From an uncultured Poribacteria bacterium (GTDB lineage: Bacteria; Poribacteria; WGA-4E; PCPOR2b): a stretch of 64,000 nt of DNA. Made by a program: the position numbers and the translations under genes. Shown one piece after another: positions 1 through 64,000 of the stretch (positions are counted from its first letter, which is position 1; each line of letters begins with the position of its first letter). The stretch is taken from assembly GCA_958296125.1 (NCBI GenBank), contig OY282444.1:2761623-2825622 (forward strand). Direction: 5' to 3'. Under the pieces are notes generated by a model, which worked only from the letters and a program-made list of their open reading frames with translations, made no database searches and was not told where the DNA came from.

Positions 1-3
1 CAT
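1..3 (-). CDS. Start codon of the next operon gene, probably atpH (cut by window edge)
   Basis: The first three bases read CAT, an ATG on the minus strand. An AGGGG ribosome-binding sequence lies 8 nt upstream of it, 49 nt after the atpF stop. In most F-type ATP synthase operons the gene after atpF is atpH (delta subunit). Only the start codon is inside the window, so identity is inferred from operon order alone. Confidence 0.35.
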
Positions 4-51
4 TTCTTTGACCCCTGGAAGGGGAGGGTTATTGACCGTATATTCTTTATA

Positions 52-654
52 TTAGATATTCTGCACAGGAAGGCGGCTGATAGATTCATCAATAATGTGT
101 TGATGTTTTTCTGTGTCGAGTGTCTGATCAATGATTTTGCTTGCAGCATCAATCGCAATCTCTGCAACGGTGCCTCGCAGTTCGAGGATGGCTTCGTCCT
201 TTTCACGCTGGATCTCGGCACGTGCCCGTTCAAGCTCAGCACTTGCCTCCTGACGTGCTTGATCAAGAATACGCTGCCGTTCAACATTTCCCTCATTGAT
301 AGCGGCTTGGATCTTCGTCTGTCCTTCCGCTTCGATGTCGTTGAGTCGCTGGCGGGTTTCAGCACTCAGCCGATCCAGTTCATGTTGGTCCGCCTCTAGC
401 TTCTCCATTCGTGATGTAATTTCCTGTTGCCGTTCTTCTAAAAGTCCGCCAACGCGCCCAAAGACGAACTTCCAGAGCACGAGTAGAACAATGAGAAAAC
501 CTAAGGCTTGGAGAATAATTGTCTTGGGATCGATGCCAATGAGTTCTAAAAGTCCCGCGTCACCGGAGCTCGCTTCCGCAGCAAATCCGCTTGTCGGAAC
601 AATTAACATTACCTTGATGATAATCAGTAAAAAGATCCACGATAGTTTTGTCAT
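52..654 (-). CDS. atpF: F0F1 ATP synthase subunit b (AtpF)
   Basis: Peripheral-stalk subunit b, linking the membrane a subunit to F1. The start is placed at the ATG that gives MTKLSWIFLL. The open frame extends upstream to 759 but that part is encoded by repeat-like spacer. The protein has an unusual Sec-signal-like N-terminus (hydrophobic core, then GFAAEASS), then a second membrane segment (about residues 36-60, ending LWKFVFG), and a long charged alpha-helical tail rich in Glu, Arg and Gln typical of the b-subunit coiled coil. It follows atpE in the operon. The extra N-terminal hydrophobic segment is longer than in E. coli AtpF. Confidence 0.93.
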   Translation of the reverse strand: MTKLSWIFLLIIIKVMLIVPTSGFAAEASSGDAGLLELIGIDPKTIILQALGFLIVLLVLWKFVFGRVGGLLEERQQEITSRMEKLEADQHELDRLSAETRQRLNDIEAEGQTKIQAAINEGNVERQRILDQARQEASAELERARAEIQREKDEAILELRGTVAEIAIDAASKIIDQTLDTEKHQHIIDESISRLPVQNI

Positions 655-704
655 GATAGTTCTTTTTTTAAGTCGAAGTATCGTATTTAGCGTAAGAATG
701 GTAA

Positions 705-769
705 TGCGTGTATAACGTAAAACGTAAAACGATCGACAGATGCACGTTTCACGTTTCACGTTTCACGTC
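705..769. repeat. Degenerate heptamer spacer repeat between atpE and atpF
   Basis: The spacer contains runs of a 7-nt unit: ACGTAAA twice on one side and CACGTTT three times a few bases on (CACGTTTCACGTTTCACGTT). The two arrays are roughly inverted relative to each other, so the spacer could fold. Related short runs recur beside nuoM (about 7525-7555), nuoH (about 11011-11027), nuoC (about 18285-18313) and icd (about 49350-49372). Confidence 0.6.
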
Positions 770-1069
770 TTATTCCTGACTGGTTTCTACTTGTTTCTGA
801 GCATCAGCCTCAATCATATTTTGAAGTATTGCTCCGTCTGGGAGTTTGTTCATAAGCAGGAAAAAGATTAGCAGCGAGTAGATCACGAGTGATTCGATAA
901 GTGCTAAACCGATGATCATCGCTGTCTGAATCCGAGGTGCTGCTTCAGGTTGACGCGCAATCCCTTCGAGGGCGGTGCGCGTTGCTTTTCCTTGTGCGGT
1001 GGATGCAGCAATAACTGCAATCGGTAGACCGAGTGCCACCCCAAAAGCTAAAACTGCGAGATAGATCAT
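770..1069 (-). CDS. atpE: F0F1 ATP synthase subunit c (AtpE), with Na+-type ligand residues
   Basis: Rotor-ring proteolipid that carries the coupling ion through F0. It is a 99-aa hairpin of two membrane helices joined by the conserved ARQPEA loop (residues 38-43). The ion carboxylate is Glu59. Aligning on the loop puts Gln26 at the place of Gln32, Ser60 at Ser66 and Tyr64 at Tyr70 of the Ilyobacter tartaricus Na+-binding c subunit; the Thr67 position is Leu61. The C-terminus carries an unusual hydrophilic tail of about 25 residues. A strong AAAGGAGGT ribosome-binding site precedes the ATG. The Na+ coupling is an inference from residues, not shown. Confidence 0.95.
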   Translation of the reverse strand: MIYLAVLAFGVALGLPIAVIAASTAQGKATRTALEGIARQPEAAPRIQTAMIIGLALIESLVIYSLLIFFLLMNKLPDGAILQNMIEADAQKQVETSQE

Positions 1070-1154
1070 GAAAAACCTCCTTTAATTTTGAACCCAAAAC
1101 TGGGATTAGAAAACTAAAAACAATATTAAACAAGCGACAATAGTCGCCCATCAA

Positions 1155-1997
1155 TCAATGATGTGCCGCCGCACCATGCTCCTCATCATGGTGTTCTAGG
1201 AACGTAACAATGTAGATTGATGTCAGCATTGAGAAGACAAGTGCTTGCAGAAACCCACCAAATAACCCGAAAAACAGCATTGGCACCTGAACCGGCATCC
1301 ATGGAATGACCCCGGCAATCGCCGGAATTGCAAGCCCCAACAGGGTCAGGTTAATAATAACGGATTCCTCACCGAAGATATTTCCGAAAAGTCGGATTGC
1401 CAGAGAACCGGCGCGTGCGACTTCACCAATAACGTGTAGCGGAAACATCAAGGGACCCAACCACCATGGATCACCAATAAAATGTTGCAGATAGCCAACC
1501 AGTCCATTCTCTTTAATCGCAATGATATGAACCCCGATTAATGCACTAATTCCGAGCGCAAGTGTCGTGTTCAAATCTGCCGTCGGAGATTGAAAACCGG
1601 GTATGAGGCCAAGATAGTTTAAGAATAGGATAAAGATGAAGTAAGATCCGACGAACGGAATATATTGCTTCCCATGTTCACCCAAGATTCCGCCGAAGAA
1701 ATTGATTAGCCCGCCCACGAATAGCTCAAGAAGTGTTTGCCCTTTTCCTTCGGGGAGTCGCTTAATTTTGCGGGTCGCAAGGAGGAAAAACAGGACGATA
1801 ACCAACACCACGAAGTAAGCGTTGGGGATTAGATCCGGCTGATGCCAACGGTCTGGCTCTGGAACTATACCATCCGGTAGAATTCTTGATATTGGACTTA
1901 ACCACGAGCGATGTGCTTCTTCAGCCGCCAAACCGATATTACAGGTGAGCAAAGAAAGAGAGAAAATAGAAAATAGTGTGTAAAATGTCTTTTTCAT
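1155..1997 (-). CDS. atpB: F0F1 ATP synthase subunit a (AtpB)
   Basis: Membrane stator of F0 forming the two ion half-channels beside the c-ring. The 280-aa protein has a Sec-like leader (MKKTFYTLFS..., then GLAAEEAH), several membrane helices and the signature around the essential arginine, LAIRLFGNIFGEE, with Arg202. Gln251 in the last helix is also conserved. The C-terminus is His- and acid-rich (HHDEEHGAAAHH). The start ATG overlaps the atpI stop by 4 bp (ATGA), indicating translational coupling. Confidence 0.96.
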   Translation of the reverse strand: MKKTFYTLFSIFSLSLLTCNIGLAAEEAHRSWLSPISRILPDGIVPEPDRWHQPDLIPNAYFVVLVIVLFFLLATRKIKRLPEGKGQTLLELFVGGLINFFGGILGEHGKQYIPFVGSYFIFILFLNYLGLIPGFQSPTADLNTTLALGISALIGVHIIAIKENGLVGYLQHFIGDPWWLGPLMFPLHVIGEVARAGSLAIRLFGNIFGEESVIINLTLLGLAIPAIAGVIPWMPVQVPMLFFGLFGGFLQALVFSMLTSIYIVTFLEHHDEEHGAAAHH

Positions 1998-2413
1998 TTA
2001 GTTCCTGTTGTACTATTTTTTGATAGGATACCTATCATCAGCACGATTGCTTTGAGGATGATCACAACTTGCACCAAGCCAACTCCCGCTGCAAGGGTGT
2101 AGACATTTAGCCAATCTGCTTTCGTCAGAAGATAAAATCCAACAAAGATAATTGTGTATTTTCCTAACGTAATGAACCCCAGCCAACGTTTTGTCCGTGA
2201 CGAACTGCCGGGCTTGACCATGCGGTGGATGATAAACTCTAATGACAAGATCGCGCTCAAGCTGAAAAGGCTACCGATAACAAAACTCAAACCGGCTGGC
2301 AGACCGTACACCGCCCAAAGGATTGGGGTTGCGACAAGCGCAAGACCGGCCGTTAAACGATAGACCTGTCGTAGAAATCGGTCATCCACTTCAAAGGGGG
2401 GGGCGGCAACCAC
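1994..2413 (-). CDS. atpI: ATP synthase subunit I (AtpI-like)
   Basis: Small integral membrane protein encoded at the head of many atp operons and needed for c-ring assembly or stability in several bacteria. It is 139 aa with about four hydrophobic segments, and its position between atpZ and atpB fits AtpI. The start is a GTG two bases from the atpZ stop, supported by a GAGGAG ribosome-binding site inside the end of atpZ. Family sequence conservation is low, so the call rests mainly on topology and position. Confidence 0.75.
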   Translation of the reverse strand: MVAAPPFEVDDRFLRQVYRLTAGLALVATPILWAVYGLPAGLSFVIGSLFSLSAILSLEFIIHRMVKPGSSSRTKRWLGFITLGKYTIIFVGFYLLTKADWLNVYTLAAGVGLVQVVIILKAIVLMIGILSKNSTTGTK

Positions 2414-2414
2414 T

Positions 2415-2714
2415 TTACGACTCCTCTTCCGAATCTTTTACAGCTGCTTGGTCCGCTCCGTTCCGAGAGTTTTCAACTTGCTCTTGGCGTTCCATGCGTT
2501 TATTCCACCGGGAAACGGCGCGAAACATCTCAATAAATCCTGCCGCAGTTCCCACAATAAAGCCGATAATCAAGCCGGTAGTTTGATTCCCCAATTTGCC
2601 GCCAATCCACCAACCCAATCCGGATCCAATGCCAATGGCGAGCACAAGGGTGATGCCAATTGAAGCCAAGTCCATACTATTCCAATCGCTACCACCCCGT
2701 GTCAACTTAGCCAT
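2415..2714 (-). CDS. atpZ: AtpZ/AtpI-family protein (ATPase_gene1 type)
   Basis: The 99-aa protein has two membrane helices with the glycine-rich pattern GLGWWIGGKLG between them and a charged C-terminal tail, as in the AtpZ family encoded first in many atp operons. AtpZ works with AtpI, with proposed roles in c-ring assembly or Mg2+/Ca2+ supply. It begins 17 bp after nuoN on the same strand, so the ATP synthase genes probably share a transcript with complex I. Confidence 0.85.
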   Translation of the reverse strand: MAKLTRGGSDWNSMDLASIGITLVLAIGIGSGLGWWIGGKLGNQTTGLIIGFIVGTAAGFIEMFRAVSRWNKRMERQEQVENSRNGADQAAVKDSEEES

Positions 2715-2731
2715 GTTGATTTACTCAGTGC

Positions 2732-4162
2732 TTATAAGAATGTGCTGATTTGGGCTGGACTCAGGAAATATGATGGCAGAATACCAATTAAGACGACCCC
2801 GATTGCCGCAAGGGTCAGGGCAATAATAAGTAAGCGAGGATAAGCGAGAAAATCGAGTTCTGCTTCCGGTTCTCTCATGTACATCGCCACAACAACACGG
2901 AGATAATAGAACGCGGAGATAGCGGTGTTGATTGCACCGATAATCACAAGCCAAATCTGTCCAGCCTCGACAGCGGATCGGAAGATGTAGAACTTACCGA
3001 CGAAGCCTGCTGTCGGTGGAAACCCAGCAAGGGATAGCAACATCACTGTCATGAACAGAGCGAGTAACGGTTTTTTGAACCCCAATCCGGCGTAATCGGA
3101 AATCATAAGGCTTTCGCCGTCTTCGGTTCTTGCGAGAATCACCACTCCGAAAGCCCCGATATTCATGACACAGTAAACAAGCAGGTAAAACATCGCGCTG
3201 GAGATCCCGTCTTTGTTTGCTGCTGCCAACCCGACCAAGACATATCCGGCGTGGGCAATGCTTGAATAAGCCAGCATACGCTTAATATTCCGCTGGGCGA
3301 TGGCAACCAAGTTACCAACGGTCATCGTGAGCGCAGCGAGGATTGTAATACTAACGATCCATTCAGATTGGAGATTCTGTAGTGCTTCCATAAAGATTCT
3401 CAGGAGAGCAGCAAATCCCGCCGCTTTCGGACCGGCTGAGATAAAGGCTGCGATTGAAGTCGGTGCGCCTTCGTAGACATCGGGGGCCCACTGATGAAAT
3501 GGAACAAGTGCCACCTTGAATCCGAATCCCACAACAAGCAGAAACATACCAGCCAATAGTAACGGCGACTTGGCACCTGCGGTTAAAGTAGAGGCAATTT
3601 GAGGAATACTTGTTGTGCCTGCACCCCCGTAGATCAATGCTATGCCGTACAGGAAAAATCCGCTCGCAAATGCGCCAAGCAGCAGATACTTCATTCCGGC
3701 TTCGCTTGACACCATACTTCTTCGGAAATAACCAGCTAGGACATAAAGCGATAACGACATCAGTTCTAAGCCGAGGAAGATAACAATTAACTCATTGCCC
3801 GAAGCCATTAACATCATACCCAACGTTGCCAAAAGGATTAACAGGTAATATTCCCCCTGTCGCTTATCCTCGCGCCCCAAGTAGTTCATTGAAATGAGAA
3901 CAATTAGGATCGTTGAGACTAGGAATATGATATTAAAAAAGAGGGAATATTTATCCACCTGAATCATATTGCTAAATTCTGTACCTTCCATGCCGAGGCT
4001 CAACATATCGATAGAAACGTATAGAGCGATGGCACAACCAACAATTGTGACCAGGGCGGTAAGCGTCTTTTGAAGCGAATCGAACAGATCAAAAATTGTA
4101 ACGATGATAAAGGTTAGGATAATGATCAATTCGGGCATTAGCAGTTGCCAGTTAATTGTCAT
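2732..4162 (-). CDS. nuoN: NADH-quinone oxidoreductase subunit N (NuoN)
   Basis: One of three antiporter-like membrane subunits of complex I. It is 476 aa with about 14 helices. The conserved broken-helix and lysine region is visible as KVALVPFHQWAPDVYEGAP, together with the later Lys-containing stretch RNIKRMLAYSSIAHAGY. It is the last nuo gene, separated from nuoM by the inserted antiporter gene and followed within 20 bp by atpZ. Confidence 0.97.
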   Translation of the reverse strand: MTINWQLLMPELIIILTFIIVTIFDLFDSLQKTLTALVTIVGCAIALYVSIDMLSLGMEGTEFSNMIQVDKYSLFFNIIFLVSTILIVLISMNYLGREDKRQGEYYLLILLATLGMMLMASGNELIVIFLGLELMSLSLYVLAGYFRRSMVSSEAGMKYLLLGAFASGFFLYGIALIYGGAGTTSIPQIASTLTAGAKSPLLLAGMFLLVVGFGFKVALVPFHQWAPDVYEGAPTSIAAFISAGPKAAGFAALLRIFMEALQNLQSEWIVSITILAALTMTVGNLVAIAQRNIKRMLAYSSIAHAGYVLVGLAAANKDGISSAMFYLLVYCVMNIGAFGVVILARTEDGESLMISDYAGLGFKKPLLALFMTVMLLSLAGFPPTAGFVGKFYIFRSAVEAGQIWLVIIGAINTAISAFYYLRVVVAMYMREPEAELDFLAYPRLLIIALTLAAIGVVLIGILPSYFLSPAQISTFL

Positions 4163-4201
4163 TCAAAGCCTCCAATTATAGGTGAACAAGTAGGTTCACC
4201 C

Positions 4202-6013
4202 TTACACAAAAAACACAAACGTTACAATCACAAACACGGGGGCCAAAATTGCCACTGACCAAATCATATATCCGAAGAAGCTTGGCATCCTGATGCCATT
4301 TTCCTCGGCAATTGCTTTGACCATAAAGTTCGGTGCGTTACCGATATAAGTGTTGGCTCCCATGAACACCGCCCCACAACTGATTGCTAACAGTGTTTGC
4401 GACATTGGGCCCATGAGCGAAGTTGGATCTCCACCCGCTGTGTTGAAGAAGACGACGTAAGTCGGTGCGTTGTCTAGGAAACTTGAGAGTACACCTGTCA
4501 ACCAGAAATACATCGCATTAACCGGATCATGCGTTGTCGTCTGAACGGCGAGTACAACAGTGCTGAGGCTTCCATCAATGCCCGCCTGCAAGATTTTCAA
4601 AGCTGGAATCATGCAGATAAAGATGCCGATAAACAGTTTGGCGACCTCAAGGATTGGTTCCCATGTAAAATCATTTGCCGCACGGACATTTGTTTCCAAC
4701 TGACTCGGTTCGGGAACATTATATCCGCGCTCATCTTTCACGGTCTTATACATCGGTGTGTACAATAGGCTAATGATTGTAATCAAGATCAGTAAGCCAT
4801 CTCTCACCAAATTAAAATACGGTACAGTTACACCGAAGATCGAGATACCACGGTTTTCATCGTGTGTCTTTTGGGCGCGCAAGCGGTTGACTTCAGCCAC
4901 AGCGTGGAGGTGGTTTTGTCCCAATTCATAGTATTCCTGATTGGATTTATCAAATTTTATCGTTGCGTCATTTTCGTGTGCCTTGACGTACGTTTCCAGT
5001 TTTGCCTTCGCAGCGACCATCTTTTCTTCCGAGATTTTGATTTGCGAAGCCATCTTTTCCCCAATCGAGTGATCTTTGAAAGGGCCATCAGCGAGTGATT
5101 TGGACCACAGAATCGCACCGATGATACCGGCGATGATCACAAAATTCCAAACGCCTTCAAGACCGAGTGGCTCCTTTTCTCCATCGTCCGGAGGGGTGCC
5201 TTCTTTCCTGAACAGAACTGTGTCGAAAATGAAAAATATGACCAGCAGTAAAATCACTACCGGCAACATCACAGGGAACAGTGCCATTGTCCAGAAAAAG
5301 TCGATTCCTTTGAGGAATCCGAGAAACAGGGGCGGGTCTCCCAATGGTGTCAATGAACCACCGATATTGGCTACGAGAAATATAAAAAAGACGACAACGT
5401 GAACGCGATGCTTACGCCATTGATTAGCCCGCAACAGAGGACGAATAAGCAACATTGCCGCCCCTGTCGTTCCCATCCAGCTTGCCAAGGCGGTTCCTAT
5501 TGCAATCATCACAGTGTTTACGACGGGTGAACCCCGCAACGAGCCTTTCAGACAAATCCCGCCTGCACATGTGAAAAGCGCAGTCAATAGGATAATGAAA
5601 GGAACATAGTCAAGCAGGACAATATGGACGATTTCATACCAGCCATCGCTTTTGTAGCCGATAAGGAAGGGAATGGAGAAAATGACAATCCACGCTAATG
5701 AGATTTTTCCGTAGTGGTGTTCCCAGAAATGAAAATTAATCAGTGGGATGATAGCAATGGAGAGTAGCAGCCCAATGAACGGAATGATACTCCAAATGGG
5801 CAGCTTCGCACCATCCACACCGTGATGTGCGGTGTGGTCATCATGTCCATGATGTTCAGCGGGGGCATCGTGTCCATCACCACCTGCGGCTGCCGCTGCA
5901 AAACCAATTGTCGGGAAAAGAATCACTCCGATGACACTTAGAAGTGTCAAGGGGAAAAATGGATGTTTATTCGTCAACCTCTTTTGCCTCTTTTGTTGTG
6001 GTGTCCAGTACAA
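4202..6013 (-). CDS. nhaD: NhaD-type Na+/H+ antiporter inside the nuo operon
   Basis: Predicted sodium:proton antiporter of the NhaD (CitMHS-like) family, 603 aa. It has a Sec-like leader, a His-rich segment at about residues 48-66 ([18 protein letters not shown]), about 12 membrane helices, and the paired motifs [14 protein letters not shown] and [14 protein letters not shown] near the C-terminus. A hydrophilic, partly coiled-coil stretch of about 70 residues (roughly 310-385) splits the two helical halves. Its start lies 47 bp inside the end of nuoM, so it is embedded in the operon. The same gene order, nhaD between nqo13 and nqo14, is reported for Rhodothermus marinus. It could balance Na+ and H+ gradients beside complex I. 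Confidence 0.88.
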
Positions 6014-7505
6014 TCGCGGGAGCAGCAGCCTTTACCGCCGCCGTGGATCTGCTCTGTCGTAACACTTGACTGACCGATTGCTCCATTCGGCTCAGAAACG
6101 TTTTAGGGTAAATGCCAATCCAAACGATAAAAACTACGATTGGAACTAGCACAACAATTTCGCGTAGACTCAAATCGGTCAGAGTTTGATTTTTTGGATT
6201 ATCGAGTTTGCCAAACATGACGCGCTGGAACATCCAGAGCATATACACGGCTGCGAAGATAACACCGGTTGCAGCGATAATGACATACACTTTGGAGAAT
6301 GAATCGGACATAAAGCCACCGAGCAGAATCATAAACTCCCCGACAAATCCGTTCAAACCGGGTAAGCCGATCGATGAAAGTGTCACAATCATAAAAAATA
6401 CAGCGAAGATTGGCATCTGTTTTGACAGCCCACCGAAGTCGGCAATCATGTGGGTATGCCTGCGTTCATAGATCATCCCTACAAGCAGGAAAAGCGCGCC
6501 GGTACTTAGCCCATGATTAATCATTTGGAGGATACCGCCCTGCACACCCTGATGGTTTAGGGCGAAAAGCCCAAGCACAACGAACCCCAGATGACTCACA
6601 CTCGAATAGGCGACCAGTTTTTTAAGGTCTGGTTGCACCATCGCCACCAATGCGCCGTAAATGATACCAATCACGGACAGCGTTACGATAAGTGGAGTAT
6701 ATGCTGCAGTGCCCTCCGGGAAAAGCGGCAAACAGAAGCGCACGATACCGTATGTCCCCATTTTGAGCAATACCCCCGCGAGGATGACGCTGCCAACCGT
6801 CGGTGCTTCAACGTGTGCATCGGGCAGCCAAGTGTGGAAGGGGAAAAGCGGCACTTTGATGGCAAAGGCGATGAAAAATGCCAGAAATAGGAGGTTCTGA
6901 TGCGATAATGTTCTACCATACAATGTCATCAAGTTGAAAGTGTTGTCATTTTGGAAATAGAGGTACAAAATCCCAACGAGCATCAACGCGCTGCCCGCCA
7001 TTGTATACAGCACAAACTTAATCGTTGCATAGATGCGCCGATGTCCACCCCAGATGCCAATTAGTAGATACATCGGGATGAGCATCGCCTCCCAAAACAC
7101 ATAAAATAGGAAGAGGTCTAACGCACAAAACACACCGATCATTGCCGTTTCGAGCATGAGCAGGGAGCTCATGAACCCGCTGGTGCCTTTCTCTATCGAA
7201 TTCCATGCTGCCAGTACGCAAAGCGGCGTTAGAAAAGTGGTCAACAAAACCAGCCAGAGCGAGATGCCGTCAATACCGAGATGGTAGCTTATGCCGAGCC
7301 CCGCAATCCAGGGCCGTTGTTCCTTAAACTGCATCTCATGCGTGGTTGCGTCGAATCCGGTGTAGAGGGATAGCGACACGGCAAAGGTGAGTAGTGTGAC
7401 AATCAGCGCAATCCATTTAAGCCCTGATTCGCCTAAGATGTGCCTAGCGAGGGCAATTAAGATTGCACCGAGTAGCGGCAGAAAAATAACTGCGGAAAGT
7501 AGCAA
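5967..7505 (-). CDS. nuoM: NADH-quinone oxidoreductase subunit M (NuoM)
   Basis: Antiporter-like subunit of the complex I membrane arm, 512 aa. Conserved segments include [37 protein letters not shown] and [17 protein letters not shown]. The start is a TTG, chosen because CGGAGGT lies 6 nt upstream and no ATG occurs near it. The C-terminus (about residues 480-512) is a hydrophilic tail and its coding sequence overlaps nhaD by 47 bp. Confidence 0.96.
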
Positions 7506-7641
7506 GTATAACCTCCGGAGTGTAATGCGTTAAACGTAAAAGTGTTCACGTTTCGCGATTCATAGGTGATTCCCTTATTTCAACCGTACGATTACCGTAA
7601 TCAATCTCTCTTATCCATGATAGCTATCTGTTAATCAACCC

Positions 7642-9528
7642 TCATCGAATAAACAGGTAATACCCCAAGAAAATGATGATGCCGATGACCATTGACACAA
7701 CGTAGGCTTGGACAACGCCTGTCTGGAGGCGTCGAATCGATCCGCCAATTCCGCGGATGATAAATGCGGTTAGATTCACCAGCCCATCAATGATGCTGAC
7801 ATCCATAATCTTCCAGAATAGGTAGTGGGATACCCCCCGGATCGGCTGCACGAAAACGGCGTTATAGATTTCGTCGATGTAGTATTTGTTAGCGATGAGT
7901 TTGTGCAGCGGGTTTGTCGGTTCATTGAGAGGAGCTTTGTTGCGATACATGAATCCAGCCACCAAAATGCCCGCAATCCCAACAATTGATGAAATGACCA
8001 TAAAAGGGATCGGGTTGCTGTGATCTGATGTGCCGTGATGTGTGAATACGTCCCCTAAGAAATTATGAATTGCACTATCCTCTCCGCCCCAACCGACGAT
8101 TGCACCGATGATTAGAGAAGGAATTGCTAACAACACGAGCGGAATCCACATCACCGGCGGGGATTCGTGGAGATGCGACTCGACCTCTGAATCGACACGC
8201 GACTCACCGTGAAAGACCACAAAGATTAGACGGAACATATAGAATGCTGTTAGAAACGCTGTCAGTAGCCCAATCCCGAAAATCACTTGATGACCACCAT
8301 CCCAAGCATTGTGCAAAATCTCATCTTTACTCCAGAAACCGCTCAAGAGTGGGAAACCCGCAATTGCAAGGGCACCGATGAGGAATGTCCAATAGGTAAT
8401 CGGTAGCTTCGATTTCAGCCCGCCCATCTTCCGCATATCTAGTTCATCCGACATAGCGTGCATCACACTGCCAGCCGTGAGGAACATCAGTCCTTTGAAG
8501 AAGGCGTGTGTCATCAGGTGGAAGATCCCAGAAGTATACGCACCAACCCCTACACCTACGAACATATAACCGAGTTGGCTCACGGTCGAATATGCCAGCA
8601 CACGCTTGATGTCATTTGCAGCCAACGCCATCGTTGCGGCGAACAGGGCAGTGAGAACACCAATCCAAGCGACGACGACCCCTGTGTGTGCTAGGTTAAA
8701 TAGAATTGATGACCGTGCGACCATATAGACACCAGCCGTAACCATCGTGGCGGCATGGATCAACGCACTAACAGGTGTCGGACCCTCCATCGCATCGGGG
8801 AGCCAGACGTAGAGGGGAATTTGTGCCGACTTGCCCACTGCACCGACCAAGAGCAGCAAAGTTGCAACGATGAGCGTACTGGCACCAAAAACCTGCTCGT
8901 AGGTATTGGTTGCGGCGCGTTCAAAAAGCGTGTCAAAACCCAATGTGCCAAACGCTGCAAAAAGCGTGAGCATCCCAAGCAGAAATCCAAAATCGCCGAT
9001 TCGATTGACGATGAAGGCCTTCTTGCCGGCATCGGTGGCAGATTTTCTCTCGAACCAATAACCGATCAATAGATACGAACAGAGGCCAACACCCTCCCAA
9101 CCGATGAACATCATCAGGTAATTGTTCGCCAGAACGAGGATTAGCATGGCAAACACAAATAGGTTGAGATAAGCAAAATAGCGCGCTCTCCCCGAATCAT
9201 GGCTCATGTAGCCGATCGAATAGATATGGATGAGAAAGCCGACCCCTGTAATAATGAGGAGCATCACTGTAGTCAGTGCATCAATATGGAAGCCGATGTT
9301 AAGAGATTCGATACGTTCGATAGGGATCCATTCGTAGAGCGTTTCCTTGAGTTCTCCACCGCTGCGGACCGCAGGAAATACGACGAACGCACTGATAATG
9401 AACGATATGAGCACCGCGAGGGAGGCAATCCAACCACTCACATTTTTCAGCCATTTCCCGAACAACCCGTTGATTAGAAATCCAATCAGTGGGGAAATCA
9501 GAAGTAAAGTTATTAGACCTTTCGACAT
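7642..9528 (-). CDS. nuoL: NADH-quinone oxidoreductase subunit L (NuoL)
   Basis: Largest and most distal antiporter-like subunit of complex I, with the long lateral helix at its C-terminus. It is 628 aa. The motif FIGWEGVGLCSYLLIGYW, the broken-helix region QIPLYVWLPDAMEGPTPVSAL and the DIKRVLAYSTVSQLGYM lysine region are all present. A GAGGAG ribosome-binding site precedes the ATG. It is separated from nuoK by 323 bp, the longest spacer between consecutive subunit genes in the membrane-arm part of the cluster. Confidence 0.97.
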   Translation of the reverse strand: MSKGLITLLLISPLIGFLINGLFGKWLKNVSGWIASLAVLISFIISAFVVFPAVRSGGELKETLYEWIPIERIESLNIGFHIDALTTVMLLIITGVGFLIHIYSIGYMSHDSGRARYFAYLNLFVFAMLILVLANNYLMMFIGWEGVGLCSYLLIGYWFERKSATDAGKKAFIVNRIGDFGFLLGMLTLFAAFGTLGFDTLFERAATNTYEQVFGASTLIVATLLLLVGAVGKSAQIPLYVWLPDAMEGPTPVSALIHAATMVTAGVYMVARSSILFNLAHTGVVVAWIGVLTALFAATMALAANDIKRVLAYSTVSQLGYMFVGVGVGAYTSGIFHLMTHAFFKGLMFLTAGSVMHAMSDELDMRKMGGLKSKLPITYWTFLIGALAIAGFPLLSGFWSKDEILHNAWDGGHQVIFGIGLLTAFLTAFYMFRLIFVVFHGESRVDSEVESHLHESPPVMWIPLVLLAIPSLIIGAIVGWGGEDSAIHNFLGDVFTHHGTSDHSNPIPFMVISSIVGIAGILVAGFMYRNKAPLNEPTNPLHKLIANKYYIDEIYNAVFVQPIRGVSHYLFWKIMDVSIIDGLVNLTAFIIRGIGGSIRRLQTGVVQAYVVSMVIGIIIFLGYYLFIR

Positions 9529-9851
9529 TTCAGACTCCTCTACCAGACGTACTTGGTGCTTCTCGGAAATCCGTGTATTTCATGAGTGGGGCAGCCATCT
9601 GACACCATATCTCTTCAAGTGCTTCCTGTGTAGATCTGCTTACCTGTTCAATTTAGTCAAGTGAGCAGCTCTGTAAAACATATTCCAAACATCTCTCACA
9701 TACATCGAATAACCTGTTTCGTTATCAATATACATCTCCTTAGGCTGGAGCCGATCCGGCTGTGCATAAGTAGATGGACGACCTGAGGCCTGCATTCGGT
9801 GTTTGCCATGCGAAGTCTGTTTCATCTCTGGAATTCTAACAGCTTCTGCAA
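9529..9851. other. 323-bp spacer between nuoK and nuoL
   Basis: No recognised gene. A 61-codon minus-strand frame (9640-9825) is the only sizeable open stretch and is listed separately with low confidence. No clear terminator or promoter was seen, so the operon could continue through it. Confidence 0.5.
9640..9825 (-). CDS. Possible small hypothetical protein between nuoK and nuoL
   Basis: An in-frame ATG opens 61 codons giving a polar peptide with the stretch YIDNETGYSMYVRDVWN. It is co-oriented with the nuo genes and fills the unusually long nuoK-nuoL gap. The upstream sequence has only a weak purine-rich stretch (CCAGAG) and no family is recognised. It may be chance. Confidence 0.22.
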   Translation of the reverse strand: MKQTSHGKHRMQASGRPSTYAQPDRLQPKEMYIDNETGYSMYVRDVWNMFYRAAHLTKLNR

Positions 9852-10151
9852 CTATCCCTTCATCGTGTTGATTTCATCGATATTAATCGTTTCGCGGTGC
9901 CTGAAAACACTCACGATAATAGCGAGGCCAATGGCAACTTCGGCAGCAGCGACAGTCATGACGAAGAACACGAAGATCTGCCCTGAAGCATCCCCCAATT
10001 CTCGGCCGATTGCGACGAAAGCAAGATTTGCCGCGTTGAGCATCAATTCGATACACATAAAGATAATGATTGCGTTTCTTCGGATGAGCACCCCAATCAC
10101 CCCGATAGTAAAGAGCAACGCGCTTAAAATGAGATAGTATTGCAAAGCCAT
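9852..10151 (-). CDS. nuoK: NADH-quinone oxidoreductase subunit K (NuoK)
   Basis: Small three-helix membrane subunit of complex I, 99 aa. It shows [24 protein letters not shown] with the functional glutamate in the second helix, and a second conserved Glu in [12 protein letters not shown]. Length and both carboxylates match the family. It follows nuoJ after 21 bp. Confidence 0.96.
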
Positions 10152-10172
10152 ATTTCAATCCCTAGTTTACAA

Positions 10173-10874
10173 TTAGGTAGCCGTATTTGGATCTTCACGT
10201 TTAACGAGCACGATAACTCCGATTAAAGCTGCAAGCAATATAAGCGATGTTACCTCAAAAGGCAACAGGAACTTAGTAAATAGTATTGTACCGATACGGT
10301 CTGGTTTGCCCATTTCTCCTTGAAGCTTTTTGATGAGTTGATCCGCTTCACCGGCGGTGAGTGTTTCTACGGTATTTTTTTGTTCAGCAATCTTCGGCAC
10401 GTAAGTGTTATTAATCTGTGCACGGTCAAGTTGGTAGGTGGATTCAATTGCCACGATCTGGTTCAGTTGTTCCGAAGTAATCGCTCCGCCAACCGCTTCA
10501 CCTCCACGCTGAGAAGGGGCAACAGCAGTGCCATCATACACTTTGATTCCAATGTAGATCGCTTCTGCTGCCAATATAAGCCCCACAATGACAGCAAACA
10601 CCTTTGCCTTGTTGATTTGGCGTGCTGCTTGAAGCCTCCCCAAATTGAGTAACATGATCACAAACAGGAATAGCACCATAATTGCGCCGGCGTAGACAAT
10701 CACCTGCACGGCGGCAACAAAGTACGCTCCCAACGAGATAAACAGGCCTGCCAATGAGAAGAAGGTCAGCACCAATGCAAGTGCACTGTGAATAGGATTC
10801 TTAAATGCAATGACGCATATCGCAGAACCAACAGCTAGTATGCCAAAAATAATAAACAGAATCTGTTCAGCCAT
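10173..10874 (-). CDS. nuoJ: NADH-quinone oxidoreductase subunit J (NuoJ), enlarged
   Basis: Five-helix membrane subunit with the flexible third helix that couples quinone reduction to ion pumping. The motif VQVIVYAGAIMVLFLFVIMLL is conserved. At 233 aa it is longer than most NuoJ proteins (about 165-185). The extra length is a hydrophilic segment at about residues 115-190, rich in Gln, Glu and Thr, before the final helix. AAGGAAA precedes the ATG. It follows nuoH directly, where nuoI would normally stand. Confidence 0.93.
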   Translation of the reverse strand: MAEQILFIIFGILAVGSAICVIAFKNPIHSALALVLTFFSLAGLFISLGAYFVAAVQVIVYAGAIMVLFLFVIMLLNLGRLQAARQINKAKVFAVIVGLILAAEAIYIGIKVYDGTAVAPSQRGGEAVGGAITSEQLNQIVAIESTYQLDRAQINNTYVPKIAEQKNTVETLTAGEADQLIKKLQGEMGKPDRIGTILFTKFLLPFEVTSLILLAALIGVIVLVKREDPNTAT

Positions 10875-10960
10875 ATATTTCCTTGTAAGTTAGAAGGCGT
10901 ATTAATCTTTGGTGCGAGTTGGTGAGGATCTTGAGCTCATTAGTTCATTCATGAATCAAT

Positions 10961-10990
10961 TAGGACTTACGCAGTTGAACGTTCAAAGCC
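10961..10990. repeat. Dispersed repeat A in the nuoH-nuoJ gap
   Basis: TAGGACTTACGCAGTTGAAC, followed by GTTCAAAGCC. The same sequence, in either orientation and with some mismatches, recurs at about 23932-23946, 24362-24380, 48054-48077, 49149-49168 and 52965-52990. In this copy it sits in the 138-bp gap where nuoI is missing. Confidence 0.75.
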
Positions 10991-11012
10991 TCGTAGGGGC
11001 AATTAATTGGTT

Positions 11013-12188
11013 TCACGTTTCACTCTCGGTGAAGCTCAGAATACCTCTATCATCAACAGGTTCAGGTTCTCGCGTCATCACCAATGTAGTTGCTACGATT
11101 GCAACAACGATGAAAGCGGCGATGACATTTAATATGCCGACCCAGACCTTCGATTGTGTGAACGCCCAAACTGTCGCCGTCACAACGATTGTTGTAAGTG
11201 CAACGGGTAGTAGAAATTTCCAGCCGAGATTCATGAGTTGATCATACCGGAATCGGGGCAGTGTCCATCTAACCCAAATAAAAACAAAGAGGAAAAACGC
11301 TGTTTTGGCGAAGAAGATTCCGAAGGAAATCACGCCACTCCAAAAGGGACCACCGACCCTTTCCAGCCCGAAGAAATGCCAACCGCCCAAGAAAAGCGTG
11401 ACAGCTACCGCGGAGCCAACAATCATGTGCATGTACTCCGCCATGAAGTACATAGCGAATTTCATGCTGCTATATTCCGTGTGGTAGCCACCGACAAGTT
11501 CCTGCTCCGCTTCAGCGAGATCAAAGGGGAGACGGTTGGTCTCCGCGAAGGCGGCGGCGGTAAAGGCTAAAAAGGCGGGAAAATGGATAACGAAATTCCA
11601 TGTCCACGGATAACTCCCTTGTTGGATTGCAATTTCCCGTAGGCTTAGCGACCCTGAAAGCATCAGAACACCGATAATCGAAAGTCCCAGTGCCAACTCA
11701 TAGCTAATCATCTGCGCGGAAGAGCGCAAGCCACCAAGCAGCGAGTATTTGTTGTTCGATGCCCACGCACCAAGCACGACACCATAAACCCCCAACGAAG
11801 TAATTGCCAGAATATACAGAATCCCGATATTTATATCGGCAATTTGAAGCGGGATTTCGTAGCCTGAGATGGTTATTGAACTGCCGAAGGGGACAACCCC
11901 ACAGGTAACTAGGGCCGGCACCAAAATAATCGCAGGTGCCAGCAAATAGATGGGTTTATCCACATGGGAGGGAATCAGATCCTCTTTCAGCAGAAATTTT
12001 ACCCCATCAGCAATCGGCTGCAAAATACCCCAGGGCCCAACGCGGTTGGGACCGTGTCGGTTTTGAATCCAGCCGCTCACTTTCCGCTCAGCAAGGATCA
12101 TCGCCATGACACCGATGAGCAGCAAATGAACGACGACAACAATTTTGATGAGTGAGCTAATGATTAAAACGTGAAGTGGCAAGTCCAT
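11013..12188 (-). CDS. nuoH: NADH-quinone oxidoreductase subunit H (NuoH)
   Basis: Membrane subunit that forms the quinone chamber with NuoB and NuoD. It is 391 aa. The motifs AERKVSGWIQNRHGPNRVGP and the loop FAETNRLPFDLAEAEQELV are conserved, including the acidic residues that contact the quinone site. The C-terminus extends by about 50 residues beyond the usual end with one extra hydrophobic segment. AAGGAGAG precedes the ATG. Confidence 0.97.
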   Translation of the reverse strand: MDLPLHVLIISSLIKIVVVVHLLLIGVMAMILAERKVSGWIQNRHGPNRVGPWGILQPIADGVKFLLKEDLIPSHVDKPIYLLAPAIILVPALVTCGVVPFGSSITISGYEIPLQIADINIGILYILAITSLGVYGVVLGAWASNNKYSLLGGLRSSAQMISYELALGLSIIGVLMLSGSLSLREIAIQQGSYPWTWNFVIHFPAFLAFTAAAFAETNRLPFDLAEAEQELVGGYHTEYSSMKFAMYFMAEYMHMIVGSAVAVTLFLGGWHFFGLERVGGPFWSGVISFGIFFAKTAFFLFVFIWVRWTLPRFRYDQLMNLGWKFLLPVALTTIVVTATVWAFTQSKVWVGILNVIAAFIVVAIVATTLVMTREPEPVDDRGILSFTESET

Positions 12189-12338
12189 ATCTCTCCTTAT
12201 CTGGATTCTTAAACAACTTTGTTTTCAAGATTTTCCACAATTGCATCTAGTGCATATTGAAGCCTCGCTTTGTCACCCAGATCTCCTTTTTCTGAGATTT
12301 GCCTTGAGTCTAGTTTTATTTCACTCTCCGCATGGTAG

Positions 12339-14000
12339 TCATCGGCTATCCTCGCTATCGAGTTTGACCCCACCATCCCCAATCTTCTGGTGCGTAGCGT
12401 CTTGATAATCAGGCACATTTTCCGCAATCTCCAACGCAATTTCACCAGCAAAATGATAATCCATCTCACCGCCCAATCGCTTGGCTAATTGTTGGATAAT
12501 CTCCCAGTCAACACGCGCCTCGCCGGGGGGATCGACCGCCCGATGTATCCGTTGTACCCATCCCTTCGCGTTGGTGAAACTGCCATCCTTTTCCGCAAAA
12601 GTGACCCCCGGAAGAACCACATCAGCCAGTTGCGCTACATCGGATTCAAAGATGTCCTGCACGACCAGAAAATCGACGGCCTCCAACGCCTGCTCCGCTG
12701 TCTTGCCAATCGGGCCCTCAGGTGCCCCACTCACAAGGTAAACAACCTTTGCATCTGCTACTCCACTCCAGAGTGCATCCCCCGTCAAGGAGGCATCATC
12801 GCCCAGCTTGAGCATGTCCAGCGCACCGCGTGTGTTTGGGTTTTTGTCGGCATCAATGGTGAATTGCGGGAATTTGTGTTCTTCACCCGGTTCGCGTCCA
12901 AACAGACCAATTGACTCCGTTTTTAGGACTTCACGCGCCAACTTGCCCAGTAGGTAATTCTCCTCATTGGTGCCTTGTGCAGAACCGATGACGACGATGG
13001 ACTCCGGATCGGTCTCAGAGAATTTATCCACGATGAGATTCAGCGCATCCGCCCACGAGGTTGGGACGAATTCACCATCTACCCGTTTCATCGGAATCTT
13101 GAGCCGATCTTCGCTGTTGACGTAATGGTAGCCGAGCCGTCCATCATCGCACATCCAGTGTTGATTGATATCCTCATGAAACCGCGGTTTAATTCGATAG
13201 AGACCATCCTCTTTATAGTCAACAGTGATGTTGCATCCGACGCTACATCCCGGACAGACGCTATTGACTTGCTTCATGAACCAGGGACGAGACTTAAACA
13301 AGAAATCCTTGCTAGTCAGTGCCCCAACGGGACAGATATCCACGACATTGCCCGCGAGTTTATTATCGAGCAACCGAAGCGGGTTATCATCATGGTCGCG
13401 TGGAATGTCGATCTCGTCGTGTGAACCCCGATGAATCAGCCCAAGCTCTCCGGTTCCCGCGACCTCATCGCAGAAACGGATGCAACGGGTACAAACAATA
13501 CATCGAGTCGAGTAAAGCAGTACATCAGGACCGAGGTCTTTTTTCGGTGGAACGTTCTTTACCTCGATATAGCGGCTCTTGCCGCTGCCGTGATTAAAGC
13601 TGAAATCCTGAAGGTCGCACTCGCCTGCTTGGTCACAGACGGGGCAATCAAGCGGGTGGTGAACAAGCAGAAACTCAAGGATGTCCTCCCGCGCCTTCTT
13701 CACACGCTGCGAATCTGTCCGGACAATAAAATCATATTGCCCATCCAGTTTTCGATCCGGAGGGGCGGTACGCACCGTGGTTGTGCAGCCGGTTGCGAGT
13801 TGACGGTCTGGAACAACCTTGCCCGCAGGCGGAAAGAAGACATGAGGCTCCACAAGGCACATGCGGCAGTTTGCCGGACGGGTCAACCCCGGATGGTAAC
13901 AGTAGTGCGGCACTTCAATGCCGTGTTGTCTTGCCGCCTCAATGATATTGGTTCCGTCTTCAACTTCAACCTCAAGGTCGTTCAGTTTAATGAATGCCAT
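12339..14000 (-). CDS. nuoG: NADH-quinone oxidoreductase subunit G (NuoG), possibly frameshifted at the 3' end
   Basis: Iron-sulfur subunit of the peripheral arm, about 553 aa. The start is the ATG giving MAFIKLND, with GAGGAC upstream. Visible clusters in order: a [2Fe-2S] ferredoxin domain (HYC-x10-C-x2-C, then GC), the His-Cys cluster HPLDCPVCDQAGEC, the CIVCTRCIRFC and CPVGAL cysteines, and a CPGCSVGC-x27-C set matching the extra N7-type cluster. The molybdopterin-oxidoreductase-like domain is short. The frame ends at 12339, and the next minus frame stays open for another 45 codons to 12209, so a frameshift or divergent end is possible. Confidence 0.94.
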   Translation of the reverse strand: MAFIKLNDLEVEVEDGTNIIEAARQHGIEVPHYCYHPGLTRPANCRMCLVEPHVFFPPAGKVVPDRQLATGCTTTVRTAPPDRKLDGQYDFIVRTDSQRVKKAREDILEFLLVHHPLDCPVCDQAGECDLQDFSFNHGSGKSRYIEVKNVPPKKDLGPDVLLYSTRCIVCTRCIRFCDEVAGTGELGLIHRGSHDEIDIPRDHDDNPLRLLDNKLAGNVVDICPVGALTSKDFLFKSRPWFMKQVNSVCPGCSVGCNITVDYKEDGLYRIKPRFHEDINQHWMCDDGRLGYHYVNSEDRLKIPMKRVDGEFVPTSWADALNLIVDKFSETDPESIVVIGSAQGTNEENYLLGKLAREVLKTESIGLFGREPGEEHKFPQFTIDADKNPNTRGALDMLKLGDDASLTGDALWSGVADAKVVYLVSGAPEGPIGKTAEQALEAVDFLVVQDIFESDVAQLADVVLPGVTFAEKDGSFTNAKGWVQRIHRAVDPPGEARVDWEIIQQLAKRLGGEMDYHFAGEIALEIAENVPDYQDATHQKIGDGGVKLDSEDSR

Positions 14001-14198
14001 GATGTCCTCATTATACAACGCGTCAGGCGTAGTTGCACATTGTCAAATCTGTTTTGAAAAATGTGCTTCAATCCCAATCTAATCTTTTGAAAATTATCCG
14101 ATTTTGAAAGATAGCAGCAACTCAGAGACGACGGAATAAATCGGGGACGTTTTGTGTCAATCAATTCGTTCGCTGGCCCCGATAGCACCGGTAAAATT

Positions 14199-15671
14199 TT
14201 ACGGTTCAAATAGGCCTGGGACTATCCGCTGTTGATAAGCGTAATTCTCTTCCGGCGGCACTGTCGCTTCTTCGATCGGCAATGTTACCAGTTCCCCGTC
14301 ACGGATCGCAGCCTCGAACTCTGGACGAAATTTCCGCAAATAGCTCACGGCGGGCCATGAGACAGCGATGCCAAAAACGCAGATGGTGTTCCATGTCATG
14401 GTGTCCACATTTGCGATGTTATTTGCGACGCTCTCCAGCAGGTCAAGGTCTTCGTAAACCTCTTCCATCTCGCCGGTATCGCCCCATCTGCCGCTCGCTG
14501 TGATGCCAAACTTAGGTCGCTGAATCGTCGTTTGCCGACCCTCGCCATCGACAATTCGTTGGACGATATCCCGCACCCAAGGCGTTCCCCAACGGCACGG
14601 TGTACACTGCCCACACGATTCATGCGCGTAGAACTTCATGATGTTGAGGAGACAATCGACAATGTTCCGTGTTTCGTTCATGACGATAATGCCCCCAGAG
14701 CCGAGCATCGATTTCCAGAGCGTCAATGAGGTGAAGTCGAGGCGACATTCCAATTCATAGTGCGTCAAAATTGGTGCAGAACTGCCACCGGGGATGACAG
14801 CCTTTACGCGCTCCCCCTTGACACCGCCCGCAACTTCGATTAACTCCTCGGCGGTCAAACCGAGATCGAGTTCATAGACACCCGGCTTGTTCACATCCCC
14901 GCTGATACAGTACAGTTTTGTCCCTGTGTTTGGATCCGATTGTGGCGGATTAAACCGGGTATCCCCATAGGTGCGCCCGATGCTGGTATACCACTCGACC
15001 CCACGCCCCATCAGGAAAGGCAGGTTACACAGCGTTTCCACATTCTGGACAACCGTCGGTTTGTGGAACAACCCTTCAACTGCGGGGAATGGTGGTTTCA
15101 CACGCGGTTGACCGCGTTTCCCTTCAAGGGATTCAATCAACCCGGTCTCTTCGCCGCAGATGTACGCGCCGGCTCCCGGATGGGAATAAACGTCCAGATC
15201 AAAGCCGCTCCCTAAGATATTTTTTCCCAGATAGCCGTGCTGATATGCTTCGTTGAGAGCAGCATCTAGCATACGCTTACCGAGTGTGAATTCCCCACGA
15301 ATGTAGATGTACGCGGTATTAATCCCCATGGCGTAGCAACAGATTAAGATACCTTCAATCAACAGATGTGGGTTCTTTTCCAGAACGTAGCGGTTGCTAA
15401 ACGTACCCGGTTCACTCTCATCGGCGTTGCAACATAGGTAGCGGGGCTCAATATCTCTGGGGACGAAACTCCACTTCAGACCGGTTGAAAACCCTGCGCC
15501 ACCACGCCCCTTCAGCCCGGATTGCATCACCATATCGCAAATTTCTTCCGGCTTATATTCCTTGATTGTCATCTCAAAGTGTTTGTAGCCATCGTACTGA
15601 CGAAATACATCAAATGTATTGATATCTGGTACATCTAGATGTTCGTAGAGAATGCGTCTTTCTTGAACCAT
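14199..15671 (-). CDS. nuoF: NADH-quinone oxidoreductase subunit F (NuoF)
   Basis: NADH- and FMN-binding subunit with one [4Fe-4S] cluster, 490 aa. The NADH site GLKGRGGAGFSTGLKW, the FMN motif CNADESEPGTFSNR and the cluster cysteines ESCGQCTPCRWG are clear. The fourth cysteine, in TICVFG, is further away than usual because of a roughly 25-residue hydrophilic insertion (about residues 380-410). It is flanked by nuoE and nuoG in the usual order. Confidence 0.97.
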   Translation of the reverse strand: MVQERRILYEHLDVPDINTFDVFRQYDGYKHFEMTIKEYKPEEICDMVMQSGLKGRGGAGFSTGLKWSFVPRDIEPRYLCCNADESEPGTFSNRYVLEKNPHLLIEGILICCYAMGINTAYIYIRGEFTLGKRMLDAALNEAYQHGYLGKNILGSGFDLDVYSHPGAGAYICGEETGLIESLEGKRGQPRVKPPFPAVEGLFHKPTVVQNVETLCNLPFLMGRGVEWYTSIGRTYGDTRFNPPQSDPNTGTKLYCISGDVNKPGVYELDLGLTAEELIEVAGGVKGERVKAVIPGGSSAPILTHYELECRLDFTSLTLWKSMLGSGGIIVMNETRNIVDCLLNIMKFYAHESCGQCTPCRWGTPWVRDIVQRIVDGEGRQTTIQRPKFGITASGRWGDTGEMEEVYEDLDLLESVANNIANVDTMTWNTICVFGIAVSWPAVSYLRKFRPEFEAAIRDGELVTLPIEEATVPPEENYAYQQRIVPGLFEP

Positions 15672-15698
15672 GAGTTGTTACCAACCTTAAATTTGCCC

Positions 15699-16220
15699 CT
15701 ACTCTAAGCTATCCAAAATCTCATCCATCTTTTGCGGCGTGAGGTTCTTATGCAAATCATCATTAACCATCACAACAGGTGCCACATCACAAGATGCTAG
15801 ACACTCTGATTTCAGTAAGGTAAATTTCCCGTCCGGCGTGGTCCCTTTTGCCAAGTCTGTTTCAGAAGCAACATCTATATTAAATTTTTGTTTGATATGC
15901 TCCAGTACCAATTTACAATCTCTCAACGCACAAGGGAGAGTGTAGCAAACGCGGATGACATATTTACCGACAGGTTCCTCGAAGAACATTGGATAAAATG
16001 TCACCACATCTTTAACCTTCATCACCGGCAATTCCAAGAGTTCAGCGACATACTCCATCACGGCAGGACTGATGTAACCTGCTTGTCTCTGTGCCAGATG
16101 CAGTGTGGGAAGCATGGCCGCTTCCTTCACCGGATATCGCTGAATCAGCTGATCAAACTCCCGCTGATTTTCCGCTGAAAACTGGAATGGCGTTTCTATT
16201 TCAATAAGTTTATCAGACAT
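15699..16220 (-). CDS. nuoE: NADH-quinone oxidoreductase subunit E (NuoE)
   Basis: Thioredoxin-fold subunit with the N1a [2Fe-2S] cluster, 173 aa. The ligands Cys92, Cys97 (C-x4-C in VCYTLPC), Cys140 and Cys144 (ECLASC) are present. The helical N-terminal domain contains the YPVKEAAMLPTL segment typical of the family. It lies 27 bp upstream of nuoF and is separated from nuoD by an inserted small gene. Confidence 0.96.
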   Translation of the reverse strand: MSDKLIEIETPFQFSAENQREFDQLIQRYPVKEAAMLPTLHLAQRQAGYISPAVMEYVAELLELPVMKVKDVVTFYPMFFEEPVGKYVIRVCYTLPCALRDCKLVLEHIKQKFNIDVASETDLAKGTTPDGKFTLLKSECLASCDVAPVVMVNDDLHKNLTPQKMDEILDSLE

Positions 16221-16319
16221 CTACTCGTTCCTTCGGGGAAGAAGTGACTAAAGTGCGTTGCATCAGTGACAGTCCCTAGCGTCGCTATCGTTCGCGGAGA
16301 GTGGATTGCACAATCTTCG

Positions 16320-16757
16320 TTAGCCTGACGGGCGATCGATTCGCAAGCCCACGGCAATTGCTAAACCAACAATCAAGACCGCAGCGACCCCTAAACAGAG
16401 CAGCAGCAGCCATGGGGGCTCTTTTTTGTCCATTTTTAGAGGCACATAGTGCTCCCCACCAGCAATAACTGTGACCGGTTTGCCGGTGCGATCGCCATAT
16501 CCATCCTTGTAAATACTAAGCAGATAACGCCCCGGGGGTATACCGGATTTTTGATATTCACCCGTGCTATCTGATGTCGCTTCAAATTCTGTGCCATCAG
16601 CACTGACAATAATAACTCTGACCCCTTCGATTGGGAGCTGGGCGGTTGAGGTTTCAGAGATATAACCACGAACTGTCCCCATTGTTGCATCTTGGGAAAA
16701 CATAGCCCCAGGAGTACCCCACAGACAGCAAAATAAAATAAGGCTTAACCGCTTCAT
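16320..16757 (-). CDS. Secreted/anchored CarboxypepD_reg-like protein inserted between nuoD and nuoE
   Basis: A 145-aa protein with a signal peptide (about residues 1-21), a beta-sandwich domain of the carboxypeptidase-regulatory type (RGYISET...LPIEGVRVIIVSADG...GIPPGRYLLSIYKDGY) and a C-terminal membrane helix (about 118-138). The predicted topology puts the beta domain outside the cytoplasm, anchored by its tail. It is not a known complex I subunit, but it is co-oriented with the nuo genes. It could be an accessory or assembly protein, or an unrelated insertion. Confidence 0.8.
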   Translation of the reverse strand: MKRLSLILFCCLWGTPGAMFSQDATMGTVRGYISETSTAQLPIEGVRVIIVSADGTEFEATSDSTGEYQKSGIPPGRYLLSIYKDGYGDRTGKPVTVIAGGEHYVPLKMDKKEPPWLLLLCLGVAAVLIVGLAIAVGLRIDRPSG

Positions 16758-16896
16758 ATTATTGCCCCGATTTATGATGTGTCTCTATTAAACGGTCCTC
16801 AACAGATACCGAATAATCTGATCGCGGGGTGATTCCCACTGCTTCGCCATCAAAGATGGTGAGGCTTGGCAGCGCAGGGACTTGAACCTTTTGCTA

Positions 16897-18093
16897 TCAT
16901 CGATCCAATTCCCCGGCGATGATATTTAGACTCCCCAATACGGCGACGATATCTGATACCATGCCGCCTTCAATCATGTGAGGCACCGCTTGGAAGTGTA
17001 TAAAACTGGGGGGACGAATACGGATTCGGTACGCCTTACCGCTGCCGTCACTGACAATATAAAATCCCAGTTCACCGTTCGGGGCCTCGGTGGCACAATA
17101 GACTTCACCCACAGGGGGTTGGACCCCATGTCCATCCATAACAATCTTGAAGTGGTGAATCAAACCTTCGATATTCCCGTAAGCGTCCTCTTTCGTCGGA
17201 AGACTGATTTTATAGTCGTCCACATTGATAGGGCCATCGGGTAGGTTATCCAGGGCCTGCCGAACGATTCGCCCACTCTGAATCATCTCTTCCATTCGCA
17301 CCAGATAACGGTCATAAACATCGCCATTAGCTCCAATGGGAACATCAAAATTGAAGGCCTCATAGGAGGAGTACGGCTCCGCTTTTCGTAAATCCCAATC
17401 CACCCCGGAGGCGCGCAGACATGGTCCTGTAAAACCGTAGTCAATTGCGTCTTCAGCTGACACCACCCCAACGCCTTTGGTACGATCCATCCAAATCCGG
17501 TTTCGGGTCAGCAGTGTGTGAACCTCTTTCAGGGTTTTCGGAAAGCCATTCAAGAACCTCCGGACATCCTCCTCAAAGCCGTCATAGATATCTCTCATCA
17601 ACCCACCAACACGGGTATAGCTGGTGGTCAAGCGGGCACCGGTGGTTTTCTCGAAGATACTGTACAATTTCTCGCGCTCCTCAAAGCCGTATAGCATCAC
17701 TGTGAATGCCCCGAGGTCCAATGCCCCCATACCGAGCCAGACCATGTGATCCGCGATGCGGGAGAGTTCAGCTAGAATCACGCGAATATATTCACAACGC
17801 TTCGGGACTTGGATGTCCAGCAGTTTCTCCACAGCGAGTACATAGCCGAAGTTGTTAGACAATGGTGAGAGGTAGTTCATCCGGTCGGTCACGACGATAA
17901 ACTGGTTGTAGTCTTGGTGCTCTCCTAGCTTCTCAAAGCCAGTATGTAGGTAACCGAGATGGGGTGTCGCTTTCAGGACGGTTTCGCCATCGAGCTCTAC
18001 GACAATTCTAAGTGTGCCGTGAGTTGCCGGATGCTGTGGGCCGAAATTCAGCGTCATCGGTTCGCCAGGTACTCGATCTGGATCTTTGTGCAT
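16897..18093 (-). CDS. nuoD: NADH-quinone oxidoreductase subunit D (NuoD)
   Basis: The 49-kDa subunit, derived from the large subunit of [NiFe] hydrogenase, forms most of the quinone-binding pocket. It is 398 aa. The N-terminal loop NFGPQHPATHGTLR carries the quinone-contacting histidine, and the C-terminus ends in the typical ELDR. GGAGAA precedes the ATG. nuoC and nuoD are separate genes here, not fused as in E. coli. Confidence 0.97.
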   Translation of the reverse strand: MHKDPDRVPGEPMTLNFGPQHPATHGTLRIVVELDGETVLKATPHLGYLHTGFEKLGEHQDYNQFIVVTDRMNYLSPLSNNFGYVLAVEKLLDIQVPKRCEYIRVILAELSRIADHMVWLGMGALDLGAFTVMLYGFEEREKLYSIFEKTTGARLTTSYTRVGGLMRDIYDGFEEDVRRFLNGFPKTLKEVHTLLTRNRIWMDRTKGVGVVSAEDAIDYGFTGPCLRASGVDWDLRKAEPYSSYEAFNFDVPIGANGDVYDRYLVRMEEMIQSGRIVRQALDNLPDGPINVDDYKISLPTKEDAYGNIEGLIHHFKIVMDGHGVQPPVGEVYCATEAPNGELGFYIVSDGSGKAYRIRIRPPSFIHFQAVPHMIEGGMVSDIVAVLGSLNIIAGELDR

Positions 18094-18308
18094 CTCTTTT
18101 TCTCCAGTGGAGAGTCGGGATTATCTATTGAAAAGCAGGCCTAAAGCGCGTCAGGATTTACCTGATTAAAGGATTAACAGGAGGAGAGAAGGGAAAATGG
18201 GACAACCAGAAGGTGGGACACTCGTCCGCTCGCCTTCTTGGTCTTTTAATCTGTGTCATCCGTTAATCTGTGCCAATCCGTGATCCGTTTTACATTACAC
18301 ATTTTACA

Positions 18309-18839
18309 TTACGCATTCTGCTGCTCAAAGTTAAATGTCTCACGTTCCCCACGACCACGCAGTGGGTAATCCTTACGAAGTGGGTGCCCTTCATAATCAT
18401 CAGGCATCAGGATTCGACGGAGGTCCGGATGCTCCTCAAAGGTAATTCCGAACATGTCGTATGTTTCCCGCTCCAGCCAATTCGCCACCTTCCAAATGGA
18501 GGTCATTGATGGGATACTCAGTGCTTTTTCATGAACGGGAACTTTGACACGCAAACGCTCTTTCTTTTCTGTTGAAAGTAGATGATAGATGACCATGAAC
18601 CGTGCGTAGTCGTATTTCATCAAGACATCTTCCATCAAGGAATAATCAACCGCTGTAACATCAGCAAGAAAGTTGTATGCGAGTTCTGAATCGTTTTTCA
18701 GGAACGCCATCAGTTCATAAATGACATCTTTACGCACCGTAATCGTCAGTTCGCCTCGTGCGTCGGAAACGTCAAGAATTGCATCAGGATACTGTTCTTG
18801 AACTTTTTGAACTGCAAGCGGTTGTTGCGCTTCACTCAT
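18309..18839 (-). CDS. nuoC: NADH-quinone oxidoreductase subunit C (NuoC)
   Basis: The 30-kDa subunit of the complex I connecting module, 176 aa. The signature ERETYDMFGITFEEHPDLRRILMPDDYEGHPLRKDYPL is present almost intact (the PF00329 pattern). It is followed by 215 bp of spacer before nuoD that contains AT-rich direct repeats such as TTTTACATTACACATTTTAC. Confidence 0.96.
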   Translation of the reverse strand: MSEAQQPLAVQKVQEQYPDAILDVSDARGELTITVRKDVIYELMAFLKNDSELAYNFLADVTAVDYSLMEDVLMKYDYARFMVIYHLLSTEKKERLRVKVPVHEKALSIPSMTSIWKVANWLERETYDMFGITFEEHPDLRRILMPDDYEGHPLRKDYPLRGRGERETFNFEQQNA

Positions 18840-18990
18840 TGGACTTAATCCTCAACGAACTTCTGAATGTATGGGTTCATTGGTGCCTCGCACATTCATT
18901 AATGAACTCTTGAACTCAATTAGTTTGGGTACGGGGCACCACCCTACGGGTGTTGGGCGGCCACAAGGGGCTCTGCTCCTACTAGTCCTA

Positions 18991-19491
18991 CTAGCTAGCG
19001 ATCGCTCCGCGCCGCCTTTTAGGGGAAACGCTCTCTTGCTCCACGATGCGTTGAATTTGTATCACAGCGTCAATGAGGTCTTCAGGACGCGGGGGACAGC
19101 CGGGGATGTAAATGTCAACCGGGATGAACCCATCCACGCCTTGTACTAAGGTATAGGTATCAAAAACACCACCCGTTGAGGCGCAGGCCCCCATTGAGAT
19201 GACCCATTTTGGATCGGGCATCTGATCGTAGATTTTTTTCAGGACCGGCATCATTTTAATGGAGATGCGTCCCGAAACAATTAACAGATCCGATTGGCGC
19301 GGCGAAAATCGAATCGCTTCTGCGCCAAAGCGTGAGAGGTCAAACTTCGACGCTAGGGTTGCCATCATTTCAATGGCACAACAAGCAGTGCCAAACGGCA
19401 TCGGCCAGAGGGAGTTTTTTCGTCCCCAGTTCACAAACTTATCAATAGTGGTGGTGAAGATATTATCTCCAAGTTGACTTTCTAATCCCAC
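18991..19491 (-). CDS. nuoB: NADH-quinone oxidoreductase subunit B (NuoB)
   Basis: Carries the terminal [4Fe-4S] cluster N2, which reduces quinone. The tandem cysteines in GTACCAIEMM, then GACASTGG and PGCPPRPED supply the ligands. The start is placed at the GTG giving MGLESQLGDN because AAAGG lies just upstream; a TTG 21 bp further 5' would add seven residues but lacks a ribosome-binding site. Either start overlaps the end of nuoA. Confidence 0.96.
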   Translation of the reverse strand: MGLESQLGDNIFTTTIDKFVNWGRKNSLWPMPFGTACCAIEMMATLASKFDLSRFGAEAIRFSPRQSDLLIVSGRISIKMMPVLKKIYDQMPDPKWVISMGACASTGGVFDTYTLVQGVDGFIPVDIYIPGCPPRPEDLIDAVIQIQRIVEQESVSPKRRRGAIAS

Positions 19492-19850
19492 GATAGACCG
19501 CCTTTCTTCCAAGCGTAGATATAACCTAAAAAGAGAATACCGATGAAGACCAGCATTTCGACGAGGATAAAATAGCCGCTGTTCTCCGTGAATTTCTTAA
19601 AGACAACTGCCCATGGATAGAGGAAAACGACCTCGATATCAAAAATGATAAAGAGCATCGCGATGAGCCCAAAGCGGATAGAAATCCTGTGCCGAGTGTC
19701 TCCGACCGGTTGAACACCAGATTCGTAAACGGAGAGTTTGGCCTGCGTCGATTTCTTTGGCCCAATCAAGTGAGTCAGGGCGAGGTTCACTCCCGCAAAA
19801 CCGATGGCAAAAACGATTAACAACAATATGGGTAAATAATCAGTCAACAT
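19482..19850 (-). CDS. nuoA: NADH-quinone oxidoreductase subunit A (NuoA)
   Basis: Three-helix membrane subunit, 122 aa, first gene of the complex I cluster. The conserved segment YESGVQPVGDTRHRISIRF and the acidic helix MLFIIFDIEVVFLYPWA are present. The promoter of the cluster should lie in the 200 bp upstream, but no convincing -35/-10 pair was found there on the minus strand. Confidence 0.96.
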   Translation of the reverse strand: MLTDYLPILLLIVFAIGFAGVNLALTHLIGPKKSTQAKLSVYESGVQPVGDTRHRISIRFGLIAMLFIIFDIEVVFLYPWAVVFKKFTENSGYFILVEMLVFIGILFLGYIYAWKKGGLSWD

Positions 19851-20196
19851 TTTTAAGCTGCGCGGCTTTTTCTGCCGAAAATAGGGCGGTTGAATGTCGG
19901 TTGTGAAATGCTCAAGCCAAAAAAGAATGGGTTTATCTTCAGTCCACTTTATCTAAAGCTTCCAATCTAAAACCCCGTCTTAACTCGCCTGACAAGGGGG
20001 CTTTCTCTTGTCAGGGGGTTGAGGGATACAGATTGGCAAAGGGTATTAAACACTAGGGCTATTTAGTTTTCCGTTTTTTGACCGATTTTGACGGGTAATC
20101 CGTGCCAGTCCCGATTGTATCGGAACAGGCCTGCCCCGCCCCTGGTCACGGCACGGACCGAAGGATTAAATGACCTTGTTAAAACACAAAAAAGTG
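19851..20196. other. Gene-free interval upstream of nuoA with dispersed repeats
   Basis: No coding region. It contains a perfect 9-bp hairpin, CCTGACAAG ... CTTGTCAGG (19988-20015), which belongs to dispersed repeat C, and the first copy of dispersed repeat B (TAGGGCTATTTAGTTTTCCG, from 20054). The nuo promoter is expected on the minus strand near 19860-19980. Confidence 0.6.
20054..20090. repeat. Dispersed repeat B, copy 1
   Basis: TAGGGCTATTTAGTTTTCCG, followed by a T-run and GACCGATTTTG. Other copies: 20556-20587, 52789-52826 and, reversed and shorter, 24560-24585. This copy and the 52.8-kb copy agree for about 45 bp and then diverge. Confidence 0.8.
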
Positions 20197-20225
20197 TTGA
20201 TTCTGTAAGCAAAATGTGGTATACT
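20197..20225 (+). promoter_or_regulatory. Sigma70-like promoter
   Basis: TTGATT (20197-20202) and TATACT (20220-20225) are separated by exactly 17 bp. Transcription would start near 20232. No plus-strand protein gene follows for 2 kb, so the promoter would serve the structured RNA candidate. Confidence 0.5.
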
Positions 20226-20231
20226 TCTACT

Positions 20232-20494
20232 GTCCACGGGTTGGGAAAATGCAACGTCGGGCAACCCCGTCCGGCACTCTCAACCACCCTTTGCGTTGGG
20301 TTGAGTGGACGTGGAAAACGCCAGATACCACAGAAAAATAATGCCTGAATCGGATTAACTACCCTGCAAAATGGGATATTCCCGCCAACGAGGCACGGAA
20401 GATGTCCCCATACCAGAGACGATAACCCCTAAGAAACCCGGACAGCGAGAGCTCCAAAAGAATCCCCGTCCAACCCGTGAGGATTCTAATTTTT
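20232..20494 (+). ncRNA. Candidate free-standing structured RNA with own promoter and terminator
   Basis: Several helices are visible: GTCCAC (from 20232) with GTGGAC (about 20305-20310), CTCAACC with GGTTGAG, GGGTTG with CAACCC, and TGTGGTAT (20215-20222) with ATACCACA (20325-20332), which closes the first domain. A 7-bp hairpin AGAATCC/GGATTCT followed by AATTTTT (20459-20494) looks like an intrinsic terminator. There is no matching protein frame. Part of the first domain faintly resembles a cobalamin riboswitch (CCGGCACT, then GCCAGATACC), but no plus-strand gene follows. tmRNA, RNase P, SRP and 6S signatures were looked for by eye and not found. Confidence 0.4.
20459..20494 (+). terminator. 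Rho-independent terminator candidate
   Basis: Stem AGAATCC (20459-20465) and GGATTCT (20481-20487), then AATTTTTC. It ends the structured RNA candidate. Confidence 0.5.
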
Positions 20495-20555
20495 CAAAGA
20501 GATATTATTCTCTCACATTTTGAAAAAAGTGTCAAGTCTTTTTTCAGCAAAAACG

Positions 20556-20600
20556 TAGGGCTATTTAGTTTTCCGTTTTTTGACCGAAAGCAAAAACGGA
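20556..20600. repeat. Dispersed repeat B, copy 2, ending in a hairpin
   Basis: TAGGGCTATTTAGTTTTCCG, then a T-run and GACCGAAAGC. CCGTTTTT and AAAAACGG form an inverted repeat across this copy (about 20573-20600). It lies just downstream of the end of the PGPGW gene and may act as its terminator. Confidence 0.65.
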
Positions 20601-20611
20601 TAAATTCTTGG

Positions 20612-21019
20612 CTAATCATCCAACACAATCAGCGGACGGTTATATCGTGCTCGAATCCGATTGGTCATAGATAGCACAAATGGACGTTCGATAATCTTGC
20701 GTTCTACCCTTCGCTTACCGGGAAAATCACAGAGAATCACGCCGACAAGCAGGCTCAGGATACCTTGTCCCGGCGTAAGTAGCATGATGGTTCCGGCAAT
20801 CAAAAAGACCACACCGCACACATTTTTCAGGAGGCACAGAAATAGACGTAAAATAGGGTTCCTTATACGGCTCACCCATTTCTTCCGAGTGAAATAGTCC
20901 GATGGCAGCAAAATGAGCAATATCGAAACGCTCGCAAGACTTGCAATGATGGTGATTATGGATAGAATTAAGAACAGCAGCCAGTGGGTTTTAATCTGAA
21001 GGGTAATAAATTCAATCAC
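20612..21019 (-). CDS. PGPGW-type small transmembrane protein
   Basis: A 135-aa membrane protein with two hydrophobic segments before the centre (about 10-40 and 63-85). The motif LLTPGQGILSLLVGVILCDFPGKRR is the hallmark of the PGPGW family of uncharacterised transmembrane proteins, with PGQG here instead of PGPGW. The C-terminal third is basic. Function is unknown. It lies downstream of the SDR gene on the same strand with a 50-bp gap. Confidence 0.75.
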   Translation of the reverse strand: MIEFITLQIKTHWLLFLILSIITIIASLASVSILLILLPSDYFTRKKWVSRIRNPILRLFLCLLKNVCGVVFLIAGTIMLLTPGQGILSLLVGVILCDFPGKRRVERKIIERPFVLSMTNRIRARYNRPLIVLDD

Positions 21020-21070
21020 GGATAATTCTTCGTCTCTCTGTTTGGGTTTCCGTTAGTAATCAACCGACGC

Positions 21071-21844
21071 TCATCGACGGGCGACCGCGCCGCCATCAAT
21101 TGTCAAGATATCGCCACTTACATAAGCCGCCTCATCGGAGGCGAGGAATAACACCGTACCGATATAGTCCCATACAGTTGCGCGCCGATCTAGCGGGGGG
21201 GCATCGGTTGGAACGAGGGGCAGATCTGGCAATGAATTATCCTGTGGCAGATTCTGCGGGGAATTGATGCCTGTAGGGGCACCGCCGCCAGGGGCAATGG
21301 CATTGACAGTAATCCCGTAGGGACGCAATTCAAGGGCAAGGCCACGCGTCAGTCGGTTCAACGCCGCTTTGCTGACGCAGTAACTGAGGACACCTTCGTG
21401 AGATTCTTCCGCGTAAATGGACGAGTTGTTGATAATGCGCCCACGAATCCCCTGTTCACGCATCACCTTTGCTGCCGCTTGAGCGCACAACAAGCACCCC
21501 TTAACGTTGACAGCCATGACACGATCGAAGTCTTCAGGTGTCACTTCAAATAGCGTCCCTCTGCCCAGAATGCCCGCATTATTGAACAAAATATCCAATC
21601 GCCCAAATGTTTCAACGGTGGTGTCAACAGCCGCTTGCACCTGTTCAGGAACGGTCACATCTAGCGGTATAGCGATCGCCTGACCGCCTTCGTTTTGAAC
21701 CTCTACGGCAACTGCATCTGCCATCCGTCCGCCCGCAACGACGACGGCTGCACCTTCGCGCCCAAATGCCAGACATGCTGCCCTGCCAATCCCAAGCGGA
21801 CCACCACCACCAGTAACAAAAGCAACCCGATTTTCAAAGCGCAT
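21071..21844 (-). CDS. SDR-family oxidoreductase (FabG-like)
   Basis: Classical short-chain dehydrogenase, 257 aa, NAD(P)-dependent alcohol/ketone oxidoreduction. It shows the cofactor motif TGGGGPLGIG, NNAG, the catalytic Ser in INNSSIY and Tyr-x3-Lys in YCVSK, and the C-terminal SGDILTIDGG. A loop of about 25 residues rich in Pro and Asn (about 195-220) covers the substrate side and is longer than in FabG. GGAGGGGG precedes the ATG. In this context it may act on a sugar or sugar acid; the substrate is not determined by sequence. Confidence 0.9.
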   Translation of the reverse strand: MRFENRVAFVTGGGGPLGIGRAACLAFGREGAAVVVAGGRMADAVAVEVQNEGGQAIAIPLDVTVPEQVQAAVDTTVETFGRLDILFNNAGILGRGTLFEVTPEDFDRVMAVNVKGCLLCAQAAAKVMREQGIRGRIINNSSIYAEESHEGVLSYCVSKAALNRLTRGLALELRPYGITVNAIAPGGGAPTGINSPQNLPQDNSLPDLPLVPTDAPPLDRRATVWDYIGTVLFLASDEAAYVSGDILTIDGGAVARR

Positions 21845-22230
21845 CTTTCCCCCTCCATGTTATGTCAGCAGACCGCCGTTATAATACCACGCATGATGGC
21901 TACTGTGCAATCAAAAATAGTGGTAATTCGTTGACTAGTACCAGTGTGATAGGATAAATTCTGTGTAGGTTGGGTTGAACGGTTCAAAGCGAATCCCTAT
22001 CAAGGACAATAGCGGTTCTGCCTTTCAACAACGCCTGTTTATAGATAGATGCAGTATTGCTTTGAATCCTCGATGCTTCATCGGGAGCGACTTGCCCAAC
22101 CTGCCCACCCGGTCCAATACCGGCAGGTAGCCTGTAGGTCGAGATTCATATCTCGACACCCAAATGTCAACAGAACCTAGCAACTTGCGTTAGGATAGGA
22201 AAAAGGATTAAAGGAAGGAGATCAGCAGCG
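21845..22230. other. Gene-free interval between divergent genes with repeat copies
   Basis: No coding region. It holds a copy of dispersed repeat E (TTGAATCC...CATCGGGAGC, 22059-22088), a perfect 8-bp hairpin GTCGAGAT-TCAT-ATCTCGAC (about 22137-22156) and repeat D (22161-22193, AATGTCAACA...CTAGCAACTTGCG). Promoters for the flanking divergent genes must lie here but none stands out. Confidence 0.55.
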
Positions 22231-23868
22231 TTGAAAACATTCGCGGAAACACTCATCCAGATGTTGGACGATTTTGGTATTCGATACATTTTTGGCATCC
22301 CAAGCGGTCCTTGGACACCATTTATGGAGGCGATGCGGCGGAGCAATGTGGAGTTCGTGCTAGTTAGTAATGAAGCGTCCGCGGGGTTTATGGCTGATGT
22401 TTGTGCGCGACTGACAGGCAAACCGGGCATCTGTTACGGCACTTTCGGGCCCGGTGCCACGAACCTGAGCACAGGAATCGCAAACGCGCTGTTGGATCGC
22501 TCTCCGGTGCTTGCCTTGACTTCGCAAGTGCCAACGGCGATGCGAACGCGGGTGACGCAGATGAAAGTCGATCATCAGGCACTGTTTCGACCGATCTCGA
22601 AATGGACTGCGGAACTTTCCACAGACAACTTGTGCGAAACGTTAGTCAAAGCCCTCGATATTGCTTGTCAGGAGGTCCCAGGTCCCGTCCATCTCGGCAT
22701 CCCGGCGGAACTTGGAGAGATGCCTATCCCCGATTGTGAGGGCGTTATCAGCGAGGCAATCGGTCATCAATGCGAAGCCGCTACGCCTACCACTGGATCA
22801 ATACAGCGGGTAAAACAGCTAATGAAATCCGCCAGAAAGCCGATTGTCGCGTTGGGTTTGAGCGTAACGCGTGCTGACGCTCAAGCAATCGTGAACCAAT
22901 TTGTGGAAAAACAGGGCATCCCTGTGATTCTCACACCGATGGCGAAAGGAATAGTCTCTGAAGAAAGTCCGTACTACGCCGGGGTCCTATTCCACGCGCT
23001 CTCCGATCAGGTTGCAAAGACACATGGTGAAGCAGATTTGGTCATCGCCATCGGCTACGATGTCGTCGAATTCAATTACGAGGAGTGGTTGCCAAACGCC
23101 CCGATCGTCCATATTGATACCGTTGCTGCCGATATTGATTCCAATTACGAGGTCTACGAAGTCATCGGTGATATCCGTCAGACGCTTGAAACAATGCTGC
23201 GCTTCCCAAGGTTTGACTACGACTGGTGTGTTGAGGAACTCCAACATCGTAAAAAGAGATTGTTCGCCAACCTCTCACCCAATACCCCAACTTTTTCGCC
23301 GCACCATGCCTTGAACATCTTGCGGGAGGTGCTGTCTGACGACGGAATTATGACCTGTGATGTCGGAGCGCACACACACCTCATCGGGCAGCTCTGGAAG
23401 ACCTATCGTTGGGGCAATCAAATCATGACAAACGGGGGGTCATCGATGGGATTTGGGATTCCAGCGGCGATTGCTGCCCAGCTGTGCTGTCCGGATCGAC
23501 AGGTTACCTGTGTGACCGGCGATGGCGGATTTTTGATGATGGCAGGAGAGATGGCAACCGCCATCAATTTAGGAACCCCCGTCGTTTTTGTAGTGCTGAC
23601 AGATCAGAATCTCCAGTTAATCAAGATTAAGCAGGAACGGAAAGGCTTCCCGCAGTACGGCACACGCCTTTTCGGGGATGCGTATAACCCCGCCCACACC
23701 TATTTTGGTGTCCCGGTCCTTGTCGCAAAGGATGCAGAGACCTATCGGTCTGCGTTAATCAAGGCATTTGGGCTGAACGCACCTGTGATTGTCGAAGCGT
23801 TTGTCGATCCGGCGGAATACGATGATTTAATCCTCAAACCACATCGAGTGGAGAAAAATAATATGTAA
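22231..23868 (+). CDS. Thiamine-diphosphate-dependent enzyme (acetolactate synthase/IlvB-like)
   Basis: Full-length ThDP enzyme, 545 aa, with PYR (1-165), central (about 190-325) and PP (about 360-530) domains. The catalytic Glu48 (VSNEASAGF) and the ThDP/Mg motif GDGGFLMM (about 430-437) are present; the motif ends in TDQN rather than the usual NN. Such proteins decarboxylate or ligate 2-keto acids; the substrate cannot be told. The start is a TTG, supported by GGAAGGAG about 10 nt upstream; the next ATG would cut into the PYR domain. It is not paired with an IlvN regulatory subunit, so a biosynthetic acetolactate synthase role is less likely. Confidence 0.88.
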   Translation: MKTFAETLIQMLDDFGIRYIFGIPSGPWTPFMEAMRRSNVEFVLVSNEASAGFMADVCARLTGKPGICYGTFGPGATNLSTGIANALLDRSPVLALTSQVPTAMRTRVTQMKVDHQALFRPISKWTAELSTDNLCETLVKALDIACQEVPGPVHLGIPAELGEMPIPDCEGVISEAIGHQCEAATPTTGSIQRVKQLMKSARKPIVALGLSVTRADAQAIVNQFVEKQGIPVILTPMAKGIVSEESPYYAGVLFHALSDQVAKTHGEADLVIAIGYDVVEFNYEEWLPNAPIVHIDTVAADIDSNYEVYEVIGDIRQTLETMLRFPRFDYDWCVEELQHRKKRLFANLSPNTPTFSPHHALNILREVLSDDGIMTCDVGAHTHLIGQLWKTYRWGNQIMTNGGSSMGFGIPAAIAAQLCCPDRQVTCVTGDGGFLMMAGEMATAINLGTPVVFVVLTDQNLQLIKIKQERKGFPQYGTRLFGDAYNPAHTYFGVPVLVAKDAETYRSALIKAFGLNAPVIVEAFVDPAEYDDLILKPHRVEKNNM

Positions 23869-23997
23869 CGAGTAACGCGTAAGATCTTCTCTTTATGTAT
23901 TAGGAAATAATACACGATTTTCGCAATCGAAGCGCGTAAGTCCTAACGTATTACTTCTTCTGTGTTAGATATTATCAAATCTTCTAACCTAAAACCC

Positions 23998-24030
23998 CTT
24001 CTCCTCCCCCTTGTCAGGGGGGCAGGGTGG
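23998..24030. repeat. Dispersed repeat C, copy 2
   Basis: CCCCTTCTCCTCCCCCTTGT, then CAGGGGGGCAGGG. Related to the hairpin-forming sequences at 19988-20018 and 52912-52962. Confidence 0.5.
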
Positions 24031-24093
24031 AGAGTATGTCAAGTATCTCAGACATTCCCTATATAGAAAGAACCATTATAGAAAGGGAGAACC

Positions 24094-24330
24094 ATGGTTT
24101 GGCTAGTCTTTGGTTTTGTTGTGATCGTGATAATTGGGGCGGGAGTACTCATTGCGAGGTTGGCAGAGATTGCTAAAGCCGACCGAGGCAAGAAGACGTG
24201 GATCTGGGGGATTATCATACTCATTGCGCTTATTGCGGTGCCGCTCCTTTTGTTGGGCATCATCGTCAAGTTGGCGCAATATGCATCGGTGGGAAGTGTT
24301 TTTGAGGGTTTTGGTGGTTCTGATAATTAA
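24094..24330 (+). CDS. Small two-helix membrane protein, unknown function
   Basis: A 78-aa protein with two strongly hydrophobic segments (about 1-22 and 36-60) separated by a short charged loop (EIAKADRGKK) and ending in a glycine-rich tail (VFEGFGGSDN). A good ribosome-binding site, AAAGGGAG, precedes the ATG. It stands alone between two ThDP enzyme genes. No family is recognised. Confidence 0.72.
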   Translation: MVWLVFGFVVIVIIGAGVLIARLAEIAKADRGKKTWIWGIIILIALIAVPLLLLGIIVKLAQYASVGSVFEGFGGSDN

Positions 24331-24707
24331 CCACCTATCCCCGCTTGTGCGTGAAGACATATAGGACTTACGCACTTCAGTAGGAAACACCAATCCTCCG
24401 GACTACGACCGAGAGGCCAAGAGTTGTTCCCTACGGACCTATTGATCGAGTTCTGCGAGGAATTAGGGGCATTTAGTTCTTCTGTAGGAGAGATCTCCGA
24501 ATCCCGACACCTCACTGTAGGAGGGAGCTCCCTGTTGCGACTTTTCAAACAAAATGGTTAAAAAGCCGAAAACTAAATAGCCCTAGCATAGACTGCTTTT
24601 CTACTTGACGATACGGTAACAACTATGTCAGGATAAAATGGGAGTGTGTTATAGGGCATTATACATCCATAAATGACTAACATCATGGTTCAACGGAAAG
24701 GTTTGGC
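24331..24707. other. Gene-free interval with repeats and palindromic units
   Basis: It contains repeat A (24362-24380), two tandem palindromic units of the form CTGTAGGAGAGATCTCC and CTGTAGGAGGGAGCTCCC (about 24482-24531), and a reverse copy of repeat B (24560-24585). A plus-strand reading of 24402-24480 gives RPRGQELFPTDLLIEFCEEL, which looks protein-like (possibly a transposase remnant) but is too short to name. Confidence 0.55.
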
Positions 24708-26360
24708 ATGAAAACGATAGACGCAATTGCGAAAACATTGAAAGCGCAAGGAATCGAATACTTGAGTTGTTTTCCCACGACAGCGATGATCGAAGCCGCG
24801 GTCCAGGCGGGGATCCGCCCGATTATCTGCCGGCAGGAACGAGTCGGGGTGCATATTGCAGACGGATATTCACGGGTCACAAACGGAGCCAAACCCGGGG
24901 TCTTTGCCATGCAATACGGTCCAGGAACCGAAAACAGTTTTGCGGGAGTTGCCACCGCTTTTTCCGACTCGGTGCCGATACTGTTATTGCCGCTTGGACA
25001 TCCAGTGGATCGACAGGGGGTCTCGCCGCTGTTTCGGTCGGAGGTGAGCTATGCCGCTATCACCAAGCGGGTAGAAGTGGTGACCTCTACGGAGCGCGTG
25101 CGCGGTGTGATGCGTCGTTCTCTAGCGGCATTGAGGCAGGGTCGACCGGGCCCCGTGATGGTCGAAATTCCGGCGGACGTAGCGATGCAGGAGGTAGGTA
25201 ATTTCAATGGGGACACCTCTCATGTGAAACCCGTCAAATCCCAAGGTGATCCGAGGGATATTGAAGCCGCTGCCAAAGCACTATGCAATACCCAACGTCC
25301 TGTCATTTATGCTGGGCAGGGGGTCTTGTATGCAGAAGCGACAGAGGAACTGCGAGAACTTTCTGAATTCTTAGCTATACCGGTGCTGACAACGTTAATG
25401 GGAAAAAGTGCTTTTCCTGAGTCGCACCCGCTCGCGCTGGGGTGTGGAACGGGTTCAATGCCCAAGGTGCTTCATCATTTCTTGCACTCAGCTGACCTGA
25501 TATGCGGGATTGGCTGCAGCTTTACCGACCACGTCATGGCGATGCGACTGCCAGCAGGAAAGACAATGATCCACGCTACAAATGATCCCGTTGACGTTCA
25601 GAAAGACCTTGACGTGGATTACCCTATCATCGGAGATGCCAAGCTGGTCTTGCGTCAACTGTTGGAGGCATGCAAAGATATTACAGGGAATCAGGCTCGG
25701 TCAACGGAGGACGTGGCTTCACAAATCGCATCCATCAACGCAGAATGGCTTAGTGACTGGATGCCCAAACTCACAAGTGACGAGATACCCATTACTCCTT
25801 TTCGTGTGATTTGGGATTTGATGCGAGCCATTCCCCCTGAAGATGCGATTGTGACACATGACGCGGGCAGTCCCCGTGAACGGATGATTAGCTTCTATCG
25901 GTCTGCCGGACCGCGTAGCTTTATCGGTTGGGGCAGGTCCCACGCGCTGGGCACAGGCTTGGGACTCATCATCGGAGCCAAGCTGGCGAAGCCGGAAAAA
26001 GTTTGCACCTACGTTACAGGAGATACAGCGTTTGGCATGGTTGGACTTGACTTTGAAACCGCCGTGCGGCAACGGATTCCTATTATTACGGTGTTGTTTA
26101 ACAACGGCGGTATGGCAGGCGAAGCGACGGGCGTTGCTGAAGCAGAGTATCAAATCAGCAATCTCGGCAGCGATTACGCAGACCTGGCGCGGGCGATGGG
26201 CGGTCATGGAGAGCGGATTGAAAACCCTGCGGAAATCGTTCCAGCGTTCCAGCGCGCCCGACGTGTCACTGAGGAAGAAGGGCTTCCGGTGTTGCTTGAG
26301 TTTATGACAACGCGCGAGAGGGGCTCATCTGGGCCCGGCAACGATTTTAAGCCTGTATAG
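24708..26360 (+). CDS. Thiamine-diphosphate-dependent enzyme (second IlvB-like paralogue)
   Basis: Full-length ThDP enzyme of 550 aa with the three-domain layout. Catalytic Glu44 lies in CRQERVGVHIADG. The ThDP/Mg motif reads GDTAFGMVGLDFE (from about residue 438), with Thr in place of the usual second Gly, and ends in NNGG. It shares only general fold motifs with the neighbouring 22231 gene, so the two are not a recent duplication. Likely role: 2-keto acid decarboxylation or carboligation in the surrounding catabolic block. AAAGG precedes the ATG. Confidence 0.87.
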   Translation: MKTIDAIAKTLKAQGIEYLSCFPTTAMIEAAVQAGIRPIICRQERVGVHIADGYSRVTNGAKPGVFAMQYGPGTENSFAGVATAFSDSVPILLLPLGHPVDRQGVSPLFRSEVSYAAITKRVEVVTSTERVRGVMRRSLAALRQGRPGPVMVEIPADVAMQEVGNFNGDTSHVKPVKSQGDPRDIEAAAKALCNTQRPVIYAGQGVLYAEATEELRELSEFLAIPVLTTLMGKSAFPESHPLALGCGTGSMPKVLHHFLHSADLICGIGCSFTDHVMAMRLPAGKTMIHATNDPVDVQKDLDVDYPIIGDAKLVLRQLLEACKDITGNQARSTEDVASQIASINAEWLSDWMPKLTSDEIPITPFRVIWDLMRAIPPEDAIVTHDAGSPRERMISFYRSAGPRSFIGWGRSHALGTGLGLIIGAKLAKPEKVCTYVTGDTAFGMVGLDFETAVRQRIPIITVLFNNGGMAGEATGVAEAEYQISNLGSDYADLARAMGGHGERIENPAEIVPAFQRARRVTEEEGLPVLLEFMTTRERGSSGPGNDFKPV

Positions 26361-26433
26361 CCGGGTTGTGGTTAATCGGATTAGGGGACGGAGACAAGGA
26401 TAAAGCAATAAAACAAAAATAGGGAGAACCACC

Positions 26434-27141
26434 ATGCTACTCACACCTCAAGAAGTACAACTTTTTCGGCATAACGGCTTCATCAAATTACCGACACGGT
26501 TGTCTGGAGATCTTGTGGAGGCACTGAAAGCAGCGGCGTTAAAAGACATTCGGGAGGCGGTCGAACCGGTTGCGCGTAATAAAGACGGACGGGTGATTCG
26601 CATCTCCGATCTGTGGGGACGCGGCGGCATCTGTCGGGAGACAATCGTGTGTGACGAAATCCTCAACCCCTTGGAGGCGTTATTGGGCCCCAATATTGAG
26701 TTTGTTCGCAATCGACACAACCATGTCTATCTTCGTGACCGTGATTCAACCGCCTCGTTGGAACTCCATCGCGATGTGAGACATTGGTCACGTACCATCG
26801 TAACGGTGTTGGTCTACCTTGAGGATACCAACTTAGAAAACGGCTGCACCCATGTGGTGCCGGGATCACACATATTGCCGGACTTCGTGAATCTAAACGA
26901 TGGTGATCCCCTGCATCAAATTGCTTTGGACCAAGTCATCCCGGTTCCCATGAAAGCCGGTGGACTGCTTGCCATTGACAGCATGATAATTCATTCCGCC
27001 GGCAAAAACCGGACAGATGGTACACGCATGAGCATGACACTGGGTTATCACACTGTAGATGAACTAGCTCCCCCTGATAATCCGAAGCGGGTGCTAGTAC
27101 GTGGCGATCGGATTTATAAAGGGAATGATACCAACTGGTAA
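26434..27141 (+). CDS. Phytanoyl-CoA dioxygenase (PhyH) family oxygenase
   Basis: Non-haem Fe(II)/2-oxoglutarate-dependent oxygenase, 235 aa. The metal triad is His112-x-Asp114 (LELHRDVRHW) and His187 (MIIHSAGKN), with Arg198 well placed to bind 2-oxoglutarate. The jelly-roll strand NGCTHVVPGSH is typical. AGGGAGAA precedes the ATG. It is shorter than mammalian PAHX. The substrate is unknown; families of this type in marine bacteria hydroxylate diverse small molecules. Confidence 0.92.
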   Translation: MLLTPQEVQLFRHNGFIKLPTRLSGDLVEALKAAALKDIREAVEPVARNKDGRVIRISDLWGRGGICRETIVCDEILNPLEALLGPNIEFVRNRHNHVYLRDRDSTASLELHRDVRHWSRTIVTVLVYLEDTNLENGCTHVVPGSHILPDFVNLNDGDPLHQIALDQVIPVPMKAGGLLAIDSMIIHSAGKNRTDGTRMSMTLGYHTVDELAPPDNPKRVLVRGDRIYKGNDTNW

Positions 27142-27191
27142 CCCGAACTATGCAAAACAGATAGTCAAGCAATCTGAGGGCAACAACAATA

Positions 27192-27920
27192 ATGAGAAAA
27201 CTGGTTTTATTTGATATCGATGGCACTATACTGAGTACGGATGGAATCGGAGGCAGGGCTCTCTACCAAGCGGTCGAAGAAGTCTGCCACGAAAAGCGGA
27301 TGTTCGGGGACAACCCAACCCCCAAACTTGGGCGGGTGCGGATGTCGGGAATGATGGACACGCAGATTGTACATGACATCTTGGAGGGCGTACTTCCTGA
27401 AGGGACCATCCAGCAGCTGCTACCTGATATTTTTCACCGTATCGCTAGACTTTTGAGAGAGGCGTGCGAAGGGAGCGGAGCTGTTAGGTTGTTGGACGGT
27501 GTACAGGTATTGATTTCAGCGGTGGCGGACCACGAGGCGTGTTTGCTTGGACTCTTAACCGGTAATAATAAGGGCGGTGCGGCTGCGAAACTAGACGTTT
27601 TTAATTTGAATCCCTTTTTCCAGTTGGGTGCATTTGGGGATGATGCGCGCTCCCGTAATGCACTACCCGCTATCGCTGCGTGTCGCGCCTTTGAACAGAC
27701 GGGCGAAAGGTTCACCGGCAAAGACATCGTGATTATTGGAGATACACCTCGTGATATTGAGTGCGCTCATTACGCCGGTGGCTATGCGATCTCTGTGGCT
27801 ACCGGTCAATATTCCCGTGAAGAGCTAGCACCATATCAACCGGATGCCCTCTTTGACAATCTGATCGATACCCAAAGCGTCATGCGGGTGATTTTGTCGA
27901 CGAACGACGTTCAGGCGTAA
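27192..27920 (+). CDS. HAD-superfamily hydrolase (phosphoglycolate phosphatase-like)
   Basis: A 242-aa haloacid-dehalogenase-type phosphatase. Motif I is FDIDGT with nucleophile Asp8 and acid/base Asp10; motif II is LLTGN; the C-terminal motif is IIGDTPRDIECA. An alpha-helical cap of about 100 residues follows motif I (C1-type). It dephosphorylates a small metabolite of unknown identity. Its 3' end overlaps the convergent dehydrogenase gene by 10 bp. Confidence 0.88.
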   Translation: MRKLVLFDIDGTILSTDGIGGRALYQAVEEVCHEKRMFGDNPTPKLGRVRMSGMMDTQIVHDILEGVLPEGTIQQLLPDIFHRIARLLREACEGSGAVRLLDGVQVLISAVADHEACLLGLLTGNNKGGAAAKLDVFNLNPFFQLGAFGDDARSRNALPAIAACRAFEQTGERFTGKDIVIIGDTPRDIECAHYAGGYAISVATGQYSREELAPYQPDALFDNLIDTQSVMRVILSTNDVQA

Positions 27921-28636
27921 TCTTCGGCGTTGTCCTCGGGGGTGTAACCTATCTCTTTTCGGGCGTTCTCAATATCCCAGTAAGCGCGTGTATTATTCGA
28001 GATACCGTAGTAGATACCGAACTTCACCGACGTTGCCTCAATGCTCCGTTTGGTCAACTGTACCATATCTCGGTGGCTTAACCAAGTGGACAGGATCCGG
28101 TCGCTTGTCCGGTTCTGCACTGACTCCACCGGTTGAAATGTGCCAATCCGTAAGCAGTGCACCGACAGCCCGAATTCATCGACATAGTATCTGCCCAATG
28201 CTTCACCGTAGGCTTTGCTAGCACCGTAGTGGCTATCAGGTCGCACCGGCATTTCGGGTGTTGTATAAATGCCCTCTGTTTCATAGAATCCGGTCACATG
28301 GTTAGTGCTGGCAAAAATCACTTGAGGTGTGCCGGTTCGATGGGCTGCTTCGTAGATGCAATAAGTGCCTAGGATGTTGTTCTCGTAGACCGATTCAAAC
28401 GATGCGCCGACTTCCGGATCTCCAGCCATGTGAACGACCGAATCCACACTGTCTACAACCTCCACCATTTTGTCAAGATCCTTGATGCTCGCCACATAGA
28501 CCTCTTCCCCCGGTGCTGCCGGTAGGACAGTCCTGTGATAGAGGAGCCGCAAATCGTAATCTTCTTTTAACCCATCCCGCAGCACCCGCCCAATGCGGCC
28601 CGCCGCGCCTGTGATAAGTACCTTTTTCCGTTTCAT
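27911..28636 (-). CDS. NAD-dependent uronate dehydrogenase-like epimerase/dehydratase-family protein
   Basis: Extended-SDR Rossmann protein, 241 aa. The cofactor motif is TGAAGRIG (9-16), the catalytic Tyr137-x3-Lys141 lies in HYGASKAYGEA, and the stretches ASTNHVTGFYE and RPDSHYG match bacterial uronate dehydrogenases, which oxidise D-glucuronate or D-galacturonate to aldarolactones. It is a little shorter than the roughly 265-aa characterised enzymes. The SMP-30 lactonase gene 0.5 kb away would suit the next step. The substrate is inferred from similarity of motifs. Confidence 0.8.
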   Translation of the reverse strand: MKRKKVLITGAAGRIGRVLRDGLKEDYDLRLLYHRTVLPAAPGEEVYVASIKDLDKMVEVVDSVDSVVHMAGDPEVGASFESVYENNILGTYCIYEAAHRTGTPQVIFASTNHVTGFYETEGIYTTPEMPVRPDSHYGASKAYGEALGRYYVDEFGLSVHCLRIGTFQPVESVQNRTSDRILSTWLSHRDMVQLTKRSIEATSVKFGIYYGISNNTRAYWDIENARKEIGYTPEDNAEDYA

Positions 28637-29164
28637 CTCTGTTTCCCTTTCTGATCTTTCATTAAACTAACCTAAGTTGCTAGTTGGATATCCATGGAAG
28701 CTCCACTCAAGTTGCCACCTGACAATTACAATCCAATCTATTGCGCTTCTCCCCGATAAGATTGGAAGTCAAATTCCCGCTTCAATCGTGCTGTCAAATG
28801 TCAACACGCCTTAGCAACTTGCGTTAAATTAAGAATAGATTTAGTACACATTATTTATTGTCCCATCTGATCTGCATAAAGTCAAGCGTATATCCGGTAG
28901 AAATATACAAATGAGAGGCTGGCTGAATACGCTGCGAGAAAATTATGTCAATTTTCTCAAACAAAAACGAGTATTCATTGAGATAATACCCACTGATGCG
29001 CGATAAAATCGGATTTGATGCGTACCACGTGTGGGTCTTTCCTGCTTTCCTGGATTTTTGCTGCCAACTGTTTTTCATTGACATTTTCGCGCAAGCCGAT
29101 ATAATGTCAAACGGATTCCACTTGCCATATATCTATACAAACTTATCAACGGAGGTAATAAACT
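28637..29164. other. Divergent intergenic region (528 bp)
   Basis: No supported gene. It contains dispersed repeat D (about 28795-28827, AATGTCAACACGCCTTAGCA) and an AT-rich stretch from 28830. It separates the uronate-dehydrogenase-like gene from the lactonase gene, so both promoters should be here. Confidence 0.5.
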
Positions 29165-30022
29165 GTGGCACTTCTTGATACAGAGACCCAGGTCTCTGTT
29201 TTGATTGGCGGTTTTACGGGCGGATTGGACCATCCTGAATGTATCAGTTGGGGCTGCGATGGCTTTGCGTATGCCGGCGGCGAATTGGGTCAGGTATACC
29301 GAATCAACATAGAGCAGCGGGAATTTGAAGAGTTTGCCAATACCGGCGGATTCGTAGGAGGAATTGCCCAGGACGGGAAACACCACCTGTATGTTTGTAG
29401 TGGCGGCGTTAAGCGAGTTGAACCAGATGGGACCGTGAGCGTCTACTGCGATGGTACTGATGAGCAGTCGCTCAATGGAGCCAATTACCCTGTATTTGAT
29501 CGCCACGGCAATCTGTATGTATCCCACTCCGGCGGGTGGAAAGAGGATAACGGTTGCATCTTTCGGATTGCCCCGGGTGGAAAGGGTGAGGTCTGGTGTC
29601 GTAGTCTAGCTCAGTTTCCGAACGGTTTGGCAATGGACCCGGCGGGCACATACCTCTATGTCGCTATGAGTCTGAATCCACCGCGCGTTGACCGCGTTGA
29701 AATCAAAGGGGAGGCCAGTGCCGGCGAGGTTGAAACGCTGGTCCACTTACCGGAGACGGTGCCAGACGGATTGGCGTTTGATACCGAGGGAAACTTGTAC
29801 ATCTCCTGCTACCGGCCCGATCGCATCTACCGCCTGACACCGGGTGGGCAGCTCGACGTGCTGGCAGAAGATTACGAAGGCACAGCGATTGCTGCCCCAA
29901 CGAATGTCGCCTTTTGTGGTCAGCACCGAGATCTCTTTCTCAGCGCGAACTTGGGACGCTGGCACATTACGCACTACGATTTGGGAAAGACAGGAATGCC
30001 ATTGAACTACCCGGATATCTAA
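29165..30022 (+). CDS. SMP-30/gluconolactonase-family lactonase
   Basis: Six-bladed beta-propeller lactonase, 285 aa, hydrolysing sugar lactones to acids with a single divalent metal. Family features: LDHPECISWG with the first-blade Glu, NGLAMDPAGTYLYVA with the conserved Asn, and VPDGLAFDTEGNLYISC with the catalytic Asp. The start is a GTG, supported by GGAGGTAA 6 nt upstream. No signal peptide is seen, so it is cytoplasmic. Together with the uronate dehydrogenase-like gene it could open aldarolactones. Confidence 0.9.
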   Translation: MALLDTETQVSVLIGGFTGGLDHPECISWGCDGFAYAGGELGQVYRINIEQREFEEFANTGGFVGGIAQDGKHHLYVCSGGVKRVEPDGTVSVYCDGTDEQSLNGANYPVFDRHGNLYVSHSGGWKEDNGCIFRIAPGGKGEVWCRSLAQFPNGLAMDPAGTYLYVAMSLNPPRVDRVEIKGEASAGEVETLVHLPETVPDGLAFDTEGNLYISCYRPDRIYRLTPGGQLDVLAEDYEGTAIAAPTNVAFCGQHRDLFLSANLGRWHITHYDLGKTGMPLNYPDI

Positions 30023-30068
30023 AAAAACTGTACCCGTTCCGCTAAACCCGGCTATAGCTTTGACAGTC

Positions 30069-30188
30069 TTAGGGCCTGTTTGAAAAGCCATCCCCGATAA
30101 GATCGGGATTCAGAGCAACATGACATATCGGGGGGCAAGATGCCCCACCTACGGGGACGGGGGTGCTCTTTTTAAAACAGGTTCTAAC
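30069..30188. mobile_element. 120-bp MITE-like element with terminal inverted repeats
   Basis: The left end TTAGGGCCTGTTTGAAAAG and the inverse of the right end TTAGAACCTGTTTTAAAAAG match over about 20 bp with few differences. The interior holds the hairpin GGGGCA-AGA-TGCCCC (about 30132-30146) and a copy of dispersed repeat E. It has no coding capacity and lies between two catabolic genes. Confidence 0.5.
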
Positions 30189-30211
30189 AAAAAATATGGA
30201 AAATTATCAAG

Positions 30212-30976
30212 ATGAGAACTAACTGGGTCCGAGAAAAAATTCGCTCCGGTCAACCGACCATCGGTTGCTTCATGGGGTTGGGCAGTCCAAACCTTGCTGA
30301 GCTCTTGGCACATGCTGGGTATGATTGGCTGGTTATCGAAACGGAACACAACGCACTAGATTCCGCTCAGATTGAGCACATGCTCATGGCAATGAACGGA
30401 ACCGAAACTATCCCCATTGTCCGCATTCCTTCTGCTCATCCGGTCTTCATCCAACGGGCGTTGGACATAGGTGGCATGGGAATTCTTGTGCCGATGGTAA
30501 AGACGGCTGATGAAGCACAAGCTATCGTCGATGCTACACGCTATCCGCCGCAAGGCACGCGCGGTTGGGGACCATTGCGTGCCTCGCAATACACCCTTGA
30601 CAATGAGGATTATTTCTACCGGGCGAATGATAATATACTTGTCTGCTTGCTTCTTGAGACCAAAGAGGCGGTGGAGAATCTAGAGGCGATTGGGACTGTA
30701 CCTGGGGTCGATGTATTATATATCGGTATGTGGGATCTGTGCCTGTCGATGGGATTGAACCCGCTGCACATGCCGTTTCCAGAGACTGATGCTGTCATCG
30801 AACGGGCCCTGGAGGTTAGCCGCGAGATCGATGTTGCTATCGGAGTCGGGGAGAGCACACCAGGACAATTGCAGAGGCGACAAGCACAAGGTTTCACTGT
30901 TTTGGGTTATGGCCCCGATTACTACCTGCTTTTACAGGCGGCCCGCGCAGGGTTAGAGGCCTTCAAGCGGTCATAG
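30212..30976 (+). CDS. HpcH/HpaI-family aldolase
   Basis: Class II (metal-dependent) aldolase of 254 aa with a TIM-barrel fold, cleaving 2-keto-3-deoxy sugar acids to pyruvate and an aldehyde. Features: IETEHN with the catalytic His, VRIPS, RYPPQGTRGWGP, and the metal ligands Glu in LLLETKEAVEN and Asp in IGMWDL. The usual Gln before the metal Glu is Leu here, and the IGPNDLS loop reads IGMWDLC, so the active site is somewhat divergent. It fits after the sugar-acid dehydratases of this region. Confidence 0.9.
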   Translation: MRTNWVREKIRSGQPTIGCFMGLGSPNLAELLAHAGYDWLVIETEHNALDSAQIEHMLMAMNGTETIPIVRIPSAHPVFIQRALDIGGMGILVPMVKTADEAQAIVDATRYPPQGTRGWGPLRASQYTLDNEDYFYRANDNILVCLLLETKEAVENLEAIGTVPGVDVLYIGMWDLCLSMGLNPLHMPFPETDAVIERALEVSREIDVAIGVGESTPGQLQRRQAQGFTVLGYGPDYYLLLQAARAGLEAFKRS

Positions 30977-30990
30977 AAATAGGGGGATTG

Positions 30991-31011
30991 CCCCGGCGCG
31001 CGGCACCGGGG
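30991..31011 (+). terminator. GC-rich hairpin after the HpaI aldolase gene
   Basis: CCCCGG (30991-30996) and CCGGGG (31006-31011) form a stem with a 9-nt loop, 15 bp after the stop codon. There is no T-run, so it may be a weak or bidirectional terminator between convergent genes. Confidence 0.35.
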
Positions 31012-31100
31012 TTAAGTAAAATATTACGGTTCTCCCGCATGAGCATCATAATCATCACGGAGACCAATACGACCAAGCCAACGTAGAAACGGATCCGAGG

Positions 31101-32342
31101 TCAATGCTTCAAGTGTTGACCCTTGTGGCGGCGACAATAATAGTGCCCACCGTAATGGACTTCGTAGATGTACTCATAAACTGCTTCCGAAACACGCCGT
31201 AGCGTATCGGATCGATGTTGTACCCATACTGAAAAAGCTTGGGAACGGTTGCGATGATTGGTTTTGGTCTGGTCTTCAATCAGGCCGGTAAAGATGTAAA
31301 CCCGCTGTTTTCCCTGCGAATCGGTGATCGCCAAGATGCCGCTGTCGGCGACTAGACCGTAAACGGTCCCGGTCTTATGGTACACATGGACGTTTGACGG
31401 AATACAGGTTTTATCGTGGATGCGATCGCCGTTGGGAAGTCCTAGATAGTATTTCATCTTGTTTGAATACGGCAGGTTCCCAAGCCACAACTGGTTGTAA
31501 AACTTATTCAGTTCGTGTGCCGAAGTTGTGTTTCGATAAGTTCTGCCGCCATTGGGAATATATTCAACGATACGAGTCTGCTTGAAATAGGGATAGTTCC
31601 GTTTTAGGATTCGATCCACGCTGCGCGGGCCACCGAGCAATCTTATGAAATAGTTGGTTGATGTGTTAGCGCTTTTCTGAATCATTTGACGGAGCTGGCT
31701 GCGATTCCGAGAGGTATGCTGGAGTCTTTCGTGTTTCACCTCATGAAAATAAGCGAGCATAATAAAATTCTTGATTAGCGAAGCAGCCATCATTGTTCGG
31801 TCTTCGTTGATTGAAACCACTTTTTTCTGTTGGGTCACATCGTAGACAACAAAGCTGGTTCGGTCTGTATTTTCCAATCTACCCTTGCGCCGAAGCCCTT
31901 TGATGTATTGATCAATATTCGCCTCAAGGTTTGAATCCAAGGTGGGGTCCGATCTGTGCGGTTTAAATCTTCGCCTGCTTGGCATAGACCGGTAATTCCG
32001 ATCAGGAATTGGGTAGGCCGCTGCATTCCCTTCCTGTTTTGTTATACCTGTTTGATGCAGTAGCTTTGCATGATGCCCTGCTAACCGACGGATTGCCTCG
32101 TAACTGCCATCCCGATCGTAGATAACGCCATACAGACCCTTCTGGTTCTGTACCACCTTGATCTGCTTTGCGACACTCGGACCTAACACCTGCTTGACCT
32201 TGCTGGCATATACTTTGGCGGTCTGTTGCTTCGTCGCCCAGAAGTAGCTTACATCATAAGTTCTAACTGCGAATGATACAGACACGGGTAGTAGGAAACT
32301 GATTAAACAACAAATGAATAAATGCGTGTGTATTTTTATCAT
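31101..32342 (-). CDS. Class A beta-lactamase-like serine hydrolase, exported
   Basis: Predicted exported penicillin-interacting enzyme or beta-lactamase-fold hydrolase, about 413 aa. It has a signal peptide (MIKIHTHLFICCLISF...SFA), a segment at about 27-97 with a SPOR-like pattern, a basic linker, and the catalytic domain with SLIK (Ser188-x-x-Lys191), SAN (224-226) and KTG (323-325). No clear ExxLN glutamate motif was found, so true beta-lactamase activity is uncertain. The start is the ATG that gives a normal signal peptide; an ATG 42 bp upstream is also open. Neither has a strong ribosome-binding site. Confidence 0.82.
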   Translation of the reverse strand: MIKIHTHLFICCLISFLLPVSVSFAVRTYDVSYFWATKQQTAKVYASKVKQVLGPSVAKQIKVVQNQKGLYGVIYDRDGSYEAIRRLAGHHAKLLHQTGITKQEGNAAAYPIPDRNYRSMPSRRRFKPHRSDPTLDSNLEANIDQYIKGLRRKGRLENTDRTSFVVYDVTQQKKVVSINEDRTMMAASLIKNFIMLAYFHEVKHERLQHTSRNRSQLRQMIQKSANTSTNYFIRLLGGPRSVDRILKRNYPYFKQTRIVEYIPNGGRTYRNTTSAHELNKFYNQLWLGNLPYSNKMKYYLGLPNGDRIHDKTCIPSNVHVYHKTGTVYGLVADSGILAITDSQGKQRVYIFTGLIEDQTKTNHRNRSQAFSVWVQHRSDTLRRVSEAVYEYIYEVHYGGHYYCRRHKGQHLKH

Positions 32343-32384
32343 AGATAAAAGAATAACGTGGAAAGTACAGCAACGTTTCACCAT

Positions 32385-33022
32385 TTCGTTGACAGGTTCG
32401 CCATTTTTGGTTATGCTATCATCTGAAAATAGTTTGAAACCTCACCGGGGTGCCTCCATTGTACGAATGATCGCACACAAAGGAAGTTTGGTTGGTGATA
32501 GAGGTGAGATGATGTCTCCCTCATTTCACCTTGACTGAGATGAAGGGCACATTTTCTGCAATTCTGCTATTGAATCTGCGTGGTCAATTATGCTATGATA
32601 GCGTAGAGACGCACCAAAATTCCAAAAGTTTAACCAATGAGAGATACTATGTGACGTGAAAATTATAGATTTTTTTCACCGATACGAGATCTATACAAAA
32701 ATCGAGCATGCCTATTATCAACACAGCTTTCTCTTCTCAACGGCGGCACTTCAGTGTTCGCCTGCGGAAAGAATCGAAAAAGTTGGCTGACTACCGCCGA
32801 TGTTTAGGAGCGGAAAGCACACCAACAGGAATCTCTCTGTGTTTCAACCAATAAAGCACGCTTCTTACTGACTCAACGGGTCAAAGCGCAATTAGGTTTC
32901 TGAGTAAATTAGTGAAACGCGTTCCGATTTTCGTGAATTTGCGTTATTTCCAGAATTTCTTGCAGCCACAACCGCGCCAAGTGTAGTTTCCCCAACGAAA
33001 ACGGGAACCTTGGATCGATGCC
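32385..33022. other. Intergenic region (about 640 bp) upstream of the response regulator
   Basis: No supported gene. One sigma70-like promoter on the plus strand at 32570-32599 is listed separately. The rest shows no repeat family recognised elsewhere in the window. Confidence 0.5.
32570..32599 (+). promoter_or_regulatory. Sigma70-like promoter candidate upstream of the NtrC-family gene
   Basis: TTGAAT (32570-32575) and TATGAT (32594-32599) are separated by 18 bp. It would give a 5' leader of about 420 nt before the response regulator gene. Confidence 0.35.
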
Positions 33023-34480
33023 ATGAAACAACAGTTCAAACTAAACATATTAATCATTGACGATGAAGCCAGCATCTGCGAATCGCTACAGGGTGTTTTA
33101 GAAGACGAGGGGTACAACGTTGTAACAGCTTCTAGTGGTGAGATAGGGATTCGCTACCTTGCGAGTGAGCAAATCGACTTGGTGTTTCTGGATATTTTGA
33201 TGCCCGGCGGCTTTGACGGGCTTGAGACACTACGGCGGATTAAGCAAATATCCCTTGATACGGAAGTCATCATGATCACCGGTCACGGTACATTTGAGCT
33301 CGCATTGGAGGCTGGAAGCATGGGTGCGCTCGACTTCTTGGGAAAGCCCCTTTCGCTGGACGTTGTGCTGGCTAAAGTGGAAGAAGCTGCCCAGAAAATT
33401 GAAATCAGGCGCACGCAGCCCACGCAGGAAAGTGACAATTTTGAACGTCCGATTATCGGTACTAGCCGGCCGATGCAGGAAATCTTGGCAAAAATTCGGC
33501 AGGTTTCGCCGACAAATGGGCGTGTCCTCATTACTGGCGAAAGTGGTACTGGAAAGGAATTGGTCGCCTACGCCATTCATAACCTTAGTCTACGCCATAA
33601 AGCCGCTTTTGTCAAAGTAAATTGTGCGGCTATCCCCAAAGATCTCATTGAATCCGAGCTTTTCGGCCATGAGCGTGGAGCATTCACCGGCGCATCAAGT
33701 CGGCGCATCGGAAAATTTGAGCAGGCTGATGGGGGCACAATCTTTCTCGACGAAATTGCCGATATGAGTCCATCAACGCAAGCGAAGGTGCTTCGTGTCC
33801 TTGAGGAACAAGAATTTGAACGGGTTGGTGGCAGGCAAACCCTTCGCGTTGATGCCCGTGTTATCTCTGCGACGAACAAAAATTTGCAGGAGGAGATTCG
33901 GAGTGACAGTTTTCGTGAGGATCTCTACTACCGGTTGAATGTTGTGCCCCTCCACATCCTGCCTTTGCGCGAGCGAGTTACAGACATCCCTTTACTCATC
34001 GATTATTTTTTGTTTCGATTTTGCCGAGAAAACCGGAAACCGAAAATGACGATGCACGAAAACACGCAGGAGGTTCTGAGCAGATACAGCTGGCCCGGCA
34101 ATGTCCGAGAACTTCGCAACGTGATGGAACGGCTTGTCATCTTGTGTCCACGCGAAACCATTGAGGTTGAGGACTTACCCGCAGAACTCTATCGTCGTGG
34201 CGATCAGTTTCAGGTCAGCACAGAGACGCCACTCAGAGAAGCAAAAAACGAATTTGAGCGTTATTTTATCCAAAACTGCCTTCAGACGAACGACTGGAAT
34301 ATCACCGAAACTGCTAGGCAGCTTGGTATTGAGCGCACGAATCTGCATCGCAAGATGCGGCAGTATGATATAAAACGTGAAATGACATTTCAACGTCATG
34401 AAATTCTTTTAGCAGCCACAGCTTACAAGCCTAGCGACAAAAAGAGGAGGAAGTATGGAGATAAAGGTTTACAACAATAA
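33023..34480 (+). CDS. Sigma54-dependent response regulator (NtrC family)
   Basis: Phosphorylation-controlled activator of RNA polymerase-sigma54, 485 aa. Domains: receiver (8-125) with phospho-acceptor Asp57 (FLDILMP); AAA+ domain (140-375) with Walker A GESGTGKE (172-179), the sigma54-contact loop GAFTGA (219-224) and Walker [10 protein letters not shown]-terminal Fis-type helix-turn-helix (about 425-455, [19 protein letters not shown]). A basic tail follows and overlaps rpsU by 26 bp. No histidine kinase gene is nearby, so the partner is unlinked. The ribosome-binding site is weak. Confidence 0.95.
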
Positions 34481-34649
34481 CGTCGAGAAAGCACTGAGAG
34501 ACTTGAAACGGAAACTCCAGAGGGACGGTTTTATCAGAGAGCTCAGAAACAGACGTTTCTATGAAAAGCCTTCCGAAAAAAGGAATCGAAAACAGAAAGA
34601 AGCAAAGAGAAAAAGGGCAAAAGCTCGGAACTTTGAACGTTGGAGGTAA
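34455..34649 (+). CDS. rpsU: 30S ribosomal protein S21 (RpsU)
   Basis: A 64-aa basic protein. [20 protein letters not shown] and [11 protein letters not shown] match the S21 family, which binds the 30S platform near the anti-Shine-Dalgarno helix. A strong GAGGAGG ribosome-binding site lies within the last codons of the response regulator gene, and the two frames overlap by 26 bp, so their translation is probably coupled. Confidence 0.94.
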
Positions 34650-34707
34650 GTGATTGTACAAATAGGGCACTTCACATGACTCGCAATGCGTTAACGGAGA
34701 AATTTCC

Positions 34708-34835
34708 GTCAGCTCCCCAAACCTAGAGGATTGGACGTGTCGCTTGTTCTAGTAGGTTGTGGGAGACACCACTGTGCGGCGGTGCTACACTCTCCCACCA
34801 AGGAAGCTCCCAAGTCTAAAGGCTTGGGTTTCCAC
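34708..34835 (+). ncRNA. Orphan IS200/IS605-type end; omega-RNA-like scaffold without tnpB
   Basis: Three ordered helices: CCAAACCTAGAGGATTGG (34717-34734); GTGGGAGA (34759-34766) with TCTCCCAC (34791-34798), enclosing CACC/GGTG; and CCCAAGTCTAAAGGCTTGGG (34809-34828), preceded by GGAAGCT. The last hairpin with its GAAGCTCCC lead-in is the usual form of the right end of IS605-family elements, whose transcript serves as TnpB guide RNA. No tnpA or tnpB frame exists nearby. It may be a solo end, a non-autonomous palindrome-bearing element, or a domesticated RNA. Confidence 0.5.
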
Positions 34836-34853
34836 ACCTAAAGGAGTTTGTTG

Positions 34854-35891
34854 ATGAATACAATGAAAGCCGCTATTTACACAGGCATCGAACAGATTAG
34901 CATCCAAGAGGTGGAATACACCCCTCCCGCGCCGGGGTACGTCGGGATTGACACCAGGCAGACCGGAATCTGCGGCAGTGACCTCCACAGCTATTTTGGC
35001 CACTGGGATCAATCACATACTCTCGCTGCCGGTCACGAAACCTGCGGCACCGTCATTGAACTGGGTGAAGGTGTCACCGGACTTCAACCGGGCGATAAGG
35101 TTGCCATCGAATTTTTTTCACACTGTGGACGCTGCCTCTACTGCCGAAAAGGCTATTACAATCACTGTCTGGAACGCAAATGGGTTTCACACAATGCCCA
35201 CGGGGGGTTCGCGGAATACACCAATGCCCACATTTCAGGACTCTTTAAGCTGCCAGAAAGCATGAGTTTTGAGGAAGGGGCTTTGGTGGAGCCGCTTGCG
35301 GTCTCCTACCGCGCCGTAGGGCAAGCCAACGCGACCTATCAGGACCGAGTGGCAATCATTGGCGGCGGAACCATCGGACAATTCGCCTTGGCAGCCGCGG
35401 TGGCGGCAAGCGTTAAAGAAACTTTAATCACCGTCAAATATGATCAGCAAGCTCAACTGGCAAAGGAGTTGGGGGCTGATCATGTGGTTCACATTGGTGA
35501 AACGGATTTCAAAGAATATGTCAATGACTTGACGAGTGGCTTGGGGATGGACACCGTGATTGAAACTGTTGGGGGCGGACAGAACTTTGATACTGCGATG
35601 GGCATCGTCCGACGACATGGGACCGTCGTACTTGTTGCAGGGTATTTCGAGCCGCTGGAAGTGGATCTGAGCCGTATCGTCTGGTCGGAGGCAATTGTCA
35701 CCGGCTCCAATTGTTACGGTTACACCGGGATGGATACCGATTTCGATGCAGCGATTGAGCTCATTTCGTCCGGTAAGGTTGATGCAACTAAACTGGTGAC
35801 CCACCGGTTTCCGCTGACAGATGTTGCTGAAGCGTTCAGGGTCTCCGCTGACAAACGCTCCGGTGCAGTCAAGGTGCATTTGTGTCAGTGA
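34854..35891 (+). CDS. Zinc-dependent alcohol/sorbitol dehydrogenase (MDR family)
   Basis: Medium-chain dehydrogenase, 345 aa. The catalytic zinc site is in GICGSDLHSYFGHW with GHETCG. The structural zinc cysteines are in HCGRCLYCRKGYYNHC (four Cys), and the Rossmann motif is IIGGGTIGQFALAAA. It oxidises a polyol or sugar-acid alcohol with NAD(P); L-threonine 3-dehydrogenase or L-idonate dehydrogenase are also possible. The start is the ATG at 34854, with AAAGGAG 7 nt upstream; two in-frame TTG codons precede it. Confidence 0.92.
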   Translation: MNTMKAAIYTGIEQISIQEVEYTPPAPGYVGIDTRQTGICGSDLHSYFGHWDQSHTLAAGHETCGTVIELGEGVTGLQPGDKVAIEFFSHCGRCLYCRKGYYNHCLERKWVSHNAHGGFAEYTNAHISGLFKLPESMSFEEGALVEPLAVSYRAVGQANATYQDRVAIIGGGTIGQFALAAAVAASVKETLITVKYDQQAQLAKELGADHVVHIGETDFKEYVNDLTSGLGMDTVIETVGGGQNFDTAMGIVRRHGTVVLVAGYFEPLEVDLSRIVWSEAIVTGSNCYGYTGMDTDFDAAIELISSGKVDATKLVTHRFPLTDVAEAFRVSADKRSGAVKVHLCQ

Positions 35892-35893
35892 AT

Positions 35894-36493
35894 TTATTGC
35901 CCCCTTAACGCCTGTCGCAATTCGTGGGTCGATTCCGCGAGCGTTCCCCGCAAGTAAAACACAGGGTGTTCCGCACTTCGATTCGGCGGCGGTTCATTGG
36001 CAAGGGCAAGCTTGAGATTGATGAGAGTGGGCCCTGCCTCCGCCAAAATCGACGGTAGCGAAGCATCTAGTGAATCAGGTTCGTCGAATTCATAGAACTT
36101 CTCAAATCCAGCACCGCGTGCAATGGTTGTAAAACTGAAATTCTGTCCTCCCGGTATAGGTTGATTGCCCGTTACCTCATACGAGCCATTTTCGCACACA
36201 AAGAGATAATAGTTATGTGCTGGTTTATTCAACGCTGTTACGGTTGCTAGTGTCCCCAAACACATCAACATGCTACCATCTCCGTTGAGAACAAGCACTT
36301 TTTTATCTGGTCTTGCTAGCGCAATTCCCAACCCGAAGTCCGCTGCGTGTCCCATCGCACTGCCGACAGACGCATAGTCGAGTGGATGCTCTGAAATCTG
36401 TCCCCAAGGTACGGTGACCCCCATCGTGGCGATGACAACCTCGTCTGTGCGGTGCTTCGCAATGATTTTCAGGCATTCCTCCTTATTGAACAT
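35894..36493 (-). CDS. ThDP-binding beta half (sulfopyruvate/phosphonopyruvate decarboxylase beta-like)
   Basis: A 199-aa protein with only the ThDP PP domain. The diphosphate/Mg motif is NGDGSMLMCLGTLATVTALN, ending in ENGSYEVTG, as in ComE-type beta subunits and the C-terminal half of phosphonopyruvate decarboxylase. Such proteins need an alpha (PYR) partner; none is adjacent, although two full-length ThDP enzymes lie within 14 kb. It is transcribed after the DUF4861-like gene with a 20-bp gap and is convergent with the Zn dehydrogenase gene. Confidence 0.82.
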   Translation of the reverse strand: MFNKEECLKIIAKHRTDEVVIATMGVTVPWGQISEHPLDYASVGSAMGHAADFGLGIALARPDKKVLVLNGDGSMLMCLGTLATVTALNKPAHNYYLFVCENGSYEVTGNQPIPGGQNFSFTTIARGAGFEKFYEFDEPDSLDASLPSILAEAGPTLINLKLALANEPPPNRSAEHPVFYLRGTLAESTHELRQALRGQ

Positions 36494-36513
36494 GATTTAA
36501 CTCCTTTTCAGTT

Positions 36514-37773
36514 TTAATTTTTCGGTTCTTGTGGTGTGAACCGGATCACTGGCGGTGTTTGGATTTCCGTTGCTATTGCCTGAACGTACTGCTCAAACGC
36601 CTCCTGCGTCGCTATTTCAGCTTCTTCTTCCCCCAAAGCAGAAGCAAATCGATAGAAAACGTCATCGTGTTGGTTAAGCTTCAGTAATATAATGTCTCCT
36701 GCCTCTGAATCTAAAAACGTATCGAACCTGTCTACCGGGTAAATAACACCAAAACCCATTTCGCGGTTAGCTTGTGTTTCCGCCTCCCAGCTCCATAACC
36801 AGCCATCTTTCTTACTTTTGACCGGGGTGGTCCCGCGGTTCGGCAGACGGATTGCAATGCGGCCGCTGTCTCCTAACCCTTGAGCATTGATACGATGTTC
36901 TCCCCACTGGTGCCCTGCATAAATTGAAAAAGTTGACGTGAAAGAAATTTCTCGGTTTGACGACAAAGCCCAATCGGGTATAATTCGCTGCACAATGGAT
37001 CTTACGGGCCCATCTGCGAGAATGCGCACATAATCCCTTTGATTTTCAAAAGGGATTAGCGTTTGCGTGTCCATATCCCAAAGCCCGTATCCACTCCCGC
37101 CACTAGACCCCGCTGTCATGAGGAGTGGTGTCAGAATTTCCTCATCTGAATCCGATGGCTTTGTAATCTGGCGAACAAATTGGTCAAGGAACAACCCTTT
37201 TGTTTTCTTTCCGTAGACATCAATTGAACCATTAGAATGAAGCAGGTAGGTAATCCACTCTGATTCTAATGCGGCGAACCCCTCTAACTCCGGGAATATC
37301 CCTGCCCGCGTCTGCCGGGTAAACCCAAGTGTGACCGACATCTCGTTATCGGGGGCGTAGCGAATCGTGATACCCTTTGTCTCCTGCGGCTCAAGGTCTA
37401 CAAGAAAGACTAGTTCGTCTTTCTGACCGTCGTAGTTTGTGTCATCGGCTTGGCTTGGAATCTCGATCTGAGCCGGTGGTTGCCCTGCAACGACTAGATA
37501 GGCATTAAATGAAAAGTCGGAGGCAACCTGCCTCAGTTCCGCAAGCGACAGCACAATCGGCACATTGACGCGCTTGACTGGTAGGGTGTTCTGTATGGTC
37601 AGTTGAATCTGTGGGATGTCACGGTTTTGACCGCCGGGGAAATTACAGCCAGCAATCCACAGCAACAGCAAGCCAAAACCTGAATACAAATGGAAAGTTC
37701 TCTTTAGATTATAAAGATGTTCCCTTTTGCAAAGCTGCCACTGTTTTTCTGAATTGATGAGAAAGCTATTCAA
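36514..37773 (-). CDS. Putative lipoprotein, DUF4861-like
   Basis: A 419-aa exported protein. The hydrophobic segment ends in WIAGC, a lipobox, so it is probably lipid-anchored. The pattern of a 'DDTNYDGQKDELVFLVDL' strand, then the stretch around GIDVYGKKT and later DFA-like aromatic motifs, matches DUF4861 proteins, which occur near polysaccharide utilisation genes. The exact family call is from memory of motifs. The N-terminal region before the hydrophobic stretch is long (about 32 residues), so the true start may be internal. Confidence 0.6.
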   Translation of the reverse strand: MNSFLINSEKQWQLCKREHLYNLKRTFHLYSGFGLLLLWIAGCNFPGGQNRDIPQIQLTIQNTLPVKRVNVPIVLSLAELRQVASDFSFNAYLVVAGQPPAQIEIPSQADDTNYDGQKDELVFLVDLEPQETKGITIRYAPDNEMSVTLGFTRQTRAGIFPELEGFAALESEWITYLLHSNGSIDVYGKKTKGLFLDQFVRQITKPSDSDEEILTPLLMTAGSSGGSGYGLWDMDTQTLIPFENQRDYVRILADGPVRSIVQRIIPDWALSSNREISFTSTFSIYAGHQWGEHRINAQGLGDSGRIAIRLPNRGTTPVKSKKDGWLWSWEAETQANREMGFGVIYPVDRFDTFLDSEAGDIILLKLNQHDDVFYRFASALGEEEAEIATQEAFEQYVQAIATEIQTPPVIRFTPQEPKN

Positions 37774-37899
37774 AATGTCTCCTCCCTACCTAGAGAGAAT
37801 AATCGATCCGTAAGGAAAAGTCAAGACTCATCTGATGACGAATTTCGCGTGACTCGATATACCTGAGCAATCACCCGAACTATCTGCGTTCTTCCTACG

Positions 37900-38517
37900 T
37901 CATCTCAGATCGTCTGATTCCAATTTCTGATCTATCTGCGATTTTATCTCATCCAGCAAAGGTTGGACAACATCTGAATCTAACGCCTCATCTGGCTGAA
38001 TTTCCTCATTCGGCTCTTCTGCTGTCAGGAGTTCTGTGAAATCGTACGCGTCCAAATTGATTGCATCATACCACTCGGTTTCGGGAAAAAGATCCGTCAC
38101 AGGGTCTTCGGGCTCGGTGATTTCCTGCAAAAACTGGAGTCTGCTCGACACCGATTCCTCTGCTGGAGAAGTTTGCGGCATATTGCTGAAATCTTCTCTT
38201 GAAAAATCCCACGTCGAATCCTCCACATTCACCTCTTTCTCTGATTGGGTACCTGCTGTATTATACTGTGAAGGCGTTGATTTTTTCACATAGCTTGGGA
38301 AATAATCTTGTACCTCCTCAGCGTTGAGGAACTCCGGTTCACCTCTCAAAATAATGGTGTTAGGTGAATATGCAGCCAATACCCAGCCCACCATTCGACG
38401 GACCGATACGGCGATGGAATGGAAGATTGGATTCAAGTTGCCGATTGCATCAATCTGGAGCAAGCCCAATATCAACAATAGGGCTAATAGGAAAATGCCG
38501 ATAAATTTTATTCTCAT
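37900..38517 (-). CDS. Hypothetical acidic protein with one N-terminal membrane helix
   Basis: A 205-aa protein with one hydrophobic segment (about 5-22, IGIFLLALLLILGLLQI), then a long Glu/Asp/Ser-rich low-complexity domain, for example LTAEEPNEEIQPDEALDSD. It is predicted to be anchored with its acidic domain outside or inside; the direction is not clear. No family is recognised. A possible role in metal or surface binding is speculation. Confidence 0.6.
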   Translation of the reverse strand: MRIKFIGIFLLALLLILGLLQIDAIGNLNPIFHSIAVSVRRMVGWVLAAYSPNTIILRGEPEFLNAEEVQDYFPSYVKKSTPSQYNTAGTQSEKEVNVEDSTWDFSREDFSNMPQTSPAEESVSSRLQFLQEITEPEDPVTDLFPETEWYDAINLDAYDFTELLTAEEPNEEIQPDEALDSDVVQPLLDEIKSQIDQKLESDDLR

Positions 38518-38782
38518 CCATATCCCCCTTCAAGTTTGGCGGAAAAGCTGTTCAACGCGATGCACGCCAGCTTTGAACTCCGTGCATGAATCCTTGACTT
38601 CGATAGATAACGCCCGCAATCACTTCATATCATAACATACAATTGTTAAGAAAGTGTTAAAATAATGTAAATCATGAATGAACTACCAAACGCTTGTAGC
38701 AGATTGTATATTCACCGTTACCGGCTGCATTGGAACAATGGCTTTGTGGTAACTGATATGTTTGAATCTCACTGGATTCTCA
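38518..38782. other. Gene-free interval between the hypothetical and aldo/keto reductase genes
   Basis: 265 bp without a supported frame. It is AT-rich (AATTGTTAAGAAAGTGTTAA) and may include the promoter of the 37900-38517 gene. Confidence 0.4.
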
Positions 38783-39679
38783 TTAGATCGCCTCAATCTG
38801 TGCGATGAGTTCCGGCGGGAGATCGCGTCCATCAGCCGCTGAAACCGACGTTTCCAGTTCCTCAATGGATGCTACCCCTGACAGCAGGATAGACACTCGT
38901 GGGTCCGATAGAAGATAGCGTAGGGCGATTTGGGTGATGTTTTCGGGTTGACCCGCCAGTAGGGCTTCTAGCCGCTCCAGCTTATCGTAGAGGTCGGCGA
39001 AGCGGCGGCGTTGCAGCCACAATTCCCGTTTTGACCCCAAAAGCCCGGCGTGGAGCGGTGAGGCGGTAATTACGGCGACATCGCGCGCTGCTGCGGTGGG
39101 GACCAAAATTTCCTTGGCTTCCTGTGTGAGCAGGTCATATTTGCAGAAGGTAATTACCGAAACAAAAGCATCCGATTCTCTCAGGACATCTCGCATCAAC
39201 TCTAGGTCCGAACCGGTTAGACCGATGTGTTGAGTCAGCTCTTGCTCCCGGATTTCCAAGAGGGCTTCCAGTGTCCTACCTGCCCCAAAGATACCTTCCC
39301 ACCCCGCCTGCTCCGCTTCGTGGATTTGTAGTAGGTCAACCTTGTCCCGTTGTAGACGCTTTAGGCTCGCCTCAAAGCCGCGCCAAACTGTGTCTCGCGT
39401 GTAGTCAAACGGCTCTGGGTAGTACCCCACTTTGGTCGCTAGGTAGTATGGCTCGGTCACACCTTTGAGGGCAGCCCCCAACACCTCCTCGCTACGACCC
39501 TGACCGTAGAGGGGGGCTGTATCAAAGTAATTAATTCCGAGTTCCAAGGCTCGCTCGACAATGCGGGCACCGTAGGAAAACGGCTTTAGCCCGAATTCCG
39601 GACGACCGTAAAACCACGAGCCTCCTAGACCAATTTCACTGACCTGCCAATCTGTTTTACCAAATCGTCGGTACTGCAT
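38783..39679 (-). CDS. Aldo/keto reductase
   Basis: TIM-barrel NADPH-dependent oxidoreductase, 298 aa. The catalytic tetrad is Asp53 and Tyr58 (YFDTAPLYGQGRSEE), Lys83 (TKVGYYP) and His120 (LLQIHEAE). The C-terminal region GVASIEELETSV fits the cofactor-binding end. It resembles L-fucose/D-arabinose dehydrogenase-type AKRs, which oxidise sugars to lactones. The next gene on this strand, a mannonate-dehydratase-like gene, ends 8 bp upstream of its start. Confidence 0.92.
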   Translation of the reverse strand: MQYRRFGKTDWQVSEIGLGGSWFYGRPEFGLKPFSYGARIVERALELGINYFDTAPLYGQGRSEEVLGAALKGVTEPYYLATKVGYYPEPFDYTRDTVWRGFEASLKRLQRDKVDLLQIHEAEQAGWEGIFGAGRTLEALLEIREQELTQHIGLTGSDLELMRDVLRESDAFVSVITFCKYDLLTQEAKEILVPTAAARDVAVITASPLHAGLLGSKRELWLQRRRFADLYDKLERLEALLAGQPENITQIALRYLLSDPRVSILLSGVASIEELETSVSAADGRDLPPELIAQIEAI

Positions 39680-39687
39680 CTCTCCTC

Positions 39688-40701
39688 CTAAAACCCAACC
39701 GCATTCAGCAGCCCCTTCAGATACCCAACTGCGTAGACAAAGCCCTGCCCGCCAATCTCGTTTTCGTAAAGCGTATGTGGGCAGTGACCGGGAAGCAAGA
39801 CACTGTCAAACCCAACCTCTTTGAAGGCTTGAAGTACAGCTAGAAAGTCGCAATCGGCTTCATCTAAGAAGCATTCTTGAAATTTTGGTACTGTCCCCTG
39901 AACACCTTGAGCGTGTCCGTAGACAATTTGCCCCCGTGCTCCAAAATAGTGGATTGCCGCGAGGATGTCAGTCCCCATTGCTGTCCAGTTTCCAAGACAG
40001 AAGTTTAGTCCACTCGCCCGACTGTTATTGGCAACGTCCATCGCGCGTTGGAATCCATCGAAATTGTGGAATAGCCGCGGGATGCCACCCAGTTTTTCCA
40101 GCGGCGGGTCGTCGGGGTGAAGTGCCAGCCGGACCCCTGCCGTCTCCGCCTCTGGGATGATTGCCTCGATGAAATACTCGTAGTTCGTCCACATCTCATC
40201 GTTGGTGTACTCCCGGTCACGAAAAAAGGGCGAGTGCTTCGCTATTTCCATATCAAAACTGCTGACTTGTGAGCCACCGCGTCCAGGGGTCGTCAATGAG
40301 GTGCGCCAAGAGTTCCGCGTCACGCCCGGTTGGTTGACCATCCAGTGGTAGCCATAAACCGGAATACCCGCCCTGCCCATGTTGCGGATGGTGATAATCA
40401 CATTCTCAATTTGTTGATCGCGTCCCGATAGCCCCAGCATCACTCGGTCGTAACAGCACGCCGGAAGCGGATTCTCGATTCCAACGACCCTTAATCCGAC
40501 ATCCTCGCAACGTTTTCTGACTAGTACAAGGTCGAGAAAATCCCAATGCGCGCCGGCTTTATCAGCGTTCTCGATTGAGAATCGTCGTGCGGCATCGGGG
40601 TGGGAAGCGGAACTGAGCACCACGTCGTCAATGCCATACTGTTTTAGAAACCGTAGGTAATGGTCCCGCCCATCCAGTCGCGCGTAAGAACAAATCCTCA
40701 T
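39688..40701 (-). CDS. Mannonate dehydratase (UxuA)-like protein
   Basis: TIM-barrel protein, 337 aa. It shows RLALHPDDPPLEKLGGIPRLF, NFCLGNWTAM, and a metal-binding His/Asp pattern near the C-terminus (ECFLDEADCDFLAVLQAF and LLPGHCPHT). UxuA dehydrates D-mannonate to 2-keto-3-deoxy-D-gluconate. Several residues differ from E. coli UxuA, and the protein is shorter than E. coli UxuA (394 aa), so substrate and activity are uncertain. Confidence 0.78.
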   Translation of the reverse strand: MRICSYARLDGRDHYLRFLKQYGIDDVVLSSASHPDAARRFSIENADKAGAHWDFLDLVLVRKRCEDVGLRVVGIENPLPACCYDRVMLGLSGRDQQIENVIITIRNMGRAGIPVYGYHWMVNQPGVTRNSWRTSLTTPGRGGSQVSSFDMEIAKHSPFFRDREYTNDEMWTNYEYFIEAIIPEAETAGVRLALHPDDPPLEKLGGIPRLFHNFDGFQRAMDVANNSRASGLNFCLGNWTAMGTDILAAIHYFGARGQIVYGHAQGVQGTVPKFQECFLDEADCDFLAVLQAFKEVGFDSVLLPGHCPHTLYENEIGGQGFVYAVGYLKGLLNAVGF

Positions 40702-40954
40702 ATCTTCCCTCCTATATCTGTTAGGTAAAGATATTATAACCTATCTTAGATGTATTTTTGAATCTAAACTTGTGAGATATGCAGCCTTTCGTGTAGATTT
40801 TCGGACTTTGATGTTGACCCCAATTTGACTTTCTGCTAAAATGTGCCAAAAATCTAAGCAGAATATTAAGAAGATTTCTTTTGACCCTTCACGCGGGATG
40901 GCAGCGGTTGAATCATAATCTTTCCTCGTCAAATTAAGGGTAAGGCAAACACCT

Positions 40955-42139
40955 ATGAAGATCAGAGGCATCAAAACCTACAAGTTCAATGTTCCAATGG
41001 GCAAACCAATTCGCGACCCACATACCGGCGAACTGTTGAGCAGCCTTTCCAAACCGTGGCTATTTCTGAAGATTGAAACTGATGCTGACATTGACGGTTG
41101 GGGTGAAGGCAGTGGCGAATGGCTGCTGCCATCGGTCGAAGCGACGCTGCACGAATGGTCGAGCCTCTTGATTGATCAGGACCCGCTGTTGGTCGTGGCA
41201 CTGACAGAGGACATTACGAACCGCCTACCGTGGAAAGGTGGTCCCGTATTCGGCACAGCCATCGCGGCGATTAACGCTGCCCTGTACGACATCGCGGGTA
41301 AAGCGTGGGGAGTGCCGGTACACACCATTCTCGGTGGCAGGCGGCGGGCCCGGATTCGTGTCTACTGCGGCGGGAATCTGTTTTCTACGCCAGAGGAAGC
41401 AGCAGACGCAGCACGAGAGGTCAAAGCACAAGGGTACGCTGGGGTCAAGAGCAACCCGCTGGAAAGCCGCATCTGGCCGATGGATGGAAAAGCCGTTGAC
41501 CACTCAATAGCATGTGTGGCGGCAGCGCGTGAGGCGGTGGGACCGGATTTTGACATCCTGTTGGATGCACACGGTAGTCCGACACCGGAGTTGAGTATCG
41601 AATTTGCTCGGCGTGTTGCCCCCTTCAAACCGCTGTTTTCGGAAGAGCCGGTCAAGGTAGGTTCACTTGAAGCATTGATGGAAGTCACGCGGAAAAGCCC
41701 GGTGCCGATTGCGACCGGCGAAAAGCTGTTCACAATCGGCGACTTTAAGCCGTTAATCGACAATCGAGCGTGTGCTGTCCTGCAGCCGGATGTAACGCAC
41801 TGTTTTGGGATTACCACACTGGTTGATATTGCCAAGTTGGCGGCGGCGGCACAAATGCTCATGGCACCGCACAACGCCGGCGGTCCCCTCTGTTTTGCTG
41901 CCACACTCCACGCCGATGCTGTCATGAACAACTTTCTCATTCAGGAGACAAGCAGCCGGCTGTCACTATTCGATTGCTGTGTTGAACATGATTGGACGAT
42001 AAAGGATGGGCACGTCAATGTCTCAGATGCACCGGGGTTAGGAATTTCGGTAAAGGAATCCGATCTTGATGACTTGACGTATGAACCGCTGCCCTATCGG
42101 CAGTATCGACATGCGGATGGCAGTTGGAAGGGTTGGTGA
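40955..42139 (+). CDS. Enolase-superfamily sugar-acid dehydratase (mandelate racemase/muconate lactonizing type)
   Basis: A 394-aa acid-sugar dehydratase with the N-terminal capping domain and a TIM barrel. It has Lys165 (GVKSNP), metal ligands Asp204 (LLDAHG), Glu230/231 (FSEEP) and Glu256 (ATGEK), and His306 (APHNAGGP) as general base. The D-x-H pattern (Asp204-Ala-His206) is the galactonate/gluconate/mannonate-dehydratase form. A likely reaction is dehydration of an aldonate or deoxy-aldonate to a 2-keto-3-deoxy acid. The exact substrate is not determined. Confidence 0.88.
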   Translation: MKIRGIKTYKFNVPMGKPIRDPHTGELLSSLSKPWLFLKIETDADIDGWGEGSGEWLLPSVEATLHEWSSLLIDQDPLLVVALTEDITNRLPWKGGPVFGTAIAAINAALYDIAGKAWGVPVHTILGGRRRARIRVYCGGNLFSTPEEAADAAREVKAQGYAGVKSNPLESRIWPMDGKAVDHSIACVAAAREAVGPDFDILLDAHGSPTPELSIEFARRVAPFKPLFSEEPVKVGSLEALMEVTRKSPVPIATGEKLFTIGDFKPLIDNRACAVLQPDVTHCFGITTLVDIAKLAAAAQMLMAPHNAGGPLCFAATLHADAVMNNFLIQETSSRLSLFDCCVEHDWTIKDGHVNVSDAPGLGISVKESDLDDLTYEPLPYRQYRHADGSWKGW

Positions 42140-42241
42140 GCGATACGTCAGAAATACGGTCAGCCGGCGAATAACAAGGACTTGAATTCTCGGTCTACCG
42201 GCGGGAAGTTAGCAGACATCAAGAAGAAAGGAACTGCGACA

Positions 42242-43060
42242 ATGATTAAACTCGGAATGATGGCTCGTGCCACGGATGAGGCCGTATTTCACAACCACAT
42301 CCAATTCGCGCACGAATTGGGGTTGGATGTCATCGATTTCCACCTATCGGGGTTACCCAGAGATCCCGATTTTCTGCGCCGGATAAAGATTCTGTGCATG
42401 AAGCACGGCACCCCTATCGGCTATCTGGGAGCCGGTAGTTTTGTGGGACCAGAGGAAGAGATGCGCGATGCCATCGCGCGTGGCAAAGCGGATGTGGACT
42501 TGGCAGCTTTCCTATCGGCACAAATGATTCGTGTGTTTGCAAGATACAAATGGCCAGACACCGTTGAGGAACAAGACACCTTGTGGGGTCCGATGATCGC
42601 TCGTTTCCAAGAACTCTCTGATTATGCGGCAGAGAAGGGGGTCTTCTTGGGGCTGCAGAACCATAACAACGGCAGCTTTGCGATGACAGCGGATCAGGTT
42701 TTACGCATACTGCGAGAGACTGACCGCGAGAACTTTACCTTTATCATGGATACCGGTCAGTGGTTGAATGCCATTGGATCGCATCCTCGCGGTGAGTTCG
42801 ATCCGAGCGTAGACCTCTACAAAGACTACTTGGAACCGACCGCGCCATACGCGACCTATGTCCGCGCCAAGATTTACAAAATCGATAGCGGATGGGAAGA
42901 ATGGATCGATTACGGACGGATTCTAAAAATGCTGAAGACGGTGGGCTTTAACGGTAATATGTCCATCGTATTTGAAGGCGGGGACCGCAATAGATACGAT
43001 ACGGACGAATGCCTCAGACTGGCGGTCAAGCATCTACGCGAGTTGCTCGCTGACTACTAA
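42242..43060 (+). CDS. Sugar phosphate isomerase/epimerase-like TIM-barrel protein (AP endonuclease 2 fold)
   Basis: A 272-aa protein of the xylose-isomerase-like family. Conserved segments: HELGLDVIDFHLSG, LGLQNHNNGSF, FIMDTGQWLN and FEGGDRNRYD, which supply the metal ligands. The start is the ATG giving MIKLGMMARA, with AAAGGA upstream; the longer in-frame extension has no ribosome-binding site. It is co-oriented with the enolase-superfamily gene 102 bp upstream and the amidohydrolase gene 43 bp downstream, so it is likely one catabolic operon. Confidence 0.85.
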   Translation: MIKLGMMARATDEAVFHNHIQFAHELGLDVIDFHLSGLPRDPDFLRRIKILCMKHGTPIGYLGAGSFVGPEEEMRDAIARGKADVDLAAFLSAQMIRVFARYKWPDTVEEQDTLWGPMIARFQELSDYAAEKGVFLGLQNHNNGSFAMTADQVLRILRETDRENFTFIMDTGQWLNAIGSHPRGEFDPSVDLYKDYLEPTAPYATYVRAKIYKIDSGWEEWIDYGRILKMLKTVGFNGNMSIVFEGGDRNRYDTDECLRLAVKHLRELLADY

Positions 43061-43103
43061 CTTGTTAAAGCGGCCGAAAGCGTTCTATTTTAGGGAGAAA
43101 CAC

Positions 43104-43928
43104 ATGATTATTGATACACATCTGCACGTTTGGAGTGATGACTTCGCGCGCTATCCATTTGCTGAGGTGAAGCAGGCGGATGAAGGTGCGCCGGTTGAGT
43201 TACTGAACGAAACGATGGCTGAAGCGGGGATAGATAAAGCCGTTATCGTCCAGCCGATCTATTATCTCTACGACAACCGATATGTGGCGGAGTGCCTTCG
43301 GCGTTTTCCGAGGAGATTTGCGGCAATCGGGTTGGTGAATCGTCGCGCGCCTGATGCTCCGGACCAACTTGAACGTTTAGTCTTGGAAGATGGATTCGGT
43401 GGGCTGCGGATACACTTGGCACGGGTTGACGACCCCGCAGAATGGGCGGCACCCGACCAAGACCCAATATGGCGGCGCGCTGAAGATCTGGGTGTCTGCT
43501 TCATTGTGTACGGTCCGGCGACCCATTTACCCGCCATCGAGCCTATCATCGCCCGTTTTCCAAATGTCCACGTCGTGCTAGATCACATCGGTGGTGCACC
43601 GACAGACGAAGCCCCACCGTATCCGCTGCTTAGCAACGTGCTGAACCTAGCGCGATATCCACAGGTCTATGTGAAATTCACTCCCCAAGCCCACAAGTCA
43701 AAGCTGCCATACCCGCACGAGGATACTTTCCCCACGTTTCGCCGTCTATACGATGCCTTCGGACCGGAACGACTGATGTGGGGGACGAACTTTCCGGGTG
43801 TACTCAAAGGAGTTGGGTATCTGCCTGCATTGGAAATGTTCAGAACGCATCTGGACTTTCTCACGGATTCAGACAAAGAGTGGTTATTCAGCAAAGCAGC
43901 GTTGAAGGTGTGGAAATTTGGGAGTTGA
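43104..43928 (+). CDS. Amidohydrolase family 2 protein (L-fuconolactonase-like)
   Basis: A metal-dependent hydrolase of the COG3618 type, 274 aa. It begins IIDTHLHVW (metal-binding HxH), then VVLDHIGG, and ends in RLMWGTNFPG. The last segment has Asn where many active amidohydrolases have Asp (GTD/GSD), although Asn variants are common in this family. Characterised relatives open sugar lactones such as L-fucono-lactone. AGGGAGAA precedes the ATG. It is the third gene of the co-oriented sugar-acid set. Confidence 0.86.
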   Translation: MIIDTHLHVWSDDFARYPFAEVKQADEGAPVELLNETMAEAGIDKAVIVQPIYYLYDNRYVAECLRRFPRRFAAIGLVNRRAPDAPDQLERLVLEDGFGGLRIHLARVDDPAEWAAPDQDPIWRRAEDLGVCFIVYGPATHLPAIEPIIARFPNVHVVLDHIGGAPTDEAPPYPLLSNVLNLARYPQVYVKFTPQAHKSKLPYPHEDTFPTFRRLYDAFGPERLMWGTNFPGVLKGVGYLPALEMFRTHLDFLTDSDKEWLFSKAALKVWKFGS

Positions 43929-44201
43929 TAAATGACCCGTAACGTGGGACAGGTTGGACGATGCCTTGCTAGGTTCTATTGACGTTAGCGTGCGGGCCGA
44001 GCGGCGCATTGGGACGGTCCCAACGCTTTGGGTGAGCACATTGCAGCTGGTTTCCGTTTCTACCAGCTTCAGGAGACTGTGGTATCGTCCTTCAAGATGG
44101 TTGCCTTAAAGTAGTAGGCATCCTCTGCATGCCGTAACCATTGTGCAGATTACGGCCCGACGGAGCCTCGATAAATCGGGATTCAAAGCAACGTGCCTAC
44201 T

Positions 44202-44233
44202 ACTATGTGCTACTGTTACTATGTGCTACTGTT
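44202..44233 (+). repeat. Two tandem copies of a 16-bp unit
   Basis: ACTATGTGCTACTGTT occurs twice in direct tandem (44202-44217 and 44218-44233), directly 5' of a palindrome and the Ldh-family gene. Confidence 0.8.
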
Positions 44234-44249
44234 GGTGCATTATGCACCA
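44233..44249. promoter_or_regulatory. Perfect 17-bp palindrome, likely operator of the Ldh-family gene
   Basis: TGGTGCATTATGCACCA is an 8-bp perfect inverted repeat around one central base, ending 29 bp before the start codon. The TGGT...ACCA ends resemble GntR/FadR-type operators. It could equally be part of a short RNA hairpin. Confidence 0.5.
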
Positions 44250-44278
44250 TATTTCACGCAATCTTACGAGGTGTTCAA

Positions 44279-45340
44279 ATGAACTTTGAACCTACAGATC
44301 AAGATATTGTCGTCAATGCTGATGAGTTAAAAGGGTTTGCCAGTCACTTGTATCAAAAAGCGGGTGTGCCGAAAGCGGATGCCGATGCTGTCGCACATTT
44401 ACAAGTTGAGACAGACCTGCACGGCATTCATTCCCACGGAACTCGTGCACTGGCCGGTTACGTTCAGGGCATTCTGGCGGGGAGAATCAATCCCACCCCG
44501 AATCTCACGATTACCCGTGAAGGTCCCGCATTTGCACGTGTCAACGGCGATCGCGCGTTGGGCCATGTGGCTGGTAAGTTCTCAATGGAGTTAGCAATCG
44601 AAAAGGCGAAGGTTACCGGGATCGGTGCCGTCGGCGCATACGCCACCAATCACTTCGGTGCCGCGAGTGCCACCGCGATGCTCGCTCTTGAACATGGCAT
44701 GATTGGGTTCAGCACATCAACCAGTGGTCCAGGAGTTGCGCCGTTCGGCGGCAGGACGCGAGTTGTCGGAAACAACCCATTTTCTTATGCTATTCCCGCG
44801 AAGACGGAACCGCCCATTCTCCTCGATATGGCGTGTGGCGTTTCGGCATGGGGTCGTGTTGGTACCAGACGATTATACGGGGAACGGTTGACCTCCGGCT
44901 GGGTGTTGGATGAAGAGGGCAAAGAGACGAACGATCCCAGCAAAGCGCATGTCCTGTTACCGATGGGCGGCGCGAAAGGGTACGCCCTTGCCTTGTCGGT
45001 GGACGCATTGGCAGGGCCCCTGACAGGCATGATTGCAACTGTCAATCAGAGGGGTGATGTTCCGCTTGACAAACAGGGCTCAGGACTTTTCTACTACGCA
45101 ATCAATGTCGATAGCTTTGTTCCACTCGATGAGTTCACCGAGGAGATTGATAGGGAGATTCGTGAACTTCGGTCAAGTCCTCCTGCCGAGGGGTTTGATC
45201 GGGTCTATTTCCCCGGCGAGTTGGAAGCGATGAAGCACGCGCAGTGGAGCAAGAACGGGCTCCCGCTACATCGGGATCATTTGCAGGGATTGGCGGATTT
45301 GGCAGGTGAACTGGGTGTCCCCGTGTTCTGGAAAGCGTAA
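44279..45340 (+). CDS. Ldh family oxidoreductase (malate/L-lactate/sugar-acid dehydrogenase, MDH-2 type)
   Basis: A 353-aa NAD(P)-dependent dehydrogenase of the LDH2/YlbC/YiaK family. The N-terminal segment DLHGIHSHGTRAL carries the catalytic His, and further conserved blocks are ATNHFGAASATAMLALEHG, NNPFSYAIP and LPMGGAKGYALAL. The start is the ATG at 44279, with GAGGTG upstream; the in-frame extension to 44141 includes dispersed-repeat DNA. Substrates in this family include L-lactate, malate, ureidoglycolate and 2,3-diketo-gulonate. Confidence 0.9.
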   Translation: MNFEPTDQDIVVNADELKGFASHLYQKAGVPKADADAVAHLQVETDLHGIHSHGTRALAGYVQGILAGRINPTPNLTITREGPAFARVNGDRALGHVAGKFSMELAIEKAKVTGIGAVGAYATNHFGAASATAMLALEHGMIGFSTSTSGPGVAPFGGRTRVVGNNPFSYAIPAKTEPPILLDMACGVSAWGRVGTRRLYGERLTSGWVLDEEGKETNDPSKAHVLLPMGGAKGYALALSVDALAGPLTGMIATVNQRGDVPLDKQGSGLFYYAINVDSFVPLDEFTEEIDREIRELRSSPPAEGFDRVYFPGELEAMKHAQWSKNGLPLHRDHLQGLADLAGELGVPVFWKA

Positions 45341-45558
45341 GGTATATCATACCTATCGGGACGAATCTCGTCATTTCTGGGCGATTTGTCTGTACTCCTG
45401 GTCGCGGGCTTGGCACCGGCACCATCTGCCTGAATGACAGACGGGGCTGCATTACTGTCGGGAACGGAGAATCCCATCCTCGACATTATTGCTCTAATTA
45501 AATAGATTCCAAAAAATATAAGCGATAAGTATTAAAAGCAGTGCAAAGAGACAGCGAT

Positions 45559-45690
45559 TTATATTTCTATATAGCTGCTTTTTTTGCCTACGATAACAGC
45601 TTCGGGGGTTAGTTCGTAGCCGCATTTAGGACAAATCTTAGCACTTTCGCTTATTTCTGCGTTGCATTCTGGACAAGTAATCAATGCCAT
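45559..45690 (-). CDS. Zinc-ribbon small protein (43 aa)
   Basis: [20 protein letters not shown] begins this protein. It has two CxxC knuckles (Cys6, Cys9, Cys20, Cys23) typical of the zinc-ribbon domain and a short tail. AAAGGAGAT 7 nt upstream of the ATG is a strong ribosome-binding site, and it lies in the end of the upstream methyltransferase fragment, whose stop overlaps this start. Function is unknown; such proteins often bind nucleic acid or protein partners. Confidence 0.75.
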
Positions 45691-45881
45691 TGTAAATCTC
45701 CTTTGTTGTTGTTAAAGGTTAGGTTAACTGCCGAGTCGCGGAGCAGCAGCCTCACGAGGTCATGATCAATCTTCCACGCCCGATCCATCACCACCGCCTT
45801 GACTCGCTCGCCTTCATCGTCGATGAAACGGCGATCGGTTTTGAGGAGATTGATTAGTTTTTCGTGAAAGTGCTTTGGCAT
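45681..45881 (-). pseudogene. Truncated N-terminus of a type III-like DNA methyltransferase
   Basis: The 66-codon frame starts MPKHFHEKLINLLKTDRRF, followed by DDEGERVKAVVMDRAWKIDH, which is the N-terminus of site-specific (type III Mod) DNA methyltransferases, followed by about 15 unrelated residues and a stop. No DPPY or AdoMet motif is present, so the gene is a remnant of at most 55 real codons. It sits beside hicAB in a small accessory island. Confidence 0.65.
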
Positions 45882-45917
45882 GTTGGGGGTCCTTGCGGTG
45901 TTGTTTTTACTGTGCTG

Positions 45918-46175
45918 TCAAGTGCAACGGCTTGTTAGGGCAAATCTCAACATCTTGTTAGCGTAGTCTTTTCCGGATGTCGCTGAAGGCAGTGGTCTGC
46001 CATCTCGCTGATATAGTTCAATGGTCTCTTCAACGATGCAACACAGTTCTGAGAATACCTCTTGTTCGTTATCCCCGTGGCATCCACCATAAAAGAGCCC
46101 TGGACAACTGCCAACATAGCATTGGTCTTCATCAGACCATTCGACAATTTTGACGTAACGGCTGCTTGTGTTCAT
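45918..46175 (-). CDS. hicB: HicB-family antitoxin
   Basis: An 85-aa protein with the partial RNase H fold of HicB: YVKIVEWSDEDQCYVGSCPG, GDNEQEVFSEL and LYQRDGRPLPSA. No C-terminal DNA-binding domain is obvious. Its start ATG overlaps the hicA stop by 4 bp (ATGA), so the pair is translationally coupled. It neutralises the HicA mRNA interferase. Confidence 0.87.
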   Translation of the reverse strand: MNTSSRYVKIVEWSDEDQCYVGSCPGLFYGGCHGDNEQEVFSELCCIVEETIELYQRDGRPLPSATSGKDYANKMLRFALTSRCT

Positions 46176-46369
46176 TTTTTCGATTCCTCAATAGCGGCTT
46201 TGACAACCTTTTCCTGATAGTGCTTTGCGTCAGCACGGGATTGACCGGAAAGTATCACAAATTTAGAAACTTTCGGATGGACAAATTTCCTATGACTCCC
46301 TTTTCCACCACGGTTTACAAATCCAGCAGTTTCAAGGTCTTTGATGAGGGCTCTTATCTTGCGTGGCAT
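46172..46369 (-). CDS. hicA: HicA-family toxin (mRNA interferase)
   Basis: A 65-aa protein with the dsRBD-like HicA fold, LIKDLETAGFVNRGGKGSHRKFVHP, including the conserved Gly-Ser-His catalytic motif. It cleaves mRNA when not bound by HicB. The order toxin then antitoxin is normal for hicAB. The ribosome-binding site is weak (GATAGAAG). Confidence 0.9.
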   Translation of the reverse strand: MPRKIRALIKDLETAGFVNRGGKGSHRKFVHPKVSKFVILSGQSRADAKHYQEKVVKAAIEESKK

Positions 46370-46402
46370 CTTCTATCTGTGCTTGTCTGTAAGTTCATTG
46401 GT

Positions 46403-46615
46403 TCATTTTGATGTGAGTTGAGCAACTTCAAGAACTCTTTGAAGTCGGGTAGTAGTTAGATCATAGCCATAGTTAATCTGCCGCATCGATTCAACGGCTT
46501 CCAAGCGTTCCTGTGGCGTTTTGGAGTGCCAATATTCCTTTTCGTCTGACTCTTCAGAAAGTGCCACTACTGAAAGAACGCTTTTGTTCATTTTGAAGAT
46601 ATCTACTGTATTCAT
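46403..46615 (-). CDS. Small conserved protein linked to toxin-antitoxin loci, unknown function
   Basis: A 70-aa protein with the segment EYWHSKTPQERLEAVESMRQ followed by INYGYDLTTTRLQRVLEV. This pattern occurs in short proteins often found next to AbiEii-type nucleotidyltransferase toxins or in toxin-antitoxin islands; here no such partner follows. It lies 33 bp upstream of hicA on the same strand. Confidence 0.65.
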   Translation of the reverse strand: MNTVDIFKMNKSVLSVVALSEESDEKEYWHSKTPQERLEAVESMRQINYGYDLTTTRLQRVLEVAQLTSK

Positions 46616-46756
46616 GCGTTTCTGCCTTAATCCTAATGGTAAAATACTCCTCAGAGGTTTACAGGCTTACTAATTCGGCGTATTGTGCATGGAGTAGAGT
46701 GGATCGGAGGAGGGACTTCAATATGTAACCTGAACACTCTTGACACAGCAGTTCAC

Positions 46757-47218
46757 TCATTCGGCCATCTGTCGGATTGCTTCTTCGTAGATCTCCCTGA
46801 GCGGGGCCCCATGTTGCTCGGCAAGCCGCTTGCAATCTTCGTATTCAGGAACTGTTTTAATTAACTGGTTTTCCAAATACCCGCATTTCGCACGGACAGT
46901 TCCCCATCGCGTTTGGACATCGACAAAATCACGAGTCAGTTTTAATCGTTCAACGGTGTAGCATCTGATGCCAAACGTGGTTGTTTCTATGAGAAGCATT
47001 TTGCTCAGTGCATCGCGGAGCGTCGGTGTACAAAGGACACTCAGTTTTGTCGCCGGTCGACCTTTCTTCATGAAAATCGGTGTCATGAAAACGTCGAGGG
47101 CACCTCGCTCAAACAGTTGCTCCATCAGATAGCCCGCAATCTCTGGCGACATATCGTCGAGGTTAGTTTCAATCACGCAGACCTGATCGCGCTCAACGGT
47201 TTTTTTTTGCCGATACAT
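46757..47218 (-). CDS. larC: LarC C-terminal part (LarC2), nickel-pincer cofactor biosynthesis
   Basis: A 153-aa frame that continues LarC: VIETNLDDMSPEIAGYLMEQ, MKKGRPATKLSVLC and ETTTFGIRCYTVER are typical of the C-terminal CTP/nickel-binding half (DUF111). Its 5' part overlaps the larC1 frame by 46 bp around a run of nine A (minus strand), one base back in frame. It is probably translated mainly as a fusion by -1 slippage at that run. Confidence 0.88.
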   Translation of the reverse strand: MYRQKKTVERDQVCVIETNLDDMSPEIAGYLMEQLFERGALDVFMTPIFMKKGRPATKLSVLCTPTLRDALSKMLLIETTTFGIRCYTVERLKLTRDFVDVQTRWGTVRAKCGYLENQLIKTVPEYEDCKRLAEQHGAPLREIYEEAIRQMAE

Positions 47219-48006
47219 AGTCGTAAGAGGTTCGGTTGCTCCTCAAGATTGCGTGTTCCAGCACCGTAGCCAATTCGGTTGATGGTCATCTCCGGCATTC
47301 TACCGAATCCATCCGCAAGCGTCGTGATAATGGCTGCACCGGTGGGTGTCACCAATTCTTTTCGGATGTCAGTCTGTCGGATGGGCACACCGCACAGCAG
47401 TTCCATCGTTCCCGGCGCAGGGACGGGCATAAATCCGTGGGCGCATCGGACGAAGCCGCCTCCGAGCGACAGCGGAGAGGCGTAGATTTCATCAACCTCT
47501 AGAAGGTGTAGTCCAACGACGGCTCCAACGATGTCCACTATCGCATCGATGCCGCTAACTTCGTGTAGGTGCACCTGATCTTTGGGGGTGTTGTGGACTT
47601 TCGCTTCCGCCGCTGCCAGTCGATCAAAAATCCGCTTTGCGCGGTCAATGATTACTTCCCCAAGGTCGCTATTGTCCAGAATAGCAAAAATATCGGAGAG
47701 GTGACGGCTTGGTCCATGCGTGTGCGAGTGATCATGATGCTCGTGCTCGTGGGTGTGATGGTGGTGTGTCTCCGAAGAGTCGTTGTGCCCGTGTGAACCC
47801 TCAGTCGGATCAGCGGTTTCCACGACTGCCCGTGTGCCGCTGATGCTGTGCTTCGTGGCTTTCTCGAAACGCAAAGTAAATTCGTCCAGTTTCAACTTTG
47901 CCAACTCCGTGCTCAGTGCGTCTGGATCGACCCCCCCATCAACCAAGGCACCGAGCACCATGTCTCCACTGATACCTGAGAAGCAATCGAAATAGGCAAT
48001 TTTCAA
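47173..48006 (-). CDS. larC: LarC N-terminal part (LarC1), nickel-pincer cofactor biosynthesis
   Basis: A 277-aa frame beginning MKIAYFDCFSGISGDMVLGA, the LarC signature, with a His-rich nickel-binding segment (HHHHTHEHEHHDHSHTHG) and LHEVSGIDAIVDIVGA. LarC inserts Ni into the pincer nucleotide used by lactate racemase LarA and relatives. The frame stops soon after GTRNLEEQPNLLRLCIGKKK, where larC2 begins at the A9 run. The start is a TTG with AAGGAG 6 nt upstream. No larA, larB or larE is in the window. Confidence 0.9.
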   Translation of the reverse strand: MKIAYFDCFSGISGDMVLGALVDGGVDPDALSTELAKLKLDEFTLRFEKATKHSISGTRAVVETADPTEGSHGHNDSSETHHHHTHEHEHHDHSHTHGPSRHLSDIFAILDNSDLGEVIIDRAKRIFDRLAAAEAKVHNTPKDQVHLHEVSGIDAIVDIVGAVVGLHLLEVDEIYASPLSLGGGFVRCAHGFMPVPAPGTMELLCGVPIRQTDIRKELVTPTGAAIITTLADGFGRMPEMTINRIGYGAGTRNLEEQPNLLRLCIGKKKPLSAIRSA

Positions 48007-48026
48007 AGAAAACTCCTTGTTGTTTT

Positions 48027-48077
48027 GAATCCCGATCTCCGCATCGGGGGCATTGAGCGTTCAACTGTGTAAGTCCT
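48027..48077. repeat. Dispersed repeats E and A, side by side
   Basis: TTTTGAATCCCGATCT followed by CGCATCGGGGG is a reverse copy of repeat E (also at 30093-30121, 44169-44195 and 22059-22088). Directly after it, GAGCGTTCAACTGTGTAAGT with CCTA is a reverse copy of repeat A. Confidence 0.7.
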
Positions 48078-48204
48078 ATCATGTTAAGGCATCGTCCAGC
48101 AGAAACCGAGTTTTTGCCAACAACTCGATTTCTATTCGCGCGTTGCACCTTCTTTTTACATGAACCACGGTCCTAGTCTGCACCTACCCGCGTGAGCGTG
48201 CGGT

Positions 48205-49131
48205 TTAGTACCCCAGCAACTCAATCCCTTCTCGATACGTCTGAGCCGATGTTTGCAACGCTTGGAGTTCAGCGTCGGTTAATTCAACTTCGATAATCTG
48301 TTCGACACCGGCCTCCCCTAATTTAATTGGAACACCGATATAAAGGTCGTCAATACCGAACTGTCCGGTCAGATGTGCTGCACAGGGAATAAGTCGTTTT
48401 TTGTCGCGGATAATTGCATCCGCCATCTGAGCAAGCGAGGCACCCGCTGCGTAGTAACCACTTGTCTTCAGCAGATCGACCACTTCCGCACCGCCATCTC
48501 GGGTGCGCTGTGCCAATTCCTCAATTCGTTCCGCAGACATCAGTTGCGTAATTGGGATTCCGCCGACCGTTGTGTAACGTGGCAGAGGCACCATCGTATC
48601 TCCGTGTCCCCCCATCACGAGGGCACTGATATCTTCAACGGACACCCCTAGCTCAAGGGAGATGAAGTAACGGAAACGCGCTGAATCGAGTACACCCGCC
48701 TGTCCAACCACTCGGTTAGACGGAAATCCCGAAACCTTCCACCCATGATAGGTCATGATGTCCAACGGATTGGTCAACATTACAATGATGCAATCCGGCG
48801 AGTGCTTCACGACGTTTTCCGTGACGCTGCCAACGATTCTCGCGTTTGTTTGCAAAAGATCTTCGCGGGTCATCCCCGGCTTGCGGGGCGATCCAGAGGT
48901 GATAATCACCACGTCAGAACCCGCCGTATCTTCGTAACCTATTGAACCCGTGACACTTGCGTCGAACATTTCAACGGGCGATGCCTGTGCCATATCCAAA
49001 CTTTTTCCTTGCGGGATGCCGTCGATAATGTCTATCATCACGACATCGCCAAGCTGCTTTTGTGCGATGAACAGCGCGGCAGTCGCGCCGACATTTCCAG
49101 CACCAATCACACTAATTTTTTTTCGAGCCAT
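48205..49131 (-). CDS. mdh: Malate dehydrogenase (LDH-like MDH)
   Basis: NAD-dependent oxidation of malate to oxaloacetate, TCA cycle, 308 aa. It has the Rossmann motif VIGAGNVGAT, substrate-binding ITSGSPRKPGMTR, NPLDIMTYHGW and the catalytic His in MGGHGDTMV. The Arg-rich loop (RKPGMTR) with Arg rather than Gln at the specificity position favours malate over lactate. It is followed upstream by icd and the citrate synthase-like gene on the same strand. Confidence 0.94.
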   Translation of the reverse strand: MARKKISVIGAGNVGATAALFIAQKQLGDVVMIDIIDGIPQGKSLDMAQASPVEMFDASVTGSIGYEDTAGSDVVIITSGSPRKPGMTREDLLQTNARIVGSVTENVVKHSPDCIIVMLTNPLDIMTYHGWKVSGFPSNRVVGQAGVLDSARFRYFISLELGVSVEDISALVMGGHGDTMVPLPRYTTVGGIPITQLMSAERIEELAQRTRDGGAEVVDLLKTSGYYAAGASLAQMADAIIRDKKRLIPCAAHLTGQFGIDDLYIGVPIKLGEAGVEQIIEVELTDAELQALQTSAQTYREGIELLGY

Positions 49132-49436
49132 TCGTTTTCCCTATGATAGTAGAACTTACGCACTTCAGCGTAGGTTTGCACGATTTCTTAATCCGATAAC
49201 TAACGGAGTTTGGCTGACTACCTCCCCTCCCTCGCATCTCGACAGGTCGACACCTAAGGCCTGTCAAGGTCACCAAAGGGTTTGGGCTGCGGGGGCTTGT
49301 CAGCAAGATATGATAAGTTGCGCCTGATTGCTCTGTGTTTTCTAAAAAATAACACGTGATACGTAATGCGTAAAAAAACTGTCTATGAAATGATGGTGGT
49401 TGTGCAGACAGTTCCTTACTTATTACTTGTTACACA
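49132..49436. other. Gene-free interval between icd and mdh (305 bp)
   Basis: It contains dispersed repeat A (about 49149-49168), the heptamer-like run AACACGTGATACGTAATGCG (about 49351-49370), and a T/A-rich stretch before the icd stop. No gene or clear promoter was found. Confidence 0.5.
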
Positions 49437-50645
49437 TTATGCTTCTGCGTTCACGTATTCTTCCCACCGTGCCTCAACATTGGCATCCTCAACTGTCTCC
49501 ATGATGTAATTACCGAATGCCTCGCTGGTTGCACCTGTGCTGCGTCCGGTCATAACAACCTTGCGCTCGTACTGCCCGCAAATGTCGAGGGCTTTGTGCA
49601 GCTTTTGACCGAGTTCATCAAATCCGATATGCTCAAGCATCATGGCACCTGCCCGAATAAGAGAGCTTGGGTCGGCATACTGCGCCCTTCCTTCTTGCAC
49701 CATTCGCGGGGCACTCCCGTGAATCGCCTCAAACATGGCATACTGTTTGCCGATGTTCGCGCTACCGGCGGTTCCAACGCCACCCTGAATCTGGGCTGCC
49801 TCATCAGTTAAGATATCACCGTAGAGGTTGGGGAGCACAAGTACTTGGAAATCCTGTTGACGCGCTGGATTTATCAGGGCCGCGGTCATAATGTCGATGT
49901 ACCAACTATCCCATTCAATATCCGTATACCGTTTCGCAATCTTGCGAGCAAAATCGAGAAACTTACCGTCGGTCGTCTTGACGATGTTTGCCTTTGTGAC
50001 GACCGTCACCTTAGTTTTGCCGGTCCGTTTCGCGTGGGCAAAGGCTGCCTCAATAATCCGTTCAGACCCTTGGCTTGTGATGACGCGAAAATCTATCCCC
50101 AAGTCATCGGTGACATTGATGCCTTGGCTGCCAAGCGCGTACATATCTTCGGTGTTCTCACGAAAGAAGGTCCAGTCAATGTTTTCAGCAGGAACGCGCA
50201 CCGGGCGGACATTAGCGAATAGGTCAAGTAACTTACGCATGGAAACGTTCGCGCTCTCTAAATTGGGCCACCCATCCCCTTGTTCAGGCGTATGAGTTGG
50301 TCCCTTTAGCGTTACATGGCACGCCTTAATCTCCTCGAGCACATCGTCCGGTATTGACTGCATCTGTGCAGCACGGTTTTCGATGGTGAGCCCTTCTATG
50401 AACCGAAACTCAACCTTCCCGCTGCTGACCGGCTCGCGCAGGAGATATTCAAACACACGCTGGGTTGCGGCACTAATCGTTGGACCAATGCCGTCACCAC
50501 CAAGCATACCAACAATGATAGGAGAAATAGAACTGTAATCCATCCAATCTGGTTCTTGTTTGAGTTTCTCGACTCTCTCAAGTTGCTGCTGCAAAACGTT
50601 TCCGAAATGTTCTTTTGCGGCCTCAATTGCCTCTGAGTTGACCAC
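49437..50645 (-). CDS. icd: Isocitrate dehydrogenase (NAD(P)-dependent, Icd/IDH family)
   Basis: Oxidative decarboxylation of isocitrate, 402 aa, in the IDH/IPMDH superfamily. The isocitrate-binding motif SANVSMRKLLDLFANVRPVR matches ICDH (S-x-N-x2-R), and the metal region NLYGDILTDEAAQIQGGVGT is intact. The start is a GTG with AAAGGAGT upstream. The cofactor preference is not obvious from sequence by eye. 3-isopropylmalate dehydrogenase is unlikely because of the Ser-containing active-site helix. Confidence 0.92.
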   Translation of the reverse strand: MVNSEAIEAAKEHFGNVLQQQLERVEKLKQEPDWMDYSSISPIIVGMLGGDGIGPTISAATQRVFEYLLREPVSSGKVEFRFIEGLTIENRAAQMQSIPDDVLEEIKACHVTLKGPTHTPEQGDGWPNLESANVSMRKLLDLFANVRPVRVPAENIDWTFFRENTEDMYALGSQGINVTDDLGIDFRVITSQGSERIIEAAFAHAKRTGKTKVTVVTKANIVKTTDGKFLDFARKIAKRYTDIEWDSWYIDIMTAALINPARQQDFQVLVLPNLYGDILTDEAAQIQGGVGTAGSANIGKQYAMFEAIHGSAPRMVQEGRAQYADPSSLIRAGAMMLEHIGFDELGQKLHKALDICGQYERKVVMTGRSTGATSEAFGNYIMETVEDANVEARWEEYVNAEA

Positions 50646-50797
50646 TCGCGACTCCTTTCTAACTAAAAAAACAACGGCTCAGATCGCATGGTAAACTATG
50701 CTGCTAAGAGACTCCACTGCGAAGATTAGATGAGCCTGATTACTTACTAGTGAACTCTTGGGATCCGGTTTCAGGCCATTCGCCCACATATCGTTGT

Positions 50798-52360
50798 TCA
50801 ATGTGGGGAAAAAGCGTCTTCCTGAACCAGTCGATTATGGGTTGAGACAACCAGATCCGGAATCGTTAAATCACTGCTATCTGTGGGAATAATCTGGGGG
50901 TCGGGAGGGATGACCGGGCGAATAATGTGACGGTCTTGCAATTGTTCTCGCGCATCCATTATCCAACCAAATCCCCTAAAGATGTAGGTAAGCAGCGTTC
51001 GATCTAATTCATGGATACCCAACGCCTCTTGAACCGCCCAGCCTCCGAAATCTGTGTTTGGTGTCAAACGAAGTGGCGGATCGTTTTCTCGTCCCGGCTT
51101 AATCACGCCTTCGACAAACGCAAGCTGATATATACGTTGAACCATGCTGAGCCGCTGCTTTTGCTTCTCGTCAAGCGTGAGCTCCCCGCTATCTATTGCC
51201 TGCAAAATAGGTTCAATGTAAATTGCAGGTCTCGGATCTTGCTGAATTTCGTCGACTCTACCTGCGGCAGCTATTTCGGGGTGACCAAACGTTGGAATCC
51301 CTCCTCCGAGCACTTCGTTTCGGATAGCTTCTTCCCGCTTTTCTGGAGGGAGTTGTTCAAGTGCATTGATAAAATGCGTCATATCATGAATTGCGCCAAA
51401 ATGCCGATCTCCGTCAAGGTTCATGTGAGCGGCAGTCAAGAAGTCAGAGACAGAGGGAGTATGTAACGTTGCCATATATCGGGCAACCATGTTGGATCCG
51501 GCCGATCCGTGGTGGGTTTGTATGACTCCCATTCGTTCCAAGGCTTTATTCTCTACTTCATTGGCACGGTGGCCCAAGAGAAGACTGTAGCACGTCTGAA
51601 ACGCCGTTTTCCCCGCGTTATCTTCTTCTGTGATAAGCGCGTTCGTTTGGCAGGCGAGCTGTTCAGGGGTTAAATTCGCGTTCTTTTCTAGTAGACCGCG
51701 CATGTAAGCTGACGTTGCGCCTACTGCTACATTCTCCATCTGTGTTCCAATCATTTGAAGTAGAAGGCGGCCCTCACACCTTTCGTCGTTCAACCCACGC
51801 TCTGGGATGCGGTTTTTCGCCCGATTTGCTTTTCTCAGCGTCGAAAAGTGCTGAATTGCAAGCTCGGGCCCCAACTCTGGAAATGTTTCAACAAAGTTGG
51901 CGACCTGCTCGATTAATGTCTGGCACCCCGAAGTATCTTCCCTGATAACCCTTCTGGCTCGGTAAAACTTGCGATTAATCAGTTCCCTCAGCACTGCCTC
52001 TTCGTCGAAACCCTTCTGAACCTTTTCGGGTCTTCTACCGAACAAACCTACAAAGATTACATACGCAGGCGCAAGTCCGCTGGCGACAATCTCACTCTCT
52101 TGAATCACACCGCGGATGCCAAAACTACGGATATTCAGTGTTATATCTGCGCCAGCGCAATCAACTTTTGCGTGATGCAAAACCGGATTTGCGAAAACCT
52201 TCGTGGACTGAGGCATCGTGTTAAAAGCTTTGAGAACATTTGCGATTGCTTGTTCATCCAATTGTCCTGCGCTTTGCAGCGCATCCGTCACCGGGCTGTA
52301 AGTTGAAGTTTCAGGGAGCTCTGAAAACATCTGTCGCATGGCTGCTATCTTCTGTGCCAT
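50798..52360 (-). CDS. Divergent citrate synthase-like protein
   Basis: A 520-aa protein whose C-terminal 250 residues follow the citrate synthase plan: QTHHGSAGSNMVARYMATLH (His283/284), GDRHFGAIHDM (His320, corresponding to the first catalytic His), TFGHPEI (His360, second catalytic His), a DPR motif (375-377), and LTPNTDFGGW (catalytic Asp437). Then an IFRGFGWIMDAREQ segment resembles the dimer-interface tail. The N-terminal 200 residues are poorly conserved and the usual RVYK after the second His is PEIA. The neighbours icd and mdh support a TCA role, condensing oxaloacetate with acetyl-CoA, but a different acyl-CoA or lyase role is possible. Confidence 0.75.
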   Translation of the reverse strand: MAQKIAAMRQMFSELPETSTYSPVTDALQSAGQLDEQAIANVLKAFNTMPQSTKVFANPVLHHAKVDCAGADITLNIRSFGIRGVIQESEIVASGLAPAYVIFVGLFGRRPEKVQKGFDEEAVLRELINRKFYRARRVIREDTSGCQTLIEQVANFVETFPELGPELAIQHFSTLRKANRAKNRIPERGLNDERCEGRLLLQMIGTQMENVAVGATSAYMRGLLEKNANLTPEQLACQTNALITEEDNAGKTAFQTCYSLLLGHRANEVENKALERMGVIQTHHGSAGSNMVARYMATLHTPSVSDFLTAAHMNLDGDRHFGAIHDMTHFINALEQLPPEKREEAIRNEVLGGGIPTFGHPEIAAAGRVDEIQQDPRPAIYIEPILQAIDSGELTLDEKQKQRLSMVQRIYQLAFVEGVIKPGRENDPPLRLTPNTDFGGWAVQEALGIHELDRTLLTYIFRGFGWIMDAREQLQDRHIIRPVIPPDPQIIPTDSSDLTIPDLVVSTHNRLVQEDAFSPH

Positions 52361-52788
52361 TAAAATCTCCTTCGTTGAGGGCTGATCAGAACTAGGAGTG
52401 TGGGAGGCTGCGGCAGGAATGACTCTTTGCTCAAATTGACCGCTTGAATAATATACAGTGTTGGGGTTCTATTTGGGGATGTCTGCGGGTCGTTCATTTC
52501 CATTGTGAAGAAAAGGTTTCCTCAATGCTTAACTAGCAAGTGCTATATCTGACTACAGATCATTGCAACTACGAATCATAAAGAGAAAGGAACTTAGCCA
52601 AAAAATGGGGGAGGCACCAACAATTTATACATTATTAGGAACCCGCAAACCGCTCGATTGGGCGGAGCCAATAGGCGCATTTGCGACATTCTCATTATCT
52701 CAAGTGGTAAGGACAACCAATCATCTATTGAATTTACGCTATTGTAGCAAAGGCATCCCTATAAAGTCAAGACAAAACAAGGGAACAA

Positions 52789-52826
52789 TAGGGCTATTTA
52801 GTTTTCCGTTTTTTGACCGATTTTGG
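52789..52826. repeat. Dispersed repeat B, copy 3
   Basis: TAGGGCTATTTAGTTTTCCG followed by TTTTTTGACCGATTTTGG. It is nearly identical to the copy at 20054-20090 over about 45 bp. Confidence 0.8.
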
Positions 52827-52911
52827 CGGGTAGTCCGCGCCACCGTTCCGTGTGCAGGCGTGACCAGGGGCGGAACGGACCCTATCTTATCAGAGCGGCA
52901 ATAAATCGCCG

Positions 52912-52990
52912 AACTACCTCCCTGATAAGAGAAAGCCCCCTGATAAGGGGGTTAGGGGGTTGGCTTTGAGCGTTCAACTGCGTAAGTCCT
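52912..52990. repeat. Dispersed repeats C and A, adjacent
   Basis: CTCCCTGATAAGAGAAAGCC and CCTGATAAGGGGG, the hairpin-forming repeat C, is followed directly by GCGTTCAACTGCGTAAGTCC, a reverse copy of repeat A. Confidence 0.7.
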
Positions 52991-52995
52991 AATTA

Positions 52996-53335
52996 CTACG
53001 AACAAACCGTTTCTCAAGAGAGGCGTGAGGGGATCAAAGATGTTGAAGGTGCCCTTGCCCAAACGACAAAGCTGACACCAGCGGAGATCCATGCCAGATG
53101 TGTCGGAGAACTGTTCTTTGAGGTGGATGAGATTCGATTGATATCCAAAGTCCGACTGGATAAGTATTTGGAAGGGGTTCAGCGACAAGTTGTTGGGCGG
53201 AGAGATCGAGATGGAAGGAGGCATCAGGTATTAAGTACGCCTGATGCACTACAGGACAGTTTTCAGTTCATCCAAAGTGATCGGTATAGCCTGCATTGGT
53301 GTGCCCTCCATGAGAGGCCCGGCAATCATAGGTGA
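52996..53335 (+). pseudogene. Possible degenerate gene fragment, unknown family
   Basis: The plus frame reads SQERREGIKDVEGALAQTTK and then LTPAEIHARCVGELFFEVDE, with protein-like composition and no start or ribosome-binding site, ending in a stop near 53335. It is preceded directly by dispersed repeats. No family is recognised; it may be the tail of a gene destroyed by rearrangement. Confidence 0.3.
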
Positions 53336-53406
53336 AATGTTGGCCCCACTGTGGCTAGTTTACCCTGATAGGTTAATCCATGTTCGTCCAATCCGATTAG
53401 CGAATC

Positions 53407-54903
53407 TCATGGCAAATCTGTCGTTCCCATTAAGTATCGGTCGGCTTCACGGGCAGCACCGCGTCCCTCTTTGAATGCCCAAACAACCAGACTCTGCCCA
53501 CGCCGCATGTCGCCGGCAGCAAATACACCGGGGATGCTGGTTGTGTATTCATCCTCTTCCGCTTTGACATTGGAGCGTTCATCGCGCTCGACATCCAGTT
53601 CTTCCAGAATGGTATCTTCAGGACCGAGAAACCCCATTGCCAAAAGCACTAAATCGGCGGGCCAAACTTTCTCGGTGCCCTCAATCGGCTTAGGAAAAGG
53701 ACGCCCGCCCTCCCCCGGAACCCATTCAACCTCGGCGGTATGAAGTTCTTTTACGTTGCCCCTGTCATCGCCGACGAATTTCATTGTGTTGATGAGATAG
53801 ATGCGCGGATCGCTCCCAAATTTGGCAGCGGCTTCTTCCTGCCCATAGTCGAGTTGGTAAATCCGTGGATACTCGGGCCACGGGTTATTGGGTGCACGTT
53901 CGTCCGGCGGACGTTCTAGAATCTCAAACTGGGTGAGACTTTCGCACCCGTGACGCATGGAGGTCCCCACACAGTCGGTGCCCGTATCCCCACCACCGAT
54001 GACGATGACGTGTTTATCCTTGGCAGAGATATAGTTCCCATCCTCATGATTGGAATCGAGAAGGCTTTTGGTATTTGCGTGAAGGAACGGCACGGCAAAA
54101 TGGATGCCTTTGAGGGCCCGACCTTCAATAGGGAGGTCCCGCGGTTTGGTCGCACCACCGCAGAGAACGACTGCATCGAACTTGTCAACTAACTCTTTTG
54201 CCGATATATCCTTACCGATTTCGGTGTTAGTAATAAAAGTGACCCCTTCCGCTGCCATCAAATCGATGCGGCGTTGAACGACTCGTTTTTTATCCAACTT
54301 CATGTTGGGGATGCCGTACATCAATAGCCCCCCGATACGGTCGGCACGCTCGTAAACCGTGACGAGATGGCCTGCCCTGTTAAGCTGTGCAGCACACGAC
54401 AGACCCGCCGGGCCAGACCCCACAACCGCAACACTTTTGCCCGTGCGTTTGGCGGGAGGCTCAGGGACGACCCAACCTTCCTCCCAACCCTTGTCGATGA
54501 TTGAGACCTCAATATTTTTGATTGTCACCGGCGGCTCAATCATGTCTAGAACGCAGGCACCCTCGCAAGGCGCAGGACACACCCGCCCCGTGAATTCAGG
54601 GAAGTTATTGGTCTTATGCAGCCGTTCCAACGCCTCCTTCCACAAACCGCGATAAACAAGGTCATTCCACTCCGGTATCAGATTGTTAATTGGACAGCCC
54701 GATGCAGCTGGGCTATTCTCCGGCAATCGCATCCCTGTATGACAAAACGGGATGCCGCAATCCATGCAACGCGCCCCTTGCGTCTGAAGTTTTTCTACAG
54801 AAAAATGTTCGTGAAATTCGTTCCAGTCTTTGATGCGCTCTAATGGTGAACGATCGGGCGGAAGTTCTCTATCATACTCCATAAAGCCTGTTGGTTTTGC
54901 CAT
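53407..54903 (-). CDS. gltD: Glutamate synthase small subunit (GltD)
   Basis: FAD- and Fe-S-containing NADPH-dependent reductase that feeds electrons to GltB for glutamate synthesis, 498 aa. N-terminal cysteines ([12 protein letters not shown]...CPINN...CPAPCEGAC) bind the Fe-S clusters, followed by the FAD motif [12 protein letters not shown] and the NADPH motif [11 protein letters not shown]. It lies 24 bp downstream of gltB. AAGGAGATA precedes the ATG. Confidence 0.97.
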
Positions 54904-54927
54904 GCTATCTCCTTCAATTGTAGCTTT

Positions 54928-57900
54928 CTAAGCCGCCGCCTCAGCAGTAACACCGCGCCGAAACGCCTCTAGCCAAGCGTCATCTCCCTCAAATCCTTCT
55001 GTTTCTGCTTCTTGAAGGGCGTTAAGAATCCTTTTGTAGTCTTGCGGCATGATCTTGACGAATTGGGGAAGTATTTTCTCCCAGTCCTCCAAAATCTCCA
55101 ACGCAAGTGTACTCCCGGTATACTCGGCGTGCCTCTGAATCATCCCTTTGACCTCCAAGATCTCTACCGGATCCTCCAAGCGTTCAAGGTCGCACTGGTC
55201 CTGATTACAGCGGATATGGAAGTCCCCATCGCGGTCGAGTACGTACGCGATGCCGCCCGACATCCCGCCAGCGAAGTTACGCCCAGTTTTTCCGAGAACA
55301 ACAACTTTGCCGCCCGTCATGTACTCACAGCCGTGGTCCCCCACGGCTTCGACGACAGCGTGTACACCACTATTCCGCACACAGAATCGTTCACCAGCCA
55401 TGCCCCGGATATAGGCTTCGCCGTTGGTTGCTCCATAAAAAGCGACGTTACCGATAATGATGTTCTCTTCGGGCTTGAATATAGATTTTCTAGGCGGATA
55501 AACAATCAATTTACTGCCGCAGAGCCCTTTGCCGAAATAGTCATTCGCATCGCCTTCAAGGCGAAACGTGATACCAGGAGGCGTAAAAGCACCAAAGGAT
55601 TGGCCCGCAGATCCTTCAAAATGAATATCGATGGTATCTTCAGGCAGCCCCTCGGGCCCATAACTGCGGGTCAGCTCGCTGCCCAAGATTGTACCAACAA
55701 CCCGGTTTGTATTCTTAATTGGGAGGGTGCCCGTAACTTTTGTTCCATCCCGTAAGGCAGGCTCACAAAAATCTAAAAGGGTTTCGTTATCCATAGCCTT
55801 GTCCAAACCGTGGTCTTGGTCAATTTGGCAGTAGCGACCAATTTCGGGCCCAACTTGAGGCTGGTAGAGAATTAGCGAAAGATCGATTCCCTTCGCTTTC
55901 CAGTGGTCAACCGCCTTTTGCGGCTCAAGTAGGTCGGTGCGACCGATCAGTTCATTGACCGTGCGAACCCCCAACTGCGCCATGATTTCACGCATATCCT
56001 GTGCAATGAAACGCATGAAATTCACGACGTAGGATGAATCTCCCATGAATTTCTTACGCAGCTCCGGGTTTTGCGTCGCGACTCCCACCGGGCAGGTATC
56101 TAGGTGGCACACGCGCATCATAATGCAGCCAAGCGTCACCAGTGGCGTGGTTGCGAAACCGAATTCTTCGGCACCCAACAGCGCAGCAACAATAACATCT
56201 CGACCGGTTTTGAGTTGACCATCCGTTTCCACAATAATACGAGAACGCAGATTATTCAACACCAAGGTCTGGTGCGTTTCCGCCACCCCAAGCTCCCAAG
56301 GCAAGCCAGCGTGTTTGATGCTGGTCTGTGGCGAGGCCCCGGTGCCGCCATCCAGCCCGCTGATTAGCACAACATCCGCGTGCCCTTTGGCTACGCCAGC
56401 AGCGATAGTACCAACACCGACTTCGGATACCAGTTTGACGTTAATCCGCGCATGGTGGTTTGAATTTTTCAGATCGTGGATGAGTTGAGCGAGGTCTTCA
56501 ATTGAATAGATGTCGTGGTGCGGCGGCGGCGAAATCAGTTCAACCCCCGGTGTTGAGTGCCGCACCGTAGCGATCCACGGGTAGACTTTTCTGCCGGGCA
56601 ACTCACCGCCTTCACCGGGCTTGGCACCTTGCGCCATTTTGATCTGAAGTTCCTTTGCATTCACTAAGTAGTTGCTAGTGACACCAAATCTACCGGAGGC
56701 GACCTGTTTAATCGCGCTATTTTTGGAGTCGCCGTTGGGTTCGAGAAAATATCGCGCCGGATCCTCTCCCCCTTCACCGGTATTGCTCTTTCCGCCAATA
56801 CGATTCATCGCGATTGCTAGTGCCTCGTGTGCTTCCTTGCTGATGGAGCCATAAGACATTGCGCCACTCTTGAACCGCTTGCAGATTTCTTCAACCGGTT
56901 CTACCTCGTCGATCGGAATTGGTTCATTGGGGAACTTCAATTCTAAGAGCCCACGTAGCGTTGCCATATTCCGAGAATAGTCGTTGATTAACGTCGCGTA
57001 GTCTTTATAGACCTCGTAGTTATTGGTGCGGGCAGCCAATTGCAGCTTATGAATCGTGGCTGGATTGAATAGATGATACTCGCCATCCTGTCGCCACTGA
57101 AAATGCCCACCGACATCCAAGGTGCGATTATCAACCGGAATTTCTGGGAAGGCTGCGCGATGACGCATCAAGGCTTCGCGAGCAATAACATCAAGGCCAA
57201 CCCCTTCCACACGAGTATCCGTCCAAGTAAAGTAACTGTCAACAACCTCTTGCTTGATACCGATAGCTTCAAAAATTTGCGCGCCTCGATACGACTTAAT
57301 GGTTGAAATGCCCATCTTCGCCATGACCTTGACCACGCCTTTAGTGGCTGATTTGATGTATCCCTTGATGGCATCTTGATACTCGATATCCGTCAGTTGC
57401 CCTTCGGCAATCATGTCCGCTAGGCTCTCAAACGCCATGTAAGGATTAACCGCTTGGATGCCATACCCAATCAGTAGACAGAAGTGATGCACTTCGCGGG
57501 GTTCACCCGATTCAAGCGCGATACCCACTTTTGTCCGTGTGCCACACCGAATCAGATGGTGGTGGAGGCCTGCAGCAGCCAGCAGCGCGGGGATAGGTGC
57601 AGCCCTTTCATCAACGCCACGATCAGACAAGATAAGAATGGTATAGCCAGCTTCGATCGCGCGATCTGCGGCTTCAAAGAGCCTATCCATCGCTGTTTCG
57701 AGCCCGCCCTCTCCCTCGGCGACATTAAACAGGATTGGAAGGGTCGTAGATTTGAACGCCGGTTGATCGATTTGGCGCAGCTGCTCTAGCTCCTCATCTG
57801 AAATAATTGGGGTGTCGAGGCGAATCTGACGGCAGCTCTCCGGTTCCGGCACGATCAGGTTACGCTCGGTGCCTATTGTTGTTTCAGACGAAGTGATAAT

Positions 57901-59523
57901 CTCTTCCTTGAGCGGATCCAGCGGAGGATTGGTCACTTGCGCGAATAGCTGTTTGAAATAGTTGTAAAGTAGCTGCGGTCGGTTAGAGAGTACTGCCAAA
58001 GAGGCATCATTTCCCATTGAACCAACGGGGTCACGACCGATCTTCGACATCGGTCCAAGGAAGATGCGCTGATCTTCAAATGTATATCCAAATGCCTGTT
58101 GGCGTTGTAAAATCTTATCGTGGTCTGTTTCAGGTTCCTTCGGTTCAACCGCCGGCAGGTCTTTCAATGAAATGAGGTGTTCATCTAACCATTGGCGATA
58201 TGGATGCTCGGAAGCGATTTTATCTTTTGCCTCCTCATCGGTGATAATCCGTCCCTCACTCGTATCAATTAGAAGCATCCGACCCGGTTGTAAGCGTCCT
58301 TTGTGGACAACCCGTTCAGGAGGTATATCTAGCACCCCGGTTTCCGAAGCCAACACGAGCATGTCATCAGTTGTGATGTAATAGCGGGACGGGCGGAAAC
58401 CGTTACGGTCTAGAGAAGCCCCAACAACCGTGCCATCGGTAAAAGCGATGGAGGCAGGACCATCCCACGGCTCCATTAAACAGCTATGATATTCATAAAA
58501 TGCGCGTTTCTCCGGGCTCATGCTCTCGTGATTTTCCCACGGTTCCGGAATCATCATCATCACCGAGTGGGGCAGCGACCTGCCAGAGAGCGCAAGAAAT
58601 TCCAGACAGTTATCGAAGATGGCGGTATCGCTGCCATCCTCGTCAAGGATGGGGAAAAGTTTCGGTAGGTCATCCCCAAACAACTCAGATGCCAACATCG
58701 CCTGCCGCGTTTTCATCCAGTTCTGATTTCCGCGCACGGTGTTGATTTCGCCGTTATGAATCATGTATCGGTACGGGTGGGACCGCGCCCAACTTGGGAA
58801 AGTGTTCGTCGAAAATCGGGAATGGAGCAGGATAATCGCCGCCTCCATCCGAGGGTCTTTCAGTTCGGGGTAGAATTCGGGGACCTGCATAGGTGTGAGC
58901 ATCCCCTTATAGACGATAGTTCGGCTAGATAGACTCGAAATGTAGAAATCTTCATCTATCCCGCCGTATCGGATGATATTAGAGGCACGCCTCCGAATCA
59001 CATACAACTTGCGCTCAAAGGCGAGGTCATCTTCGATGTTGGGATTTCTACCGATGAAGAGCTGCCATACAACAGGCTCGGAAGAGCGAGAAATCGAGCC
59101 TAGATAGAAATTATCAGTAGGGACCTTCCGCCACCCCAAAACCGTTTGCCCCTCTTCGATAATAATTTCTTCCAGCTTCCGCTGACAATGTTGAAGCAGT
59201 TCACCGCCCTCGGTATCGGTGAAAAACACCATGCCAACGCCATAGTGCTTGGGATTGGGCAGATCAATTCCTACACCTTCGCAGGCGTGTTGAAGGAAGT
59301 TGTGCGGGACCTGCATCAGAACGCCCGCTCCGTCGCCGGTGTTTTCTTCGGCACCGCGGGCCCCCCGATGATCAAGACAAACCAGCGCATCCAGTGCCTG
59401 ACGCACGAGCGCATTGGATTTTTCACCTTTGATGTTGACAACAAAACCGATACCACAAGCATCGTGTTCGTAGGCAGGGTTATAAAGTCCTTGTTTCTGC
59501 GGGATACCTATCTTTCCTTTCAT
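54928..59523 (-). CDS. gltB: Glutamate synthase large subunit (GltB)
   Basis: Ferredoxin/NADPH-GOGAT alpha chain, 1531 aa. The N-terminal amidotransferase (class II, Ntn) begins at Cys23 in [10 protein letters not shown] after a short propeptide, followed by the central domain, the FMN-binding synthase domain with the [3Fe-4S] motif C-x5-C-x4-C ([15 protein letters not shown]), and the C-terminal beta-helix (GXXGXXXG-rich, for example [19 protein letters not shown]). It makes glutamate from glutamine and 2-oxoglutarate. It is the first gene of a gltBD operon. Confidence 0.98.
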
Positions 59524-59969
59524 ATCAGCCTTTCTTGTGCAACTTCGTTCCGAAAACCCGTATCTATCTGCTACTCCTGCTGCGGTCTGTGTTATCTTAT
59601 CTGTGGCTCCCTTCCATCCTGATAAACCCTGACTATATTTCTCCGAATCAATGACAAACGCTTTATCAGAAGGGGTTGAGACACGGGGAATGGCCTCCCA
59701 ATAGTCCGAAACCTAACGATTACTTGCTGAAACAGTTCGATAAGATGAAGGTTCAGGAAGGAAAATCATTTTGTGGGGATCTGTTACGCTTGCTCTGAGA
59801 AAACTACATTCAATGAAAATATGGTGACAAATAGATCTATAATAATACATTACATAAATTGCCCATGTCAAGGAAATTTCCTGGATACCAGTCCAAACGA
59901 TTTTGGTTGACAATCCCATTGCGATTTTGCATAATAAAAATCCTAAAAACGACATGGAGGAAGAACGCA
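59524..59969. other. Divergent gltB-pdxJ promoter region (446 bp)
   Basis: No gene. A strong plus-strand promoter for pdxJ lies at 59907-59935 (listed). The gltB promoter should be in 59524-59700 on the minus strand, where no perfect -35/-10 pair was found. Confidence 0.6.
59907..59935 (+). promoter_or_regulatory. Sigma70 promoter of pdxJ
   Basis: TTGACA (59907-59912) and CATAAT (59930-59935) with exactly 17 bp between. Transcription would start about 28 nt before the pdxJ ATG, followed by a GGAGG ribosome-binding site. Confidence 0.7.
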
Positions 59970-60695
59970 ATGATCAACTTGAGTGTGAACGTTAATAAGA
60001 TCGCAACGCTAAGAAACTCCAGAGGCGAAGATGTCCCAAATGTCATCCAAGCGGTACAAACCTGCATCAATACCGGCACGCAGGGAATTACAGTCCACCC
60101 GCGAGAAGACCAACGACACATCAAAACCCACGATGTTTACGAAATCGCCGAGATGGTTACCGTCGAATATAACATTGAGGGCGATCCTCGACCCGACCTC
60201 TTGGATATGGTGGTAGAGGTACGTCCCGATCAGTGCACACTCGTTCCCGTCACGCCGGGCGAGGTGACGAGCGACCACGGTTGGAACCTAACGGCGGAAG
60301 GTGAGGGGCTCAAACCGGTCATTCAACGGCTCAAGGATGCCGGAATTCGCGTCAGTCTATTCAGCGGCACAGACCTTCATCAGATAGAATTGGCGAAAGC
60401 GGTTGGGGCGGATCGGGTTGAATTCTATACCGCTCCTTATGCCTGGGCCAAAACGGAGCAGAAGATTGGGCACGAATTTGGCTTACTCGTCAAAGCCTCT
60501 GAAAAGGCGGTCAGCTTGGGGCTTGGTGTCAATGCGGGGCATGATCTCAATTTAGAAAATCTGCCACGTATGAGAACCCTCCCCGGTCTGCTTGAGGTTT
60601 CGATCGGTCATCACCTGATGGCGCACGCTCTTTATGTTGGGCTTGAACAATCGGTGAAGGACTACCGGGCTGCATTGGGTCAGGATGTGGGATGA
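59970..60695 (+). CDS. pdxJ: Pyridoxine 5'-phosphate synthase (PdxJ)
   Basis: TIM-barrel enzyme of the DXP-dependent vitamin B6 pathway, condensing 3-amino-2-oxopropyl phosphate with DXP, 241 aa. Conserved blocks: LSVNVNKIATLRNSRG, GITVHPREDQRHI, SLFSGTDLHQIELA and GVNAGHDLNLENL. The start is the ATG at 59970 with GGAGGAAG upstream. The more 5' in-frame ATG lies before the promoter and is not used. Confidence 0.96.
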   Translation: MINLSVNVNKIATLRNSRGEDVPNVIQAVQTCINTGTQGITVHPREDQRHIKTHDVYEIAEMVTVEYNIEGDPRPDLLDMVVEVRPDQCTLVPVTPGEVTSDHGWNLTAEGEGLKPVIQRLKDAGIRVSLFSGTDLHQIELAKAVGADRVEFYTAPYAWAKTEQKIGHEFGLLVKASEKAVSLGLGVNAGHDLNLENLPRMRTLPGLLEVSIGHHLMAHALYVGLEQSVKDYRAALGQDVG

Positions 60696-60840
60696 CTATT
60701 TTCTTTCAAATGGTAAATACTGATGGGGGCAGAATAACAGTTAAAGGATTGGACAGAAATATCCAAGCGGCATAGGAATAAGAAACGATACGCCTAAAAA
60801 TCCCCTAAACCCTGATTCAATCTAGATCAAGGAGAGCTCG

Positions 60841-62160
60841 ATGAGAATTTTAGTTGTTGGGAGCGGTGCTAGAGAGCACACAATTGCGTGGAAGATTGTG
60901 CAAGGTCCGCTTGTTGAAAAGGTGTACTGTGGGCCGGGGAATCCGGGTATCGCACAAATCGCTGAGTGTCGGTCAATTTCCCTAGAAGACAACTTCGCGG
61001 CACTCGCTGACTTTGCGGAAACCGAAAAGATTGACCTGACCGTCATTGGGCCCGAAGATCCGCTGGCTAGGGGCATCGTTGATGTGTTTCAGGCGCGAGG
61101 ACTCCGAGCGTTTGGACCGGATCGGAAGGCCGCGGTGCTTGAAGCGAGCAAAGATTTCGCAAAACGGTTGATGACACAAAATGGCATTCCCACCGCTGCA
61201 CATCGCACCTTTGAAGACGCGGACACGGCAATCGCTTATCTGGAGAAGATCAACGCGCCAGTCTTTGTCAAAGCAGATGGACTGGCTGCGGGGAAAGGCG
61301 TAATTCCGGGGCTAACGCTTGAGACCGCCATCAAAGCGGTTCAGGCAATCATGGTCGATCGGAATTTCGGAAGTGCAGGAGACAAAGTGGTAATTGAGGA
61401 GGCGTTATTCGGTGAAGAAGCCAGTTTCACTGTCTTAACGGATGGCACATATTGCCTCCCTTTTGTGAGTTCTCAAGACCACAAAATGTCGCTGGACGGC
61501 GATCGGGGCAAAAACACCGGGGGTATGGGCGCGTATTCACCGGCACCGGTTATGACTCCTGAACTCAGCGAGCAGGTTATGAATACGATTGTGCAACCAA
61601 CTATCAACGCAATGGCATCGGAGGGACGGATCTTCAAGGGCATTTTGTATGTTGGATTGATGATTACTGAAACTGGCCCAAAAGTGATCGAGTTTAACTG
61701 TCGCCTTGGTGATCCTGAAGCACAGGTGTTGCTGACCCGCATGGAGAGCGACCTTGTGCCGATGCTAGATGCCTGCATTGATGGAACGCTGGACACAGTT
61801 GAATGTAAATGGAAACCTGAAGCGGCGACGTGTGTGGTAATGGCATCAGGTGGGTATCCTGACGCTTATGAAACGGGCAAAGTGATTACCGGGCTAGACC
61901 AAGCCAACGCGCTGGGAGGCGTGACAGTCTTTCATGCAGGAACTCAGATGCGAGACGGAGACATCGCCACGGGAGGGGGCAGGGTGCTTGGTGTCACCGC
62001 ACTCGCCCGTGACATCAAATCTGCGATCGAAGGGGCGTATCGCGGGGTAGAGAAAATCCACTTCGATCAAGCCCATTTTCGGACTGACATCGGATACCGG
62101 GCATTAAACCGTGTGTCATCAATAGACAAGCGAGAGGTGAGCAACCGTGCCAGTCTCTGA
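60841..62160 (+). CDS. purD: Phosphoribosylamine-glycine ligase (PurD)
   Basis: ATP-grasp GAR synthetase of purine biosynthesis, 439 aa. The N-terminal signature is ILVVGSGAREHTIAWK, the ATP-grasp region has KADGLAAGKGV, and the catalytic segment GDRGKNTGGMGAYSPAPV is intact. AAGGAG precedes the ATG. A C-terminal stretch of about 15 residues overlaps the next gene by 14 bp. Confidence 0.97.
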   Translation: MRILVVGSGAREHTIAWKIVQGPLVEKVYCGPGNPGIAQIAECRSISLEDNFAALADFAETEKIDLTVIGPEDPLARGIVDVFQARGLRAFGPDRKAAVLEASKDFAKRLMTQNGIPTAAHRTFEDADTAIAYLEKINAPVFVKADGLAAGKGVIPGLTLETAIKAVQAIMVDRNFGSAGDKVVIEEALFGEEASFTVLTDGTYCLPFVSSQDHKMSLDGDRGKNTGGMGAYSPAPVMTPELSEQVMNTIVQPTINAMASEGRIFKGILYVGLMITETGPKVIEFNCRLGDPEAQVLLTRMESDLVPMLDACIDGTLDTVECKWKPEAATCVVMASGGYPDAYETGKVITGLDQANALGGVTVFHAGTQMRDGDIATGGGRVLGVTALARDIKSAIEGAYRGVEKIHFDQAHFRTDIGYRALNRVSSIDKREVSNRASL

Positions 62161-62881
62161 ATTTCAATTCCTCGGTGTTTCTCATATCGTTGTGTTGGTG
62201 CTAACAATCGCGCTGCCCGTTGTGCTGACGATATTGGTGAGGAGAGCGGATTCATCGGTAATAACGAATGCGGTTTGCTACATTTTGGGCGCAACCTTAA
62301 TCGTCAATGAAATTGGGCATTGGGGGTACCGTATGACAACGGTACAATCGTTCAGCGAATTTCTGCAGAAATACTTGCCCCTCCACATCTGCGGAATTGT
62401 GCTCTTTGCCGTGGTGTTTGTGCTGTTGCATCGGAACCAGATCCTTTATGAAATCGGTTATTTTTGGGGGATCGTCGGTACATTAAACGCTATTATCACG
62501 CCTCAACTTGATGTCGGTTTTCCGCACTACCGTTTCTTTCAATATTTCATTGTACACGGTGGTATCGTCGTCAGCGTGTTGTTTGCGACGTGGGGATTGG
62601 GAATGCGCCCTACCCTCAAGGGCTTGTTGCGTTCATTCTTGCTTGTCAACCTTTATATGGCAGTTATCGCAGGTGTCAACCTATTGCTGAAATCTAACTA
62701 CATGTTCATTTGTGATCCACCGGATACGGAATCGCCCTTCTTCTTTGCGCCTTGGCCCTGGTATATACCCATTTTAGATGGGGTGACACTCGTCCTTTTC
62801 TTCGTTGTTTACTCCCCTTTCTTAATTAGTGATTGGCTGAAATCTCCTACCCCAAAAACAATCACGGATAAAAAGACCTAA
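62147..62881 (+). CDS. TIGR02206-family membrane protein (YwaF-like)
   Basis: An integral membrane protein of 244 aa with about seven helices. Conserved features: a YLPLHICGI segment, TLNAIITPQLDVGFPHYRFF, and NYMFICDPPDTESPF (close to the family consensus KPNYLFI), which mark the TIGR02206 (YwaF) family of unknown function. The start is a GTG with AGGTGAG upstream, overlapping purD by 14 bp, which suggests cotranscription. Confidence 0.84.
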   Translation: MPVSEFQFLGVSHIVVLVLTIALPVVLTILVRRADSSVITNAVCYILGATLIVNEIGHWGYRMTTVQSFSEFLQKYLPLHICGIVLFAVVFVLLHRNQILYEIGYFWGIVGTLNAIITPQLDVGFPHYRFFQYFIVHGGIVVSVLFATWGLGMRPTLKGLLRSFLLVNLYMAVIAGVNLLLKSNYMFICDPPDTESPFFFAPWPWYIPILDGVTLVLFFVVYSPFLISDWLKSPTPKTITDKKT

Positions 62882-62884
62882 CAA

Positions 62885-64000
62885 ATGACACAACTGCAGC
62901 AGAAAAATTCGCACAATGCTTCAGGTGGGCCCCGAATCTTCGGTTGGTGCATGTATGACTGGGCAAATTCCGCCTATGTGACCACGGTGGTGGCTGGTGT
63001 CCTACCAATCTATCTCGCCACCGGTATTGTGGGCAAAGCGGGGGTCCACATCGGGGACACCGTTGTCAACGCAGATACTCTCTGGGCGTGTCTCGTCGGT
63101 GCCGCGGCACTATTCGTCTTTCTCTGTGCCCCCGTTCTCGGTTCCATATCAGACTTCTCTTCAGCCAAGAAAAAATTCCTGATGGTATTTGCTTATACGG
63201 GCAGCATCAGCGCAACGCTTCTCTACTTCTGTCAATCTGGAGATGTATGGCAGACCGTCATCCTATTTCTGATCGCACAGATTGGATATGTGGGAGCGAA
63301 TGTCTTCTATGATGCGTTTCTACCTCAGATCGCATCTGAGGATGAAATAGATTGGGTATCCAGCAAAGGATTTTCCTACGGGTACATCGGCGGTGGATTA
63401 CAATTTGCCATTACATTGGGACTGGTCGCCGGCGGCGAAGTCATCGGGATCAATCAAGGACTCGCAGCCCGCATTGGATTGGGAATGGCAGGCCTGTGGT
63501 GGGCGGGTTTTACACTCTTTACGCTCAAAAACCTGAAAGAGGCGGGGGCGATAGAGGCTATTCCAGAAAAGTACCAATCGCAACCGAAGATAATCGCTTA
63601 TACCGCCATTGGAATAACGAGAACTCTCGGCACGATTAAAAAGGTTCGACGTTTCAAACATCTGCTACTGTTCTTAATTGCTTTCATGGTCTATAACGAC
63701 GGCATTCAGACCGTCATCAGTATGGCAACAATTTATGGGACTGAAGAATTGAAATTTTCTGCAACGGTCTTGATGGTCACGTTGCTGATGATTCAGATTG
63801 TCGCTGCCGGCGGTGCCTTACTATTCGGTAGAATCGCTAGCAAGATTGGGGCGAAACGGGCTTTGATGTTAGCGTTACTCCTCTGGAGCGGGGTTGTCAC
63901 CTATGCTTATTTCCTGCATACCGTTACGGAATTCTTCATCTTGGGAGGTATTGTGGGAATCGTGCTCGGCGGCTCGCAGGCACTCAGTCGTTCTTTTTAC
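62885..64000 (+). CDS. MFS transporter, UMF1/Atg22-like family (C-terminus cut by the window)
   Basis: The 372 codons inside the window encode the start of a UMF1-type major facilitator protein with the family signature FGWCMYDWANSAYVTTVVAG at the N-terminus, then about ten helices and the inter-domain cytosolic loop. Related bacterial proteins are putative exporters; substrates are not known. The start ATG lies 3 bp after the stop of the TIGR02206 gene, so it is probably in the same operon. The frame is open at the window end. Confidence 0.88.
   Translation, partial: MTQLQQKNSHNASGGPRIFGWCMYDWANSAYVTTVVAGVLPIYLATGIVGKAGVHIGDTVVNADTLWACLVGAAALFVFLCAPVLGSISDFSSAKKKFLMVFAYTGSISATLLYFCQSGDVWQTVILFLIAQIGYVGANVFYDAFLPQIASEDEIDWVSSKGFSYGYIGGGLQFAITLGLVAGGEVIGINQGLAARIGLGMAGLWWAGFTLFTLKNLKEAGAIEAIPEKYQSQPKIIAYTAIGITRTLGTIKKVRRFKHLLLFLIAFMVYNDGIQTVISMATIYGTEELKFSATVLMVTLLMIQIVAAGGALLFGRIASKIGAKRALMLALLLWSGVVTYAYFLHTVTEFFILGGIVGIVLGGSQALSRSFY

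Follow-up and report, generated by a model that had tools for sequence, protein, structure and literature searches.

A deep-branching citrate synthase-family protein, probably the TCA-cycle citrate synthase of one order of Candidatus Poribacteria

The divergent gene and its neighbours

The window analysed here is a stretch of 64,000 nucleotides from a Candidatus Poribacteria genome that consists of a single contig of 5.16 Mb. It holds an open reading frame for a divergent protein of the citrate synthase family, directly followed by icd and then mdh (Table 1), as a sequence-only reading of the window had reported. The window icd product missed the NCBIfam isocitrate dehydrogenase cut-offs (best 262.5 bits versus 509). 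The gene after mdh (46757-48006, minus strand) was larC-like by eye. In the window and at L003, L004 and L006 this gene occupied two frames that overlap or abut, which suggests programmed frameshifting, known for LarC, and not an assembly error.

The nearest relatives of the divergent protein, at 56-89% identity, all came from Candidatus Poribacteria. Across three comparisons to close relatives (86-89% identity), the gene had a dN/dS of 0.08-0.10, and seven active-site positions were invariant in 41 distinct homologues. The gene is thus conserved and under purifying selection.

Table 1. Coordinates of the divergent gene, its active-site codons and the neighbouring genes in the window.
Feature	Position	Strand	Basis
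Divergent citrate synthase, 520 aa	50798..52360	(-)	ORF; PF00285; AF2 models; dN/dS
Residues 44-482, fold-aligning part	50915..52231	(-)	VIA-align 44..480 and 51..479; hhalign 68-482
His320 codon (His264 in E. coli GltA)	51401..51403	(-)	alignment (H265 counting Met); invariant in 41 homologues
His360 codon (His305 in E. coli GltA)	51281..51283	(-)	alignment; invariant in 41 homologues
Lengthened loop, residues 361-376, second catalytic His to DPR Arg	51233..51280	(-)	three alignments
Arg377 codon in DPR (Arg314 in E. coli GltA, which binds oxaloacetate)	51230..51232	(-)	alignment; invariant
Asp437 codon (Asp362 in E. coli GltA)	51050..51052	(-)	alignment; invariant
Ala287 codon, canonical Asn of HxxNAS	51500..51502	(-)	Ala in 41/41 homologues
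icd, isocitrate/isopropylmalate dehydrogenase family, cluster gene 2	49437..50645	(-)	PF00180, 219.9 bits
mdh, malate dehydrogenase, cluster gene 3	48205..49131	(-)	TIGR01763, 464.2 bits, cut-off 351.85

Family membership, predicted fold and active site

A Pfam scan of the divergent protein returned matches to PF00285 only, hence none to PF00682, the Re-citrate synthase family. The PF00285 match scored 53.8 bits, above the gathering threshold of 27, and covered residues 246-482 only. All NCBIfam citrate synthase cut-offs were missed (best 27.6 bits versus 594; TIGR01800, 27.0 bits versus 421.3), and identity to canonical citrate synthases was about 20-22%. Profile-profile alignment (hhalign) of 16 divergent family members against 13 canonical Poribacterial proteins matched residues 68-482 to canonical citrate synthases with a probability of 94% and an E value of 1.4e-7.

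Two AF2 models were built. Model 1, with family members alone in the alignment, had a pLDDT of 73.1 and a pTM of 0.78, and its top PDB matches were citrate and methylcitrate synthases (Z 24.5 to 3hwk_A over 325 residues at 3.4 A); Foldseek likewise led from this model to PDB entries of these two kinds. Model 2, whose alignment also included canonical sequences, had a pLDDT of 76.6 and a best PDB match with Z 28.6 over 334 residues at 3.2 A. Because the canonical sequences steered model 2 in part, model 1 is the independent one. Confidence was low close to the active site, at residues 299-321 and 361-365.

The predicted models match the citrate synthase fold with its large and small domain. Structure alignments between the models and PDB citrate synthases span from about residue 44-51 to residue 482, so that the shared fold leaves out only some 50 residues at the N-terminus and 38 at the C-terminus. 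The profile and model matches together indicate that the N-terminal part is mostly the same fold with a very divergent sequence, and that there are extra residues at both ends. The sequence-only reading had described the N-terminal 200 residues as unlike citrate synthase; this holds for their sequence but not for their fold, which starts at about residue 50. On these models, the divergent protein is a citrate-synthase-fold enzyme of the PF00285 type.

Residues His284, His320, His360, Arg377, Asp437, Arg462 and Arg481 aligned with GltA His230, His265, His306, Arg315, Asp363, Arg388 and Arg408, where the E. coli positions are counted with the initiator Met; we take these GltA residues to be H229, H264, H305, R314, D362, R387 and R407 of the literature numbering. 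In mature E. coli numbering, the catalytic H264, H305 and D362 correspond to H320, H360 and D437, and the oxaloacetate ligands His229, Arg314, Arg387 and Arg407 to H284, R377, R462 and R481. The DPR motif occupies residues 375-377. The retention of the catalytic triad and of DPR had been noticed from the window alone, and each was found at the residue named, invariant in the family. That reading had also counted a structure with the triad apart as evidence against it; the predicted fold and the aligned positions accord with citrate synthase.

Three changes set the family apart around these residues. Ala287 replaces the Asn of HxxNAS in 41/41 homologues and is lineage-specific, the Asn being kept in E. 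coli GltA, in PrpC and in 13/13 canonical Poribacterial proteins. Phe321 stands in place of Gly after the first catalytic His, again in 41/41 homologues. The region after the second His, which had been called altered, is lengthened by about 8 residues from His360 to DPR (GHPEIAAAGRVDEIQQDPR versus the canonical GHRVYKTxDPR). Because of these three changes, the substrate or kinetics of the divergent enzyme may differ from those of canonical enzymes.

Distribution and exchange with gltA

We surveyed 85 Poribacterial genomes with PF00285 and a profile of the divergent family. Within families f3 and f4 (62 genomes), the divergent protein was the sole PF00285 protein in 58 genomes, neither type was found in 4 drafts, and a canonical PF00285 protein was present in 0/62. 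Five single-contig genomes (G046, G080, G082, G083 and G084) carried the divergent protein alone. In family f1, 7/9 genomes had the divergent protein and 9/9 had at least one canonical protein. Both f2 genomes had two canonical proteins each and no divergent protein, and the remaining 12 genomes had the divergent protein in 0/12 and a canonical protein in 7/12.

Relatives of the divergent protein were not found in 302 genomes outside the phylum, in plasmids or in IMG/VR. A search of 334 genomes around G200 gave a single match, itself an f4 Poribacterium, and a scan of genome contigs with patterns taken from the single window protein, which may miss a distant relative, returned Poribacteria only. 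Within the searches made, no relative was found beyond one order of Poribacteria, and we found no description of the protein in the open-access literature.

The survey also turned up several unusual genomes. G004, of the same class and 95% complete, had no PF00285 protein at all. G015 (f1, 7% contamination) carried an f2-like gltA (L051, 4262-5428, minus strand; 74% identical to f2 gltA) in addition to PrpC and the divergent gene, and this copy either survives from an ancestral gltA or entered the draft as contamination. In G008, a PF00285 protein (L058, 1867-3060, minus strand; 206 bits) with a DNA-binding-like motif at its start is encoded head to head with a citrate synthase gene. It resembles citrate-synthase-like proteins that start with a helix-turn-helix, and comparable pairs occur in G007 and G010.

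A standard gltA elsewhere in the source genome had been named in the sequence-only reading as evidence that would count against its claim. The genome does hold a second PF00285 protein of standard type (428.9 bits). It is a PRK12351 equivalog (590.5 bits, cut-off 550), which NCBIfam names 'bifunctional 2-methylcitrate synthase/citrate synthase', it groups with E. coli PrpC in the tree (support 77), and its gene directly follows the methylisocitrate lyase gene prpB (TIGR02317, 428.7 bits, cut-off 354.4). A PrpD-family gene is also present. The copy is thus PrpC beside prpB, the standard gltA is there in appearance only, and the idea that a second gltA supplies the main citrate synthase of this genome was rejected. 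PrpC might also make some citrate.

An icd gene followed the divergent gene at every locus examined, and mdh lay close downstream in most; in an f3 operon (L017), the intergenic gaps were about 40 and 12 bases. In f2 (G014, L053), the first slot of the operon was occupied by gltA (PRK14036 equivalog, 576.6 bits, cut-off 502). The f2 icd after this gltA was 75-81% identical to the icd that the divergent gene precedes in f3, f4 and f1 outside the window's genus, and the f2 mdh was 77-85% identical to its counterparts in the same groups. On these identities, the flanking genes are orthologous, and in the first slot gltA and the divergent citrate synthase have been exchanged. Since f2 holds an ordinary gltA in that slot, one gene has displaced the other in place. 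The LeuA+LeuC tree placed f2 between f3 and f1+f4 (support 83), so gltA could either have been kept in f2 or regained there.

The icd of the window's genus was only about 33% identical to the same-slot icd of other Poribacterial families, whereas its mdh was 82% identical to f2 mdh. On these identities, the operon of this genus has undergone a further exchange, that of icd.

Probable function and comparison with known systems

Aconitase-family proteins were present in the 12 genomes sampled for pathway context, with AcnA equivalogs in G082 (890 aa) and G000 (908 aa). Both sucC and 2-oxoacid:ferredoxin oxidoreductase-type proteins were found in 12/12. For a classical 2-oxoglutarate dehydrogenase E1, no match in these 12 genomes exceeded the cut-off, and a ferredoxin-linked 2-oxoglutarate step is therefore probable. 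The PrpD family was absent from the eight f3/f4 genomes tested. Re-citrate synthase was considered as a hidden enzyme and rejected: the PF00682 proteins of three f4 genomes and the source genome (G082, G046, G080 and G000) were all typed as LeuA or CimA, which leaves no candidate in those four genomes. Aconitase and isocitrate dehydrogenase are present and no other citrate-forming enzyme was seen, and the divergent protein is therefore the only candidate there. Two TCA-cycle genes, left unnamed in the passage concerned, are reported to be strongly expressed in Poribacteria (PMC5087111).

We consider it highly probable that the divergent protein is the working PF00285-type TCA-cycle citrate synthase of one Candidatus Poribacteria order, a deep-branching clade that has been exchanged with gltA. 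This explanation is based on the predicted fold, the conserved active-site positions, the operon exchange and the sole copy in 58 genomes, and from it we infer which reaction is catalysed, in which direction and with what stereochemistry. The sequence-only reading had left the choice between a new clade of citrate synthase and a related acyl-CoA lyase. The fold, the active-site alignment and the sole copy in 58 relatives speak for the former, and the latter is not favoured; the divergent proteins form a new, deeply branching clade within a known enzyme family and most likely supply the citrate synthase of the order's TCA cycle.

The enzyme would join acetyl-CoA and oxaloacetate in the manner usual for citrate synthases. 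Asp437 would remove a proton from the acetyl methyl group, His320 would stabilise the enol and His360 would assist the attack on oxaloacetate, which His284, His360, Arg377, Arg462 and Arg481 would hold; hydrolysis of citryl-CoA would be the final step. These steps are established citrate synthase chemistry, and in known citrate synthases the equivalent of Arg481 comes from the partner subunit.

The altered loop and active-site neighbours could instead mark a real change of chemistry or direction, which would be why gltA was displaced. Examples would be an enzyme that cleaves citrate, with the oxidative cycle reversed and its 2-oxoacid oxidoreductases dependent on ferredoxin, or one that uses another acyl-CoA partner. 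We regard such a change as unlikely.

It is very unlikely that the protein is mainly a 2-methylcitrate synthase like PrpC, or a user of some other acyl-CoA, with citrate made elsewhere. Citrate and methylcitrate synthases have a common fold and active site, the top structural match was a methylcitrate synthase tied with citrate synthases, and the changed loop after His360 could be read in this way. However, the source genome has its separate PrpC by prpB and a PrpD-family gene, the eight f3/f4 genomes tested have neither the PrpD family nor another PF00285 protein, and the neighbours of the divergent gene are icd and mdh, with no prp genes.

A shade less probable again is a citryl-CoA lyase or another cleavage enzyme of the superfamily acting in a reductive cycle. 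The profile search weakly matched citryl-CoA lyase 6hxp (E 0.0066), and the sampled genomes combine ferredoxin-type 2-oxoacid oxidoreductases with no E1 over the cut-off. The same search, however, scored citrate synthase 2c6x better (E 1.1e-5), the oxaloacetate-binding Arg377, Arg462 and Arg481 and the catalytic Asp437 are retained, and gltA occupies the same slot in the sister family f2. A decayed or regulatory paralogue that has lost catalysis, to which the unusual Ala287 and Phe321 adjoining catalytic His residues might point, is scarcely credible given the seven invariant active-site residues in 41 homologues, a dN/dS of about 0.1 and the sole-copy status in 58 genomes.

With the divergent protein taken as the TCA-cycle citrate synthase, most sponge-type Poribacteria studied here have a very divergent 520-residue enzyme as their only recognisable one. 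One order thus appears to rely on a version of a central metabolic enzyme that the NCBIfam subfamily models do not recognise, and equivalog models alone would show its TCA cycle broken at the first step. The swap with gltA in an otherwise orthologous icd-mdh operon offers a natural experiment on the drift of a central enzyme, and the changed residues indicate where new substrate or regulatory behaviour might be sought.

Among known systems, type II citrate synthases (PF00285/TIGR01800, 360-380 aa; B. subtilis 2c6x, Thermus 1iom and 1ixe) have in common with the divergent protein the predicted fold over residues of about 50-482, the catalytic His/His/Asp, the oxaloacetate-binding His and Arg residues and DPR. 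The divergent protein differs from them in being about 140 residues longer, in its identity of about 20%, in its longer loop after the second His, and in two substitutions, Ala for the Asn of HxxNAS and Phe for the Gly that follows the first catalytic His. E. coli GltA (427 aa) is identical to it at the seven active-site positions. The divergent protein is 93 residues longer than GltA, close to the 90 of the earlier estimate, and its N-terminal extension may be non-homologous; in a tree from a trimmed alignment, a branch of 3.5 substitutions per site (support 100) divides the divergent family from GltA and every other canonical sequence. PrpC, which is encoded elsewhere in the source genome, has the fold predicted for the divergent protein; the divergent gene differs in lacking prp neighbours and in occurring in f3/f4 genomes that, where tested, lack the PrpD family. 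Re-citrate synthase (PF00682) catalyses in principle the same net reaction and belongs to an unrelated family.
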